Shown one piece after another: positions 1 through 64,000 of a DNA stretch of 64,000 bases. Each line of letters starts with the position of its first letter. Position 1 is the first letter of the stretch. The notes under the pieces were generated by a model, which saw nothing but the letters and a program-made list of their open reading frames with translations, ran no database searches and was not told the origin of the DNA. The stretch comes from Mycolicibacterium cosmeticum (GTDB lineage: Bacteria; Actinomycetota; Actinomycetes; Mycobacteriales; Mycobacteriaceae): NCBI RefSeq assembly GCF_000613185.1, contig NZ_CCBB010000001.1, positions 1,302,001 through 1,366,000 of the forward strand, written 5' to 3'. The position numbers and the translations under genes were made by a program.

Positions 1-1
1 C

Positions 2-454
2 GGCGCCTACGTGCAGGCCAACGGCGGCGGCCCCGTCGTCCCGCGAGATGCCAACGGCCACATCGCCGATGAGTCACTGCTGTCCGGCGACGTGGCCCGC
101 GGTGGCGACCTGTTCCGGCTGAACTGCGCGTCCTGCCACAACTTCACCGGCAAGGGCGGCGCGCTGTCCTCCGGTAAGTACGCGCCCGATCTCGGTGAGG
201 CGTCCAAGGTGCCCGCGCAGGTGTACACCGCCATGCTCACCGGCCCGCAGAACATGCCGAAGTTCTCCGACCGTCAGCTCTCCCCGCAGGAGAAGGTCGA
301 CATCGTCAGCTACGTGCGGGAAGCGGCGGCCACCCCCAGCCCCGGCGGCTACGGCCTGGGCGGGTTCGGCCCGGCGCCTGAGGGTATGGCTGCCTGGATC
401 ATCGGGATGGTGGCCGCGATCGGTATCGCGATGTGGATCGGAGCACGTGCATGA
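2..454 (+). CDS. qcrC: Cytochrome bc1 complex diheme cytochrome c subunit QcrC (3' part)
   Basis: The 5' end lies outside the window; about 150 C-terminal residues are visible. They contain one c-type heme motif, CASCH, encoded at 125-139. In the family this is the second of two heme domains. A C-terminal hydrophobic segment ([18 protein letters not shown]) would anchor the protein in the membrane. In actinobacteria, which lack soluble cytochrome c, this diheme subunit passes electrons directly from the bc1 complex to the aa3 oxidase. The stop overlaps the qcrA start by four bases (ATGA at 451-454), indicating translational coupling. Confidence 0.95.
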
Positions 455-1650
455 GCGGTGACATCAAGGGCACCGATACCCCCGGGCAGACCGGCGTCCC
501 CGGCCAGCCCACCGACGCCGAACTGGCGACCATGTCGCGCGAGGAACTGCTCGAACTCGGCGGCAAGCTCGACGGTGTCGAGATCGTCTACAAGGAGCCG
601 CGCTGGCCCATCGAGGGCACCAAGGCCGAGAAGCGGGCCTCGCGCACCGTCTCGTACTGGCTGCTGCTCGGCGGGTTCGCCGGTCTGGCGCTGCTGCTGA
701 TCTTCCTGTTCTGGCCCTGGGAGTACAAGCCCTACGGGGCCGAGGGTGAGTGGATCTACTCGCTGGCCACCCCGCTGTACGGTCTGACGTTCGGCCTGTC
801 GATCCTGGCCATCGGCGTCGGCGCGGTGCTGTACCAGAAGAAGTTCATCCCCGAGGAGATCTCCATCCAGGACCGCCACGACGGCCGGTCCCCGGAGTTG
901 CACCGCAAGACCATCGCGGCCCAGCTGGGTGACGCGCTGGACTCCTCGACGATCAAGCGGCGCAAGCTGATCGGGCTGTCGCTGGGTATCGGCCTCGGCG
1001 CCTTCGGGCTCGGCACGCTGGTCGCCTTCCTCGGTGGTCTGATCAAGAACCCGTGGAAGCCGGTGGTGCAGACCGCCGAAGGCAAGAAGGCCGTGCTGTG
1101 GACCTCGGGCTGGACGCCCCGGTTCCAGGGCGAGACCATCTACCTGGCCCGCGCGACCGGCCTGCCGGGCGAGTCGCCGTTCGTCAAGATGCGCCCGGAG
1201 GACATCGACGCCGGCGGTATGGAGACGGTGTTCCCGTGGCGCGAGTCCGACGGCGACGGCACCACGGTGGAATCGCACGAGAAGCTCGGCGAGATCGCCC
1301 TGGGCGTGCGCAACCCGGTGATGCTCATCCGCATCAAGCCCAACGACATGCACCGGGTGGTCAAGCGTCAGGGCCAGGAGAGCTTCAACTTCGGTGAGCT
1401 GTTCGCGTTCACCAAGGTGTGCTCGCACCTGGGTTGCCCCTCGTCGCTGTACGAGCAGCAGACCTACCGCATCCTGTGCCCGTGCCACCAGTCGCAGTTC
1501 GACGCGCTGCACTTCGCGCGCCCGATCTTCGGCCCGGCCGCACGTGCGCTGGCGCAGCTGCCGATCACCATCGACAAAGACGGCTACCTGGTCGCCAACG
1601 GCGACTTCATCGAACCTGTCGGACCGGCATTCTGGGAGCGCAAATCATGA
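451..1650 (+). CDS. qcrA: Cytochrome bc1 complex Rieske iron-sulfur subunit QcrA
   Basis: This 399-residue Rieske subunit transfers electrons from menaquinol to the cytochrome c subunit. The [2Fe-2S] binding motifs are visible: C324-S-H326-L-G-C329 and C343-P-C345-H346, with C329 and C345 placed to form the usual disulfide. Three hydrophobic segments precede the Rieske domain, as in actinobacterial QcrA and unlike the single anchor of mitochondrial homologues. An in-frame ATG exists 18 bases upstream, but the ATG at 451 overlaps the qcrC stop and gives the family N-terminus. The gene ends with another ATGA overlap with qcrB. Confidence 0.96.
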
Positions 1651-3275
1651 GCCCTGACCTTGCCAAGCTCGCCGCCCACCAAGGCGACGCGATTGACTCT
1701 CGGTTCCACCCGTCGGCGGCGGCCCGCCGCCAGCTGAACAAGGTGTTCCCCACCCACTGGTCGTTCCTGCTGGGTGAGATCGCGCTGTACAGCTTCATCG
1801 TGCTGCTGATCACCGGCGTGTACCTGACGCTGTTCTTCGACCCGTCGATGGCCGAGGTTACCTACAACGGCGTGTACCAGCCGCTGCGCGGTGTGCAGAT
1901 GTCGCGGGCCTACGAATCGGCGCTGGAGATCAGCTTCGAGGTGCGCGGCGGCCTGTTCGTCCGCCAGATCCACCACTGGGCGGCGCTGCTGTTCGCGGCG
2001 TCGATCATGGTGCACCTGGCGCGCATCTTCTTCACCGGTGCGTTCCGCCGCCCGCGCGAAGCCAACTGGGTCATCGGCTCGCTGCTGCTGATCCTGGCGA
2101 TGTTCGAGGGCTACTTCGGCTACTCGCTGCCCGACGACCTGCTGTCCGGCATCGGCCTGCGCGCCGCGCTGAGCTCGATCACCCTGGGCATCCCCGTCAT
2201 CGGCACCTGGATGCACTGGGCCCTGTTCGGCGGCGACTTCCCGGGACACATCATCATCCCGCGCATGTACGCGCTGCACATCCTGTTGATCCCGGCGATC
2301 ATCCTGGCGCTGATCGCGGCGCACATGATGATCCTGTGGTTCCAGAAGCACACCCAGTTCCCCGGCCCCGGCCGCACCGAGAACAACGTCGTGGGCGTGC
2401 GCGTCATGCCGGTGTTCGCGGTGAAGTCCGGCGCGTTCTTCGCCATCATCACCGGCATCCTGGGCCTGATGGGTGGTCTGCTGCAGATCAACCCGATCTG
2501 GCAGCTGGGTCCCTACAAGCCCTCACAGGTGTCCGCCGGTAGCCAGCCCGACTTCTACATGATGTGGACCGAAGGCCTGGCGCGCATCTGGCCGCCATGG
2601 GAGTTCTACCCGTTCGGCCACACCATCCCCGCCGCATTCGGCGTCGCGGTGATCATGGGTCTGGTCTTCGGGTTGCTCATCGCGTGGCCGTTCCTGGAGA
2701 AGAAGTTCACCGGGGACGACGCCCACCACAACCTGCTGCAGCGTCCGCGTGACGCACCGGTCCGCACGGCCATCGGAGCGATGGCGGTCTCGTTCTACAT
2801 GCTGCTCACGCTGGCGGCCATGAACGACATCATCGCGCTGAAGTTCCACATCTCGCTGAACGCGACGACGTGGATCGGCCGCATCGGCATGGTGGTGCTG
2901 CCCGCGATCGTCTACTACATCGCGTACCGCTGGGCGATCAGCCTGCAGCGCAGCGACCGGGCGGTGCTGGAGCACGGTATCGAGACGGGCATCATCAAGC
3001 GGCTGCCGCAGGGTGCCTACATCGAGCTGCACCAGCCGCTCGGCCCGGTGGACGAGCACGGCCACCCGATTCCGCTGGAATACCAGGGCGCGGCCCTGCC
3101 CAAGCGGATGAACAAGCTGGGCTCCGGCGGTGCACCCGGTACCGGTAGCTTCCTGAAGCCCGATCCGATCGAGCAGCACGAGGCGCTGACCGAGGCGGCC
3201 CACGCCGCCGAGCACAGGGCCCTGACGGCCCTGCGGGAGCGTCAGGACACCAACGGTTCCAACGGGCACCACTAG
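1647..3275 (+). CDS. qcrB: Cytochrome bc1 complex cytochrome b subunit QcrB
   Basis: This 542-residue polytopic membrane protein carries the two b-hemes and the quinol oxidation site. In mycobacteria it is the target of imidazopyridine-type inhibitors such as Q203. The early [10 protein letters not shown] segment matches a heme-ligand helix, and many hydrophobic helices follow. The C-terminal tail is longer than in classical cytochrome b. The open frame extends upstream inside qcrA, but the ATG at 1647, overlapping the qcrA stop, gives the correct start. It is the last gene of the qcr operon and is followed by a strong terminator. Confidence 0.96.
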
Positions 3276-3285
3276 TTCGAATCGG

Positions 3286-3321
3286 AAGGGCCCGCACAGC
3301 GAAAGCTGTGCGGGCCCTTTC
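3286..3321 (+). terminator. Rho-independent terminator of the qcr operon
   Basis: A perfect 15-bp stem (3286-3300 with 3305-3319) closes on a GAAA tetraloop, and T residues follow. It starts 11 bases after the qcrB stop codon, so it should end qcrCAB transcription. Confidence 0.9.
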
Positions 3322-3369
3322 GTTTTGGCCGGTCCCCTCCCCTCCCCCGCGCGCCCCGGCACCGAGGTT

Positions 3370-3431
3370 CAGACGAGTGTGGGCCCTGTGCCCGCCAAGA
3401 CTCGAAAAGGCGTGCACAGGGCCCACGCTCG
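3370..3431. repeat. Imperfect palindromic repeat, copy 1
   Basis: The arms at 3375-3391 and 3412-3430 pair around the core GTGGGCCCTGTGC with an internal spacer of about 20 bases. A second, diverged copy lies about 98 bases downstream in the same orientation. The spacers share a CGA-rich pattern ending in GAAA(A)GGC or GAAAGC. There is no T-tract, so this is not a typical terminator. It resembles a REP-like interspersed element. Confidence 0.6.
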
Positions 3432-3469
3432 GGTGCGGGCGTGGCCACTTGCCCGGCTCCGCCGGACCA

Positions 3470-3530
3470 GACGAATGTGGGTGCTATGCACGTCGAGACA
3501 CGAGAAAGCGTGCACAGGGCCCACACTCAC
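3470..3530. repeat. Imperfect palindromic repeat, copy 2
   Basis: This is a diverged direct copy of the element at 3370-3431. The right arm at 3510-3528 is nearly identical to that of copy 1. The left arm at 3473-3491 carries about three mismatches to perfect pairing. The rest of the stretch between qcrB and the convergent DUF2561 gene (3276-3579) holds only the terminator and these two copies. Confidence 0.6.
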
Positions 3531-3579
3531 CAAGCGACCGTAGGCCGTAGCGCGAGCGGTGACCAGAAGGGGCGCGCTG

Positions 3580-4206
3580 CTAGACGCTCGCAGGCCCGGT
3601 GACGGCGTGCAGCTCACGCAGGTAGAACCACGGGATCGCGGCCATCCCGACCGTGATCAGGCCCGCGACGATGTACGCCGCCCACGCTGCGGTGTCGCTG
3701 CCGGTGGCCATCAGATAGGTGCCGATACCGACGGCCAGCACCCCGGCACCCACCGCACAGCCGATGCCGGTGGTGCATCGCACGTACACGTCGTCGACGA
3801 TCGCGGGCAGCGCCGGACGCCGTCCCTCGGTGGTGGCCGACACCGTGCCGGCACGACGCCGGCCAGCCGGCCGGGCGGCGATGGCGGCGATGTCGTCGGC
3901 GGCCGAGCCGCTGCTGCCGGCCACCCCGCGCAGGGGCCGTTGGTTGCTGTCCCGGCGGGCCCGGATGAGCAACGGGATGGCGGCGGCGATGACGGCGGCC
4001 GACACCCCGATCACGGTGTAGAGCACCCACGGCGTGTCAGAGCCGGACAGCTCGGCGCGCACCGAACCGCGCCCGTTGCTCAAGTCGACCAGCGCGACGG
4101 TGGCCGCCACCCCGGCGCCGAGCGCGAGCAGCCAGACCCCGGCGCAGACGCCCAGCAGGACGCGGTCCAGGTTCTCCGGGCCGGACAATCGTCTCTCGTC
4201 GCGCAT
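3580..4206 (-). CDS. DUF2561-type four-helix membrane protein (Rv2197c-like)
   Basis: This 208-residue protein has two hydrophobic segments near the N-terminus (around residues 16-40 and 60-80). A charged middle loop of about 60 residues follows, then two more helices at about 148-195. Its place next to mmpS3 and opposite qcrB matches Rv2197c of M. tuberculosis, a conserved membrane protein of unknown function. The ATG overlaps the mmpS3 stop codon by one base, so both genes are probably translated from one message. No catalytic motif was recognised. Confidence 0.85.
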   Translation of the reverse strand: MRDERRLSGPENLDRVLLGVCAGVWLLALGAGVAATVALVDLSNGRGSVRAELSGSDTPWVLYTVIGVSAAVIAAAIPLLIRARRDSNQRPLRGVAGSSGSAADDIAAIAARPAGRRRAGTVSATTEGRRPALPAIVDDVYVRCTTGIGCAVGAGVLAVGIGTYLMATGSDTAAWAAYIVAGLITVGMAAIPWFYLRELHAVTGPASV

Positions 4207-5033
4207 CAGCAGCTCGTCTGGGCGGCGTTGCCGGTGTTGGAGGACAACACCGTGCCGTCACTGGTCGTGATGGAACAGTTCAGCCGGCTCACCAGGAACA
4301 GGCTGGAGGCTTGCACCGACCCGACCTCGGACTGCGAGATCGGCGTGACGGTCAGCGACCACGGGATGTACACGTTGCGCTGGGTGCGGCTGCGGCCGGA
4401 CGCGTCGATATAGGTGACGGTGATGATGTCACCGGGCGCCTTGGTGCCGGTCACCGAGTAGGTCACCTGACGCGGACCGGCGGGCGCGGTGCTCGTCGGG
4501 GGCGGCGGTGGTGCCGTCGTGGTGGCGGGTGGCGGCGCCTCGGTGGTCGCCGGCGGTGGTGGCGGCGGAGGCTCCTGCGTCACCGTGACCGTCTCCGGCG
4601 GCGGTGGTGGCGGCGCCTCGGTGGTCGGGGGCGGCGGCTCAGGGCTCGGTGGCGGGGGCGGCGGTGTGGTGGTGGTGATCTCGTCCTGCACCGGTGGCGC
4701 CGACGTGGTGGTGCTCGTCGCCGGGGTGGCCAGATTGGTGTTGTCGGTGCGGGTCACCAGAACCGCGACGGAGGCGACCAGCGCGACGGCCGCGATGATG
4801 GCGACGACGCCGACCACCCAGGGCCAGCGCGGCGGGGCGTCGGCGGTGTCGTCGACCGCGGGATCGTAGCTGTCGTAGTCGTAGAGCGCCGGATCCGGCG
4901 GAACATACGGTGCGCTGACGAACTGTTCGGACTCCGGTGCGGAATATGCCCGCGAATGGATCTCCGTCTCACCGGTGCTCGGTGCCGGCTCGTCGCCCGC
5001 ACCGGGTTTGTCCGGTCCTGAAGGCCCGCTCAT
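4206..5033 (-). CDS. mmpS3: MmpS3-type membrane protein with proline-rich linker
   Basis: The 275-residue protein has an acidic cytoplasmic N-terminus and one transmembrane helix (about residues 70-93). About 100 residues rich in proline and threonine follow, then a C-terminal MmpS-like domain (about 190-275) with two cysteines, one at the very end. The position beside ctaF/ctaC matches Rv2198c. Unlike MmpS4/S5 it has no mmpL partner here. A TTG at 5039 is an alternative start with a GAGGG motif four bases upstream. The ATG at 5033 is preferred and places the same motif about ten bases away. Confidence 0.88.
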
Positions 5034-5159
5034 CTCCAACTAACCCTCGGCCTATCCGTCTCGAATGCTGCCTCGGCAACACTACCCAACCAGGTGCGCG
5101 AGTGGATCAGGCGACGCGGCACGTCAGAGAACTGACGCATGGTTGTGACCTGGGCGGGA

Positions 5160-5579
5160 TCAGTGCTTCTCGGGGCCGATGTAGTACTCGAACACCAGGC
5201 CGCCGGCGGTGAACAGCACGAAGCAGATACCGGCGACGATCAGCCACGGCAACCACAGCGCGGCACCGACGGCCGCCGTCGAGAAGGACAGCGCGATCAG
5301 CACGGGCCACCAGCTGTGCGGGCTGAAGAAGCCCAGTTCGCCGGCGCCGTCACTGATCTCGGCGTCCTCGTAGTCCTCGGGCCGGGTGTCCAGGCGCCGG
5401 GCGACGAACCGGAAGAAGGTACCGGTGATCAGGGTCAGCCCGGTGGTCAGCACCAGCGCCACCGTGCCCGCCCACTCGATGCCGCCGGTGGCGAACAACG
5501 CGGTGAGCACGCCGTACACCACCGCGGCCAGGGCGAAGAAGGCCGTCAGGAACTCGAACAACCGCGCTTCGATATGCAT
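5160..5579 (-). CDS. ctaF: Cytochrome c oxidase subunit IV CtaF
   Basis: This 139-residue protein has about four hydrophobic helices and matches the actinobacterial subunit IV (Rv2199c) of the aa3 cytochrome c oxidase. It starts with [20 protein letters not shown], a typical family opening. It lies 9 bases downstream of ctaC on the same strand, so the two oxidase subunits are very likely cotranscribed. The subunit packs against the core CtaD/CtaC/CtaE subunits, which are not in this window. Confidence 0.93.
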
Positions 5580-5588
5580 GAGTGGTCC

Positions 5589-6626
5589 TTACTTGCTCGC
5601 CTGGACGGGCGGCACGCCGACCTGCTCGCCGCGCCGGGTGTCGAACGGATGAGTGGTGACCGCCACCGGATCCTGGTTGATCGCCTGCAGCGCTTCGGCA
5701 TTGGTCTTGCCGGCGATGCGCTGCTGGAGGTAAGCCTTGAAGTCGTTGGGCTCCACGACGCGCACCTCGAAGTTCATCATCGAGTGGTACGTGCCGCACA
5801 TCTCGGTGCACCGGCCGACGAACGCGCCGGTCTCCTGGATCTCACTGACCTGGAAGACGTTGTCGGAATTGTTGGCCTTCGGGTCCGGCATCACGTCGCG
5901 CTTGAACAGGAACTCCGGCACCCAGAACCCGTGGATCACGTCGGCCGAGGCGATCTGGAATTCGATGCGCTTGCCCTTGGGCAGCACCAGGACCGGGATC
6001 TCGGTGGACGTGCCGAGGGTCTCCACCTTGTCGAAGTTCAGGTAGGTCCGGTCCTCGGGGTTGAGACCGCGGATGGCGCCGACGCGCTCCTCACCGTGCT
6101 CGTCCACGCCCTCGGGCTTGGACGTCATGGCGGCCTTCTTCTCGGGGTCCGCGCCGTCGTAGCTGAACGTGCCGTCGCCGAAGGCGATCTTCTGGTAACC
6201 GAACTTCCAGTTCCACTGGAAGGCGGTGACGTCGATGACGACCTCGGGGTTGGGGTCCTTGTGCAGCATGCGCTCCTGGACCACGACGGTGAAGTAGAAC
6301 AGCACCGAGATGATCAGGAACGGCACCACGGTCAGCACGAGTTCCAGCGGCATGTTGTAGCCGAACTGACGCGGCAGCTCGGTGTCGGTGGCCTTCTTCC
6401 GGTGGAAGGCGCTGGCCCAGAAGATGAGGGCCCACACGATGGCGCCGACGACGAACGAGGCGATCACCGACCACACCCACAGATCGCGGTTGAGCTTGCC
6501 CTCTGGCGTGATTCCGGTGGGCCAGCCGAGGCCGAACACCTCCTGCCAACTGCACCCACTGAGCAGGACCGTCAGCCCGCCCAAGACCAGTGACAACGCC
6601 ACCAACTTGTACCCGCGAGCGGTCAC
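5589..6626 (-). CDS. ctaC: Cytochrome c oxidase subunit II CtaC (lipoprotein)
   Basis: This 345-residue subunit carries the CuA electron-entry site of the aa3 oxidase. The N-terminus is a lipoprotein signal ending in a LLSGC lipobox. Two transmembrane helices follow ([20 protein letters not shown] and [20 protein letters not shown]), then the periplasmic cupredoxin domain with the CuA motif [14 protein letters not shown]. The open frame runs far upstream, but the GTG at 6626 is chosen because a perfect AGGAGG lies eight bases before it and the lipoprotein signal begins there. It heads the ctaC-ctaF unit and is divergent from asnB. Confidence 0.96.
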
Positions 6627-6684
6627 GTTGGCGCCTCCTATAGAAGTCGGTGGACCGCCGTGCGGTCGGTCGGCTCTGTATGTA

Positions 6685-6697
6685 CTACGCAGCGTAG
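6685..6697. promoter_or_regulatory. 13-bp perfect palindrome in the ctaC-asnB intergenic region
   Basis: CTACGC-A-GCGTAG lies between the divergent starts of ctaC (6626) and asnB (6771). Its position and symmetry suggest an operator or an overlapping pair of promoter elements. No known regulator motif was recognised. Confidence 0.35.
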
Positions 6698-6770
6698 ACC
6701 ACCGGTGTGCGAACCCGCGAAGCGACCTGCCAACTCGGGCTTGACCCAGGTTGTTCGGCATACTGGCCCG

Positions 6771-9757
<2,987 letters not shown>

Positions 9758-9813
9758 CTAGCCTGCCTGAAAGTCCACCGGCCAGTCCAAGCCTAGACAC
9801 CGAAACGTAGCCG

Positions 9814-10407
9814 ATGTCCTATCCGCCTCCGGGCCCACCGCAACAATTTCCCCCGCACCAGGTCTCTGCCGCGTACCCGGGGATGCTTCCGCCACCGGTG
9901 CAGTATCCCAAGCGCAGGCGCTGGCCGCTGGTCGCGGCGATCGCAGCCGTCGTCTTGGTGATCGCCGCGGTGGCGGGGATCGTGCTGGTCGCCGACCGCG
10001 ACGAGGTCCGGCAGTCGATCACCGCGGCGACCGCGAAGCCGGCCATCCAGCAGTTTCTCGATGCGCTGGCCGACGGCGACGAACAGACCATCGCCCGGCA
10101 CACCCTGTGCGGGCTCTACGACGCGGTGAAAAACCGTGATGCCGACCTGGCGCTGGCCGATATGAGCGGCGACGCGTTCCGCAAGCAGTACAAGCGCGTC
10201 GAGGTGACGTCGATCGACAAGATCGTCTACCTGTCACCCAACCAGGCGCAGGTGCTGTTCAGCATGAAGGGGACACCCGCCACGTCCGGGCGGATGCCCT
10301 CTTCCTCGTCCGGGGATGGCGAGCGCCAGGCCGTGGCTCAGGTGCTCGCGCAGGACAACCAGGTGCTGGTCTGCAGCTACGTGCAGCGCACCGATCAGAT
10401 CAGTTGA
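9814..10407 (+). CDS. Membrane-anchored protein of unknown function (Rv2203-like)
   Basis: This 197-residue protein has a proline/glutamine-rich cytoplasmic N-terminus (YPPPGPPQQFPPHQ), a basic KRRR stop and one transmembrane helix at about 37-58. The extracellular domain of about 135 residues looks like a DUF4878/NTF2-like lumazine-fold module (FLDALADGDEQTIARHTLCG...). Its position between adoK and the Fe-S carrier gene matches Rv2203. The stop overlaps the convergent Fe-S carrier stop by eight bases. Function is unknown. Confidence 0.85.
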   Translation: MSYPPPGPPQQFPPHQVSAAYPGMLPPPVQYPKRRRWPLVAAIAAVVLVIAAVAGIVLVADRDEVRQSITAATAKPAIQQFLDALADGDEQTIARHTLCGLYDAVKNRDADLALADMSGDAFRKQYKRVEVTSIDKIVYLSPNQAQVLFSMKGTPATSGRMPSSSSGDGERQAVAQVLAQDNQVLVCSYVQRTDQIS

Positions 10408-10756
10408 ACGAGTCGCCGCAGGCGCAGGAGCCGGTGGCGTTCGGGTTGTCGATGGTGAAACCCTGCTTCTCGATGGTGTCGACGAAGTCGATGGTGGCGC
10501 CCTGCACGTAGGGAGCGCTCATCCGGTCGACGGTCAGCGCCACGCCACCGAAATCGGCGGTCAGATCACCGTCGAGGGTGCGGTCGTCGAAGAACAGGTT
10601 GTAACGCAGGCCGGCGCAACCCCCCGGCTGGACGGCGATGCGCAACGCCAGGTCATCGCGACCCTCCTGGTCGAGCAGCGCCTTGGCCTTGGCGGCGGCC
10701 GATTCGGTCAGCACCACACCGTGGGTTTCGGTGGTGGTGTCGTCCTGAACAGTCAT
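10400..10756 (-). CDS. erpA: A-type iron-sulfur cluster carrier (ErpA/IscA family)
   Basis: This 118-residue HesB/IscA-family protein has the three conserved cysteines: one in GGCAGLRY and two in the C-terminal SCACGDSF. A-type carriers deliver Fe-S clusters to apoproteins; Rv2204c is the counterpart. The ATG at 10756 has AGGAG six bases upstream and gives the expected family length, whereas the frame extends 14 codons further without support. Possible clients in this window include QcrA and LipA, but this is inferred only from general function. Confidence 0.93.
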   Translation of the reverse strand: MTVQDDTTTETHGVVLTESAAAKAKALLDQEGRDDLALRIAVQPGGCAGLRYNLFFDDRTLDGDLTADFGGVALTVDRMSAPYVQGATIDFVDTIEKQGFTIDNPNATGSCACGDSFN

Positions 10757-10829
10757 TGCTTCTCCTGAGTACTGGGCACGCAATCGCGATGTAATCAACG
10801 GTACCTTGTCCGGGCGCTATTCCCGACTC

Positions 10830-11882
10830 TCACGGCCAACCCCGGGCGGTGCGCTCGGCCAATCCGGTCAGCTGGTTGGCGGCATCGTCGATGGCGCGTT
10901 GCACGGACCCGGCGTACTCGGTGATCGAATGGGCCGCGGTGATACCCGCCGCGGCCAGCGCGTGGGGCCCAAGCGTCACCTGACCCGCCAGCACCAGTAC
11001 CGGTGTGCCGCGGTGCCGGGCACCCGCGGCCAGGGCGCTGACCACCTTGCCGTGCAGCGACTGGTCGTCGAACCTGCCCTCGCCGGTGATGACGAGGTCG
11101 GCGGCGGCGATATCGTCGGCCAGGTGGGTGTGCTCGGCGATGACGGCGGCCCCGGACTCGCGGCGGCCGCCCAGCGCCAGCAGGGCCGCGCCGATGCCGC
11201 CGGCCGCGCCGGCTCCCGGTCGATCGGCGATCCCGGGGCCGAGTTCGGCCGCCCAGTCGGTGAGCCGGCGTTCCAGCACCTGCACCGTCTCCGGGTCGGC
11301 GCCCTTCTGCGGGCCGAACACCGCCGCCGCACCCATCGGCCCCAACAGCGGGTGCTCGACATCACTGGCGGCGATCAGGTCGACCCCGGCCAGCCGCTCG
11401 CGTGCGGACGCCAAGCTCGACCGATGGTCACCGCTCGCGAGCGCCTCGACGAGCCCCCGCCCGCCGTCGGTACAGCTGCTGCCGCCCAGCCCGACGGCGA
11501 TCCGCCGGGCCCCGGCGTCCAGCGCCGCGGCGATCAGCTCGCCGACTCCCCCGCTGTGCGCCGCCAGCGCCGTCTGCACGGTCGGTGGTCCGCCCAGCAG
11601 GGTCAGCCCACAGGCCTGCGCGCATTCCAGATAGGCGGTCTCGCCGTCGAGCACCCAGTGCGCCGTCACCGCCTCGTCCAGCGGCCCACTGACCCGGGTG
11701 GTCTGCAAGGCACCCAGCCTGCTGGCCAGCACCTCCACGAAGCCCGGACCGCCGTCGGACTGGGGCGCCAGGGTGACGGTGTCGCCGGCGCGCGCACGGC
11801 CCCAGCCCGTCGCGATGGCCTCGGCGGCCTGCACCGCGGTCAGGCTGTCACCGAAACAGTCCGGGGCCACCAGCACATGCAT
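10830..11882 (-). CDS. Glycerate kinase (GlxK/GckA class II family)
   Basis: This 350-residue protein matches the glycerate kinase family (Pfam Gly_kinase; Rv2205c). The N-terminal [25 protein letters not shown] and the later SDGGPGF are the conserved glycerate-kinase signatures (usually PDSFKG...A and SDGGEG). It phosphorylates D-glycerate to 2- or 3-phosphoglycerate. The frame continues upstream through antisense of the DUF3043 gene, so the ATG at 11882 is the best start. No clear Shine-Dalgarno motif was seen. Confidence 0.9.
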
Positions 11883-11940
11883 CCGGCCAGCGTAGGGCGT
11901 GCGATCCGGAGCCGCATTCCAAGGAATTCCGCAGCGGAAG

Positions 11941-11946
11941 TACCCT
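11941..11946 (+). promoter_or_regulatory. Leaderless -10 box of the DUF3043 gene
   Basis: TACCCT fits the mycobacterial TANNNT -10 motif and lies six bases before the GTG at 11953, so transcription would start on the start codon. Confidence 0.45.
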
Positions 11947-11952
11947 GTGGGC

Positions 11953-12627
11953 GTGAATCTGCTGGGCCGTAAGAAGGACAATCCGCAACCCGAGGACGCC
12001 GACGCCTCGGCGCCCGCATCGGCGACTGCCGCCGGTGACACCGGACTGACCGCCCCCAAGGGCCGGCCCACCCCCAAACGCAGCGAGGCCTCCCGCAAGC
12101 GCGGGCCCGTCGCGCCCGCTCCGCTGACCACCGCCGAGGCCCGCAAGCGGCGCAAGGAACTGGCCGCGTCCAAGCCCAAGCTCAGCAGGGAGGAACGCAA
12201 GGCCGAGAAGGTGGCCCGGCGGGCCGCCATGACCGAGCGCCGCGAGCGGATGATGGCCGGTGACGACGCCTACCTGCTGCCCCGCGACAAGGGCCCGGTG
12301 CGCCGGTACGCCCGCGACATCGTGGACTCCCGCCGCAACCTGCTCGGCCTGTTCATGCCGGTGGCGCTGGCCCTGGTGCTCATCACGCTGGCGGTGCCCG
12401 CGGTCGAGGTGCAGCGCTGGGTGTCCTACGGGATGCCGGTGCTGCTGGTGGTGATGGCCATCGACGGTGTGCTGGTGGGCCGCCGGGTGAACCGCATGGT
12501 CGACGCGAAGTTCCCGTCGAACACCGAGAGCGGTTTCAAGCTCGGCTTCTACGCCGCCAGCCGCGCCTCGCAGCTGCGCCGGATGCGCGCGCCGCGACCG
12601 ATGGTCAACCGCGGCGACGACGTCTGA
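11953..12627 (+). CDS. DUF3043 membrane protein (Rv2206-like)
   Basis: This 224-residue protein has a long, basic and alanine-rich N-terminal region with many K/R repeats (residues 1-110). Two hydrophobic helices follow (about 134-152 and 160-176), then a short basic tail. It matches the DUF3043 family and the place of Rv2206. The GTG at 11953 is supported by a leaderless promoter. cobU begins 5 bases after the stop, so this gene may lead the cobalamin operon. Function is unknown. Confidence 0.87.
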
Positions 12628-12632
12628 CACGC

Positions 12633-13166
12633 GTGCGGGTACTGGTCCTCGGGGGGATCCGTTCGGGCAAATCGCAGTGGGCCGAGGCCGGTATCGCCGC
12701 AGGCATGGGCACCGCCCCGGTCCGCTACCTGGCCACCGGCCGCACCGACACCGGTGACCCGGACTGGACCCGGCGCGTCGACACCCACCGCAGCCGCCGG
12801 CCCGCCCACTGGTCCACCGTCGAAACCGCCGATGTGGCAGCCGCTTTGCGCGCCGACACCCGCACCGCCACGCTGGTCGACGACATCGGCGGCTGGTTGA
12901 CCGCGACGATGGACCGGCGCCACGCCTGGACCGGCGGGTCGGTGCACGCCGACGTCGACGAACTCTGCGCAGCGGTCACAGGATTCGATGGGAAGCTGAC
13001 GCTGGTGAGCCCCGAGGTGGGGCTCACCGTGGTGCCCGCGACCGCGGGCGGCCGGCTGTTCGCCGATGAACTGGGCACGCTGAACCAGCGGTTGGCGGCG
13101 CGGTGCGACCGAGTCGTGCTGGTGGTCGCGGGCCAGCCTCTAGTGGTGAAGGAGACGATCAGGTGA
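12633..13166 (+). CDS. cobU: Adenosylcobinamide kinase / guanylyltransferase CobU
   Basis: This 177-residue enzyme phosphorylates adenosylcobinamide and then adds GMP to give adenosylcobinamide-GDP in lower-ligand assembly. The P-loop is GGIRSGKS near the N-terminus, and HRSRRPAHW supplies the histidine region used for the guanylyl intermediate. The start is the GTG at 12633 and the stop overlaps the cobT GTG (13163-13166). In M. tuberculosis cobU lies elsewhere, so the cobU-cobT-cobS order here is a more complete cluster. Confidence 0.94.
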
Positions 13167-14203
13167 CCGCTTTCCCCGGGATCGTCGCACCCGACGCGGA
13201 CGCGCTGCGGGCGGCGCAGGCCCGGCAGAACACGCTGACCAAACCGCCGGGCGCGCTGGGCCGGCTGGAGGACCTGTCGGTGTGGGTGGCGTCGTGTCAG
13301 GGTGTCTGCCCGCCACGGCAGTTCGAGCGCGCCCGGATCGTGGTGTTCGCCGGTGACCACGGGGTGACCGCGTCCGGGGTGTCGGCTTTCCCGCCGGAAG
13401 TCACCCCGCAGATGGTGGCCAACTTCGCGGCCGGCGGCGCGGCCATCAACGTCATCGGCGACGCGGCGGGGGCATCGGTGCGCGTCGCGGACATCGCCGT
13501 GGACGCCGAACCGCTGAGCGCGGCGATCGGCGCGCACAAGGTGCGCCGTGGCAGCGGCAACATCGCGGTCGAGGACGCGCTGAGCGCCGAGGACACCGCG
13601 GCGGCCATCCAGGCCGGCCGCACCATCGCCGACGAGGAGGTCGACGGCGGCGCCGATCTGCTGATCGCCGGTGATATGGGCATCGGAAACACCACCGCGG
13701 CAACCACTTTGATTGCCGCGGTGACGCGGTCGGAGCCAGTTGTGGTGGCCGGCCGCGGCACCGGCATCGACGACGCCGGCTGGGCCCGCAAAGTGTCGGC
13801 CATTCGTGATGCGCTCTACCGGGCCCGTGGCGTCACCGCCGATCCCGAGGCGTTGCTGCGGGTGTGCGGCGGCGCCGATCTCGCCGCGATGGCCGGGTTC
13901 CTGGCCCAGGCCGCGGTGCGGCGCACCCCGGTGCTGCTGGACGGTGTGGTGGTCACCGCGGCGGCGCTGATCGCCGACCTGCTGGCCCCCGGCGCGCGGG
14001 CGTGGTGGCAGGCCGGGCACCGCTCCACCGAACCGGCGCACACGCTGGCCCTGGACCATCTGGGCCTGGCGCCGATCGTCGATCTGGGCATGCGGCTGGG
14101 CGAAGGCACCGGCGCGGCGGTGGCCCTGCCGATCGTGCGCGCCGCGGTCGCGACGCTGGCGTCGATGGCCACCTTCGACGAAGCTCAAGTATCCGGCGCG
14201 TGA
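13163..14203 (+). CDS. cobT: Nicotinate-nucleotide-dimethylbenzimidazole phosphoribosyltransferase CobT
   Basis: This 346-residue enzyme makes alpha-ribazole phosphate from 5,6-dimethylbenzimidazole and nicotinate mononucleotide. Family marks are [12 protein letters not shown] near the N-terminus, VFAGDHGV in the middle, GDMGIGNTT, and [12 protein letters not shown] near the C-terminus with the catalytic glutamate. The GTG at 13163 has AAGGAG eight bases upstream and overlaps the cobU stop. Its own stop overlaps the cobS start by GTGA at 14200-14203. Confidence 0.96.
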
Positions 14204-14922
14204 TCCGTTCGCTCGCTTCGGCTTTCGCATTCGGCACGGTGCTGCCGCTGCGGGTGAGTCACCCGTTCGGCCGGGGCGCGCTGACCGCGCTGCCGGTGGT
14301 CGGCGCCGCACTGGGCGGGCTGGCGGCCCTGACCGTGTGGGGCGCGTCGCAGTGTTACGGCGCCGGGGCGCTGCCCGGGGTGCTCGCGGTGGCCGTGCTG
14401 CTGCTGGGCACCCGCGGCCTGCATATCGACGGGCTGTCGGACACCGTCGACGGATTGGGGTGTTACGGCCCGCCCGAGCGTGCGCTGGCCGTGATGCGCG
14501 GCGGCACCGCGGGCCCGTTCGGGGTGGCGGCCGTGGTTGTGGCAATCGTGGTGCAGGGCTTGACTTTCGGCATGGCCGGCGGTGGCGCCGTGGTGATCGC
14601 GGTGACGGCCGGGCGGGTGGCCATCGTGATGACCTGCCGGCGCGGGGTGCCCGCCGCACAGGGCAGCACGCTGGGTGCGCTGGTGGCCGGTTCGCAGCCG
14701 CGGTGGGTGGTGGCGGCCTGGGCGCTGGTGCTGGCCGCGGCCGCGGTGCCGGCCACCCCGCTGCCGTGGTTGGGCCCGATCGTGGTGCTGGCCGCGCTGG
14801 CCCTCACCGCGGCGCTGGTGGCCCACTGCGTGCGGCGGTTCGGCGGCATCACCGGTGACGTGCTGGGCGCGGCGTGCGAACTGACCACCACGCTGGTCGC
14901 GCTGGGCCTCGCGGCGGCGTGA
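14200..14922 (+). CDS. cobS: Adenosylcobinamide-GDP ribazoletransferase CobS
   Basis: This 240-residue integral membrane enzyme joins adenosylcobinamide-GDP and alpha-ribazole (phosphate) to form cobalamin (phosphate). The conserved acidic motif [16 protein letters not shown] is present near residues 75-90, and several hydrophobic helices follow. The GTG at 14200 overlaps the cobT stop. This completes a translationally linked cobU-cobT-cobS series. Confidence 0.94.
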
Positions 14923-14933
14923 GTACAGTTGGA

Positions 14934-16319
14934 ATGGTGATTGCGCTGGGTGACCAATTCGCCCGCACGCTGCCGGAACTGTCCATCGCCTGGCAGGCCC
15001 AAGCCCCCGACGCCCCGGCACTGCTGGTGCTCAACGAACCGCTGGCCGCCGAGCTGGGCCTGGATCCCGAGTGGCTGCGCAGTGCCGCTGGACTCGGGTT
15101 CCTGACCGGCACCACGCTGCCCGACGGCGCCGTGCCGGTGGCCCAGGCCTACGCCGGTCATCAGTTCGGCGGTCTGGTCCCCCGACTGGGTGACGGCCGG
15201 GCGCTGCTGCTCGGTGAACTGCCCGATGGCCGCGACCTGCACCTCAAGGGTTCCGGACGGACCCCGTTCGCCCGTGGCGGTGACGGCCTGGCCGCGGTCG
15301 GACCGATGCTGCGCGAGTATGTGATCAGTGAGGCGATGCACGCCCTGGGCATCCCCACCACCCGCGCGCTGGCGGTGGTGGCCACCGGGACGACCGTGCA
15401 CCGGGAGACCCCGCAACCCGGCGCGGTGCTGGCCCGGGTGGCCGGCAGTCATCTGCGGGTCGGCAGTTTCCAGTACGCGGCGCTGACCGGTGACGGTGAG
15501 CTGGTGCGTCGGCTGGCCGACTACGCCATCGCCCGCCACCACCCGCAGGCGGCCGCCGCCGCCAACCCCTATCTGGCGCTGCTGGAGGCGGTGATCGCCG
15601 CGCAGGCGGCGCTGATCGCGCGGTGGATGGCCGTCGGGTTCATCCACGGCGTGATGAACACCGACAACATGACCATCTCCGGCGAGACCATCGACTACGG
15701 GCCCTGCGCGTTCATGGAGGCCTACGACCCGGTGACGGTGTTCAGCTCGATCGACAGCTGGGGCCGCTATGCCTACGGCAACCAGCCGGCGGTGGCCGCC
15801 TGGAATCTGGCCCGGTTCGCCGAGACGCTGCTACCGCTGATCGACGCCGACACCGACCGCGCGATCGCCACGGCCACCGACACACTGGGCACCTTCAAGG
15901 ACAGCTACGAGCGCGAGTTCGACGCCCGGATGAGCGCCAAACTCGGTGTCGGGCAAGCAGATCCGCAACTCATCGCCGATCTGTTGGCCCTGCTGCAGCA
16001 GCACCGCCCGGATTTCACCTCCTTCTTCCGCGGCTTGAGCCGCGGCACGGTCCCGGATGGGTTCGCCGACTGGGCCGGCCGGTGGCGGGAACTGGACCCG
16101 GACACCGCGGCGATGGACCGGGTCAACCCCGTCTACATCCCGCGTAATCACCTGGTCGAGGAGGCGCTGGCCGCGGCCACCGCCGGCGATCCCGGGCCGG
16201 TGCGCGACCTGGTCGCCGCCGTGCGGGAGCCGTTCACCGAGCGCCCCGGCCTGGCCCGCTACGCCGAGCCGGCCCCGGCCGAGTTCGCCGCCGACTATCG
16301 AACGTTCTGCGGCACCTGA
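14934..16319 (+). CDS. selO: Protein adenylyltransferase SelO (YdiU/UPF0061 family)
   Basis: This 461-residue pseudokinase-fold enzyme transfers AMP from ATP to protein Ser/Thr/Tyr residues and is linked to redox stress in other bacteria. Diagnostic stretches include [46 protein letters not shown] and the metal-binding region [12 protein letters not shown]. The start is uncertain: GTG at 14919 (overlapping the cobS stop) and GTG at 14937 are also possible. The gene follows cobS directly and may share its transcript. No partner enzyme is evident nearby. Confidence 0.92.
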
Positions 16320-16348
16320 CCACCCGTCGTGCGGAACCGGCGGTACCG

Positions 16349-16354
16349 CATAAT
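16349..16354 (+). promoter_or_regulatory. Candidate leaderless -10 box of the MDR dehydrogenase gene
   Basis: CATAAT, close to the TATAAT consensus, ends six bases before the ATG at 16361. Confidence 0.35.
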
Positions 16355-16360
16355 GCAGGG

Positions 16361-17551
16361 ATGACCACCACGGGGACGACCACACCGACCATGCGCGCCG
16401 TGACCTGTCACGCCGGCGCGCTCGACGTCGTCGACCTGCCGGCACCGCGGCCGGCCAAGGGCCAACTCGTCATCGACGTCGCCAGGGCCGGCATCTGCGG
16501 CTCGGACCTGCACGCCCGCCTGCACGCCGACGAACTCAAGGGCGTGATGGACGAGATCGGTTATCCGGATTTCATCAACAGCGCCGCCACCGTGGTGCTG
16601 GGCCACGAATTCTGCGGCGAGATCGCCGAACGGGGGAAGGGCACCCCGCGGGCGTTGAAGGTGGGCACGCCGGTGGCGGTGTTCCCGATGTTGCGGGCGC
16701 ACGGCGGGGTGCACATGACCGGGTTGTCGCCGCTGGCGCCCGGCGGGTTCGCCGAGCAGGCGCTGGCCGAGGCGTCGATGGCGTTCGCGGTGCCCAACGG
16801 GCTGTCGATGGACATCGCAGCCCTGACCGAACCGATGGCGGTCGCGTTGCACGCGGTACGGCGCAGCGACATCTCCCGCCGGGACACCGCCGTGGTCATC
16901 GGCTGCGGCCCGCTGGGGCTGGCCGTCATCTGTCACCTCAAGGCCAGGGGTGTCGGCACGATCGTCGCCAGCGACTTCTCCCCCGGCCGGCGGGCACTGG
17001 CGAAACGCTGCGGCGCCGACGTGGTGGTCGACCCGGCGGTGGACTCACCCTATGACGCGGCCGCGGCCAAGGGCATGATCACCGAGGCGCCGGCCCTGTT
17101 CGAGCTGGCCGTCGGGTCCATGGAGAAACTGCGCAAGGTGCCCGGTTGGGTGCACCTGTACCGCCTGGTCGACTCGCTGGGCGGGGCAAACCCCAAGCGC
17201 CCCATCGTGTTCGAGTGCGTCGGCGTGCCCGGCATGATCGACGGCGTGATCGCCGCGGCCCCGCTGGGCACCCGGGTGGTGGTCGTCGGGCTGTGCATGG
17301 GTGATGACAAGCTGCGCCCGTCGATGGCCATCGGCAAGGAGATCGACCTGCGGTTCGTGTTCGGCTACACCCCGCTGGAATTCCGCGACACCCTGCACCT
17401 GCTGGCCGACGGCAAGCTCGACGCCGCGCCACTGATCACCGGCACCGTCGGACTCGACGGCGTGGCAACGGCTTTCGACGAGCTGGGCGACCCGGAGAAG
17501 CACGCCAAGATCCTGGTCGACCCGCGCAGCAGCGCCACCGCACCGGTCTAG
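16361..17551 (+). CDS. Zinc-type alcohol dehydrogenase family protein (MDR superfamily)
   Basis: This 396-residue medium-chain dehydrogenase/reductase keeps the catalytic zinc marks GICGSDLH and GHEFCGE and a Rossmann motif GCGPLGL, so it probably uses NAD(P)H on an alcohol or aldehyde. The usual four-cysteine structural zinc lobe is absent: the equivalent loop reads [20 protein letters not shown] with no cysteine. The substrate is not predictable. It lies between selO and ilvE, and its stop overlaps the convergent ilvE stop. It has no counterpart at this site in M. tuberculosis that I recognise. Confidence 0.88.
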
Positions 17552-18654
17552 CCGAGCTTGGCCATCCAGCCGTGGGTGTCGGCGAAGGTGCCGCGCTGAA
17601 TCCCGGTGAGGGTGTCGCGCAGCGCCATGGTCACCTCGCCGGGCTGGCCGTCGGCGATGGTGAACTCCCCGTCGCGGTGCTTGACGTGCGAGACCGGCGT
17701 GATCACCGCGGCGGTGCCGCACGCGAACACCTCGGTGATCTCGCCGGCGATGGCCTTCTTCTGCCATTCCTCGACGTCGATCTTGCGTTCCTCGACGGCG
17801 AAGCCAGCGTCGGTTGCCAACTGCAGCAACGAATCCCGGGTGATGCCGGGCAGCAGCGAACCGGACAGCTCCGGGGTGACCAGCCGGGCCGTGCCGCCAC
17901 TGCCGAACACGAAGAACAGGTTCATCCCGCCCATCTCTTCGACATAGCGGCGTTCGAGGGCGTCCAGCCACACCACCTGATCACAGCCCTGATCGGCGGC
18001 CTGCGCCTGCGCCAGCAGCGACGCCGCGTAGTTGCCGCCGAACTTCGCGGCCCCGGTACCGCCCGGCGAGGCGCGCACGTACTCGTGCGACAACCACACG
18101 CTGACCGGCTTGATGCCGCCCTTGAAGTACGCCCCCGCGGGTGATCCGATCACCAGGTAGCGGTAGGCGTTGGCGGGCCGCACCCCCAACCCGGGCTCGG
18201 TGGCGATGACGAACGGCCGCAGGTACAGCGATTCCTCACCGCCGGCCGGCGGCACCCATTGGTGGTCCACGGCGATCAACTGCCGCAGCGATTCCAGGAA
18301 CGTCTCGGTGGGCAGCTCCGGGATGGCCAGCCGGCGCGCCGAGGCCTGCAGCCGCGCCGCGTTGGCCTCCGGCCGGAACGACACCACCGATCCGTCGGCC
18401 CAGCGGTAGGCCTTGAGGCCCTCGAAGATCTCCTGCGCGTAGTGCAGCACGATGGCCGAAGGGTCCAGCTGCAGCGGCCCGTACGGCAGCACCGCCGCGT
18501 TGTGCCAGCCGTCGGCCACGCTGTAGTCGATGGAGACCATGTGGTCGGTGTGATAGCGGCCGAAACCGGGATCGGCCAGGATGCCGGCCCGTACCTCGTC
18601 GCTTGCCGGTGACGTGTTGCGGGCAAGCGTGAATTCGAGGGGACCGTCTGTCAT
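17548..18654 (-). CDS. ilvE: Branched-chain amino acid aminotransferase IlvE
   Basis: This 368-residue PLP enzyme of fold type IV performs the last step of leucine, isoleucine and valine synthesis and the first step of their breakdown. The PLP lysine is K204 in [25 protein letters not shown] and the C-terminal [14 protein letters not shown] are class-IV aminotransferase signatures. The position matches Rv2210c. The ATG at 18654 follows a leaderless-type promoter, so ilvE may be transcribed independently of the upstream gcvT. Confidence 0.96.
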
Positions 18655-18660
18655 GTTCCG

Positions 18661-18666
18661 ATTGTA
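18661..18666 (-). promoter_or_regulatory. Leaderless -10 box of ilvE
   Basis: On the minus strand TACAAT, a near-consensus -10, lies six bases before the ilvE ATG, giving a leaderless transcript. It sits between ilvE and the end of gcvT. Confidence 0.5.
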
Positions 18667-18705
18667 TAACCCGGTGGCTAGCCCTTTTCGCCCGCCGACC
18701 GCGTG

Positions 18706-19818
18706 TTATCGGGTGCGTGCCGGCACGAACGGCGGCGCGACGACTTGGCATTCCAGCGGCCGGCCGCGGACGTCGACGATGACGGTCTGCCCGTCGGCGA
18801 TCCCGGCCGCGGTGTCGAGCAGCGCCAGCGCGATACCGACCTTCAACGTGGGCGAGAACGTCCCGGACGTGGTGACACCGACAGGGACACCCCCGGGCTG
18901 ATCCCCCGGGGCCAGCACCGTCAAGTCGGCCCGCAGCACCCCACGGCCCAGCGCCTTGAGCCCGCGCAGGGTCCGCCGCGGGCCGGCCTGCTTCTCGGCC
19001 AGCAGCGCGTCGCGGCCCCAGAAGGCCTCCTTCTTCCAACCGACGGCCCAGCCGGCCCTGGCCTGCACGGGCGAGATGTCCAGCGACAGCTCGTGGCCGT
19101 GCAACGGATAGCCCATCTCGGTGCGCAGGGTGTCGCGGGCACCCAACCCGGCCGGTTCACCACCTTCGGCGCGCACCTGCTCCAGCAGCGCATCCCACAC
19201 CACGCCGGCGCGATCCCATTCGGGCAGCAACTCGTACCCGTGCTCACCGGTGTAGCCGGTGCGGCAGACCCGCACGGGCACCCCCGCGTATTCGGCGTCG
19301 GCATAGCCCATGTAGTCCATCTCGGTCGGCAGCCCCAGCGCGCCGAGCACGTCGGCAGCCTTGGGGCCCTGCACGGCCAGCACGGCATAGGAGCGGTGCT
19401 CGTCGGTGATGGTCAGCCCGGGCGGGGCGTGCCGCTGCAGCTCGGCGACCACGGCCGCGGTGTTGGCCGCGTTGGGCACCAGGAAGATCTCGTCGTCGGC
19501 CACGTAGTAGGCGATCAAATCGTCGATCACCCCGCCGGATTCGTTGCAGCACAACGTGTATTGGGCCTTACCCGGTCCGATCCTGGTGAGGTCGTTGGTC
19601 AGTGCGGAATTGACGTAGGCCGCCGCGCCGGGTCCGCGCACCAGCGCCTTGCCCAGATGGCTGACGTCGAACAGCCCGACGGTGGTGCGGGTCGCATTGT
19701 GTTCGGCGACGGTGCCCGCGTAGGACACCGGCATCAACCATCCGCCGAACTCGGCGAAACTGGCGCCGAGCGCGCGGTGGCGATCCTCCAACGGGCCCTG
19801 CAGCACTGTCTCAGTCAC
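18706..19818 (-). CDS. gcvT: Glycine cleavage system aminomethyltransferase GcvT
   Basis: This 370-residue T-protein transfers the methylene group from the lipoyl-bound aminomethyl intermediate on GcvH to tetrahydrofolate. Family features include [20 protein letters not shown] at the N-terminus, LFDVSHLGK, and the central YTGEHGYEL. The GTG at 19818 gives the usual length; a GGGGG lies just upstream. The other glycine cleavage genes are not in the window. Lipoate made by LipB/LipA downstream is needed by the same system. It is divergent from the adenylate cyclase gene. Confidence 0.94.
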
Positions 19819-19860
19819 AATCCCCCACCCTAGAGGGGATCGCGCTGGCACACTTGCACG

Positions 19861-20943
19861 GTGGTCGATTTCGACGCACTCGAGGCAGCGGGAATCGCCG
19901 ATGCGCGCCGGCGCGCCCCGCTGATCGAATATCTGGACGGGCTGGGCTTCACCGCCGACCAGATGGTGGAGGCCGAAGCCAGGGGCCGGCTGTTCGGCTT
20001 GGCCGGCGATGTCCTGCAGTGGTCGGGCCCGCCCGAGTACTGCCTGGCCGACGCCGCCGCCGAGATCGGGGTGTCGCTGGCCGATGTCGAGCACGCCTGG
20101 GCGGCGTTGGGCCTGACCGTCACCGACTGCTCCACCAAGTCGCTGAGCCGGGCCGACGTGGAGGCCCTGCGCACGTGGGCCGAGATGCGGCTGGTGGTCG
20201 GTGATGTCGCCGCCACCGGCCTGCTGCGCGTCATCGGATCGGGCATGGCGCGGCTGGCCGAGGCGGAGTCCTCGATGATGCGGGCCACCTCACCGGATGT
20301 CCAGATCGAGGTCAGTCACGACGAGTTCGCCACCGCTCGGGCGTACCGGGAAGCGGTCTCCTACCTGCCGCGCATCGGTGCGGCCATCGACGCGGTGCAC
20401 CGCCAGCATCTGATGAGCGCGCGCACCTATTTCGAACACGTCGTGCGGGACGCGTCACCGACGGTGGTGTGCGGCATCGGTTTTGCCGACCTGTCCGGGT
20501 TCACCGCCCTGACCCAACTGCTCAGCGCCGCCGAACTGACGGACCTGCTCAACGATTTCGGGGCCACCGCGGCCGATGTCGTGCACGCGGCCAACGGTCG
20601 CGTGGTGAAGTTCATCGGCGACGCGGTGATGTGGGTGAGCTCCACCCCGGAGTTGCTGATGGACGCCGCCATCGCCCTGGTCGGCAACACCAAGGCGCGT
20701 GAGGCGGGGCTGCGGGTGCGCGCCGGCCTGGGGTACGGCGAGGTGCTGGCGATCAGCGGTGACTATTTCGGCAACCCGGTGAATCTGGCGGCCCGGCTGG
20801 TCGCCACCGCCGAGCCGGGCCAGATCCTGGTGTCATCCGCGCTGTACGACGAACTGTCCGGACACGATTTCGCGCCGTCGCGGTCGTTCACGCTGAAAGG
20901 TTTCGACGCACCGGTCACGGCGCATCCGCTGCTGTGTCTCTAG
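19861..20943 (+). CDS. Class III adenylate/guanylate cyclase (Rv2212-like)
   Basis: This 360-residue protein has an N-terminal regulatory region of about 190 residues and a C-terminal class III cyclase domain. Catalytic elements are visible: [12 protein letters not shown] with the first metal aspartate, [10 protein letters not shown] with the second, and [11 protein letters not shown] with the transition-state Asn/Arg pair. The M. tuberculosis counterpart Rv2212 is an adenylate cyclase modulated by pH and fatty acids. The protein has no transmembrane segment. An upstream start cannot be excluded because Rv2212 is slightly longer. Confidence 0.9.
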
Positions 20944-20954
20944 GGTGGAACACC

Positions 20955-22463
20955 GTGAGCAGCGCATCCGGATACCAGGCCCCGTCCGTCACCCTCAGCA
21001 CGTCCCTGCCCCGCCGGGGCACCGCCGATGCCGTCCTCGTCGTCGGCGTGGTGGCCGGCGACGACGGACCGCGCGTGCTGGGCGAGCACCTCGATGCCGC
21101 CGCCGCGGCCGCCATCGAGTCGGCGCTGGCGGCCCTCGGCGGCACCGGCGGCGAGGGTCAGCAGCACCGGCTGGTCATCGCCGAGCTGCCGGTGGCCAGC
21201 GTGCTGACCGTCGGGCTGGGCGAGGACCGCGATGTGTGGCCCGCCGACAGCCTGCGTCGGGCGGCAGGCAACGCGGCCCGCGCACTGGACAAGGTCGCCA
21301 CGGTGGTCACCACGCTGACCGCCCTGGATCTGGAGGCGGTGCTCGAGGGCCTCATCCTGGGCGCCTACCGGTTCACCGAGTTCCGCAGCGACAAGACCGC
21401 ACCCAAGGACAAGGGACTGTCCAAGATCGTCGCACTGGCGGCCGACACCAAGGCCGCCACGAAGGCCACCGTGCAGCGCGCGGTGGACATCGCCTCGGCC
21501 GTGGCGACCGCCCGCGATTTCGTCAACACCCCGCCCAGCCACCTCTTCCCCGCCGAATTCGCCAAGCGCGCAAAGGCTTTGGGCGAGGAAGCCGGCCTCA
21601 CGGTCGAGGTGCTGGACGATAAGGCGCTGGCCAAGGCCGGCTACGGCGGCATCATCGGCGTGGGCCAGGGCTCGTCGCGGCTGCCGCGACTGGTCCGGCT
21701 GACGCACAAGGGGGCGGGGCGTAAAGGCAAGAAGGTGGCGCTGGTGGGCAAGGGCATCACCTTCGACACCGGCGGCATCTCGATCAAGCCGGCCGCCAAC
21801 ATGCACCACATGACCTCCGACATGGGCGGGGCGGCCGCGGTCATCGCCACCGTGGTGCTGGCCGCCAAGCAGAACCTGCCCATCGACGTCGTCGCCACCG
21901 TGCCGATGGCCGAGAACATGCCGTCGGCCACCGCGCAGCGGCCCGGCGACGTGCTGACCCAGTACGGCGGCATCACCGTCGAGGTGCTCAACACCGACGC
22001 CGAGGGCCGGCTCATCCTGGCCGACGCCATCGTGCGGGCCTGCGAGGACGATCCCGACTACCTGATCGAGACCTCCACGCTGACCGGTGCGCAGACCGTC
22101 GCCCTCGGCGCCCGCACCCCCGGCGTGATGGGCAGCGACGAGTTCCGCGACCGGGTCGCCGAACTCTCCCAGGAGGTCGGCGAGAACGCCTGGCCCATGC
22201 CGCTGCCTGAGGAACTCAAGGACGACCTCAAGTCGACGGTGGCCGATCTGGCCAACGTCAGCGCCTCGCGCTACGCGGGCATGCTGGTGGCCGGCACCTA
22301 TCTGCGCGAGTTCGTCGCCGACGGGGTGCAGTGGGCGCATATCGACATCGCCGCGCCGGCCTACAACACCGGCGGGCCGTGGGGCTACACCCCCAAGGGT
22401 GGGACCGGCGTGCCGACCAGGACCATGTTCGCCGTCCTGGAGGACATCGCGCGCAACGGCTGA
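20955..22463 (+). CDS. pepB: Leucyl aminopeptidase PepB (M17 family)
   Basis: This 502-residue M17 zinc aminopeptidase removes N-terminal residues from peptides in the cytoplasm. The active-site stretch [16 protein letters not shown] holds the metal-binding lysine and aspartate, and the family signature [14 protein letters not shown] is present. The GTG at 20955 has GGTGGA six bases upstream and gives the expected N-terminus. An alternative upstream ATG-like start at 20934 overlaps the cyclase end. The place matches Rv2213. Confidence 0.95.
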
Positions 22464-22474
22464 TCCGGCTGACG

Positions 22475-24247
22475 CTAGAGCAGCCGGCCGCGGGCGGCCC
22501 GGCGCAACACCGCCGGCGCCACCCGAGCCAGGCCGTACGCCACGTGTGCCTCGGGGGTCACCGGTGCGACCGCCTTGTCGGTGCGCACCGCGGCGACGAT
22601 CGCCCGAGCCACCTTCTCGGGACCGTCGCCGCGCGCGGCGAAGGCCCGCTTGGCCTGTGCCCGTCTGACCTCCAGCTCCCGGCGCTTGGCGGCGGGCATG
22701 TCGAAGTGGGTGCGGTCCACGATGCCGGTCTGGATGACGCCGGGGCACAGCGTCGTCACACCGATTGCGGCGGAACTCAATTCGGCCCGTAGGCAGTCGG
22801 AGAACATGAACACCGCGGCCTTGCTGGTGGCATAGGCGTTCACGGCGGCGATGGGAGTGAAGGCCGCCATCGAGGCGACGTTCACGACGTGGCCGCCGGA
22901 ACCCCGCGCGACCATCGCGGGCGTGAACGCCCGGCAGCAGTTCACGACTCCGCCGAAATTGATGTCCAGCACCCGGTCGTACTCGTCGGCCGGGGTGTCC
23001 AGGAAATAGCCGCCGTGCCCGACACCGGCGTTGTTCACCAGGATGTCGGGGACGCCGTGCGCGCCGCGGACCGTCTCGGCGAAGCGGGCCACCGCGTCGG
23101 CGTCGGCGACGTCCAGCCGGTAGGCGTGCGCCACCCCGCCGGCGGCGGCGATCAGCCGCGCGGTCTGTTCGGCGCCGACCTGGTCGATATCGCTGACCAC
23201 CACTTCGGCTCCCTGCGAAGCGAATTCCAGGGCGGTGGCCCGGCCGATCCCATCACCGGCCCCGGTCACCGACACCAACGTGTGGGCAAACGACGGCCGG
23301 CTGCCGCCGACGCGGGCCCTGGCCAGCTCGCGGGCCGCCGGCTGCCCGTCCAGGTGGTCGACGAGTTCGGTGACCGCCCTGGCCAAGACGTGCGGGTGCG
23401 ACATCGGGGCCCAGTGCCCGGCCTTGAGGTCGCGGCGCCACAACGTCGGGACCCATTGGGCCACCGCGTCGAACACGTAAGGCCGGACGAACGGATCGTC
23501 GGTGTTGACGATCAGCTGCACCGGCACCCCGACGTAATGGTCGGTGCGGCCCGAGGACAGGGCGCGGAAGTAGTTGGCGGGGTACACCTTCATGCTGCGG
23601 GCGGCGTCGCGCGCGAAACCGTCGGCGTGGTGGATCGACTCGGGCGCAATACCGTCGCGCAGCAACTGGCGCCGCATGGCGCCGCGGGCGAAGGCGAACC
23701 GGATGGCCGCCGGCGCGAGCACCGGGATGGAGAACGCGCCCATGTACGCCAGCCGGGCCAGCCCGTCGACCGCCCTGGCGAAGGCCTTGAGCCGGTACGG
23801 CCGTTTCAGACTCGTCACGGCGAACCGGTTGAGGTGGTCGGCGCTCGGCCCGGACACCGAGGTGAATGACGCAACCCGCGTGGCCGATTCGGGGCGGGCA
23901 AGGTATTCCCACACCCCCACCGAACCCCAGTCATGGGCCAGCACGTGCACGGCGGTGCCGGGGCTGACCGCCGCGGTGACGGCGGCGAAGTCGTCGGCGT
24001 AATGGGCCATGGTGTACGCCGAAACCGGTGTGGGGGCATCGGATCCACCGACCCCGCGGTTGTCGTACCGGATCACCCGGAACCGGTCGGCGAGCAGCGG
24101 TACGACCCCGTCCCACAGCACATGCGAGTCGGGCCAGCCGTGCACCAGCACCACCGTGGGTCCGTCGGGGTTGCCCTGCTCGTACACGGCGATCCCGGTG
24201 CCGTCGGCACTGGGTACGCGACGGCGATGCACGGGCGCCTCACTCAT
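22475..24247 (-). CDS. ephD: EphD-type bifunctional alpha/beta hydrolase and short-chain dehydrogenase
   Basis: This 590-residue fusion has an N-terminal epoxide-hydrolase-like alpha/beta hydrolase (about 1-300) with nucleophile motif AHDWGSVG and oxyanion HGWPDSH. The C-terminal SDR (about 310-580) has TGAGDGIGRATA, NNAGVG and the catalytic YATSK. Its mycobacterial counterpart EphD acts in mycolic acid modification (epoxy-mycolate turnover). The ATG at 24247 overlaps the end of the upstream small gene by eight bases; a GTG at 24256 is an alternative. Confidence 0.93.
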   Translation of the reverse strand: MSEAPVHRRRVPSADGTGIAVYEQGNPDGPTVVLVHGWPDSHVLWDGVVPLLADRFRVIRYDNRGVGGSDAPTPVSAYTMAHYADDFAAVTAAVSPGTAVHVLAHDWGSVGVWEYLARPESATRVASFTSVSGPSADHLNRFAVTSLKRPYRLKAFARAVDGLARLAYMGAFSIPVLAPAAIRFAFARGAMRRQLLRDGIAPESIHHADGFARDAARSMKVYPANYFRALSSGRTDHYVGVPVQLIVNTDDPFVRPYVFDAVAQWVPTLWRRDLKAGHWAPMSHPHVLARAVTELVDHLDGQPAARELARARVGGSRPSFAHTLVSVTGAGDGIGRATALEFASQGAEVVVSDIDQVGAEQTARLIAAAGGVAHAYRLDVADADAVARFAETVRGAHGVPDILVNNAGVGHGGYFLDTPADEYDRVLDINFGGVVNCCRAFTPAMVARGSGGHVVNVASMAAFTPIAAVNAYATSKAAVFMFSDCLRAELSSAAIGVTTLCPGVIQTGIVDRTHFDMPAAKRRELEVRRAQAKRAFAARGDGPEKVARAIVAAVRTDKAVAPVTPEAHVAYGLARVAPAVLRRAARGRLL

Positions 24248-24578
24248 CGAGTTCACTGCGCAGCGCTCGCTGCCGTTCGATGCGACGGCGGGCGTCGTAG
24301 TCGCGCATGCGTTGCGGATAGCCGACCTTCTGCACGTCGTAGACCGGGATGTCGAGCTGGCGGCTCAGCCGCCGGGCCCCGGCGTCGCCGCCCGTGCGGC
24401 GTCGGGTCCACTCGCCATCGGCGGCCACGAGCACCACGGTCACATCGGTGACGGTGGTCTTGGGTTCGACGAAGGCCTCGACGCCGTGATGGGTGGCCAC
24501 CCACTGCCGCAGGTAATCCAGGTCGGCGGCGGTCTGCGACCCGCCACCCGAGCCACGCCATTTATCGAAAAGTCCCAC
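24240..24578 (-). CDS. Small conserved hypothetical protein upstream of ephD
   Basis: This 112-residue soluble protein (GTG start, GAGGAG nine bases upstream) begins GLFDKWRGSGGG. It has a beta-rich centre with VTDVTVVLVAADGEWTRRR and a charged helical C-terminus. No catalytic motif was recognised. The overlap with ephD indicates coexpression, so it may assist the same envelope lipid pathway; this is inference from context only. Confidence 0.8.
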   Translation of the reverse strand: MGLFDKWRGSGGGSQTAADLDYLRQWVATHHGVEAFVEPKTTVTDVTVVLVAADGEWTRRRTGGDAGARRLSRQLDIPVYDVQKVGYPQRMRDYDARRRIERQRALRSELDE

Positions 24579-24724
24579 GTGGCGTAACTCCTCTCTTTGT
24601 CACCTTCGATGGTGCCAGAGCGACAAGTCCGGACGTCTGCGACGACCGAGCGGAGCGGACGTGACAGGATGGGTCCTGCATCGCATTCCCCCCGTGACGA
24701 CGACTGCTCGAGGAGTCAAAACCC

Positions 24725-26467
24725 ATGGCCATCTCCGTCCAGATGCCCGCACTCGGTGAGAGCGTGACCGAAGGGACCGTCACGCGGTGGCTCAAACAAG
24801 AAGGGGACACCGTCGAGGTCGACGAGCCGCTGCTGGAGGTGTCCACCGACAAGGTGGACACCGAGATCCCGGCGCCGGCCTCGGGCGTGCTGACGAAGAT
24901 CATCGCGGCGGAGGACGATGTCGTCGAGGTCGGTGGCGACCTGGCGCTGATCGGTGAGGCCGGCGAGTCCGCCCCGACCGGCGATGCCACTCCCGCCGAG
25001 GAGGCCCAGCCCGAACCCGAGCCGGAGCCGGCTGCCGAACAGGCCCAGCCGGAGCCCGAGCCCGCCAAGCCCGCCGCGAGCGGCGAATCGACTTCCGCCG
25101 CGAGCGGCGAGTCCACTTCCGTGAAGATGCCCGAGCTCGGCGAGAGCGTCACCGAGGGCACCGTCACCCGGTGGCTGAAGAAGGTCGGCGACACCGTCGC
25201 GGTCGACGAGCCGCTGGTCGAGGTGTCCACCGACAAGGTCGACACCGAGATCCCGTCCCCGGTGGCCGGCGTGCTGGTGGCCATCACCGCCGAGGAGGAC
25301 GACGTGGTCGCCGTCGGCGGCGAGCTGGCCAAGATCGGCGCCGAAGGGTCCGCACCCGCCGCACCGGCCCCCGAGCCCAAGCCGGAACCCAAGCCCGAGC
25401 CGAAACCGGAGCCCAAGCCCGAGCCGGTCGCCGCCACCCCGCCGCCGGTTCCGTCGCCGCCGCCGGCCGCGACCCCGGCTCCGGCCGCGAAGCCCGCACC
25501 GGCGGCTGCCCAGAGCGATGACGCCAGCCCGTACGTCACCCCGCTGGTGCGCAAGCTCGCCGCCGACAACGGCGTCGACCTGGCGTCGGTCACCGGCACC
25601 GGGGTCGGCGGCCGGATCCGCAAGCAGGATGTGCTCGCCGCCGCCGAAGCCAAGAAGGCTCCGGCGCCCGCCGTCCCCGCGGCCCCTGCCGCCAAGGCCC
25701 CCCAGCCCGCGGCCGCCGCGACCCCGGCACCGGCACTGGCCCACCTGCGCGGCACCACGCAGAAGGCCAACCGGATCCGTCAGATCACGGCGAAGAAGAC
25801 CCGCGAAAGCCTGCAGACCACAGCGCAATTGACGCAGACACACGAGGTCGACCTGACCAAGATCGTGGCGCTGCGGGCGAAGGCCAAGAAGAGCTTCGCC
25901 GAGCGCGAGGGCGTCAACCTGACCTTCCTGCCGTTCTTCGCGGTCGCGGTCGTCGACGCGCTCAAGGCGCACCCGAACGTCAACGCCAGCTACAACGAGG
26001 ACACCAAGGAGATCACCTACTACGACGCCGAGCACCTCGGCTTCGCGGTCGACACCGAACAGGGTCTGCTCTCACCCGTCGTGCACAACGCCGGCGACCT
26101 GTCGCTGGCCGGGCTGGCCCGGGCCATCGCCGATATCGCCGCCCGCGCCCGCTCGGGCAACCTCAAGCCCGACGAGTTGTCCGGTGGCACCTTCACCATC
26201 ACCAACATCGGCAGCCAGGGCGCCCTGTTCGACACGCCGATCCTGGTGCCGCCGCAGGCCGCGATGCTGGGCACCGGCGCCATCGTCAAGCGTCCGCGCG
26301 TGGTGGTCGACGAGAACGGCAACGAGTCGATCGGCGTGCGGTCTGTCGCCTACCTGCCGCTGACCTACGACCACCGCCTCATCGACGGCGCCGATGCCGG
26401 CCGCTTCCTCACCACCATCAAGCGGCGGCTTGAAGAGGGCGCGTTCGAGGCCGACCTGGGTCTCTAA
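24725..26467 (+). CDS. dlaT: Dihydrolipoamide acyltransferase DlaT (E2, two lipoyl domains)
   Basis: This 580-residue E2 has two N-terminal lipoyl domains (about 1-78 and 133-212), each with the lipoylation site [10 protein letters not shown] peripheral-subunit-binding domain ([14 protein letters not shown]..., about 270-310) and a catalytic domain ending with the [14 protein letters not shown] signature follow. The linkers are rich in Pro, Ala, Glu and Lys, including KPEP-type tandem repeats. In mycobacteria DlaT serves pyruvate dehydrogenase and the antioxidant peroxidase system with AhpD/AhpC. AGGAG lies ten bases before the ATG. The neighbouring lipB and lipA supply its cofactor. Confidence 0.96.
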
Positions 26468-27387
26468 TGTCGGTGCAGGGACCCGGCGTGATCGCGATCG
26501 CCGGGTCATCGGGGCTGATCGGATCGGCGTTGACGACGGCGTTGCGCGCCGCCGATCACCGGGTGATCCGCATCGTGCGCCGCGCACCGGGCAACGCCGA
26601 CGAGCTGTTCTGGAACCCGGCGACCGGCGACTTCGACATCGACAGGCTGGCCGGCGTCGACGTGGTGGTGAATCTCTGCGGCGTCAACGTCGGCTCGCGG
26701 CGGTGGTCGGGGTCGTTCAAACAGAGCCTGCGCGACAGCCGGATCGGGCCGACCGAGGTGCTGGCCGGCGCCGTCGCCGACGCGCAGGTCCCGGTCCTGC
26801 TCAACGCGAGCGCCGTGGGGTTCTACGGCGATACCCGCAACAAGGTCGCCGACGAGACCGCGCCCCAGGGTCAGGGTTTCCTGGCCCAGTTGTGCGCGGA
26901 CTGGGAGGCGGGCACCGAACCCGCCGCCGAGGGCGGGGCGCGCGTCGTGCTGGTCCGCACCGGCCTGGTGCTGTCGCCGTCCGGCGGGGTGCTCGGCCGG
27001 CTGCGGCCGCTGTTCGGCCTGGGCCTGGGGGCCCGGTTGGGCAGTGGCCGCCAGTACTTCCCGTGGATCACGCTGGAAGACCAGGTGCGGGCGCTGCTGT
27101 TCGCCATGACCCACGACGAGCTGGCCGGGCCGGTCAACTTCACCGGGCCGGCGCCGGTGACTAACGGCGCGTTCACCACGGCGCTGGGCCGGGCGCTCAA
27201 CCGCCCGACGCCGATGATCGTCCCCGGTATCGCGTTGCGGGCGGTGCTCGGCGAGTTCGCCGAGGAGGGCTTGTTGTTCGGCCAGCGGGCCATCCCGGCC
27301 GCACTGGAACGGGCGGGATTCCGGTTCCACCACAACACCGTCGGTGAGGCCCTTGCGTATGCCACCCGCACCGCCCCGACCGGGTAA
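26467..27387 (+). CDS. TIGR01777-family NAD-dependent epimerase-like protein
   Basis: This 306-residue protein has an N-terminal Rossmann motif ([14 protein letters not shown]) and the conserved [11 protein letters not shown] of the TIGR01777 (YfcH-like) subfamily of extended SDRs. The C-terminal [13 protein letters not shown] is also family typical. The substrate is unknown. The ATG overlaps the dlaT stop by one base (TAATG), and the order dlaT-this gene-lipB-lipA is the same as Rv2215-Rv2218. Confidence 0.92.
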
Positions 27388-27390
27388 CTT
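27385..27390 (+). promoter_or_regulatory. Leaderless -10 box of lipB
   Basis: TAACTT at the very end of the epimerase gene lies seven bases before the lipB ATG, so lipB-lipA may have their own leaderless promoter. Confidence 0.45.
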
Positions 27391-27397
27391 GGCTGCT

Positions 27398-28063
27398 ATG
27401 TCCTCCATCCGATCGTCGACCACACCGCTTGAGATCAGGCAGCTGGGGACGGTGGACTACGCCGACGCGTGGGCGTTGCAGCGGGAGATCGCCGACGCCC
27501 GGGTGGCCGGCGGGCCCGACACCCTGCTGTTGCTGGAGCATCCGGCGGTGTACACCGCCGGCAAGCGGACCTTGCCCGAAGAAAGACCCAGTACGGCCGG
27601 CGTTCCCGTGGTGGACACCGACCGCGGCGGCAAGATCACCTGGCACGGGCCCGGCCAACTGGTCGGCTACCCGATCATCGGGCTGACCGAACCGCTCGAT
27701 GTGGTGAATTTCGTTCGGCGCCTTGAGGAAGCACTCATCACGGTGTGCGCCGACCTCGGCCTCGAGGCGGGCCGGGTCGAGGGCCGATCGGGTGTGTGGG
27801 TGCCCGGCCAACCGCAACGCAAGGTCGGCGCCATCGGTATCCGGGTTGCCCGCGGGGTGACATTGCACGGCTTCGCGCTGAACTGCGATTGCGACCTCGG
27901 TGCGTTCGGCGGCATCATCCCGTGCGGCATCTCCGATGCCGGTGTCACGTCCCTGACCGCCGAGCTGGGCCGCCACGTCGGCGTGAGAGATGTCACGGAC
28001 GCCGTCGCCGAAGCGGTCGCCGGCGCTTTGGATGGACACATCCGCGTAGCATTGGCCCAGTGA
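27398..28063 (+). CDS. lipB: Octanoyl-[ACP]:protein octanoyltransferase LipB
   Basis: This 221-residue enzyme moves octanoyl groups from acyl carrier protein to lipoyl-domain lysines. The catalytic dyad is at C176 ([10 protein letters not shown]) and K142 (RKVGAIGI), the same positions as in M. tuberculosis Lip[18 protein letters not shown] is the family signature. The frame is open upstream, but the ATG at 27398 follows a leaderless promoter and gives the right length. The stop overlaps the lipA GTG. Confidence 0.96.
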
Positions 28064-28992
28064 GCGTCGTACCCGAAGGCCGTAAGTTGTTGCGCCTCGA
28101 AGTGCGCAATGCCGAGACTCCCATCGAGCGGAAACCGCCGTGGATCAAGACCCGGCTGCGCACCGGCCCGGAGTACACCGAACTGAAGAACCTGGTCCGC
28201 CGCGAGGGTCTGCACACGGTGTGCGAGGAGGCCGGCTGCCCCAACATCTACGAATGCTGGGAGGACCGCGAGGCCACCTTCCTCATCGGTGGTGAGCAGT
28301 GCACCCGCCGCTGTGATTTCTGCCAGATCGACACCGGCAAGCCCGCCGAGCTGGACCGCGACGAACCGCGCCGGGTCGCCGAGAGCGTGCAGGCCATGGG
28401 GCTGCGCTACTCCACGGTGACCGGGGTAGCCCGCGACGATCTGCCCGACGGCGGGGCCTGGCTGTACGCCGAGACCGTCCGCCAGATCCACGCGCTGAAC
28501 CCGAACACCGGGGTCGAGCTGCTGGCCCCGGACTTCAACGCGATCCCCGAACAACTCGAAGAGGTCTTCGCCTCGCGCCCAGAGGTATTCGCGCACAACG
28601 TCGAAACGGTGCCGCGCATCTTCAAGCGGATCCGCCCGGCGTTCCGCTACCAGCGCAGCCTGGACGTCATCACCGCCGCGCGTACCTACGGGCTGGTCAC
28701 CAAGTCCAACCTGATCCTGGGCATGGGTGAGACCACCGACGAGGTGCGCACCGCGCTGGCCGATCTGCACGAGGCCGGCTGCGACATCGTCACCATCACC
28801 CAATACCTGCGCCCGTCCCCGCGGCATCACCCGGTGGACCGGTGGGTGCACCCCGATGAGTTCGTCGAGCTGTCGGCCTTCGCCGAGAGCCTCGGCTTCG
28901 CCGGCGTGCTGGCCGGACCCTTGGTGCGCTCCTCCTACCGGGCCGGCCGGTTGTACGAGCAGGCGGCGCGCGTGCGTCCGCCTGTGTCCTGA
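28060..28992 (+). CDS. lipA: Lipoyl synthase LipA
   Basis: This 310-residue radical SAM enzyme inserts two sulfurs into the protein-bound octanoyl chain. The auxiliary cluster cysteines are C55, C60 and C66 ([12 protein letters not shown]), and the radical SAM cluster is C81-x3-C85-x2-C88 (CTRRCDFC). The C-terminal VRSSYRAG carries the serine that binds the auxiliary cluster. The GTG at 28060 overlaps the lipB stop by GTGA, so both steps of lipoate synthesis are coupled. Confidence 0.97.
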
Positions 28993-28996
28993 GCCG

Positions 28997-29002
28997 TATC
29001 CT
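28997..29002 (+). promoter_or_regulatory. Leaderless -10 box of the DUF4191 gene
   Basis: TATCCT lies seven bases before the ATG at 29010 and five bases after the lipA stop. Confidence 0.45.
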
Positions 29003-29009
29003 CAGGGCT

Positions 29010-29762
29010 ATGGCGCAATCACGTACCCCCGCCCAGACCAAGGCCGCCAAGGCCGAGGCCAAGGCCGCCCGCAAGGCGGCGTCCAAGCAGCGGCGCAGTC
29101 AGCTGTGGCAGGCGTTCCAAATCCAGCGCAAAGAGGACAGCCGCCTGCTGCCGTACATGATCGGCGCGTTCGTGCTGATCGTGGCCGCGTCGGTGGCGCT
29201 GGGACTGTTCGCCGGCGGCTTCACCGCCTACATGCTGATCCCGCTCGGCGTCGTGCTGGGCGCGCTCGTCGCGTTCATCATCTTCGGCCGGCGCGCGCAG
29301 AAGTCGGTATACCGCAAGGCGGAGGGCCAGACGGGTGCGGCGGCCTGGGCGCTGGACAACATGCGCGGCAAGTGGCGGGTCACCCCCGGGGTCGCGGCGA
29401 CCGGGAACTTCGACGCCGTGCACCGGGTGATCGGCCGCCCCGGCGTCATCTTCGTCGCCGAGGGTTCGCCGTCGCGCGTCAAACCGCTGCTGGCCCAGGA
29501 GAAGAAGCGCACCGCCCGGCTGGTCGGCGATGTGCCGATCTACGACATCGTGGTCGGCAACGGCGAGGGCGAGGTGCCGCTGTCCAAGCTGGAACGCCAC
29601 CTGATGAAGCTGCCGGCGAATATCAACGCCAAGCAGATGGATGCGCTGGAGTCCAAGCTGGTGGCCCTGGGCTCCAAGGTCGGCCCGGCGGCCATGCCGA
29701 AGGGCCCGCTGCCCAACGCCGGCAAGCTCAAGGGTATGCAGCGCACGGTCCGCCGCAGGTGA
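29010..29762 (+). CDS. DUF4191 membrane protein (Rv2219-like)
   Basis: This 250-residue protein has a lysine/alanine-rich N-terminus and two adjacent transmembrane helices (about 49-70 and 74-93). A cytoplasmic domain of about 150 residues follows (MRGKWRVTPGVAATGNFDAVHRVIGRPGVIFVAEG). It corresponds to Rv2219, a conserved DUF4191 protein of unknown function always near lipA in mycobacteria. A leaderless -10 box supports the ATG at 29010. Confidence 0.88.
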   Translation: MAQSRTPAQTKAAKAEAKAARKAASKQRRSQLWQAFQIQRKEDSRLLPYMIGAFVLIVAASVALGLFAGGFTAYMLIPLGVVLGALVAFIIFGRRAQKSVYRKAEGQTGAAAWALDNMRGKWRVTPGVAATGNFDAVHRVIGRPGVIFVAEGSPSRVKPLLAQEKKRTARLVGDVPIYDIVVGNGEGEVPLSKLERHLMKLPANINAKQMDALESKLVALGSKVGPAAMPKGPLPNAGKLKGMQRTVRRR

Positions 29763-29784
29763 GCTGACACTTTCCCGCGAACAG

Positions 29785-30246
29785 TCAGCGGCGGACGACG
29801 GCGGTGGCCGTCGCCCGGTCCTGCAGCCCGCGCAGATCGATGTCGGTGAACAGCGGCGGCACCACCGTCGCGATCAGCAGGCCGCGCCCGACTGCCCGGC
29901 CCAGCCCGACATAGTCGCGCCGGCCGTCGATCGGGACGACCGTCAGCCCCATCACCAATTGCCCTGGGCTGAAACCGAACAGCCGCACCGACAGCACGCC
30001 CAGGACGAACCACACCCCGAGCACGGCCGTGGACAGCGATGTCATCGAGACCCAGCCCAGCGTCATGCCGAGTGCGGCCAGCCCGTATCCGATCAGCCAG
30101 TCGATCAGCAGCGCGGCGGTGCGCCGGCCGAACCGGGCGATGGAGCCGGGGCCGCGCTCGGGCAGGCCCAATCGCTGCCCGGGATACTCTCCGGTTTCAT
30201 ACCCTGGCTCCGGTCCGGACAGCCAGGACGCGATTTCGCGGGCCAT
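29785..30246 (-). CDS. RDD-family membrane protein (Rv2219A-like)
   Basis: This 153-residue protein has the RDD opening RRTAALLIDWLIGYGLAALGM after about 50 soluble residues, then two further hydrophobic helices with FGFSPGQLVMGLTVV typical of the family. RDD proteins are small membrane proteins of mostly unknown or ion-related function. The ATG at 30246 is chosen from its leaderless -10 and the conserved MAREI/SWLSGP start; the frame is open upstream. It is divergent from glnA1. Confidence 0.88.
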   Translation of the reverse strand: MAREIASWLSGPEPGYETGEYPGQRLGLPERGPGSIARFGRRTAALLIDWLIGYGLAALGMTLGWVSMTSLSTAVLGVWFVLGVLSVRLFGFSPGQLVMGLTVVPIDGRRDYVGLGRAVGRGLLIATVVPPLFTDIDLRGLQDRATATAVVRR

Positions 30247-30253
30247 GTGCCCA

Positions 30254-30259
30254 AGCATA
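30254..30259 (-). promoter_or_regulatory. Leaderless -10 box of the RDD gene
   Basis: On the minus strand TATGCT lies seven bases before the ATG at 30246, which settles the start codon. Confidence 0.45.
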
Positions 30260-30275
30260 GAGCGCACCCGATTGC

Positions 30276-30291
30276 GTAACGTCCACGCAAC
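30276..30291 (+). promoter_or_regulatory. GlnR-type box in the glnA1 promoter
   Basis: GTAAC-GTCCAC-GCAAC fits the actinobacterial GlnR pattern GTnAC-n6-GnAAC exactly. It lies directly upstream of a -10-like TATGGT (30293-30298), 73 bases before the glnA1 GTG, so nitrogen control by GlnR is likely. Confidence 0.55.
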
Positions 30292-30363
30292 ATATGGTTG
30301 ATCGCGGGGCAACATCATTTCCCTAGCGTCACCGGCGGGTAACCAGTCAAAGGAGAGCACTCA

Positions 30364-31800
30364 GTGGCAGAAAAGACAGCGGACGACCTCTTCAAGCTGA
30401 TCAAGGACGAGAACGTCGAGTACGTGGACATCCGTTTCTGCGATCTGCCCGGTGTCGTCCAGCACTTCTCGATCCCGGCTTCGGCCTTCGACGAGAGCGT
30501 GTTCGAAGACGGCCTGGCGTTCGACGGCTCGTCGGTCCGCGGCTTCCAGTCCATCCACGAATCCGACATGATGCTGCTGCCGGACCCCGACACCGCGCGC
30601 ATCGACCCGTTCCGGGCTGCCAAGACGCTGAACCTCAACTTCTTCGTCCACGACCCGTTCACCCGCGAGGCCTACTCCCGCGACCCGCGCAACGTCGCCC
30701 GCAAGGCCGAGAACTACCTGGCCAGCACCGGCATCGCCGACACCGCCTACTTCGGTGCCGAGGCCGAGTTCTACATCTTCGACTCGGTGAGCTTCGACTC
30801 GAAGATCAACGGCACCTTCTACGAGGTCGACTCCGAGTCCGGCTGGTGGAACAGCGGTGAGCCCTTCGAGGCCGACGGCAGCGCCAACCGCGGATACAAG
30901 GTTCGCCCCAAGGGCGGCTACTTCCCCGTCGCTCCGTACGACCACTACGTGGATCTGCGCGACGAGATGGCCACCAACCTGCAGAACGCCGGCTTCACCC
31001 TGGAGCGCGGCCACCACGAGGTCGGCACCGCCGGGCAGGCCGAGATCAACTACAAGTTCAACACCATGCTCGCCGCGGCCGACGACGTGCTGCTGTTCAA
31101 ATACATCATCAAGAACACGGCGTGGGCGAACGGCAAGACCGTCACCTTCATGCCGAAGCCGCTGTTCGGTGACAACGGCTCGGGCATGCACGTGCACCAG
31201 TCGCTGTGGAAGGACGGCAAGCCGCTGTTCCACGACGAGTCCGGCTACGCCGGCCTGTCGGATCTGGCCCGCCACTACATCGGCGGCATCCTGCACCACG
31301 CCCCGTCGCTGCTGGCGTTCACCAACCCGACGGTGAACTCCTACAAGCGTCTGGTGCCGGGCTACGAGGCCCCGATCAACCTGGTGTACAGCCAGCGCAA
31401 CCGCTCGGCCTGTGTGCGTATCCCGATCACCGGCAACAACCCGAAGGCCAAGCGCCTCGAGTTCCGCTGCCCGGACAGCTCGGGCAACCCGTACCTGGCG
31501 TTCGCGGCCATGCTGATGGCCGGTATCGACGGCATCAAGAAGAAGATCGAGCCGCAGGCCCCGGTCGACAAGGACCTCTACGAGCTGCCGCCGGACGAGG
31601 CCGCCAACATCCCGCAGGCCCCGACCTCGCTGGCCGCGGTGATCGACCGCCTGGAAGAGGATCACGACTACCTCACCGAGGGTGGCGTGTTCACCGAGGA
31701 CCTGATCGAGACCTGGATCAGCTACAAGCGGGAGAACGAGATTCTGCCCGTGCAGATCCGCCCTCACCCGTACGAGTTCTCGCTCTATTACGACGTCTAA
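30364..31800 (+). CDS. glnA1: Glutamine synthetase type I GlnA1
   Basis: This 478-residue class I-beta glutamine synthetase assimilates ammonium into glutamine. The adenylylation tyrosine is Y406 in DKDLYELPP, the same position as in M. tuberculosis, and the adenylyltransferase glnE is encoded downstream. Other marks are [34 protein letters not shown] and the ATP-binding [16 protein letters not shown]. The GTG at 30364 has AGGAG nine bases upstream. A GlnR-type box and a -10 lie about 70 bases upstream. Confidence 0.97.
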
Positions 31801-31818
31801 ATCCCCGCCGTCGCGACG

Positions 31819-31846
31819 AGGCCCCCGGTTCGCCGGGGGCCTTTGT
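31819..31846 (+). terminator. Rho-independent terminator of glnA1
   Basis: A 9-bp G/C stem (31820-31828 with 31833-31841) on a TTCG tetraloop is followed by TTTGT, 19 bases after the glnA1 stop. Confidence 0.88.
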
Positions 31847-31855
31847 CGTATTCAG

Positions 31856-31861
31856 TAAGGT
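31856..31861 (+). promoter_or_regulatory. Leaderless -10 box of the first doxX gene
   Basis: TAAGGT lies six bases before the ATG at 31868, immediately after the glnA1 terminator, so the gene has its own start point. Confidence 0.45.
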
Positions 31862-31867
31862 AACCCT

Positions 31868-32293
31868 ATGAACAACCTGAATACTCGCTTGGAAGCATTG
31901 GCGCCCACGGTGCTGAGTCTGGTCCGCATCGTGTTCGGTTTCCTGTTCACGGCGTTCGGCACCTCGAAGCTGTTCGACTGGCCCATCGCGATGGGCATTC
32001 CGACGGGCAACTGGCCGGCCTGGTACGCCGGTCTGATCGAGTTCGTGGGCGGCCTGCTGATCATGACGGGCCTGTTCACCCGGATCGCGGCCTTCATCGC
32101 CTCGGGCGCGATGGCGGTCGCCTACTTCTGGCAGCATCAGCCGCTGGCGTTGTGGCCCATCGTCGACCCCCAGTACGGCGGCAACGGCGGCCTGTCGGCG
32201 ATCCTGTTCTGCTTCGTCTTCTTCCTGCTGGTCTTCACCGGCGGCGGCCCGTACGCGCTCGATGCGCTGCGTCACCGCACCACCCAGCCGTAG
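31868..32293 (+). CDS. DoxX family membrane protein, copy 1
   Basis: This 141-residue protein has four hydrophobic helices with the DoxX marks RIVFGFLFTAFGTSKLF, AGLIEFVGGLLIMTGLFTR and FVFFLLVFTGGG. In M. tuberculosis a DoxX protein partners with superoxide dismutase SodA and rhodanese SseA in a membrane redox complex. Neither partner is encoded next to this copy. A related gene follows within 35 bases, so the pair arose by tandem duplication. Confidence 0.9.
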   Translation: MNNLNTRLEALAPTVLSLVRIVFGFLFTAFGTSKLFDWPIAMGIPTGNWPAWYAGLIEFVGGLLIMTGLFTRIAAFIASGAMAVAYFWQHQPLALWPIVDPQYGGNGGLSAILFCFVFFLLVFTGGGPYALDALRHRTTQP

Positions 32294-32313
32294 AGATAAG
32301 CGGACCGTAGTCC

Positions 32314-32319
32314 TATTAT
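32314..32319 (+). promoter_or_regulatory. Leaderless -10 box of the second doxX gene
   Basis: TATTAT, close to consensus, lies seven bases before the ATG at 32327 and overlaps the alternative upstream ATG at 32318. It argues for the downstream start. Confidence 0.5.
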
Positions 32320-32326
32320 GGGCGGC

Positions 32327-32746
32327 ATGCCATCACCTCAGATTGACGCCAAGCTCAACGGACTCGCACCGGTGGTGCTGTCGGTGTTCCGGATCGTCTT
32401 CGGCCTGCTGCTCACCGTGCACGGCACCTCGAAGCTGTTCGCGTGGCCGATCCCGCCCGGCCCCGGTGGCGCCGTCCCCACCGGCACCTGGCCGTTCTGG
32501 TACGCCGGTGTCATCGAGTTGGTGCTGGGGCTGCTGCTGATCGCCGGCCTGTTCACCCGGGTGGCCGCGTTCATCGCCGCCGGGGAGATGGCGTTCGCCT
32601 ACTTCACCCAGCACCAGCCGACGGGCCTGTGGCCGATCGAGAACGGCGGTGAACTGGCGGTGCTGTACTGCTTCGGGTTCTTCCTGCTGGTGTTCACCGG
32701 CGGCGGCGCGCTGGCGGTCGACGCGGCGCTGCGGCGCAAGAGCTGA
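32327..32746 (+). CDS. DoxX family membrane protein, copy 2
   Basis: This 139-residue paralogue of the preceding gene shares the four-helix pattern and motifs such as RIVFGLLLTVHGTSKLFAWP, LGLLLIAGLFTRVAAFIA and FFLLVFTGGG. It differs by a proline/glycine insertion (PGPGGAVPTGTWP) after the first helix. The start at 32327 is preferred because the ATG at 32318 lies within the likely -10 box. The stop is two bases from the convergent thioesterase stop. Confidence 0.88.
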   Translation: MPSPQIDAKLNGLAPVVLSVFRIVFGLLLTVHGTSKLFAWPIPPGPGGAVPTGTWPFWYAGVIELVLGLLLIAGLFTRVAAFIAAGEMAFAYFTQHQPTGLWPIENGGELAVLYCFGFFLLVFTGGGALAVDAALRRKS

Positions 32747-32748
32747 GC

Positions 32749-33378
32749 TCAGCCCGCTTCCCGCGCCCACGCGGGCATCACGAAGATGCCCTCGGCCTCG
32801 ACGGTGACCCCTTCGGCGTCCAGGATCTGGCCCCGCGCAAAGGCTTTGACGCCTTCGACGCGGTCGATCCAGGCTTCGGCGCGCAGTGCCCCGAGCGGGG
32901 TGCCGCGCAGGTACTTCAGGGTCAGCGTGCCGGTGAACCGCGGCTTGATCAGCCCCTCGCTGGCGGCCTCGCCGAGCAGATGGTCCAACACCAGGGCGCA
33001 GATCCCGCCGTGCACCCGGTTCGGCGGGCCCTCGTAGGCCGCGCCGAGGGTGAACTCGGTCCAGCACCGGCCCGCCTCGGTGTGGTGGATCTGCAGCGGC
33101 GGCGCAATCGCATTGCGCAGCCCGATGGCCGGGTCGGCCCAGGCCACCGGGCGCCCGGTGATCTCGTGCCGCAGGGTGCGCGGTCCGTCGTGCTGCCGGC
33201 GTTCCAGCGACGCGGTGACGGCTTCGATCGACGCCACCGCTGCCCGGATCGTCTCGTCGTCCACACCGGTCCGGATGCTGGCGTCGACGAGTTTGCGGAC
33301 GGCTGCCGTCAGGGGCCCGTACAACTCCTGCAGCCGGTCGTGCTCGTCGGCACTGATCACCTCGAACGGAACACCCAT
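32749..33378 (-). CDS. PaaI/4HBT-family thioesterase-like protein
   Basis: This 209-residue hotdog-fold protein has an N-terminal helical extension of about 90 residues and a C-terminal 4HBT domain. The typical motif NRVHGGICALVLDHLLGEA (HGG with acidic residue) is present. It probably hydrolyses acyl-CoA thioesters; the substrate is unknown. The ATG at 33378 is chosen over a TTG one codon earlier. It has no operon partner and is divergent from the M4 protease gene. Confidence 0.87.
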   Translation of the reverse strand: MGVPFEVISADEHDRLQELYGPLTAAVRKLVDASIRTGVDDETIRAAVASIEAVTASLERRQHDGPRTLRHEITGRPVAWADPAIGLRNAIAPPLQIHHTEAGRCWTEFTLGAAYEGPPNRVHGGICALVLDHLLGEAASEGLIKPRFTGTLTLKYLRGTPLGALRAEAWIDRVEGVKAFARGQILDAEGVTVEAEGIFVMPAWAREAG

Positions 33379-33452
33379 CAACCGGTTCTATCAGCCCGGC
33401 ACGGCGTTGCCGCAATCAGGTGCTAAATGCGCCTTACGCACGCGTCAACGTC

Positions 33453-33458
33453 TATCGT
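33453..33458 (+). promoter_or_regulatory. Leaderless -10 box of the M4 protease gene
   Basis: TATCGT lies six bases before the ATG at 33465, which fixes the start at the signal peptide. Confidence 0.45.
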
Positions 33459-33464
33459 CTCCCC

Positions 33465-36400
33465 ATGAGCGACGCACGGATCTGCGGTCATGCCCGATAC
33501 GTGGGCCGGGTCGGCGCGCTCGCGGTCGCGCTCGGTATCGGGGTGGGTATCACCGCCGTCCCCGCGGTGGCGGGGGCCGAACCCGAGACGACGTCGACCG
33601 AGACGTCCGGCACCGGCACGTCCAGCACCACGAGCGCCCCCGACACCGCGGGCACCGCTGCTGTCACCGCGGCCACCGCAGCCTCCGAGTCCCAGATCGC
33701 GGCGGCGACGGTGACCACCCCGGAGCAGAAGTCCGACAAGCCCACCACCAAGAAGAACCGAAAAACGGCGCCGCGCGCCAGCACCCACACCTCGAAGAAG
33801 ACCACGCCGACCGCCGAACCGCGGACCGCCGGCACGGCCGATCAGCCGGCGGCCAAGACCGACACCACCCCGGCCACAGCCGCGGCCGCCACCGCGCAGC
33901 CCGCCCCCACCGTCACCGCCGCGGTCAGTTCCGTTGTGCAGCAACCCGTCCCGGCGCTCGCACCCCGGCCCAGCACGCCACCGCTGGTCAAGGCCGTCCA
34001 AACTTTCCTGACCGCGCTCACCGCCCCGTTCCTCGGCGGCGGGTCGGTGCCGCACCTCGAGTTCCCCGGCCTGTGGGTGCTGATGGCCGCCGCCCGCCGT
34101 GAACTCGGGCTCTCGGATGCCACCGCCGACACCGCCACCCGCAGCACCGAGACCCAGACCGTCAGCGCACTGAGCCTCACCACGGCCACCGCCACGGTCA
34201 CCAACCTGCCGCCGCAACCCGACACCACCACCCTGGGCGAGGCGGACCCGACCACCGGCGCGGTGACCGGTCAGGTCCACGCCGTCGACCCGGAGGGCAA
34301 GGCGGTGACCTATGCGCTGGTCACCCCGCCGACGCTGGGCACCGTCAAGTTCAGCTCCATCGGCGCGTTCACCTACACCCCCACCGCCGCGCAGCGGGTG
34401 CAAGCCGGCCTCGGTTCGGTTCCCGACGCCGTGTTCCGTGTGACGGCGTACGACGGCAGCACCGCCAAAGTGCCGTTCGACGTGGCCGTTCCGATCGCCC
34501 CGACCCCGGTGCAGCTGCTCAGTCCGGTCGGCACCGGCCAGTCCACCGCCATCGCGGCAACCAACACGCGCGCCTACCTCACCGACTCCGCGGCCGGCAC
34601 ACTGACGGTGGTCAACACCCTCGACGGCACTGTGGTCAAGACCATCGCGGTCGGCCCCAACCCCACGGCGGTCGCGGTCCGGCCCGATGGCAAGTACGTC
34701 TATGTCGCCGACACCGCGAGCAAGACCATCTCGGTGATCGATGCGGCCACCAACACCGTCAAGCGCACGATCGGCACCAGCGCCACCCCCACCAGCCTGG
34801 CCATCAGCCCCTCCGGCGGAACCCTGTTCATCGGCAACGCGACCGGCAAGGTCGCGAAGTTCAGCACGTCGACCAATTCGATCACCGGCTGGATCAGCAA
34901 CACCGTCGGCGCCACCTCGGTGATCCTGAGTCCCGACGGCAAGAAGCTCTACGCCACCACGCCGGCCGGGGTCGCCGTGTACACCACCTCGTCCTGGTGG
35001 AACTCCGCCAAAGTGCTTGCCATTCCGGGGAGTTCACCCACCGCCGTGGCCGCCGCCAAGGACGGCTCACGGCTGTACGTGGTCACCGACGGCGGCACCG
35101 TCAAGGTGGTGGAAACCGCCAAGTACACGGTGGTGGACCAGTTCGAGGCCACCGCGCCGGTGCGGGCGGCGACCGTCAACAAGGACGGCTCGCTGCTGCT
35201 GGTCACCGCGGCCGGCGGCGAGTTGACGGTGTACGACGCCAAGACCGACGCCCTGCTCACCACGCTGGACACCGGTGACACGGTGCACGGCATCGCCGCC
35301 AGCCCCGACGGCATGCAGCTCTACACCGCCGGCGGCAGCGCCATGCGGGTGGTGTCCCTGGTGCCCACCAACACCAAACCCGTTGTGGCCGTGCCGATCA
35401 CCACCTCCAGCACGGTCACCGGTGTGGTGAGCGGTTCCACTGGGGTCACCGACGCCGACGCCGACCCGCTGAAGATCACCGTGCTCAGCGCACCGGTGCG
35501 CGGCACCGTCAGCTTCGGCGCCGACGGCACGTTCACCTACACCCCCACCGCCACCGCTCGGCACAAGGCGGCCGCCGACACGGCGCCGACCACCGATCTG
35601 TCCGACACCTTCACCTTCACCGTCGACGACGGTCGCCGCGGGGTGGTGCAGCAGACCATCACCGTCACCGTCGTCCCGGCCAACAAGGCACCGACGGTGA
35701 AAACCACGGTGGGGACGGCGAATACGTCGACCGGCGTGATCACCGGGTCGGTGAAGGGCACCGACGGCGACGCCGACCGGATCTACTACGAGGGCACCGT
35801 CTCGACGTTGCAGGGCACCGCGGTGGTCAAGGCCGACGGCACCTTCACCTACACCCCGACGGTCACCGCGCGGCACGCGGCCGCGGCGGCCACCGGCCCC
35901 ACCCAGGACACCTTCACCGTCACCGTGGACGACGGCCACGGCGCGGTGATCCAGGTGCCGGTCACCGTCACCGTCTACCCACGCAACACCGCCCCGACGA
36001 CCGCCACCGTGAGCACGCCGCTCGTCAGCGCCTACACCGGGCGGGTGACCGGCCGGATCACCACCACCGACGCCGACGGCGACCCCCTCACCTACACCTC
36101 CACCGGCCCGGCCAAGGGCGCCGTCGTGGTCAACGCCGACGGCTCGTTCAGCTACACCCCGACCGCTGCCGCCCGTGCGGCGGGCACCGGCACCGACACG
36201 TTCACCGTCACCATCAGCGACGGCCACGGCGGCAGCCGGGCGGTCACCGTCACAGTCGCGGTGACCGCCTCCACCCCGGGCAACGACCTGCCCGTGGCGG
36301 TCACCAATGCCTATGTGGCCAACACCAATTCATCGACGGGCGTGGTCACCGGCCAGGTGAACGCCACCGACAGCACCGCCCTGACCTACCTGCTCGACTC

Positions 36401-38249
36401 CACCATCGCCAGCACGGTCGGCTCGGTGGTCGTCAACGCCGACGGCACCTTCACCTTCACCCCGAGCACCGTCGCCCGGTACCACTCCTGGTTCACCCCG
36501 CAGCCCGACGTGGCGACCTTCACCGTCGCCGCGTACGACGGCCGGGACGGCATCCCGGTGGATGTCAGCGTGCCGATCACCGCACTGCACCCGGACGCCG
36601 ACGGCACCCTCACCCTCGCCGAACTGAAGACCCTGGCCGGCACCGGCGACGTCGATGTCAGCAAGAACGCCAACGGCACCGTGCGCAATATCGACGGCAC
36701 GTTCACCGTCGCCACGGTGTCCGACGCCGCGTCCGCGGCCGCGGTGCTGAACAAGGTCGCCACCCTGCTGGGCGCCCCCGCCGGCTTCGCTGACGCCGCC
36801 CGGATCGCCGTGTCCACCACGGCCTACAACGGCGACGTGTTCTACCGGCTCACCCAACGGGTCGGCGGGCTGGCCGTGCTGGGCAGCGAGGTGGTGCTGG
36901 CCACCGACAGCACCGGGCGGGTGACCGGGCTGGTGAGCAACTACGACTCCGCGCTCGGCAGCGTCAACACCACGCCCACGCCGTCGCTCGGTCACGCCGC
37001 CGACGCCGAGGCCATCGTCCGCAACGACCTGCTGACCGGCCTGGCCGGCACCCCCAGCCAGGCCACCAAGGACGCCTTCCTGGCCACCCTGCACCTGGCC
37101 ACCGATCTGGTGATCTACGACCAGGATGTCAGTGAGAACCTGAACACCCTGGTCCGGTTCCACCCGGCCGCGCTGGCCTGGCGGGTGGTGGTCGACTCGG
37201 CGCCCGACAGCCCGTACCCGTCCGAGGGCGTCACCTATTTCATCTACGCCAACGGCAGCAACGCCGGCCAGATCTTCTCCGAATTCTCCAGTGCGCAACA
37301 GGCTTTGAGCCCGCTGCGGTCCAGCGGCACCGACCTGCTGGGCGCCACCCGCACCGTCGGCGCCGGCAACACCGGGTCGGCCCTGGTGCTCAGCGACCCG
37401 ACCCGCAATATCACCACCTACACCACCACCTATGTCAGCAGCGGCTGGCCCGGGCTGCCGAGCATCCCCGGCACCACCGTCGCCTACACCTCCAGCTGGG
37501 GCACGGCCGCGGTGTCGGCGCAGGCCAACATGACCCGCGTGTACGACTACTACTCGACGGTGCTGGGCCGGACCTCGTTCGACGACAACGGTGCGCCCAT
37601 CGTGCTCAGCATCGACTACAACCCGAGCGGATCGGCGGCGACGGGCTGGCGCAACGCGGCCTGGACCGGTTCGGAGCTGGTGTTCGGCGACTCCGGCGCC
37701 ACCCAGGCCGCCCTGGACCTGGTCGGGCACGAATACACCCACGCGGTCATCCAGTACGTCAACGGATTCGCCTACCTCGGCGAGTCCGGGGCGCTGAACG
37801 AGGGCTATGCCGACATCATGGGCGCCCTCATCGAGAACAAAACCGGAAGCGGCCGATGGCTTTTCGCCGAGGACGCGGCCGGAAACCCGTACCGCAGCAT
37901 GCAGGACCCATCGGCCTACGGTCAGCCCGAGACCTACGGCGGCCGCTACGTGGACCCCTGCGGCTGCCACGACAACACCACCGACGACTTCGACTACGTG
38001 CACAGCAACAGCGGGATCCTCACCTTCGCCGCGTACAAGATGATGGACGCCACCAAGAACGAGGTGTCCGGCGAACAGTGGGCGCGGGTGTTCTACGAGT
38101 CGCTGTACCGGATGCCGTCGACGGCCCGGTTCGTCGACGCCCGCTACGCGGTGATCGCCAGCGCCCGCGCCAACGGATTCACCGCAAGCCAGATCGCGGC
38201 GATCAAGACGGCGTTCGACGCGGTGGGCGTGACGGCCTCGGCGCTGTGA
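33465..38249 (+). CDS. Large secreted mosaic M4 (thermolysin-type) metalloprotease with beta-propeller and cadherin/VCBS-like repeats
   Basis: This 1594-residue protein starts with a Sec-type signal (GRVGALAVALGIGVGITAVPAVAGA) and a Thr/Ala/Lys-rich linker. A mycobacterial PGLWVLMAAARRELG segment follows, then a VCBS/cadherin-like repeat (about 248-348), a YVTN-type beta-propeller (about 349-633) and four more such repeats (about 634-1040). Next come a degenerate EF-hand-like loop, an FTP/PepSY-like propeptide (about 1045-1330) and a C-terminal M4 peptidase. All catalytic residues are present: H1422, E1423, H1426, E1446 and H1513, with thermolysin spacing (23 residues between the two Glu). 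No wall anchor or C-terminal helix is seen. It is probably a zymogen cleaving host or environmental proteins; substrate and partners are unknown. Confidence 0.9.
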   Translation: MSDARICGHARYVGRVGALAVALGIGVGITAVPAVAGAEPETTSTETSGTGTSSTTSAPDTAGTAAVTAATAASESQIAAATVTTPEQKSDKPTTKKNRKTAPRASTHTSKKTTPTAEPRTAGTADQPAAKTDTTPATAAAATAQPAPTVTAAVSSVVQQPVPALAPRPSTPPLVKAVQTFLTALTAPFLGGGSVPHLEFPGLWVLMAAARRELGLSDATADTATRSTETQTVSALSLTTATATVTNLPPQPDTTTLGEADPTTGAVTGQVHAVDPEGKAVTYALVTPPTLGTVKFSSIGAFTYTPTAAQRVQAGLGSVPDAVFRVTAYDGSTAKVPFDVAVPIAPTPVQLLSPVGTGQSTAIAATNTRAYLTDSAAGTLTVVNTLDGTVVKTIAVGPNPTAVAVRPDGKYVYVADTASKTISVIDAATNTVKRTIGTSATPTSLAISPSGGTLFIGNATGKVAKFSTSTNSITGWISNTVGATSVILSPDGKKLYATTPAGVAVYTTSSWWNSAKVLAIPGSSPTAVAAAKDGSRLYVVTDGGTVKVVETAKYTVVDQFEATAPVRAATVNKDGSLLLVTAAGGELTVYDAKTDALLTTLDTGDTVHGIAASPDGMQLYTAGGSAMRVVSLVPTNTKPVVAVPITTSSTVTGVVSGSTGVTDADADPLKITVLSAPVRGTVSFGADGTFTYTPTATARHKAAADTAPTTDLSDTFTFTVDDGRRGVVQQTITVTVVPANKAPTVKTTVGTANTSTGVITGSVKGTDGDADRIYYEGTVSTLQGTAVVKADGTFTYTPTVTARHAAAAATGPTQDTFTVTVDDGHGAVIQVPVTVTVYPRNTAPTTATVSTPLVSAYTGRVTGRITTTDADGDPLTYTSTGPAKGAVVVNADGSFSYTPTAAARAAGTGTDTFTVTISDGHGGSRAVTVTVAVTASTPGNDLPVAVTNAYVANTNSSTGVVTGQVNATDSTALTYLLDSTIASTVGSVVVNADGTFTFTPSTVARYHSWFTPQPDVATFTVAAYDGRDGIPVDVSVPITALHPDADGTLTLAELKTLAGTGDVDVSKNANGTVRNIDGTFTVATVSDAASAAAVLNKVATLLGAPAGFADAARIAVSTTAYNGDVFYRLTQRVGGLAVLGSEVVLATDSTGRVTGLVSNYDSALGSVNTTPTPSLGHAADAEAIVRNDLLTGLAGTPSQATKDAFLATLHLATDLVIYDQDVSENLNTLVRFHPAALAWRVVVDSAPDSPYPSEGVTYFIYANGSNAGQIFSEFSSAQQALSPLRSSGTDLLGATRTVGAGNTGSALVLSDPTRNITTYTTTYVSSGWPGLPSIPGTTVAYTSSWGTAAVSAQANMTRVYDYYSTVLGRTSFDDNGAPIVLSIDYNPSGSAATGWRNAAWTGSELVFGDSGATQAALDLVGHEYTHAVIQYVNGFAYLGESGALNEGYADIMGALIENKTGSGRWLFAEDAAGNPYRSMQDPSAYGQPETYGGRYVDPCGCHDNTTDDFDYVHSNSGILTFAAYKMMDATKNEVSGEQWARVFYESLYRMPSTARFVDARYAVIASARANGFTASQIAAIKTAFDAVGVTASAL

Positions 38250-38255
38250 GGCCGG

Positions 38256-41213
38256 CTAGTCCCCGAACACCTTGCGCACCACGGCTTTCGCCCGCCGGGT
38301 AACGCGCAGATAGTTGTCCAGGAATTCCCCGCCGTCGCCGTCGGCCCAACCGGCCGCCAGGGCGACGGCGTTGAGTTGCCGGCCGGGACCGGGCAGCTGG
38401 TCGGTCGGCTTGCCGCGCACCAGCACCAGCGCGTTACGCGCCCGGGTGGCCGTCAGCCAGGCCTGGCGCAGCTGATCGACGTCACCCTCGGCGATCAACT
38501 CGGCGGCGCCGATCGCGTTCAGTGTCTGCAGGGTCGAGGTGTTGTGCAGCGCCGGGATCTTGTCGGCGAACCGCAGTTGCAGCAGCTGCACCGTCCACTC
38601 CACATCGGCCAGCCCGCCCCGGCCCAGCTTGGTGTGGGTGTTCGGATCGGCGCCGCGCGGCAGCCGTTCGGCGTCCACCCGGGCCTTGATCCGCCGGATC
38701 TCCTGCACGGTCTCCGGTGAGATACCGCCCTCGGGATAGCGGGTCTTGTCGATCGTCCGCAGGAACCGCTCCCCCAGCTCGGCGTCGCCGGCCACTTTGT
38801 GCGCGCGCAGCAACGCCTGCACCTCCCACGGCTGCGCCCATTGCGCGTAATACGCCTCGTAGGACGAAAGCGTCCGCACCAGTGGGCCATTGCGGCCTTC
38901 GGGCCTGAGGTTGGCGTCCACCTCCAGCGGCGGATCCGAGCTGGGCATCCCCAACAGGCTGCGCACCTGTTCAGCAACCCCGACCGACCAGCGCACCGCG
39001 GCGGACTCCTCGACCCCGGGCATCGGCTCGCACACGAACATCACGTCGGCGTCGGACCCGTAACCCAGTTCGCCGCCGCCGAGGCGGCCCATGCCGATCA
39101 CCGCGATCCGGGCCGGCGGCCCGCCCTGCGGCGACCGGTCCCGGATCACCGCGTCCAGCGCGCACTGCAGCACCGCCACCCAGATGCTGGTCAACGCCTG
39201 GCACACGTCGGTGACGTCGAGCATGCCGAGCAGGTCCGCGGACGCCACCCTGGCCAGTTCGCGGCGGCGCAGGGTGCGCGCCGCGGCGATGGCCCGGGCC
39301 GGGTCGGCGTGCCGGGCGGCCGAGGCGACCAGGGCACGCGCCACGCTGTCCGGGTCCACCTCCAGCAGCTTGGGGCCCTGCGGCCCGTCCGCGTACAACT
39401 GGATCACCTCGGGGGCCCGCATCAGCAGATCAGGCACGTATGCCGAGGTGCCGAGCACCCGCATCAGGCGTTTGGCCACCGCGCCCTCGTCGCGCAGGGT
39501 GGACAGGTACCACCGCAGATCGCCCAGCTCCTCGCTGATCCGGCGGTAGGACAGCAGCCCGGCGTCCGGGTCGGGGGTGTCCGAGAGCCAGTCCAGCAGG
39601 GTGGGCAGCAGCACCTTCTGCACCTGCCCGCGCCGGCCGCCCTCACTGCTCAGCGCCGCCAGATGGGTCAGCGCGCTCTGCGGGCCTTCGTAGCCCAGCG
39701 CGGCGAGCTGCCGTTCGGCGGCGTCGGTGCTCATCACGTCGAAGCCTTGGTTCCCAACCGATTCCAGCAACGGTTGGTAGAACAACTTGGCATGCAGCCG
39801 GGACACCCGCATGCTCTGGCGCTTCAGTTCCTCGCGCAGCACCCCCGCGGCGTCGTGGCGGCCGTCGGGCCGGATGTGCGCGGCGCGGGCCAGCCAGCGC
39901 ATCGCCTCCTCGTCGTCATCCTCGGGCAGCAGGTGGGTGCGTTTGAGGCGCTGCAACTGCAGCCGGTGCTCCAGCAGGCGCAGGAACTCGTAGGAGGCCG
40001 TCATGTTGGCGGCGTCGTCGCGGCCGACGTACCCGCCGGATCCGAGTGCGGCCAGCGCGTCCACCGTCGACGCCACGTGCAGCGACTCGTCGTTGCGGCC
40101 GTGCACCAGCTGCAGCAACTGCACCGCGAACTCGACATCACGCAGGCCGCCGGTGCCGAGTTTGAGTTCGCGGGAGCGCACCCCGGCCGGCACCAGTTCT
40201 TCCACCCGGCGCCGCATCGCCTGCACGTCGGGCACGAAATCCTCACGCTCACAAGCGGTCCAGACCATCGGCAGGATTGCGGCGATGTACTGCGCGCCGA
40301 GTTCGGCATCGCCGACGGCGGCGCGTGCCTTGAGCAGGGCCTGGAATTCCCAGGTCTTCGCCCAGCGCTCGTAGTAGGCGATGTGCGATTCCAGGGTGCG
40401 CACCAACTGCCCGCGCTTGCCCTCGGGGCGCAGCGCGGCGTCCACCTCGAAGAAGGTGTCGCTGGCGAAGCGCATCATCTCCCCGGCCACCCGGGCGGTG
40501 ATGGCGTCGGCGGTCTCGCCGACGAAGATGACGTCCACATCGCTGACGTAATTCAGTTCGCGCGCACCGCATTTGCCCATGGCGATGACGGCCAGCCGCG
40601 GCGCCGGGGTGTCCGCACCGCACACCGTGGCGGTCGCGACGGCCAGCGCCGCGGCCAGGGCGGCGTCGGCCAGGTCGGACAGGTGTGCGCCGACGGTGCT
40701 AAATTCCAGCACCGGTTCGTTCTCGACGGTCGGGGCCAGGTCCAGTCCGGCCAGCACCAGCAACCGGTCCCGGTACAGGGCGCGCAGCGAGGCCTGCACC
40801 GAGCGGGTGTCGCTGGTGCTCTGCGCGACCGCGACGAATTCGTCGCGCAACTGGGCGGCGCCGGGCAGGGTGCCCGCGCCGGCCAGCAGATGCCAGGACT
40901 GCGGCCGGGCCACCAGGTGGTCGCCGAGGGCCACCGATCCGCCGAGCACGGAGAACAACCGGCCGCGCAGCGGCTTGTCCTTGAGCAGCGCCTGGTTCAG
41001 CTCATCCCAGCCGTCGCCCAGTTCGTCGGCCAGCCGCACCATGGTGAGCAGCGCGGCGTCGGCGTCGGGCGCACGCGACAGCGACCACAACAGTTCGACG
41101 TACTCGTCGGTGTTCCAGCCCAGTCGGTCCAGCCGGTCGCGCGCCGGCGCGTCGACGAGACCGAGCCGTCCGACGCTGGGCAGCTTCGGGCGCTGGGTGG
41201 CTGGTTTTGGCAC
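38256..41213 (-). CDS. glnE: Bifunctional glutamine synthetase adenylyltransferase/adenylyl-removing enzyme GlnE
   Basis: This 985-residue enzyme controls GlnA1 by adding or removing AMP at Y406. It has two nucleotidyltransferase domains, each with the (S)DxD metal motif: [12 protein letters not shown] in the N-terminal half and [12 protein letters not shown] in the C-terminal half, separated by helical regulatory segments. In mycobacteria glnE is essential because it prevents runaway glutamine synthesis. The GTG at 41213 lies 9 bases after the glnA2 stop, so glnA2-glnE form one transcription unit. Confidence 0.96.
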
Positions 41214-41222
41214 GCCCCTAAG

Positions 41223-42563
41223 CTACAGCGACAGGTAGTTCTTCAACTCGAACGGGGTGACGGTGCTGCGGTAGCTCTCCCACTCGGTGCGCTTGTTGCG
41301 CAGGAAGTAGTCGAAGACGTGCTCCCCCAACGCTTCCGCGACCAGTTCGGAGTTCTCCATCTCGGCCAGCGCCACGCCCAGGCTGCCGGGCAGCTCCTTG
41401 TATCCCATGGCGCGGCGCTCCTCGGCGGTCAGGCTCCACACGTTGTCCTCGGCCTGGGGGCCCAGGGTGTAGCCCTTCTCGACACCGCGCAGGCCGGCGG
41501 CCAGCAGCACCGCGAATGCCAGGTACGGGTTGCAGGCCGAGTCGGGGCTGCGCACCTCGACGCGGCGGCTGGACGCCTTGCGGGGGGTGTACATCGGCAC
41601 CCGCACCAGGGCCGACCGGTTGGCCGCGCCCCAGGACGCCGCCGTCGGCGCCTCGCCGCCGTGCACCAGCCGCTTGTAGGAGTTGACCCACTGGTTGGTG
41701 ACGGCGCTGATCTCGCTGGCGTGCTCCAGGATGCCGGCGATGAACGACTTGGCGACATCGGAGAGTTGCAGCGGGTCGTTGGGGTCGTGGAAGGCGTTGG
41801 TCTCACCCTCGAACAGGCTCATGTGGGTGTGCATGGCCGAGCCCGGGTACTGGCTGAACGGCTTGGGCATGAAGGACGCCCGCACACCGTCGGCCAGCGC
41901 GACCTCCTTGACGACGTACCGGAACGTCATCACGTTGTCGGCCATGGACAGGGCGTCGGCGTAGCGCAGGTCGATCTCCTGCTGACCGGGGGCGCCCTCG
42001 TGGTGGCTGAACTCCACCGAGATGCCCATCTGCTCCAGCGCGTCGATGGCGTGCCTGCGGAAGTTGGGCGCGGCGTCGTGCACGGCCTGGTCGAAGTAGC
42101 CGCCGTTGTCGGCCGGCACCGGCACCGAGCCGTCGTCCTCACCGGGCTTGAGCAGGAAGAACTCGATCTCGGGATGCACGTAGCAGGAGAAGCCGAGGTC
42201 GCTGGCCTTGGCCAGCTGGCGGCGCAGCACGTGCCGGGAATCGGCCCAGGACGGCGATCCGTCGGGCATGGTGATATCGCAGAACATCCGCGCCGAGTAG
42301 TGCTTGCCGGCGCTCGTGGTCCACGGCAGCACCTGGAAGGTGGACGGGTCGGGGCGCGCCACGGTGTCCGATTCGTAGACGCGGGCGAAGCCCTCGATCG
42401 AGGAACCGTCGAAGCCGATGCCCTCTTCGAACGCACCTTCCAGCTCGGCGGGGGCGATCGCCACCGACTTCAGGTATCCGAGGACGTCGGTGAACCACAG
42501 CCGCACGAACCGGATATCGCGTTCCTCCAGCGTGCGCAGCACAAATTCCTTCTGGCGGTCCAT
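41223..42563 (-). CDS. glnA2: Glutamine synthetase family protein GlnA2
   Basis: This 446-residue type I-alpha glutamine synthetase homologue lacks the adenylylation-site tyrosine segment found in GlnA1. Active-site stretches FDGSSIEGF, EFSHHEGAPGQQEIDLRY, GSAMHTHMSL and NRSALVRVP are present, so it is likely catalytic. In M. tuberculosis GlnA2 is not the main glutamine-forming enzyme. It is cotranscribed with glnE. Its start is preceded by a leaderless -10 and a GlnR-like box. Confidence 0.95.
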   Translation of the reverse strand: MDRQKEFVLRTLEERDIRFVRLWFTDVLGYLKSVAIAPAELEGAFEEGIGFDGSSIEGFARVYESDTVARPDPSTFQVLPWTTSAGKHYSARMFCDITMPDGSPSWADSRHVLRRQLAKASDLGFSCYVHPEIEFFLLKPGEDDGSVPVPADNGGYFDQAVHDAAPNFRRHAIDALEQMGISVEFSHHEGAPGQQEIDLRYADALSMADNVMTFRYVVKEVALADGVRASFMPKPFSQYPGSAMHTHMSLFEGETNAFHDPNDPLQLSDVAKSFIAGILEHASEISAVTNQWVNSYKRLVHGGEAPTAASWGAANRSALVRVPMYTPRKASSRRVEVRSPDSACNPYLAFAVLLAAGLRGVEKGYTLGPQAEDNVWSLTAEERRAMGYKELPGSLGVALAEMENSELVAEALGEHVFDYFLRNKRTEWESYRSTVTPFELKNYLSL

Positions 42564-42569
42564 GACCGA

Positions 42570-42575
42570 AGCCTA
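42570..42575 (-). promoter_or_regulatory. Leaderless -10 box of glnA2
   Basis: On the minus strand TAGGCT lies six bases before the glnA2 ATG, so glnA2-glnE would be transcribed without a leader. Confidence 0.45.
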
Positions 42576-42585
42576 GGCAGCGGCT

Positions 42586-42601
42586 GTTAAATCCGTGTTA
42601 C
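42586..42601 (-). promoter_or_regulatory. GlnR-like box upstream of glnA2-glnE
   Basis: On the minus strand GTAAC-ACGGAT-TTAAC differs from GTnAC-n6-GnAAC at one conserved position. It lies ten bases upstream of the candidate -10, overlapping the -35 region. Confidence 0.4.
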
Positions 42602-42629
42602 ACACGTGTCGCGGTTTGGGCGGCGCGGC

Positions 42630-44165
42630 TCAACACCGCAGGCCGGCCGGTGGCGGTGTCAGGCCGACCAGGAAGTTCACCACGGCGGTGTCCACGCAGG
42701 CGTCGCCGTTGAAGACGACGGTGTGCTGCGTGCCGTCGAAGGTGATCAGTGAGGCGTCCAGTTCGCGGGCCAGGTCGACCCCGGCCTGATACGGCGTCGC
42801 CGGGTCGTGGGTGGTGGACACCACCACTGCCTTGCCGGCGCCCAGCGGCGACGCCTGGTGCGGCACGGTGGTCGCCGGCACCGGCCACAACGCACACATG
42901 TCGCGGGGCGCGTACCCCGTGAAGGTGCCGTACTCCATGAACGGCGCGGCCGCCCGCGCCCGCCGGTCGGCCTCGGCCCACACCGCGGGATCGGTCGGGT
43001 ACGGCGCGTCGACACAGCGGATCGCGGCGAACGCATCCTGCTGGTTGCCGTAGCGCCCGTTCTCGTCACGGTGCCAGTAGTCGTCGGCCAGCGTCAGCAG
43101 ATCCCCCGCGTCGGTGCCGCGGGCCAGGCCGAGCAGCCCGCTGGTGAGGTACTTCCAGTACCGCTGGGTGTAGAGCGCGTTGGCGGTGCCGGTGATGGCG
43201 TCGGCGTAGCCGAGCCCGCGCGGGTCCGAGGTGCCGCCGGGGCGCTGCACCAGCGGGTCGATCAGTTGGTGGTAGCGGGCGGAGAACTGCGCGGGATCGG
43301 TGCCCAGCGGGCAGTCCGGTGAACGCGCGCAGTCGGTGGCGTAGTCGGTGAACGCCTCCTGGAAACCGGCCAGCTGGTTGACGTTCTCGCTGATCGGGTC
43401 CGAGCCGGGGTCGACCGCGCCGTCGAGCACCATCGCGCGGACGCGGTCGGGGTAGCGGTCGGCGTAGGCGGCGCCGAGTTCGGTGCCGTAGGAGAACCCG
43501 AGATAGTTGATCTGCTCGTCACCGAGCGCGGCCCGCACCACGTCCATGTCCCTGGCCGCCGACGCGGTACCGATATTGGCCAGGAACTCGCGTCCCATCC
43601 GGTCCAGGCAAGACTGGGCGAACTGCCGGTAGACGTCCTCGATGTGCGCCACCCCGGCCGGGCTGTAGTCGGCCAGCGGCTCGCGCCGGTAGGCGTCGAA
43701 TTCGGCGTCGGTGCGGCACCGCAGCTGCGGGGTCGAATAGCCCACCCCGCGCGGGTCGAAGCCGACCAGGTCGAAACTCTGCCGGATGGCCGTGCCGTCC
43801 AGCGCGGCGGCCATGCCCGCCACGGTGTCCACCGCCGACGCGCCAGGGCCACCGGGGTTCACCATCAGCGTGCCGATTCGCTGCCCGGTGGCGGGCACCC
43901 GGATGACGGCCAATTGTGCTTGCGCCCCTTGCAAATCGGGGGCATCCCAGTTCACCGGCACCGGCACGTCGGCGCATTGCGCGGTCGGCAGCGCCTGGGT
44001 CACCAGCGGACTGGCGGCGAAGAAACGCTGGCAACTGCCCCACACCGCGGGCTGGCCGTAGCTCGACTCCGGCGCCGCCTGCGCGGGCGCACACCACGTG
44101 CCGGCCGTGATCGGGAGGGCCAGCAGCACCGCGAAAACCCTGCCCGCCAGCCACATGGCGCTCAT
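42630..44165 (-). CDS. Secreted Hip1-type alpha/beta hydrolase (TAP-like C-terminus), non-lipidated paralogue
   Basis: This 511-residue hydrolase has a Sec signal ending AQA and no lipobox cysteine at the cleavage site, unlike its neighbour. The catalytic triad is S225 in GFSYG, D454 in THDPATPYQ and H481 in GTQHTVVF. The N-terminal alpha/beta hydrolase core with NPGGPG and the C-terminal TAP-like domain match the Hip1/CaeA family (Rv2223c in M. tuberculosis). It probably cleaves peptides or esters in the envelope. An in-frame ATG four codons later is an alternative start. Confidence 0.92.
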   Translation of the reverse strand: MSAMWLAGRVFAVLLALPITAGTWCAPAQAAPESSYGQPAVWGSCQRFFAASPLVTQALPTAQCADVPVPVNWDAPDLQGAQAQLAVIRVPATGQRIGTLMVNPGGPGASAVDTVAGMAAALDGTAIRQSFDLVGFDPRGVGYSTPQLRCRTDAEFDAYRREPLADYSPAGVAHIEDVYRQFAQSCLDRMGREFLANIGTASAARDMDVVRAALGDEQINYLGFSYGTELGAAYADRYPDRVRAMVLDGAVDPGSDPISENVNQLAGFQEAFTDYATDCARSPDCPLGTDPAQFSARYHQLIDPLVQRPGGTSDPRGLGYADAITGTANALYTQRYWKYLTSGLLGLARGTDAGDLLTLADDYWHRDENGRYGNQQDAFAAIRCVDAPYPTDPAVWAEADRRARAAAPFMEYGTFTGYAPRDMCALWPVPATTVPHQASPLGAGKAVVVSTTHDPATPYQAGVDLARELDASLITFDGTQHTVVFNGDACVDTAVVNFLVGLTPPPAGLRC

Positions 44166-44247
44166 GTTCGCACAGCGAATCTCACGGGTCTTGCCCAGTG
44201 TCACCGCGGTGACGATCAGCAATCAGACGGTGATACGGCCGTTATCT

Positions 44248-45756
44248 CTAGCACCGGGCGCCGGGCGGCGGCACCACCACGTCCACAAGGTATTTCGCGG
44301 CGATGTCGTCCACGCACGTGTTGCCCTGGAACACCACGGTGTGCTGGGTGCCCTCGAAGGTCAGCAACGCGCCGCCGAGCTGCTTGGCCAGGTCCACCCC
44401 GGCCTGATACGGGGTCGCCGGGTCGTTGGTGGTGGACACCACCAACGTGGGCGGCAGGCCCGACACCTTGAGTTGATGCGGGGTGGAGGTCGGCGGCACC
44501 GGCCAGAAGGCGCAGGTGCCCAGCGGGGCGTGCCCGGTGAAGTCGCCGTAGCTCATGAACGGGGCGACCTCGCGGGCCCTGCGGTCCTCGTCGACGACGG
44601 TCGCGCGGTCGGTGATCGGCGGCTCGTCGACGCAGTTCACCGCGACCCGCACATCGGTCGAGTTGTTGTAATGCCCGTCGGCGTCGCGGCCCATGTACAG
44701 GTCGGCCAGCGCCAGCATGGTGTCGCCGCGGCCGTTCTTCAGCTCGGTCAGCCCCTTGGTGAGGTGGCGCCACAGGTTCGGCGAGTACAGCGGCAGGATG
44801 GTGCCGACGATGGCGTCGCTGTAGCTCAGGCCGCGCGGGTCCTTGGTCGGGGCGGGCTTGTCCACCAGCGGGTTCACCAGCGAGTGGTACACGTCGACGG
44901 CCTTGGCCGGGTCGGTGCCCAGCGGGCAGTCCGGGTTGGTCGCGCAGTCGGCGGCGTAGTTGTCGAACGCGGTCTGGAACGCCTTGGCCTGCCGGATGTC
45001 GGCCTCCACCGGATCGGCGTTCGGGTCCACCGCGCCGTCCAGGATCATCGCGCGCACCTTGTCGGGGAACAGCTCCGCGTAGGTGCCGCCGATGCGGGTG
45101 CCGTACGAGTAGCCGAGGTAGGTCAGCTTGTCGTCCCCGACGGCCTGCCGCATGGCGTCCAGATCCTTTGCCACGCTGACGGTCCCGACGTTCTCCAGGA
45201 ATTCGTCACCCATCTTCTGCTGGCAGCGTGCCACGAAGTCCTTGGTCTCGGCCTCGATGTGGGCCACCCCTTCGGGGCTGTAGTCCACCTGCGGGTCGGC
45301 CCGCAGCCGGTCGTTGTCCTCGTCGGAGTTGCACCACAGCGCCGGCTTGGAGGACCCGACGCCGCGCGGGTCGAAGCCGACCAGGTCGAAGTGCTGGCGC
45401 ACCGACTCGGGCATGGTGCCCACCAGCGACACCGCCGATTCGACGCCGGACTCCCCCGGCCCGCCCGGATTGACGAACAGCGTGCCGATCTTCTGCCCGG
45501 TGGCCTTGAAGCGGATCATCGCCAGCTGCGCGACGTCGCCGTCGGGCTTGTCGTAGTTCACCGGCACCGAGATGAAGCCGCACTCGGCGCCGGACGGGAT
45601 CCGCGACTCACCGGAGGACGCCTTGCACGGCGCCCACTGCACCGGGCTGCCGGGCCGCGGCGCGGAGATGACCGCTCGCCCGTCGACGACATTGCTGCAT
45701 GCTGTGACGAGGAGCAGCGCCGAGGCGGCCGCGAGAATGCCGCGCGTGAACTTCAT
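44248..45756 (-). CDS. caeA: Hip1/CaeA-type serine hydrolase lipoprotein
   Basis: This 502-residue lipoprotein has the lipobox LVTAC with lipidation at C20. The catalytic triad is S217 (GYSYG), D445 (NDPATPYQ) and H472 (TQHTVVF), with the NPGGPGESG oxyanion region. It matches Rv2224c (Hip1/CaeA), a cell-envelope serine protease that cleaves GroEL2 and shapes envelope properties. The ATG at 45756 gives the correct signal; the frame extends six codons upstream. It lies upstream of its non-lipidated paralogue on the same strand. Confidence 0.94.
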   Translation of the reverse strand: MKFTRGILAAASALLLVTACSNVVDGRAVISAPRPGSPVQWAPCKASSGESRIPSGAECGFISVPVNYDKPDGDVAQLAMIRFKATGQKIGTLFVNPGGPGESGVESAVSLVGTMPESVRQHFDLVGFDPRGVGSSKPALWCNSDEDNDRLRADPQVDYSPEGVAHIEAETKDFVARCQQKMGDEFLENVGTVSVAKDLDAMRQAVGDDKLTYLGYSYGTRIGGTYAELFPDKVRAMILDGAVDPNADPVEADIRQAKAFQTAFDNYAADCATNPDCPLGTDPAKAVDVYHSLVNPLVDKPAPTKDPRGLSYSDAIVGTILPLYSPNLWRHLTKGLTELKNGRGDTMLALADLYMGRDADGHYNNSTDVRVAVNCVDEPPITDRATVVDEDRRAREVAPFMSYGDFTGHAPLGTCAFWPVPPTSTPHQLKVSGLPPTLVVSTTNDPATPYQAGVDLAKQLGGALLTFEGTQHTVVFQGNTCVDDIAAKYLVDVVVPPPGARC

Positions 45757-45798
45757 GGCTGACCATGCTGCCATGGGTGCCCATCGCGGCTGGTGAGG

Positions 45799-47190
45799 CT
45801 ACCCGGTGACGTCCAGCAACTCGTCGAGCGCGACGGCGAAATCGTCGGCCATGTCCCACAGGTCGGGCAGCAATTCCGGGCAGGAGATGATGCCGACGTC
45901 GAGCTTGCCGTTGAGCGACATGACGGTGATGTTCAGTCCCGAGCCGTGGAAGATCGGGCCGAGCGGGTACATCGCCTTGACCTCGGAGCCGAGCAGATAC
46001 AGCGGGACCTGCGGGCCCGGCACGTTGGAGACCACCAGGTTGTGCACGGGCACCGCCGCCGACAGGTTGCTACGCGCGTAGACGCGCATCGCGATGCCGA
46101 ACACCGCCGGGGCCGCGAACTGCGACCAGTCCTGCAGCAGGGTGGCACCGATCGCCGAACTGTGTTGTTTGGCAGTTGAATTGGCCGCCGCGATGGCCAT
46201 CAGCCGCTCGGCCGGGTCTTCGATGTTGGTGTGCAGCGAGGAGAACATTCCCGACACCTGGTTGCGGCCGGGCCGGTCGGACTTCTCGTGCACCGACACC
46301 GGGATCATCGCCACCAGCGACGAATCGGGCAGTTCGCCACGATCGAGCAGGAACCGCCGCAGCACGCCGGACACCAGCGCCATCACCACGTCGTTGACCT
46401 TGACGCCGAAGTGGGCCCGCACCTTCTTGACGTCGTCGAGATCCAGCTCGGCGAACGCGATGTTGCGATGCCCGGTCACGTTGGCGTTGAACGCCGTCTT
46501 GGGGGCGGCGAACGGCGCGGCCATGGTGAGGCCCTTGGTGGCCCGGCGCGCCGTGTCGATGACCGTCGAGACGGTGGAGGGCAGCACGTTCATCAACTTC
46601 AGCGGGCGGGTCGCGAATTTGATGGCGCCGTTGACGGCGATCTCCAGTTCGGACGCCCCACCGGCGCCCGGCACCGGGTCCGGCGGCGGCGCGTCGGGTT
46701 CGGTGCTGCACAGCGTGGACATCAGGTTGGCACCGGTGACGCCGTCGACGGCGGCGTGGTGCACCTTGGTCATCAACGCCAGTTTGCCGCCGGCGTGGGC
46801 GTCGGTGCCCGCGACGTTCTCGATGACCCACATCTCCCACAGCGGGCGGCTGCGGTCCAGCGGCAGCGACGCGATGTGCCCGCAGATCTCGGCGAGTTCG
46901 GCGCGGCCGCCGGGGGCGGGCAGCCCGATCCGGTGCAGGTGGCGCTGCACGTCAAAATCGTTGTCCTCCACCCACACCGGGTGATCCGGATTGAATCGGC
47001 TGTCGGCGAGTTTCTCGCGGAATTCCGGCATCGCCTTGACCCGCATGGCCAGCTCGTCGTGCAGCCGGTCGAAGGTGTAGCCGCCCGGCACCGTCGAGGT
47101 GTCCAGTTCCAGGATGGAGCACACATGCAAGGGCTGCGCCGCGGTTTCGAGGTACAGGAAGCTGGCGTCGAGTCCGCTCAGTCTTTGCAT
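45799..47190 (-). CDS. WS/DGAT-family acyltransferase (triacylglycerol/wax ester synthase)
   Basis: This 463-residue acyl-CoA:diacylglycerol acyltransferase has the HHxxxDG catalytic motif in [12 protein letters not shown] and the family opening [16 protein letters not shown]. The middle PVSVHE and the late NVPGP stretches are also typical. It makes storage triacylglycerols or wax esters at the membrane. Mycobacteria carry many such paralogues, so the specific role is unknown. The ATG at 47190 follows a leaderless promoter; the frame is open upstream. It is divergent from panB. Confidence 0.94.
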
Positions 47191-47197
47191 GACGCCG

Positions 47198-47203
47198 ATG
47201 GTA
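47198..47203 (-). promoter_or_regulatory. Leaderless -10 box of the WS/DGAT gene
   Basis: On the minus strand TACCAT lies seven bases before the ATG at 47190. Confidence 0.45.
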
Positions 47204-47349
47204 GGTCTGCACCGCCGCGATGTGAGCAAATCCACTTAACCCGTCGTTCACGTTCGCGATCGTGGGTGGCAGACTGGCTGTGTCAGACGACCCGGGGACC
47301 GAGCAACGGCCTCGAGGATCAACCCGACAACACACATCGAGGGACAATG

Positions 47350-48195
47350 ATGTCTGAGCAGTCTGTCTATGGTGCGACCACCACGAGCACTGCCACCCCG
47401 CGGACCAAGGTCCGCACCCATCACCTGCAGAAGTGGAAGGCCGAAGGCCATAAGTGGGCCATGCTCACCGCCTACGACTTCTCCACCGCCCGCATCTTCG
47501 ACGACGCAGGCATTCCGGTGCTGCTGGTCGGCGACTCGGCCGCCAACGTCGTGTACGGCTATGACACCACGGTGCGGGTCACCGTCGACGAGCTCATCCC
47601 GCTGGTGAGCGCCGTCGTCCGCGGTGCCGAGCATGCCCTGGTGGTGGCGGATCTGCCGTTCGGTAGCTACGAGTCCAGCCCGGCTCAGGCCCTGGCGACG
47701 GCGACCCGGTTCATGAAGGAGACCGGCGCCCACGCGGTGAAGCTGGAGGGCGGCGAGCGGGTGGCCGAGCAGATCGCCACACTGACCCAGGCCGGGATCC
47801 CGGTCATCGCGCACATCGGCTTCACCCCGCAGAGCGTCAACAGCCTGGGCGGGTACCGGGTCCAGGGCCGCGGTGACGCCGGCGACCAGACCATCCACGA
47901 CGCGATCGCGGTGGCCGAGGCCGGTGCGGTGGCGGTGGTGCTGGAGATGGTGCCCGCCGAGCTGGCCACTCAGATCACCGGCAAACTGACCATCCCCACC
48001 ATCGGCATCGGCGCGGGCCCCAACTGCGACGCCCAGGTGCTGGTGTGGCAGGACATGGCCGGGCTGACCTCGGGCAAGACCGCGAAGTTCGTCAAGAAGT
48101 TCGCCCAGATCGGCGACGTACTGCGCAGCGCCGCAACGCAATACGCCGACGAGGTGGCCGCCGGGGTCTTCCCGGCGCAGGAGCACTCCTACTAG
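47350..48195 (+). CDS. panB: 3-methyl-2-oxobutanoate hydroxymethyltransferase PanB
   Basis: This 281-residue enzyme makes ketopantoate from alpha-ketoisovalerate and methylene-tetrahydrofolate, the first committed step of pantothenate synthesis. Family motifs include [42 protein letters not shown] and [17 protein letters not shown]. The ATG at 47350 has GAGGG about six bases upstream; another ATG is one codon earlier. The length equals that of M. tuberculosis PanB. The stop overlaps the convergent enoyl-CoA hydratase stop. Confidence 0.96.
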
Positions 48196-48971
48196 GAGAA
48201 TTCCGGGGCACGCTTGCCCAGGAACGCCGCGACACCTTCTCTGCCGTCCGGAGCGGAGGCATTCGCAGCGATATGGCGCGCCTCCTGCTCCAGCTGGGTC
48301 TCGTACCCGGCGGAGTAGGTGTTCAGCAACAGCTTCTTGACCGAGGCGTTGGATCCGCGCGCACCGGCAGCCACCTTGGCGGCCAGCGCTTCCAGCCACT
48401 GCGGCAGCTCGGCGTCGGGCACCACCTCGGTGACCAGACCCCAGGCCAGCGCCTCGGGCGCCGTGAGTACCCGGTTGGTGATCATCAGATCCTGGGTGCG
48501 ACGCAGACCCACCAGGCGCGGCAACACGTAGGACGCGCCGCCGTCCGGGCTCAGGCCGGCCTTGGTGTAGGCCATGGTGAACGACGCCGATTCGGCCGCC
48601 AGCACCAGATCCCCCGAGACGCCCAGCGAGAACCCGGCGCCGGCGGCCACACCGTTGACGGCGGTGATCAGTACGGCGTCCATCCTGGCGAAGGTCGACA
48701 TCGCGCGGTGCAGGTCGTCGGCGATGCCCTTGACGAACACCCCCGGATCGGGCGCGGCGGCCATCGCCTTGAGATCGCCGCCGGCGCAGAAGAACCGTCC
48801 CGCGCCGGTCAGGGTGACCACCTTGGTGCCCGCGGTATCGCACAGCGTGGCCGCGGCGGCCAGGTCGCGGGTCATCGTGTCGTTCATCCCGTTGGCCGCG
48901 TCCGGCCGGTTCAGCACGATGCTGGTGACGGGCCCGGACTGGGTGAACGTCAGCGTCTCGAATTCGGTCAT
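48192..48971 (-). CDS. Enoyl-CoA hydratase/isomerase family protein
   Basis: This 259-residue crotonase-fold protein has the oxyanion-hole stretches [11 protein letters not shown] and [12 protein letters not shown] and the C-terminal [17 protein letters not shown] of the family. In the usual hydratase one catalytic glutamate lies in the [14 protein letters not shown] region; here the position reads D, as in several isomerase-like members. The exact reaction is therefore unclear. The gene lies 13 bases after the TetR gene on the same strand and may be cotranscribed with it. Confidence 0.9.
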
Positions 48972-48984
48972 GGCGCAAACGCTA

Positions 48985-49653
48985 TTACGTCGCCGCCGCG
49001 GTCTGTAATGCGAGTCGGGTTTCGGCGGCCGCCCGCAGCACCGCGAAATCGCCGTCGTACCCCAGCGTGCGCAGCGCGCCGTCGGCGCTGATCCACGGTT
49101 GGTCGGGCGGGCAGGCCCCGTCGTCGGACCGCCGGTTGATGGTCGACTCGGCCAGCCGGAACGGCAGATCGTCGGCGTCGGCGGGCCCCGCGTACTCGGC
49201 GATCACCGTCGCGGCCAGGACGCGATAGCGCTCGCGCAGTTCGGCGCGCCGGCGGCGGAACTGCCCGAACCGGTCCACCCGGAGTTCGGGCAGCAGGTAC
49301 AGCGCGCCCAGGTTCCATCGGCTGCCGCACAGCTGGGTGACGTCCGCGACGATCAACGTGTACAGCTGCCCCGCCGCGGGGCCACCTTCGCCGTCGAGTT
49401 CGGCGGCCAGCCGCAGGGGCGCCTCCACCGTGCCCGCCAGCAGCGCGTCCAGGATGTCGTCCTTGGTGGCGAAGTGGTGATAGAGCGAGGCCTGCCGCAT
49501 CCCGACGGCGTCGGCGATCCGCCGGGTGGAGGTGTTGGCGTATCCGTGCTCGGTGAACAGTTCCGCCGCGGCGTCGAGGATCTCGTCGCGCGGGGTGTGC
49601 CCCGGCCTGCGGGGTTGCTCGAGCCTCGGACGTCCACGGCCATCGGTGCTCAT
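48985..49653 (-). CDS. amtR: TetR-family regulator, AmtR-type nitrogen regulator
   Basis: This 222-residue TetR protein has the helix-turn-helix TSTRRIADAVGMRQASLYHHFATKDDIL. Its N-terminal GRPR...PRREILDA-like region and the ligand-domain stretch SRWNLGALYLLPELR strongly resemble corynebacterial AmtR, the repressor of nitrogen-assimilation genes. In M. smegmatis an AmtR homologue is encoded near panB, as here, and controls urea-type degradation genes. A perfect AmtR-type palindrome lies 24 bases upstream of this gene and 83 bases before the divergent DUF1989 operon, so it probably represses both. Confidence 0.85.
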   Translation of the reverse strand: MSTDGRGRPRLEQPRRPGHTPRDEILDAAAELFTEHGYANTSTRRIADAVGMRQASLYHHFATKDDILDALLAGTVEAPLRLAAELDGEGGPAAGQLYTLIVADVTQLCGSRWNLGALYLLPELRVDRFGQFRRRRAELRERYRVLAATVIAEYAGPADADDLPFRLAESTINRRSDDGACPPDQPWISADGALRTLGYDGDFAVLRAAAETRLALQTAAAT

Positions 49654-49676
49654 CGGGCCATTGTGGCACTGGCCTT

Positions 49677-49700
49677 AATTTCTATCGTTTGATAGAAATT
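49677..49700. promoter_or_regulatory. AmtR-type operator
   Basis: A perfect inverted repeat with 10-bp arms (49677-49686 and 49691-49700) and a 4-base spacer contains TTTCTAT-N6-ATAGAAA, the corynebacterial AmtR box. It sits between the divergent amtR and DUF1989 operon. Confidence 0.8.
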
Positions 49701-49711
49701 GTCATGCGGAC

Positions 49712-49727
49712 GTAACAACGCCGTCAC
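49712..49727 (+). promoter_or_regulatory. Weak GlnR-like site near the AmtR operator
   Basis: GTAAC-AACGCC-GTCAC fits the first half of the GlnR pattern GTnAC-n6-GnAAC but has one mismatch in the second half. It could add positive nitrogen control to AmtR repression. Confidence 0.25.
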
Positions 49728-49782
49728 GAGCACGGAATGCGTAGCCCTAAAACTTTCAAGTGACAGATAAGGAGGCCGGCAG

Positions 49783-50526
49783 ATGGCAGAAACCAGTTCG
49801 ACCGAGGGTGCGCGGTCCCACGCTCGCGCCCAGGCCGCCACGGCGGCGCTGCGCGTCCCCCAGACCCCGAACGGAGTGACGGAGCTGCGGTGGGCCGAGG
49901 TAGTCCCGGCAGGCTCTTATGCCACCGCGGTGCTGGGCCGCGGAACCCGGCTGCGGCTGGCCGACCCCGCCGGCGGCGCCTGCGCCCACCTGCTGCTGTT
50001 CCGCGCCGACGCCCCGTGGGAGCGGCTCAACGTGGCCGATACCGTCAAGGTGCCCTGGCAGGCGTATCTCGGCACCGGCCATCCCCTGCTGTCCGATCAG
50101 GGCCGGGTACTGGCCACCGTCGTCGCCGACACGTCGCACCGGCACGACACGCTGTGCGGACCGACGCCGGCCGGGCAGGCGCAGCTACTGCTGGGTGTGC
50201 ACAAGCACGGGCTGGACATCCGCGACGTCGCGCCGTCGGTGTCGTTCTTCAAGGGCACCCACGTGCAAGCCGACGGCGGCATCGCCTTCACCGGCACCGC
50301 GGGACCCGGAGGTTCGGTCGACCTGCTGGTGCATCTGCCGGTGGTGGTCGTGTTGTCCAACAGCGCGCACCCGCTCGACCCCGAACCCGAGGTGACCGAT
50401 CTGGACGTGCTGGCCTGGCGCGCCGACGACGAATTGCACACCCCCGCCAACGACGCCCCCGAATACCTGCGCGCCCTGTTCAACACCGAAAGTACTTGGG
50501 CCGCAGCACGAAACGGAGACTTCTGA
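49783..50526 (+). CDS. DUF1989 protein UAAP1 (carboxyguanidine deiminase-type subunit)
   Basis: This 247-residue DUF1989 protein belongs to the urea amidolyase-associated UAAP1 group. DUF1989 pairs beside urea/guanidine carboxylase have been shown in pseudomonads to be carboxyguanidine deiminase subunits (CgdA/CgdB). Visible marks are GARSHARAQA near the N-terminus, DTSHRHDTLCGPT, SFFKGTHVQADG and LSNSAHPLDP; the cysteine pair of the partner is absent here. A perfect AAGGAGG lies before the ATG. It is the first gene of the AmtR-flanked operon and overlaps the next gene by one base. Confidence 0.85.
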   Translation: MAETSSTEGARSHARAQAATAALRVPQTPNGVTELRWAEVVPAGSYATAVLGRGTRLRLADPAGGACAHLLLFRADAPWERLNVADTVKVPWQAYLGTGHPLLSDQGRVLATVVADTSHRHDTLCGPTPAGQAQLLLGVHKHGLDIRDVAPSVSFFKGTHVQADGGIAFTGTAGPGGSVDLLVHLPVVVVLSNSAHPLDPEPEVTDLDVLAWRADDELHTPANDAPEYLRALFNTESTWAAARNGDF

Positions 50527-51128
50527 TGACCACGTTCGAGGTGCCCGCACGCGCACCCTGGTCGGCCGTCGTGCCCGCGGGCCACACGCTGCAGATCGTC
50601 GACCTGCACGGCAACCAGGCCGTGGACACCCTGTTCTACGGGGTCACGCAGGGCCGGCCCGATCCGGCATTGCGCTACAACGCGCAGACAACCGTTGCCG
50701 CCCAACGCAATATCTTCCTGTCCACCGGCTCGGTGCTGCGCGCCTCGGACGGCACCGCCCTGATGACCATCGTGGCGGACGAGGTCGGCAACCACGACAC
50801 CATCGCGGGTGCCTGCTCCAAGGAGTCCAACACGCTGCGCTACGGTCACCACACCGTGCACCAGCACGCGTGCGCGGAGAACTTCCTCGCCGAGGCCACC
50901 CGGTGGGGCATGGGCAAGCGCGACATCGTGTCCAACGTCAACTTCTTCATGTACGTGCCGGTGGAGGACGACGGCACCCTGGGCATCGTGGACGGCCTGT
51001 CGGCGCCGGGCAAGTCGCTGACCCTGCGTGCCGAGATCGACACGCTGGTGCTGGTGTCCAACTGCCCGCAGATCAACAACCCGTGCAACGGTTTCAATCC
51101 GACACCGGTGCAGATGGTGATCGCGTGA
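50526..51128 (+). CDS. DUF1989 protein UAAP2 (carboxyguanidine deiminase-type subunit)
   Basis: This 200-residue DUF1989 protein pairs with the preceding gene. Candidate metal or catalytic residues lie in GNHDTIAGACS, HQHACAENFL and SNCPQINNPCNGFNPTPV; the last is a conserved signature of UAAP2-type proteins. The start overlaps the previous stop (TGATG) and the stop overlaps the GTG of the carboxylase-like gene, so all three are translationally coupled. The likely role is deimination of a carboxylated guanidine-type compound releasing ammonia, inferred from family and context. Confidence 0.85.
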   Translation: MTTFEVPARAPWSAVVPAGHTLQIVDLHGNQAVDTLFYGVTQGRPDPALRYNAQTTVAAQRNIFLSTGSVLRASDGTALMTIVADEVGNHDTIAGACSKESNTLRYGHHTVHQHACAENFLAEATRWGMGKRDIVSNVNFFMYVPVEDDGTLGIVDGLSAPGKSLTLRAEIDTLVLVSNCPQINNPCNGFNPTPVQMVIA

Positions 51129-53134
51129 GCACCAACCTCGTCGAGGTGCTGCGCCCCGGCATGCTCACCACGGTGCAGGACTGGCCCGGCCGGATCGGAT
51201 TCTGGCACATCGGCGTCCCGCCCTCCGGACCGATGGACGACCTGTCGTTCCGGATCGGGAACCGGGTGCTGGGCAACGCCGAAGGCCTGGCCGGGCTGGA
51301 ATGCACCCGCAGCGGGCCCGCGCTGCGTTTCCCCGACGGCGGCCGGGTCTGTGTGACGGGCGCACCGGTGCCGGTGACGGTGGACGGTGTGCGGGTGCCG
51401 CAGTGGCAGTCGGTGACCGTGCCCGCCGGTGGCGTGCTCGACGTCGGAACGCTGTCCGGGCCCGGCATGCGCTGCTACGTGCTGGTGGCCGGCGGGTTGG
51501 TGGAGCCCGAATACCTGGACAGCACAGCGACGTTCACCCTGGGATCGTTCGGTGGGCACGATGGTCGGGCGTTGCGTGCCGGTGACGAGCTACACGCCGG
51601 ACGCGACCCCGGGCCGCACCAGGACCGGCCGGACCGCGACGCCAGGGCGGCCATCGACGAACAGCCCAGCATCGGGCACCGCTGGGAGATCGCGGTCACC
51701 GAGGGGCCGCACGGCGCGCCGGAGTTCTTCACCCGCGCCGACATCGACACCATCATCGGCACCGACTACACGGTGCACTTCAACTCCGACCGCACCGGTG
51801 TGCGACTGGAGGGCCCCAAACCGCAGTGGGCCCGCACCGACGGCGGTGAGGCCGGCCTGCACCCGTCCAACATCCACGACAACGCCTATTGCGTGGGTGC
51901 GCTCGACTTCACCGGTGACACACCGATTCTGCTCGGCCCCGACGGCCCCAGCCTGGGTGGCTTCGTCTGCCCCGTCACCGTCGTCGGCGGCGACCGCTGG
52001 AAGCTGGGCCAGCTCGCGCCCGGCGACACGGTGCGATTCGTCCCGGTGCGCGCCGACCGGGCGCCCTCGCTGCGCAGCATCGACATGGATCGCCGGGCGT
52101 CGTTCCCATGGGTGCAATCCACCGGCGGCGACGGCGACGACGGTGTGTTGGGGCGGTTCAGCGCCGCCGACGGCACCGAGGTGACGATGCGCCGGGCGGG
52201 CGACGGCGGTGTCCTCGTCGAATACGGGCAGATGGTGCTCGACCTCGTGCTGCGGGCGCGCGTGCACGTGCTCTACGAACACCTGCTGGCGCTGCAGGTC
52301 ACCGGGGTCACCGAGCTGACGCCGGGTGTGCGCTCACTGCAGGTGCAATTCGACCCGGCCGTGCTGTCCATGGCCGAGGTGGTCGACCTGATCGCCCGTA
52401 CCGACGAAAGCCTGCCTGCCTCAACCGAATTGGTGGTACCCAGCCGCACCGTACGGCTGCCGCTGTCGTGGGACGATCCGGCCACCCGCGAGGCCATCCA
52501 GCGGTACATGCACGGCGTGCGGGCCGATGCGCCGTGGTGCCCGTGGAATATCGAGTTCATCCGCCGGGTCAACGGCCTGGCGGATGTGGCACAGGTGTAC
52601 GACATCGTGTTCGACGCCGAGTATCTGGTGCTGGGCCTGGGCGACGTGTACCTGGGCGCGCCGGTGGCCACTCCCCTGGACCCGCGCCATCGCCTGGTGA
52701 CCACCAAGTACAACCCGGCCCGCACCTGGACCCCGGAGAACGCCGTGGGGATCGGCGGGGCGTACATGTGCGTCTACGGCATGGAGGGTCCCGGCGGCTA
52801 CCAGTTCGTCGGACGCACCACCCAGGTGTGGAATCACCGGCATCCGGCCGACTCGCAGTCCTTCGAGCCGGGCACGCCGTGGTTGCTGCGCTACTTCGAC
52901 CGGATCAGCTTCTACCCGGTGAGCGCGGACGAGCTACTCGATCTGCGCGCGGACATGGCGGCCGGGCGCGGACAGGTGCAGATCGCCGACAGCCAGTTCG
53001 ACCTCGGTGGGTACCGTGACTTCCTGGCCGCACACGCGGACTCGATCGCGAGCTTCCGCGCCCAGCAGGCCGCCGCGTTCGGCGCCGAGCGACAGGCCTG
53101 GGACCGCGCCGGCGAGTTCCGCCGAGCGGGCTGA
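51125..53134 (+). CDS. Urea/guanidine carboxylase-like protein with carboxyltransferase domains only
   Basis: This 669-residue protein contains an AHS2/PxpC-like domain (about 1-310; HIGVPPSGPMDDLSFRIGNRVLGN) and then an AHS1/PxpB-like domain (about 345-590; GVTELTPGVRSLQVQFDP, LGLGDVYLGAP). This order is that of urea/guanidine carboxylase. The N-terminal biotin carboxylase (about 450 residues) and the C-terminal biotinyl domain are both missing; the protein ends where the biotinyl linker would start. Allophanate hydrolase is also absent. The GTG at 51125 overlaps the upstream stop. It may work with a separate biotin carboxylase/carrier subunit or have a different reaction. Confidence 0.88.
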   Translation: MSTNLVEVLRPGMLTTVQDWPGRIGFWHIGVPPSGPMDDLSFRIGNRVLGNAEGLAGLECTRSGPALRFPDGGRVCVTGAPVPVTVDGVRVPQWQSVTVPAGGVLDVGTLSGPGMRCYVLVAGGLVEPEYLDSTATFTLGSFGGHDGRALRAGDELHAGRDPGPHQDRPDRDARAAIDEQPSIGHRWEIAVTEGPHGAPEFFTRADIDTIIGTDYTVHFNSDRTGVRLEGPKPQWARTDGGEAGLHPSNIHDNAYCVGALDFTGDTPILLGPDGPSLGGFVCPVTVVGGDRWKLGQLAPGDTVRFVPVRADRAPSLRSIDMDRRASFPWVQSTGGDGDDGVLGRFSAADGTEVTMRRAGDGGVLVEYGQMVLDLVLRARVHVLYEHLLALQVTGVTELTPGVRSLQVQFDPAVLSMAEVVDLIARTDESLPASTELVVPSRTVRLPLSWDDPATREAIQRYMHGVRADAPWCPWNIEFIRRVNGLADVAQVYDIVFDAEYLVLGLGDVYLGAPVATPLDPRHRLVTTKYNPARTWTPENAVGIGGAYMCVYGMEGPGGYQFVGRTTQVWNHRHPADSQSFEPGTPWLLRYFDRISFYPVSADELLDLRADMAAGRGQVQIADSQFDLGGYRDFLAAHADSIASFRAQQAAAFGAERQAWDRAGEFRRAG

Positions 53135-53206
53135 GCCGTTTGTTCACCTGGATGTGGCAACCTGTTCACGACTTTCGACAGTGACTTCGTCCAGACAAAG
53201 GTGAAA

Positions 53207-54652
53207 ATGCCTGCTGCCAAGCCCAAGACCGCCCGCTATACCGAGGTGGAACGCAAGTTCGACCTGCTGGAAACCACGGTGTCCCCTTCGTTCGAGGGGC
53301 TGGCCGTCGTGACACGGGTGCAGCATTCACCGACCCAGACGCTGGAGGCGGTCTACTACGACACCGCCGGCTACGACCTGGCCGCACGCAAGATCACGCT
53401 GCGCCGTCGCACCGGAGGCAGTGACGCGGGCTGGCACATCAAACTGCCCACCACCGGTGCCGACACCCGCACCGAGGTGCGGGCCGCCCTGGCCGACGCG
53501 GTGCCCAAGGAGATTCGCGACGTGGTGGCCGCGATCGTGCGCGATCGGCCCCTGCAGGCGGTGGCCAGGATCACGACGCAGCGCTCGGTGTCGCTGTTGT
53601 TCGGCGCCGACGGCACCCCGCTCGCGGAGTTCTGCGACGACAACGTGACGGCCTCGGCGCTGCGCCCGGACAGTGAACCGCAGGTGTGGCGGGAGTGGGA
53701 GCTGGAGCTGGTCGGCGGCGGTTCGCCGGAGGTGCTGGAGCGGTTGGCCAACCGGCTGCTGGACGCCGGCGCCGTCCCGGCCGGGCACGGATCGAAGCTG
53801 GCCAAGGTGCTCGACGTCGCGGTGCCCGAGCCGGCGCCGGTCTCGGCGGACCCGGTGCATCGGGCCATCGCCGAGAACGTCGACGCGCTGCTGGTGTGGG
53901 ACCGTGCCGTGCGCGCCGACGCGTGGGACGCGGTGCACCAGATGCGGGTCACCACCCGCAAGATCCGCAGCCTGCTGGCCGAGGAATCGGGCCCCGAGAA
54001 CACCTGGATCCTGGACGAGCTCAAGCAACTGGCCGCGGTGCTGGGGGTGGCCCGCGACGCCGAGGTGTTGGCGGACAAGTACCAGCGCGCCCTGGATTCG
54101 CTGCCCGCCGATCTGGTGCGCGGTCCGGTGCGCGAGCGGCTGGTCGAGGGCGCCAAGCAGAAGTACAAGGCCGGCTGGCGCCGGTCGGTGGCGGCGATGC
54201 GCTCCGAGCGGTACTTCCGGCTGCTCGACGCGCTGGACGCCGTGGTCGCCGCCGCCCCCGCCGCCGCCGGCGGCGCGGAGTCCCAGCCCGTCACCGTGGA
54301 GAGTGCCTACCGCAAGGTGAAGAAGGCGGCCAAGGCGGCCGAGGCCGAGGGCACCGACGAGGCACTGCACCGAATCCGCAAGCGCGCCAAGCAGCTTCGC
54401 TACACCGCCGCCGCACACGGTGACACCGCGGTGGCCGACAGCGCCAAGACCATCCAGACGTTGCTCGGCGATCACCAGGACAGTGTGGTCAGCCGCACCC
54501 ACCTGCTGGCGCAGGCCGACGCCGCACACGCCGCGGGCGAGGACACCTTCACCTACGGCCTGCTGTACCAGATGGAGGCCGAGGTTGCGCTCTACGCCGA
54601 AGACGAGGTCGGCGCCGCGCTGAAGGCACTGCGCAAGGCGGTGGGCAAGTAG
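53207..54652 (+). CDS. CYTH-CHAD domain protein (Rv2226-like)
   Basis: This 481-residue protein has an N-terminal CYTH (triphosphate tunnel) domain with EVERKFDL and later basic and acidic tunnel residues. A C-terminal CHAD domain (about 210-480) is rich in conserved basic residues (VHQMRVTTRKIRSLL; HRIRKRAKQLRYTAAAHG). CYTH domains act on triphosphates; CHAD domains bind polyphosphate, so a polyphosphate-related role is likely. The ATG at 53207 has AAAGG five bases upstream; a GTG at 53201 is possible. It ends just before the convergent rnpB. Confidence 0.92.
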   Translation: MPAAKPKTARYTEVERKFDLLETTVSPSFEGLAVVTRVQHSPTQTLEAVYYDTAGYDLAARKITLRRRTGGSDAGWHIKLPTTGADTRTEVRAALADAVPKEIRDVVAAIVRDRPLQAVARITTQRSVSLLFGADGTPLAEFCDDNVTASALRPDSEPQVWREWELELVGGGSPEVLERLANRLLDAGAVPAGHGSKLAKVLDVAVPEPAPVSADPVHRAIAENVDALLVWDRAVRADAWDAVHQMRVTTRKIRSLLAEESGPENTWILDELKQLAAVLGVARDAEVLADKYQRALDSLPADLVRGPVRERLVEGAKQKYKAGWRRSVAAMRSERYFRLLDALDAVVAAAPAAAGGAESQPVTVESAYRKVKKAAKAAEAEGTDEALHRIRKRAKQLRYTAAAHGDTAVADSAKTIQTLLGDHQDSVVSRTHLLAQADAAHAAGEDTFTYGLLYQMEAEVALYAEDEVGAALKALRKAVGK

Positions 54653-54654
54653 GG

Positions 54655-55062
<408 letters not shown>

Positions 55063-55066
55063 GATC

Positions 55067-55072
55067 ACCGTA
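55067..55072 (-). promoter_or_regulatory. -10 box of rnpB
   Basis: On the minus strand TACGGT lies about six bases before the first paired base of P1. Its -35 region must lie in the last codons of the HNH gene. Confidence 0.5.
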
Positions 55073-55085
55073 CCCTTTTCTGCGT

Positions 55086-56450
55086 TTACGGCGGTAACTC
55101 TGCGCCGCGGTTGAGGGCGCGTTCGTGCGCGATGCGATACGCGCGCGCCTGCGCCCGGGTGCGGCTCCGGGTCGGCATCGCCAGCCCACGGGTCGCCTTC
55201 GGCGGTGGCGCGGTGGCGGGAGCGAGGTCGGCGGTGGGCGCGGCCATCGCCGGGAAGAACAGCGCGCCATCGGGTTTGGTCTTGTAGATGCGCCCGGCGG
55301 GGGAGATCACCGTGACGCTGCCGTCGGGGCCCTGAGTGTCGGTCCAGCCCGGGCAGAAGGTCTTCACGAGGTGGTGGACCCGGCAATAGAGCTTGGTGTT
55401 GGACGGGTGGGTGGGCCCGTACGGCCACGGGGTGGTGTGGTCGATATCGGCCCGTTCGGCCGGCACATCGCAGCCGGGCCACCGGCAGGTCAGGTCGCGG
55501 CAGCGCACGAAGTCGGCCAGCTTGGCCGACGGCCGATAGCCCGGCTCGGCGGTCAGACTCGCCGCGTCGGCGACCGGCCGGCACCGCGCCTGCGACGCCA
55601 TGGCCCGCACCTGCTCGGCGGGAACCGTCCCGTACCCGGGCACCAAACCCGGGGTGTCGCCGGTGCCGTCGAGCGTCGACTGTTCGGCCACCACGTGGAT
55701 GACGACGCCGGCGGCCGGGGCGTCGGCGTCCTTGGCGGGGCACTCCGGTGATCCACACAGACAGGGCAACCGCGTGCCGCCCTCGCTCAACACCCGCAAG
55801 GCATCGGCCCGGCGCTGGGCGAACGTCCGCGGGTCCGCACTGCAGACGGTGCCGGCGATCTGGCTGAGGCGCTTGTCCACCACCGCGGCATCGGCAGCAT
55901 CGATCGATCCGTAGACGTCGGACAGCCCGTTGTCCCCGGGCTGAATCTCGATATGGCGGTCGAGGCGGCGCTGTTTGGCCACCCGGACCGCCTCGGGATC
56001 GACATCGTGCACCATCCAGTCGACCTGCTCGGCGACCCAATCCCGGGAATGGGCGCACCAGCCGGGTGCCGCGGCGGCCAGCTGATCGTCGAGGACGGTC
56101 AGCACGTCGGGGTCGGTGATCAACGCCGTGCGCGCGACGACCGCGGTGAAATGCCCGTACTCCATGTCCCCGGCCAGAAACACCTCGGCCAGCCGCGGCA
56201 ACCGCTCGATCAACGTCTGCCCGTGCGCCATCTCGGTGGAAGCACGTTTGCGCCCGATGCCCAGCTCGGCGGCCACCTCGACGGCGACCATCTCCCAGTC
56301 GTCGACCACCCAGTCCTCGTGGGTGTTGCCCAGCTCGACCATCCGCTCCCGCGCGTAATGTCCCAGATCGATCAACCGCCGCGCGGTCGCGGCACGCTCG
56401 GCCCGCAACGCCGCGCGGGCGGAGTCGAGATGCCGGATCGATTCGAACAT
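55086..56450 (-). CDS. DUF222/HNH endonuclease-like protein (13E12 repeat family)
   Basis: This 454-residue protein has the DUF222 domain (about 30-300) and a C-terminal HNH motif: CRDLTCRWPGCD, ADIDHTTPWPYGPTHPSNTKLYCRVHH. This is the 13E12-type family abundant in mycobacteria, of unknown biological role; the HNH residues (D-H, N, H) look intact. The ATG at 56450 follows a leaderless -10, while the frame is open further upstream. The gene ends 23 bases before the RNase P RNA. No repeats or attachment sites flank it. Confidence 0.9.
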   Translation of the reverse strand: MFESIRHLDSARAALRAERAATARRLIDLGHYARERMVELGNTHEDWVVDDWEMVAVEVAAELGIGRKRASTEMAHGQTLIERLPRLAEVFLAGDMEYGHFTAVVARTALITDPDVLTVLDDQLAAAAPGWCAHSRDWVAEQVDWMVHDVDPEAVRVAKQRRLDRHIEIQPGDNGLSDVYGSIDAADAAVVDKRLSQIAGTVCSADPRTFAQRRADALRVLSEGGTRLPCLCGSPECPAKDADAPAAGVVIHVVAEQSTLDGTGDTPGLVPGYGTVPAEQVRAMASQARCRPVADAASLTAEPGYRPSAKLADFVRCRDLTCRWPGCDVPAERADIDHTTPWPYGPTHPSNTKLYCRVHHLVKTFCPGWTDTQGPDGSVTVISPAGRIYKTKPDGALFFPAMAAPTADLAPATAPPPKATRGLAMPTRSRTRAQARAYRIAHERALNRGAELPP

Positions 56451-56457
56451 GTGTGCG

Positions 56458-56463
56458 ATTCTA
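56458..56463 (-). promoter_or_regulatory. Leaderless -10 box of the HNH gene
   Basis: On the minus strand TAGAAT lies seven bases before the ATG at 56450. Confidence 0.5.
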
Positions 56464-56493
56464 CTCGTGCCGCGTGACACGCCGTGCGCAAAT

Positions 56494-57156
56494 TCAGCCG
56501 AGAAACGTCACCGTTTCGGACAGCTGCGCCCGCGGCATGGGCGGCGCGGTGACCCCGGGATCCGGGTAGCCGATCGACATGCCGCAGTACAGCACGCGCT
56601 GCGCTGGCGGATCGATCACCTCAGCGACGGTCCGGTGGTACTCGGCCCACGCGATCTGGGGGCAACTGCCGACGCCTTCTGACTGCAGCAGCAGCATGAC
56701 GGTTTGCAAATACATGCCGGCATCACCCCACTGTGCGGCGGGCATGTCCCGGTCCAGGTAGCAGAACAGCGCCGTCGTCGCGCCGAAGCAGTCCCAGTTG
56801 CGGGCCCGCACCCGCGCTCGCGCCGCGTGATCGTCGCGGCCGATACCCAACGCCCCGTAGCGGCGCCTGCCGAACTCCTGCAAGCGTTCTCGGTACGGGC
56901 TGAGCATCGGCTCCGGATAGATCGGCACGGCCAGCGCATCCCCGGTGTCACCGGCGGCCACCCGCTCGGCGATCCGGGACTTCAGCTCGGCCAACCGATC
57001 ACCGGACAGCACGTAGATGTGCCAGGGCTGCAGATTGCCACCCGACGGGCTCTGCGCCGCCGCCGTCAGCACGCGCGCCATGAGCTCCCGGCTCACCGGG
57101 CGGGCCAGGAAATCGCGGACCGACCGCCGGGTGGTCACCGCCTCGTATACGTCCAT
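56494..57156 (-). CDS. Nitroreductase family protein
   Basis: This 220-residue FMN-dependent nitroreductase-family protein has the N-terminal RRSVRDF and APSGGN-like SPSGGNLQPWHIYVL, and the C-terminal GMSIGYPDP. It likely reduces nitro or quinone compounds with NAD(P)H. It is not BluB: the BluB-type sequence features were not seen. The ATG at 57156 follows a leaderless -10. No operon partner is evident; the next gene upstream starts independently. Confidence 0.9.
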   Translation of the reverse strand: MDVYEAVTTRRSVRDFLARPVSRELMARVLTAAAQSPSGGNLQPWHIYVLSGDRLAELKSRIAERVAAGDTGDALAVPIYPEPMLSPYRERLQEFGRRRYGALGIGRDDHAARARVRARNWDCFGATTALFCYLDRDMPAAQWGDAGMYLQTVMLLLQSEGVGSCPQIAWAEYHRTVAEVIDPPAQRVLYCGMSIGYPDPGVTAPPMPRAQLSETVTFLG

Positions 57157-57163
57157 CCGACCG

Positions 57164-57169
57164 ATCGTA
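57164..57169 (-). promoter_or_regulatory. Leaderless -10 box of the nitroreductase gene
   Basis: On the minus strand TACGAT lies seven bases before the ATG at 57156. Confidence 0.45.
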
Positions 57170-57180
57170 TGGCGGGCAAC

Positions 57181-57870
57181 TCACTCTCCGCGCCGGCGCG
57201 CGATCCGGACCGTCACCCGCGGCAGCCGCTGTCCGGGCAGCCGCGCCACCGCGTAGTCCCACGCCAGCCCCTCACCGAGTTGCCAGCGCCGCCAGCGGGC
57301 CAATACGCACATCGCCGCACCCACCGCGGTGCCAGTGAGCGCGCCGACGGTCGGCTGCCCGGCATACCAGAACGCGATCACCACCGCGCTGGCCACGACC
57401 GCGCAGCTCGCGTACAAGGTGTTGCCGCCGAAGATCTGCGGGATCCGAAGCACGAACAGGTCGCGCAGGGCGCCGCCGCCGACGGCGGTGATGGTGCCCA
57501 GCAGCAGTGCCGGCAGCCACCCCAGCCCCAGCGACAGGGTCTTCTGCGTGCCGACCGTCGCCCAGCAGCCCAGCGCCAACGCGTCGATCACCAGGAACGA
57601 GACGTTCCAGGCCCGGCCGCGCACCGGCAGGACGAAGGCGACCACGGCTCCCCCGATGGCGGTCAACGCGTACAACGAATCCGTGAGCGCCACCGGCGGG
57701 CCGTGCTGCAACAGGGTGTCCCGGATGATGCCGCCGCCCAACCCGGACAGCAGCGCCAGCGCCGCGAAACCGACGGGGTCCAAACGCTTGTCGCGGGCGA
57801 CCATGCCGCCGAGGATCGCGTTGGTGAAGACACCGGCCAGGTCGAGGACGCGAAACAGTTCGCCGAACAC
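57181..57870 (-). CDS. TRIC-family (UPF0126) cation channel-like membrane protein
   Basis: This 229-residue protein has two homologous three-helix halves, each with the TRIC signature: GLGGGIIRDTLL near residue 45 and AVGGGALRDLF near residue 130. Bacterial TRIC channels are trimeric potassium-permeable channels. The GTG at 57870 is the start; a TACCCT five bases upstream may be a leaderless -10, but the spacing is short. It lies 12 bases after the oxidoreductase-methyltransferase gene. Confidence 0.9.
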   Translation of the reverse strand: MFGELFRVLDLAGVFTNAILGGMVARDKRLDPVGFAALALLSGLGGGIIRDTLLQHGPPVALTDSLYALTAIGGAVVAFVLPVRGRAWNVSFLVIDALALGCWATVGTQKTLSLGLGWLPALLLGTITAVGGGALRDLFVLRIPQIFGGNTLYASCAVVASAVVIAFWYAGQPTVGALTGTAVGAAMCVLARWRRWQLGEGLAWDYAVARLPGQRLPRVTVRIARRRGE

Positions 57871-57882
57871 GCCTGAGGGTAT

Positions 57883-59433
57883 CTACGATCGGCGCCGCAA
57901 CACCATCACATTGTCGATCAGGTGCCCGGCCTGGCCGTCCGGGCCGGCCGCCTCACGCCCGACCGGTTCGGCGCGCAGCCGCTCCCACTCGGGGCCCAGG
58001 TCCAACCCGGCCAGCACCTCGTCGACGCTCGGGAACGGGTAGTCCTTGTGCTTCGACCACGGCGGTGCGGCACCGTGATCGACGATCACCAGCCGCCCGC
58101 CCGGGGCGACCGAGGCCGCCGCCTTGCGCAGCACGGCGGTCCGATCCAATGGGACCATGGAATGCAGGAACTGGGCAGACACCAGATCGAATTCACCGGA
58201 CGGGAAGCTCTTGTCGAGGTCGTGTTGCTGAAAGTCGATACGCTCCAACAGTTCTCCGGCATCCTCGGCGGCCCGCGCCAACGCGACGCCCGAGATGTCG
58301 GTGGCAACCACCTGCCAGCCCTTGCTGGCCAGCCAGATCGCGTCGGCACCTTCACCACACCCGAGATCCAGGGCACGACCGGGCGGCAGCGACTCGGCAA
58401 CCTCGGCCAGCCGCACGTTCACCCGACCGCTCCAGACCCGTTCGCGCTCACCGTAATGCCGGTCCCAGTGTTGTTCGGCGGTCGAATCGAACACCGGCCA
58501 CGGGAGCCCCGGCAGCCCGACGTCCTCGCCCAGCAGGCTCTGCATCACCGCAGCGCCGGCCATCGAGCCCGACGCGACGGCCGCCGACACCTGCGGCATA
58601 CCCACACAGACGTCACCGGCGGCGAACACGCCGGGCACCGAGGTGCGTTGCATGGGGTCGACGGCGACGGCATCGACGGCGACCGGTGAGGGTGGCGCCA
58701 GTGCCAGCCCCAGCTGCGCCACCAGATCACTGCGCTGCCGCAATCCGACGGCGGCCAACAGTCCCCGGCGCGGCAGGTGTCCACCGTCGGCGAACACCAC
58801 TGCGGTCAATTCTCCTGCTTCCGAGCGTAATTCGGCGACCTGGCGCTCGTCGACCTTGATGCCGGCGCCGGCCAGCAGGTCGAGTTCCTCGGCACCCAGC
58901 CCGGCCGGGCCGTTCGACAGCACGATGACGTCGTCGGTCCAGCCTCTCAGCAGCAGGGCGACGTGCACGGCCCGCTCCCCCTGCGCCAGCACGGCCAGCG
59001 GCTGATCTCGCATCTCCCAGCCGTGACAGAACGGGCAGTGGAACACCGACCGGCCCCACAGCTCGGCCATTCCGGGAACTTCCGGCATCTCGTAGCGCAT
59101 GCCGGCGGCCAGCAGCACCCGCCGCGCCCGCTCCTGGCGACCATCCGCCAGGGTCAGCACGAACCCCGCACCGTCGCGCACGGCGGTGACCACCGTGCCC
59201 GGCCGCACCTCCACGCTTGGATAAGCCCGCAGCTCGGCCCGTCCCATCTCGTACAGCTCCGCGGGCGGACGACCGTCATGGCCGAGCAGGCCGCCGATCC
59301 CGTGCGCGGCCAGATTGCTCTGTGCGCCCTGATCCACGACCAGGGTGCGGCGGCGGGCCCGGCCCAGTACGAGGCCGGCACTCAGACCCGCCGCGCCGCC
59401 GCCGACGATGATGCAATCCCAGGTGATGTCCAT
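57883..59433 (-). CDS. Fusion of thioredoxin-reductase-like FAD oxidoreductase and SAM methyltransferase
   Basis: This 516-residue protein has an N-terminal FAD domain with GGGAAGLSAG (residues 11-20), the dithiol HC133-PF-C136-HGWE and the late FAD motif GVFAAGDV. A class I SAM methyltransferase follows from about residue 315, with ALDLGCGEGADAIWLA. The NADPH-binding site of true thioredoxin reductases is degenerate: AQGERA replaces GGGDSA and no HRR phosphate motif is seen, as in dithiol oxidases of the GliT/HlmI type. The gene is divergent from an XRE-cupin regulator. A role in oxidising and S-methylating a thiol compound is inference. Confidence 0.88.
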   Translation of the reverse strand: MDITWDCIIVGGGAAGLSAGLVLGRARRRTLVVDQGAQSNLAAHGIGGLLGHDGRPPAELYEMGRAELRAYPSVEVRPGTVVTAVRDGAGFVLTLADGRQERARRVLLAAGMRYEMPEVPGMAELWGRSVFHCPFCHGWEMRDQPLAVLAQGERAVHVALLLRGWTDDVIVLSNGPAGLGAEELDLLAGAGIKVDERQVAELRSEAGELTAVVFADGGHLPRRGLLAAVGLRQRSDLVAQLGLALAPPSPVAVDAVAVDPMQRTSVPGVFAAGDVCVGMPQVSAAVASGSMAGAAVMQSLLGEDVGLPGLPWPVFDSTAEQHWDRHYGERERVWSGRVNVRLAEVAESLPPGRALDLGCGEGADAIWLASKGWQVVATDISGVALARAAEDAGELLERIDFQQHDLDKSFPSGEFDLVSAQFLHSMVPLDRTAVLRKAAASVAPGGRLVIVDHGAAPPWSKHKDYPFPSVDEVLAGLDLGPEWERLRAEPVGREAAGPDGQAGHLIDNVMVLRRRS

Positions 59434-59475
59434 GTCATCGAGCTTGCCGAGGATGGCCGTCAGATGCCAAGCTGA

Positions 59476-59492
59476 TTTGCCATGCAGGCAAA
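59476..59492. promoter_or_regulatory. Inverted repeat over the XRE-cupin start codon
   Basis: TTTGCC-ATGCA-GGCAAA is a perfect 6-bp inverted repeat with a 5-base spacer that includes the start codon of the regulator. It is a good candidate operator for autoregulation and control of the divergent fusion gene. Confidence 0.5.
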
Positions 59493-60051
59493 CTCGGTGG
59501 ACGAGACCGTCCGAAAGCGACTGCGCGACCTGCGCAATCAGCAGGGCCTGACCTTGCAGGATGTCGCGGCCCGGGCCAGCATTGACGTGTCGACGCTGAG
59601 CCGGTTGGAGTCGGGCAAGCGGCGGCTGGCCCTGGACCACCTCCCCCGACTGGCCGCGGCGCTGGCCGTCAGCACCGACGAACTGCTACGCGAACCGGGG
59701 TCCGAGGACCCGCGTGTGCGGGGCAGTTCGCACACCCGGCACGGCGTCACGTACTGGCCGTTGACCCGGAACGGGCCCACCGGCGGCCGGCACACCTACA
59801 AGGTGCGGGTCAGCGCGCGGCGCAACAAGCCGCCGGCGGAGTTACCGGTCCACGAGGGTCAGGACTGGATGTACGTGCTGTCCGGGCGGCTGCGGCTGAT
59901 CCTCGGTGAGCGTGATTTCACCATCGAACCCGGTGAGGCCGTGGAGTTTTCGACGTGGACACCGCACTGGTTCGGCACCGTGGACGGGCCGGTCGAGGCG
60001 ATCATGATCTTCGACATCCACGGCGAGCGGATGCACCTGCACAGCTCGTGA
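59482..60051 (+). CDS. XRE-family regulator with C-terminal cupin domain
   Basis: This 189-residue protein has an N-terminal HTH (about 10-65; LTLQDVAARASIDVSTLSRLESGKRRLAL) and a C-terminal cupin (about 105-185; LPVHEGQDWMYVLSGRLRLILGE, EPGEAVEFSTWTPHWFG). Such regulators sense small ligands in the cupin. It is divergent from the oxidoreductase-methyltransferase gene with 48 bases between starts, and a palindrome covers its own start. No Shine-Dalgarno was seen. The ligand is unknown. Confidence 0.9.
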   Translation: MQANSVDETVRKRLRDLRNQQGLTLQDVAARASIDVSTLSRLESGKRRLALDHLPRLAAALAVSTDELLREPGSEDPRVRGSSHTRHGVTYWPLTRNGPTGGRHTYKVRVSARRNKPPAELPVHEGQDWMYVLSGRLRLILGERDFTIEPGEAVEFSTWTPHWFGTVDGPVEAIMIFDIHGERMHLHSS

Positions 60052-60059
60052 CGTCGGGC

Positions 60060-61121
60060 CTACAGGTAGGCGGTCTGATTGACCAGTCGCACCGAGGCCA
60101 GTCCGTCCGGGTAGAACTCGGCCACGCTCAGCGACGCCAGGTCCAGATGCAACCGGTAGAGGATTCCGGCGTTGCCGTCCAAGGCAAGTCGCAGCAGTGT
60201 CTTGATCGGCGTGACGTGCGACACCAGCAGCACCGTCGACCCGGCATGCTCGGCGACGATCCGGTCCTTGGCGCTGCGCACCCGCCGCGCCACGGCGTCG
60301 AAACTCTCGCCGTCGGGCGGCGTGACGCTGGTGTCGCGCAGCCAGCGTCCGTGCAACTCCGGATCCCGTTGGGCCGCTTCCCCGAACGTCAGACCCTCCC
60401 AGGCGCCGAAATCGGTCTCGATGAGATCGTCGTCGACGCTGACGTCCAGGCCCAGCACCTTGGCGGCGGCGGCCGCGGTCTCGTAAGCACGTTGCAGCGG
60501 TGAGGAGATGACGGCTGCCACACCACCCTGCTCGCCGACGTAGCGCGCCGCCGCGTCGGCCTGGGTGCGGCCGAGTTCGGTCAGCGGCGGGTTGCCGCGG
60601 CCCGAGTAGCGGCGATGCACCGACAGCTCGGTCTGGCCGTGCCGCAACAACAACAACCGGGTGGGCTCGCCGCGGGCACCGGTCCAGCCGGGCGCCGCCG
60701 GCTTCTCGGCCGGCGGGTCCAGGGCCGCGTCCATCGCCTCATTGGCCAGCCGGTCGGCGTGCGAATTGCGTTCCCGGGGAATCCATTCGTAGCTCACCGA
60801 GGCGAAGCGCCGTGCCGCCTGGGTGGCCTCGCGGTGCAACTCCAGCAGGTCGGGGTGTTTGACGCGCCACCGGCCCGACATCTGCTCGACCACCAGTTTG
60901 GAATCCATGAACACCGCCACCTCGGTGGCACCGACCTCGGCGGCCGCCTCCAGCCCGGCGATCAGGCCGCGGTATTCAGCGACGTTGTTGGTCGCCAGCC
61001 CAATGGACTGCTTGCGTTCGGCCAGCATCGTCGACCGGTCGGCGCTGAACACGACCGCGCCGTAGCCGGCCGGCCCCGGATTGCCGCGGGAGCCGCCGTC
61101 GGCTTCGACGACAACCTTCAC
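60060..61121 (-). CDS. Bifunctional RNase HI / phosphoglycerate mutase-like phosphatase (Rv2228c-like)
   Basis: This 353-residue fusion has an N-terminal RNase HI domain with D8 (EADGGSRGNPGPAGYG), E49 (NNVAEYRG) and D73 (MDSKLV). The C-terminal histidine phosphatase has LLRHGQTE, the RYSGRGNPPLTELG loop and SHVTPIK. In M. tuberculosis Rv2228c degrades RNA-DNA hybrids and the phosphatase half acts as an alpha-ribazole phosphatase, linking to cobalamin. The GTG at 61121 overlaps the upstream stop (GTGA). It is last in the cobC operon. Confidence 0.95.
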   Translation of the reverse strand: MKVVVEADGGSRGNPGPAGYGAVVFSADRSTMLAERKQSIGLATNNVAEYRGLIAGLEAAAEVGATEVAVFMDSKLVVEQMSGRWRVKHPDLLELHREATQAARRFASVSYEWIPRERNSHADRLANEAMDAALDPPAEKPAAPGWTGARGEPTRLLLLRHGQTELSVHRRYSGRGNPPLTELGRTQADAAARYVGEQGGVAAVISSPLQRAYETAAAAAKVLGLDVSVDDDLIETDFGAWEGLTFGEAAQRDPELHGRWLRDTSVTPPDGESFDAVARRVRSAKDRIVAEHAGSTVLLVSHVTPIKTLLRLALDGNAGILYRLHLDLASLSVAEFYPDGLASVRLVNQTAYL

Positions 61122-61846
61122 GGCCTGATCCGCAACAGGATGGCCCCGCACTCCGGGCAGCGCAGTACCTCGTCGTCGTCGGCGGCGGAGATGCGGGCCA
61201 TCTCACCGCGGTCGATCTCGATGCGGCAGGCACCGCAGCGCTTGCCCTGCAACAGCCCGGCGCCCGGACCGCCCTTGGCGCGCTGCTTCTCGTACATCGC
61301 CACCAGGTCGGGCTCCAAGGCGGACGTCAGCTCGGTGCGGCGCAGGGCGCCGACCTGGCGGGCCTGGTCGATGGCGACCAGCGCCTCGTCGCGAGCCCGC
61401 TGGGCCGCCGACAGTTCGTTCTGCAGCGCATCGATGCGGGTGAGCTGCTCGGACTGCTGGGCCTGCAACGCTTCCCGGCGCTCCATGATCTCCAGCATCG
61501 AATCCTCCAGCGCGGACTGGCGGCGTTGCAGCGTCTCCAGTTCGTGCTGCAGCTCCGAGAGCTGCTTGGGGTTCACCGACCCGCCGTCCAGCAGCGCCCG
61601 GTCCCGGTCCTCGCGCTGCCGGACGCCGTCGATCTCGCTCTCCAACTTGGCAACCTGACCATCCAGGTCCTCCAGGGCGATGCCCAGCACGGCGAGCTGA
61701 TCGTTGGCGGCGCGGTGCTCGGCCTGCGCCTTGTCCAGTTCCTGCTGTTCGGCGAGATTACGGGCCCGGTGCTCGACCCGGCCCAGCTCGGCGTCGAGCT
61801 CGGCCAGGGCCAGCAGCGAACGCTGTTGGGTAAGTGCAGCTTTCAT
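61118..61846 (-). CDS. Coiled-coil zinc-ribbon protein (Rv2229c/CT398 family)
   Basis: This 242-residue protein is mainly a long alpha-helical coiled coil (about 1-180, rich in Glu, Gln, Arg and Leu). It ends in a C4 zinc ribbon: CGACRIEID...LRCPECGAIL. The family is conserved in actinobacteria between nif3 and the RNase HI gene; its function is unclear. The ATG at 61846 overlaps the NIF3 stop (TGATG) with AAGGA eight bases upstream; a GTG at 61849 is an alternative. Confidence 0.92.
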   Translation of the reverse strand: MKAALTQQRSLLALAELDAELGRVEHRARNLAEQQELDKAQAEHRAANDQLAVLGIALEDLDGQVAKLESEIDGVRQREDRDRALLDGGSVNPKQLSELQHELETLQRRQSALEDSMLEIMERREALQAQQSEQLTRIDALQNELSAAQRARDEALVAIDQARQVGALRRTELTSALEPDLVAMYEKQRAKGGPGAGLLQGKRCGACRIEIDRGEMARISAADDDEVLRCPECGAILLRIRP

Positions 61847-62973
61847 CACAGATGTCCTTCATCGATATTCCAGGGATCGGTGCGCACCGTGCTCACGCGC
61901 ACCGGAAGTTCCGGGCCGAAACGATTGGCCAGCAGCGTGGCGGCCTGACTGCACCAGGGGTATTCACTGGCCCAGTGCGCCACGTCCACCAAGGCAGTGT
62001 CGTGCTTGCGGCGATGCTCGTCGGCGGGATGGTGGCGCAGGTCCGCGGTCAGGTAGACCTGCGCGCCGGTGCGGGCCACCACGTCCAGCAGCGAATCGCC
62101 CGCTCCGCCGCAGAGGGCCACCCGGGACACCAACTGTTCCGGATCGCCGGCCGCCCGCACCCCCCACGAGGTCGCGGGCAACCTGTCGCGCACGCGGGAG
62201 ACGAAGGCGGCCAACGATTCCGGTTCGGGCAGGGCGCAGATCCGGCCGATCCCGACGCCGGAGGGCAGCGGCGCCAGGGCGAACACGTCGAAGGCCGGCT
62301 CCTCGTACGGATGTGCCGCACGCAGCGCCGCCAGGACCGCCGCGCGGCGCGCGGACGGCGCGATGACCTCGACCCGGTCCTCGGCCACGTGCTCGACGGT
62401 GCCCACCGTGCCGATAGCCGGGTCGGCGCCGTCGAGCGGCAGGAACTGCCCGGTGCCGCCGACACTCCAACTGCAGCAGGAGTAGTCACCGATCTGCCCG
62501 GCACCCGCCGCGAACAGTGCAACCCGCAGGCTCTCAGCGTCACCGGCCGGGACGAAGACCACCCATTTGTCCAGGCCGGCGCGGGACTCGGCCGGTGCCA
62601 GCACGTCGCGCACCTCCAACCCCAGGGCGTCGGCCAGGGCATCGGAGACGCCGGGTGACGCCGCGTCGGCATTGGTGTGCGCGGTGAACAGCGACCGGCC
62701 CGAACGGATCAGCCGGTGGATCAACGACCCCTTGGCGGTGCTGGCCGCCACGGTGTCGACACCGCGCAGCAGCAGCGGGTGGTGTGCCAGCAGCAAGCCG
62801 CCGTCGGGCACCTCGTCGACCACCTCGGCGGTGGCGTCGACTGCCACGGTCACCGAGGTAACCGGCTCGGACGGATCCCCGCACACCAAGCCCACCGAGT
62901 CCCAATCATGGGCCAGGGCAGGCGGATACGCGGTGTCGAGCACCTCGATCACATCGGACAGTCGCACGGTCAA
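61846..62973 (-). CDS. NIF3-like dinuclear metal protein (Rv2230c-like)
   Basis: This 375-residue protein of the NIF3/GTP cyclohydrolase I type 2-like family has the metal-binding [11 protein letters not shown] in the N-terminal half, an inserted PII-like middle domain ([13 protein letters not shown]), and C-terminal histidines ([17 protein letters not shown]). The biochemical role is unclear. The start is TTG at 62973: GGAGG lies seven bases upstream, TTGA overlaps the cobC stop, and the length fits the M. tuberculosis protein. The frame is open further upstream. Confidence 0.93.
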
Positions 62974-63980
62974 CGCAGGCCCTCCACCAATAGCGGCCAC
63001 TCGAGACGCACCGCGGCCCGCAGATACTCGCCGTCCAGTCCCACGAAGGTATCGCAGCGACGCACCGCGATTCCCTTGGCGTCCAGCTTCTTCCGGGCCA
63101 ACTCGGCATCGGCGACGCGCAGCAGCACAAACGGGGCGCGACCGTCGACCACGTCGACACCGGCCGCACGCAGCCCGGCCACCATCTCGGCGCGCAGCGC
63201 CGCCAGCCGCTGCGCACCGGCCTGCGCCTCGGCCACCGCCTCGGGCGCGCAGCACGCCGTGACCGCCTCCAGCTGCAGCGTGCCCAGCGGCCAGTGCGCG
63301 CGCCGGGCGGTCAGCCGCTCCAGCACCTCCGGCGCCCCCAGCGCGTAACCGACCCGCAGGCCCGCCAGCGACCACGTCTTGGTCAGACTGCGCAACACCA
63401 GCACATCGGGCAGCGACAGCGCGGCCACCGACTCCGGCTCACCCGGGACCCCGTCGGCGAACGCCTCGTCCACCACCACGATGCGGCCCGGGCGGCGCAG
63501 CGAGAGGATCTGGTCTACCGGGTGCAGCACCGAGGTGGGGTTGGTCGGGTTGCCGACGACCACCAGGTCGGCGGCCTCGGGCACCTGGGCGCTGGACAAC
63601 GCGAACGGCGGCGCCAGTACGACGTGCTCGACGGGGATGCCCGCGGCGCTCAGCACGGCCTCGGGTTCGGTGAACGACGGCGCGATGAGCGCGGCCAGCG
63701 TCGGCGCCAGGTTGGGCAGCAGCGCGAACCCCTCGGCACCGCCGGCCAGCAGGGCGACCTCGTCCACGCCGCGCCGGTGCCGGTCGGCCACCGCCCGCAC
63801 GGCGCGGTCGGTGTCGGCCGCGGACGGGTAGTGGCCCAGCTCACCCAGGCGCGCGCTCAGCCGGTCGACCAGCCACGACGGCGGGCCCGACGCGCGGACA
63901 TTGACGGCGAAGTCCAGCATCCCGGGCTCGACGGCCTGATCGCCGTGATAGCGCGCCGCCTGCCGAACCCCGTGAACCAC
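62970..63980 (-). CDS. cobC: CobC-type aminotransferase (threonine-phosphate decarboxylase family)
   Basis: This 336-residue fold-I PLP protein matches mycobacterial CobC (Rv2231c), assigned to the aminopropanol arm of cobalamin synthesis. The PLP lysine lies in [26 protein letters not shown] and VVDEAFAD are the cofactor-binding stretches. The GTG at 63980 gives the expected N-terminus. The frame stays open to the window edge, but no start codon is seen there. It leads the operon cobC-nif3-zinc ribbon-RNase HI/phosphatase. Confidence 0.92.
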
Positions 63981-64000
63981 AGCACGACAGTAGTGCGCTG

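Follow-up and report, generated by a model that had tools for sequence, protein, structure and literature searches.

The window analysed here is a 64,000-nt stretch of the Mycolicibacterium cosmeticum genome (GCF_000613185.1, contig NZ_CCBB010000001.1, positions 1,302,001-1,366,000). It contains a three-gene operon that encodes two DUF1989 proteins (UAAP1 and UAAP2) and a carboxyltransferase (CT), together with a divergent regulator gene:

48985..49653, minus strand: TetR protein, AmtR-type repressor by sequence (222 aa; Pfam TetR_N), divergent from UAAP1-UAAP2-CT
49680..49697, no strand assigned: palindrome TTCTATCGTTTGATAGAA, candidate AmtR operator (pattern TTCTATN6ATAGAA)
49783..50526, plus strand: UAAP1, DUF1989, predicted carboxyguanidine deiminase-type subunit (247 aa; TIGR03425, 232.9 bits, cut-off 205.95)
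50526..51128, plus strand: UAAP2, DUF1989, predicted carboxyguanidine deiminase-type subunit (200 aa; TIGR03424, 309.9 bits, cut-off 284.7)
51125..53134, plus strand: CT-only carboxyltransferase of predicted guanidine-carboxylase type (669 aa; D261, D507, K528)

The genes are coupled by overlaps, as the initial annotation had described, with TGATG at the UAAP1/UAAP2 junction and GTGA at the UAAP2/CT junction. Both DUF1989 proteins score above the TIGR03425 and TIGR03424 cut-offs that define CgdA and CgdB by sequence, and on these cut-offs they are predicted to be the subunits of a carboxyguanidine deiminase. Taking as reference the columns invariant in 12 full-length operons, CT-only rows with at least 71.9% CT identity keep 84 of 98 columns in UAAP2 (two being gaps) and 49 of 69 in UAAP1 at a level of at least 95%.

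The CT protein aligns to the 1201-position TIGR02712 model from 446 to 1112 (963.6 bits), and its only Pfam domains are CT_A_B and CT_C_D. A full guanidine carboxylase combines biotin carboxylase (BC), CT and carrier (BCCP) domains in one protein and scores above 1303.85 bits; the 669-residue product is thus the CT half alone, as first described. In an alignment to 5i8i, D261, D507 and K528 correspond to K. lactis 1330, 1584 and 1605. Guanidine carboxylases are distinguished by Asp at both 1330 and 1584 (PMC11410670), which the CT protein has, while urea carboxylases have Asn at 1330; K528 matches the catalytic Lys1605, the likely general base (PMC5770610). By this published residue rule the substrate would be guanidine rather than urea. 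We further note that no UAAP gene lies beside the eight Asn rows among 30 full-length rows, in the flanking DNA available.

Conservation of the CT protein extends well beyond these three residues. Of 148 columns invariant in the 30 full-length rows, 142 are kept at a level of at least 95% across 120 CT-only Asp-type rows, with a mean retention of 99.4% (119 rows scored). The retention of the known catalytic residues and of nearly all invariant columns argues against "biotin-free" as a label for the reaction. Purifying selection is indicated by dN/dS values of 0.07-0.31 for CT and 0.01-0.21 for the operon genes (nine pairs, seven from genomes scored as lacking allophanate hydrolase and two from named Mycolicibacter). 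For the four pairs that belong to the window's own group and have no hydrolase, the range is 0.05-0.16. An AlphaFold model of CT was set aside (mean pLDDT 58.5).

The CT-only Asp-type rows fall in one clade (120 rows, SH-aLRT 100; Asp in 119 and a gap at the site in one), which is nested among full-length Asp-type enzymes. A smaller tree likewise groups its 12 CT-only Asp-type rows with support of 100/99. From this nesting it is most likely that the CT-only lineage lost BC and BCCP while CT was retained. A second CT-only clade comprises Met-type and Ile-type loci; a tree of 34 rows rejects a single origin of both clades (p-AU 0.0002), in a test with long branches in play and groups named after the first tree was viewed. 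Across the 198 genomes surveyed in the genus, the CT-only form occurs in 54, the full-length form in 25 and both in one. The CT-only form in 54 genomes, together with the low dN/dS, rules out a truncated pseudogene of one strain, a possibility that the initial annotation had raised. Full-length forms do occur in sister lineages.

No BC or BCCP gene adjoins the operon in the window. At 113 of 119 CT-only loci (at least 2.5 kb on each side) no BC match was found, and the remaining six, all Mycolicibacter-type, have a pyruvate carboxylase beyond amtR. A looser BCCP search matched eight of the 119 loci; seven are Mycolicibacter-type matches that we read as the same pyruvate carboxylase gene, and the eighth is weak and lacks a biotin motif. 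An adjacent source of BC or BCCP is thus ruled out at the checked loci, apart from the pyruvate carboxylase in one lineage. A genome-wide search, which the initial annotation had suggested, revealed no full urea/guanidine carboxylase and no second CT of this type. Five BC genes match strongly (455-549 bits) and a single small BCCP is free-standing, all away from the operon. The one further CT_A_B match is adjoined by a PxpB-like frame and looks like PxpC. With 15 first-look candidates scored per genome, the mean number of BC genes is 4.47 in 15 CT-only genomes, 4.6 in 10 CT-less genomes and, besides the enzyme itself, 4.6 in five full-length genomes, and no dedicated extra BC gene was seen among the 15 CT-only genomes. 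Of the two alternatives offered initially, we favour completion by a separate alpha subunit; as no dedicated one was seen, this would need to be a housekeeping subunit shared with other enzymes.

Because the CT-only form is common to many related bacteria and well conserved, it probably borrows the loaded biotin carrier of another enzyme. On balance we favour the reading that the operon encodes two deiminase subunits together with the CT part of a split guanidine carboxylase, for which a housekeeping biotin carboxylase/carrier would act in trans. Carboxybiotin would be made elsewhere, by a shared AccA-type alpha subunit or possibly with the free-standing BCCP, and the biotin arm of the shared carrier would serve CT, which would transfer the carboxyl group to guanidine. 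UAAP1/UAAP2 would then convert carboxyguanidine to allophanate and ammonia. A precedent is provided by the actinobacterial acyl-CoA carboxylases (AccA alpha with AccD beta), where CT is also a separate polypeptide and one alpha subunit is common to several beta subunits; in mycobacteria, AccA3 serves several CT subunits (PMC11001197, PMC4347857). The AccD CTs belong to another family, and the literature examined, as far as its available text goes, documents no pairing of AccA with a urea/guanidine-type CT; a fit of the AccA BCCP to CT is therefore presumed, which counts against this reading. In a pull-down study of M. smegmatis that covered every alpha and beta subunit, the available text names no urea/guanidine-type CT, and "urea" is absent from the main text (PMC4347857); the operon may have been off under those conditions. 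We count in favour of the trans-served CT the clade nesting, the invariant columns, Asp1330/Asp1584/Lys1605, the low dN/dS, the BC counts and AccA3 sharing, along with the hydrolase co-occurrence and riboswitches described below; against it stand a partner protein that we infer, the hydrolase gaps and the Ile-type and Asp-type loci tested that have no riboswitch.

A CT fold able to bind guanidine, or another guanidino compound, and to activate it with no biotin donor would explain the lack of BC and BCCP near the checked loci, the pyruvate carboxylase lineage excepted, and of an extra BC gene in the 15 CT-only genomes. The homologous CT_A_B and CT_C_D domains of PxpB/PxpC (KipI/KipA) act in 5-oxoprolinase without biotin and without BC or BCCP, and such BC-less relatives exist in the same genome. 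PxpB/PxpC are, however, two genes rather than a fusion, M. cosmeticum has its own PxpB/PxpC-like pair, and CT scores 103.5 bits on the PxpC model NF045499 (cut-off 500). The near-complete retention of full-length invariants, general-base Lys included, makes biotin independence unlikely. A weak further point against it is that, in a 56-residue local match, the PxpB-like protein of the genome has Arg in place of this Lys, which is a mild change.

The fate of allophanate bears on a further alternative. The allophanate hydrolase model has 15 matches in the M. cosmeticum genome, none inside the window, including a full-length hydrolase above cut-off at C1:812840-814432 (596.7 bits), unlinked to the operon; the initial statement that hydrolase is lacking thus holds for the neighbourhood and not for the genome, which also encodes urease. 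Hydrolase is present in 24/25 full-length genomes of the genus, in 22/22 of the other CT-only subgroup and in 4/118 genomes without CT. In the window's CT-only subgroup it is missing from 22 of 32 genomes (presence threshold E<=1e-150), and eight of nine Mycolicibacter-like genomes there lack both hydrolase and urease, so the textbook pathway is often incomplete in this subgroup. Under the trans-served reading, allophanate would be split by the unlinked hydrolase or, where that is missing, decarboxylate to urea. Alternatively, UAAP1-UAAP2-CT could be self-sufficient, with a small pool of borrowed, carboxylated biotin carrier whose carboxyl group is used over and over: CT would carboxylate guanidine, UAAP1/2 would deiminate the product to allophanate, and CT would retake the carboxyl group to leave urea. 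The sum of these steps would be guanidine + H2O -> urea + NH3, which requires no allophanate hydrolase and no net contribution from BC. Hydrolase-less lineages do retain the unit under purifying selection, yet CT would need to accept the urea end despite its guanidine-type Asp, and the other subgroup has hydrolase throughout; the cycle itself is wholly conjectural and appears quite unlikely.

Compared with the guanidine carboxylase/CgdAB/allophanate hydrolase pathway, the operon shares the CT residues, the DUF1989 pair and the order UAAP1-UAAP2-carboxylase, but BC and BCCP are missing from the polypeptide and the neighbourhood, and the operon includes neither hydrolase nor permease. The literature text available presents urea- and guanidine-type carboxylases as single chains with their own biotin machinery. 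A widespread, conserved CT family without BC and BCCP implies either that a housekeeping alpha subunit can serve this unusual CT fold or that CT has a new function. The available text of a 2011 study left open whether UCT homologues other than those with a BC of their own partner with other BCs (PMC3199775), and the likely purpose of the operon makes that question testable in this family. If CT is served in trans, guanidine nitrogen use would be tied to the acyl-CoA carboxylases. Searches that demand the full-length TIGR02712 model would miss CT-only genes.

The AmtR link drawn initially is supported at the sequence level by the divergent TetR protein, whose best solved match is M. smegmatis AmtR (5e57, 318 bits). 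Of the 111 CT-only Asp-type loci longer than 9 kb, 103 have a divergent AmtR-like gene no more than 4.5 kb from UAAP1. AmtR would repress the UAAP1-UAAP2-CT unit. The palindrome has a single exact copy in the genome, upstream of the operon; with one mismatch it occurs at two places, equal to a reversed control pattern, and no more than 21/111 loci of relatives carry the core CTATN6ATAG upstream. The AmtR-regulated M. smegmatis operon msmeg_2184-2189 similarly comprises two unknown reading frames and a "urea carboxylase", with an amidase and an amino-acid permease; its available text does not discuss domain loss, and the main text has "biotin" once, for medium, and "guanidin" never (PMC4222082). 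The operon in the window has no permease. The AmtR-UAAP1 gap is shorter than 600 bp at 44 loci, whereas 59 loci have a gap of 1.7-3.4 kb, large enough for a permease, and permease-like frames were noted within gaps of this size. In the window's subgroup the unit might be a remnant or have taken on another job, such as detoxifying guanidine partially or acting on a different substrate. The missing permease and the often missing hydrolase would fit this, but it is very unlikely given the guanidine-type Asp, the low dN/dS in the window's own group where hydrolase is lacking, and the UAAP2 columns retained.

A role in guanidine metabolism, as the split carboxylase reading holds, is also consistent with the guanidine-I riboswitch that precedes 7 of 10 Met-type operons of the second CT-only clade, a type that the Asp/Asn rule leaves out. 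No guanidine riboswitch was found in the window at E<=1, and none reached the gathering score at another 20 loci, which were Asp-type, Ile-type or full-length; the two Ile-type CT-only loci had none. Across 27 chosen loci, the frame families present in at least five are UAAP, CT, AmtR, permease (17 loci, as read) and hydrolase (five loci, an undercount inherent to the frame-family method), with no other conserved neighbour gene. These loci also share antisense frames and genes common to up to seven of them, seemingly through plain synteny.

The operon comprises the DUF1989 pair UAAP1 and UAAP2 (carboxyguanidine deiminase-type subunits) and CT, which encodes a 669-residue carboxyltransferase. 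In window coordinates, the operon and its control region contain:

48985-49653, minus strand, TetR gene (amtR), divergent from UAAP1-UAAP2-CT
49680-49697, between the TetR gene and UAAP1, perfect palindrome TTCTATCGTTTGATAGAA, found in this exact form once in the genome
49783-50526, plus strand, UAAP1, above the curated cut-off of its DUF1989 family (TIGR03425/TIGR03424 pair)
50526-51128, plus strand, UAAP2, above the curated cut-off of its DUF1989 family (same pair)
51125-53134, plus strand, CT, matching positions 446-1112 only of the urea carboxylase model

Start and stop codons overlap along the three plus-strand genes, and the CT match, limited to this part of the 1201-position model, scores 963.6 bits (cut-off 1303.85). 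The best solved match of the TetR protein is M. smegmatis AmtR (5e57, 318 bits), and the M. smegmatis operon is under AmtR and GlnR control in a strain that does not grow on urea (PMC4222082). With one mismatch allowed, a reversed control pattern is as frequent in the genome as the palindrome, and only 21 of 111 loci from relatives have the palindrome's core upstream. Directly 3' of CT, after a 66 bp gap on the same strand, lies a CYTH-CHAD protein gene (53201-54652) that falls outside the families common to at least five of 27 loci.

The initial annotation had read CT as a carboxyltransferase half, and this reading holds: the form lacking biotin carboxylase (BC) and carrier (BCCP) domains (CT-only) is carried by 54 of the 198 genomes of the genus, so it is not a truncation specific to this strain. 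Matches at E<=1e-40 occur in 80 of these genomes, 25 of them full-length (G145 is counted in both forms); besides these and the CT-only ones, one genome has a contig-edge fragment (G008) and one has no more than a 38% relative (G160). This split is based on open-frame length throughout, with 38 of the 54 additionally tested by tblastn for a BC beside CT. Across the order, 78 of 397 genomes have a match of one form or the other at E<=1e-100; across the phylum, 16 of 396 do. The nearest named relative among the matches listed is Mycolicibacterium sp. J2, 96% across the CT protein.

In an alignment with K. lactis urea amidolyase (5i8i), CT carries Asp at positions 1330 and 1584 and, at 1605, the Lys that has been named the likely general base (PMC5770610). 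Asp1330 has been used as a criterion separating guanidine from urea carboxylases (PMC11410670), with Asp denoting guanidine and Asn urea carboxylase (PMC12186494). Among full-length rows, every Asp-type locus except L133 has a UAAP gene within the fetched stretch, and no Asn-type locus does. L133, the sole Asp-type locus without a UAAP gene nearby, is the full-length copy of G145, which has both forms (L133 and L134). In a tree of 163 rows, out of 206 extracted with near-copies and short rows left out, 120 CT-only rows form one clade, 119 with Asp and one (L098) gapped at 1330. A 34-row tree likewise places the Asp-type CT-only clade (support 100/99) among full-length Asp-type enzymes.

CT-only rows are also conserved. 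Thirty full-length rows share 148 invariant columns, and the 120 CT-only rows keep 142 of these at >=95%; mean retention is 99.4%, versus 100% in nine full-length sister rows, which indicates very slightly looser constraint. dN/dS is 0.07-0.31 for the window CT against eight relatives, and 0.01-0.21 for CT, UAAP1, UAAP2 and TetR in nine pairs, seven from genomes searched for allophanate hydrolase with none found, the other two from named Mycolicibacter. Four pairs of hydrolase-less genomes of the window's own group give 0.05-0.16.

A second CT-only clade (97/96 in the 34-row tree) has Met at 1330 in ten loci, which come from other families of the order; two loci from another class have Ile. 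Both types have UAAP-type genes and the hydrolase alongside, with no BC near CT within the fetched stretches of the 12 loci. The ten Met-type rows keep 132 of the 148 invariant columns. We further note a guanidine-I riboswitch upstream on the same strand in seven of the ten Met-type loci (L088, L089, L090, L091, L092, L094 and L095); it is absent from L096, and the contigs of L093 and L097 are short. Beyond the window, which has none at E<=1, 20 Asp-type, Ile-type or full-length loci are negative at the gathering score, both loci with Ile at 1330 among them. These riboswitches are separate, regulatory evidence linking a CT-only enzyme to guanidine. The Met-type residue differs from the published guanidine residue, and the Asp/Asn rule does not cover these riboswitch-linked CTs. 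A single origin of both CT-only clades was rejected (p-AU 0.0002), a result to be read with caution because the groups were defined with the first tree already in view and long branches are present; the trees are unrooted, so the second clade could have changed in either direction. A lone CT homologue at L239 and L243 (G667), with Ala, Glu and Arg at 1330, 1584 and 1605, no UAAP gene seen and neighbours resembling ribosomal-protein and RNA-polymerase genes, is probably not a carboxyltransferase.

Among 119 CT-only loci that extend at least 2.5 kb to each side (some genomes counted twice), 113 show no BC match nearby, and in the other six a pyruvate carboxylase lies beyond amtR. These six (L121, L122, L177, L182, L189 and L199) are Mycolicibacter-type, a subgroup mostly without allophanate hydrolase and urease. 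The 6.46 Mb window genome has five BC-bearing genes, all away from the operon, which from their frames and neighbours we read as an MCC-type alpha subunit, two further alpha subunits, an AccA3-like gene and pyruvate carboxylase, together with a small free-standing BCCP. A second urea/guanidine-type CT was not found in this genome; its other CT_A_B match looks like the 5-oxoprolinase subunit PxpC, and the catalytic Lys of CT aligns opposite Arg in the PxpB-like protein. BC genes average 4.47 per genome in 15 CT-only genomes, 4.6 in 10 CT-less genomes and, besides the enzyme itself, 4.6 in five full-length genomes (TIGR02712 search of 30 genomes, at most 15 candidates scored in each). Since these numbers are alike with or without CT, the partner, if a biotin carboxylase, most likely belongs to the set that genomes without CT keep as well.

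The most likely role of CT is that of the carboxyl-transferring subunit in a split guanidine carboxylase, with a shared AccA-type or free carrier supplying the carboxyl group. One alpha subunit serves several CTs in mycobacteria (PMC11001197, PMC4347857); these acyl-CoA systems are a precedent for sharing, and none for the urea/guanidine-type CT family. Whether CT homologues lacking a BC of their own work with other BCs has been asked before (PMC3199775), and R. equi is credited with an ATP-dependent urea carboxylase (PMC6852188), a statement silent on the CT-only, Asp-type nature of the equi record (L226). In the searched titles and abstract openings of open-access papers, a scope that takes in few subscription papers, a guanidine carboxylase without BC is not described.

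The initial annotation had also noted no allophanate hydrolase, which stands for the operon's neighbourhood and fails for the genome, where a full-length copy lies at C1:812840-814432 (contig coordinates) and urease is present. By TIGR02713 (E<=1e-150, six candidates scored per genome), the hydrolase occurs in 24 of the 25 full-length genomes, all 22 of the more distant CT-only genomes (<=70% identity), 10 of the 32 closer ones (>=72%), including the window's, and 4 of the 118 CT-less genomes, the closer/more distant grouping having been made after the genus survey. With all candidates scored at E<=1e-120, 10 of 11 closer-group genomes again lack it. Urease is found in all 13 hydrolase-less Mycolicibacterium-like genomes of this group; nearly all other CT genomes (22/22 more distant, 24/25 full-length) and 71 of 118 CT-less genomes also have it, so it is not specifically linked to hydrolase loss. 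Eight of nine Mycolicibacter-like closer-group genomes lack both. In hydrolase-less genomes, allophanate would yield urea by decarboxylation.

In the more distant loci a permease-like frame sits between amtR and UAAP1, where the gap in the closer group is too small for a permease. The closer group thus dispenses with the permease and, in most genomes, with the hydrolase, while keeping UAAP1-UAAP2-CT. This three-gene core is also consistent with carboxyl recycling, in which UAAP1-UAAP2-CT would use a carboxylated carrier pool catalytically, an alternative that we consider improbable beside a split carboxylase. Elsewhere in the window's genome, an amidase-only relative of allophanate hydrolase (C1:66412-67665; L073 8274-9683; 496 bits) is followed by a frame that we read as a purine/cytosine-type permease.
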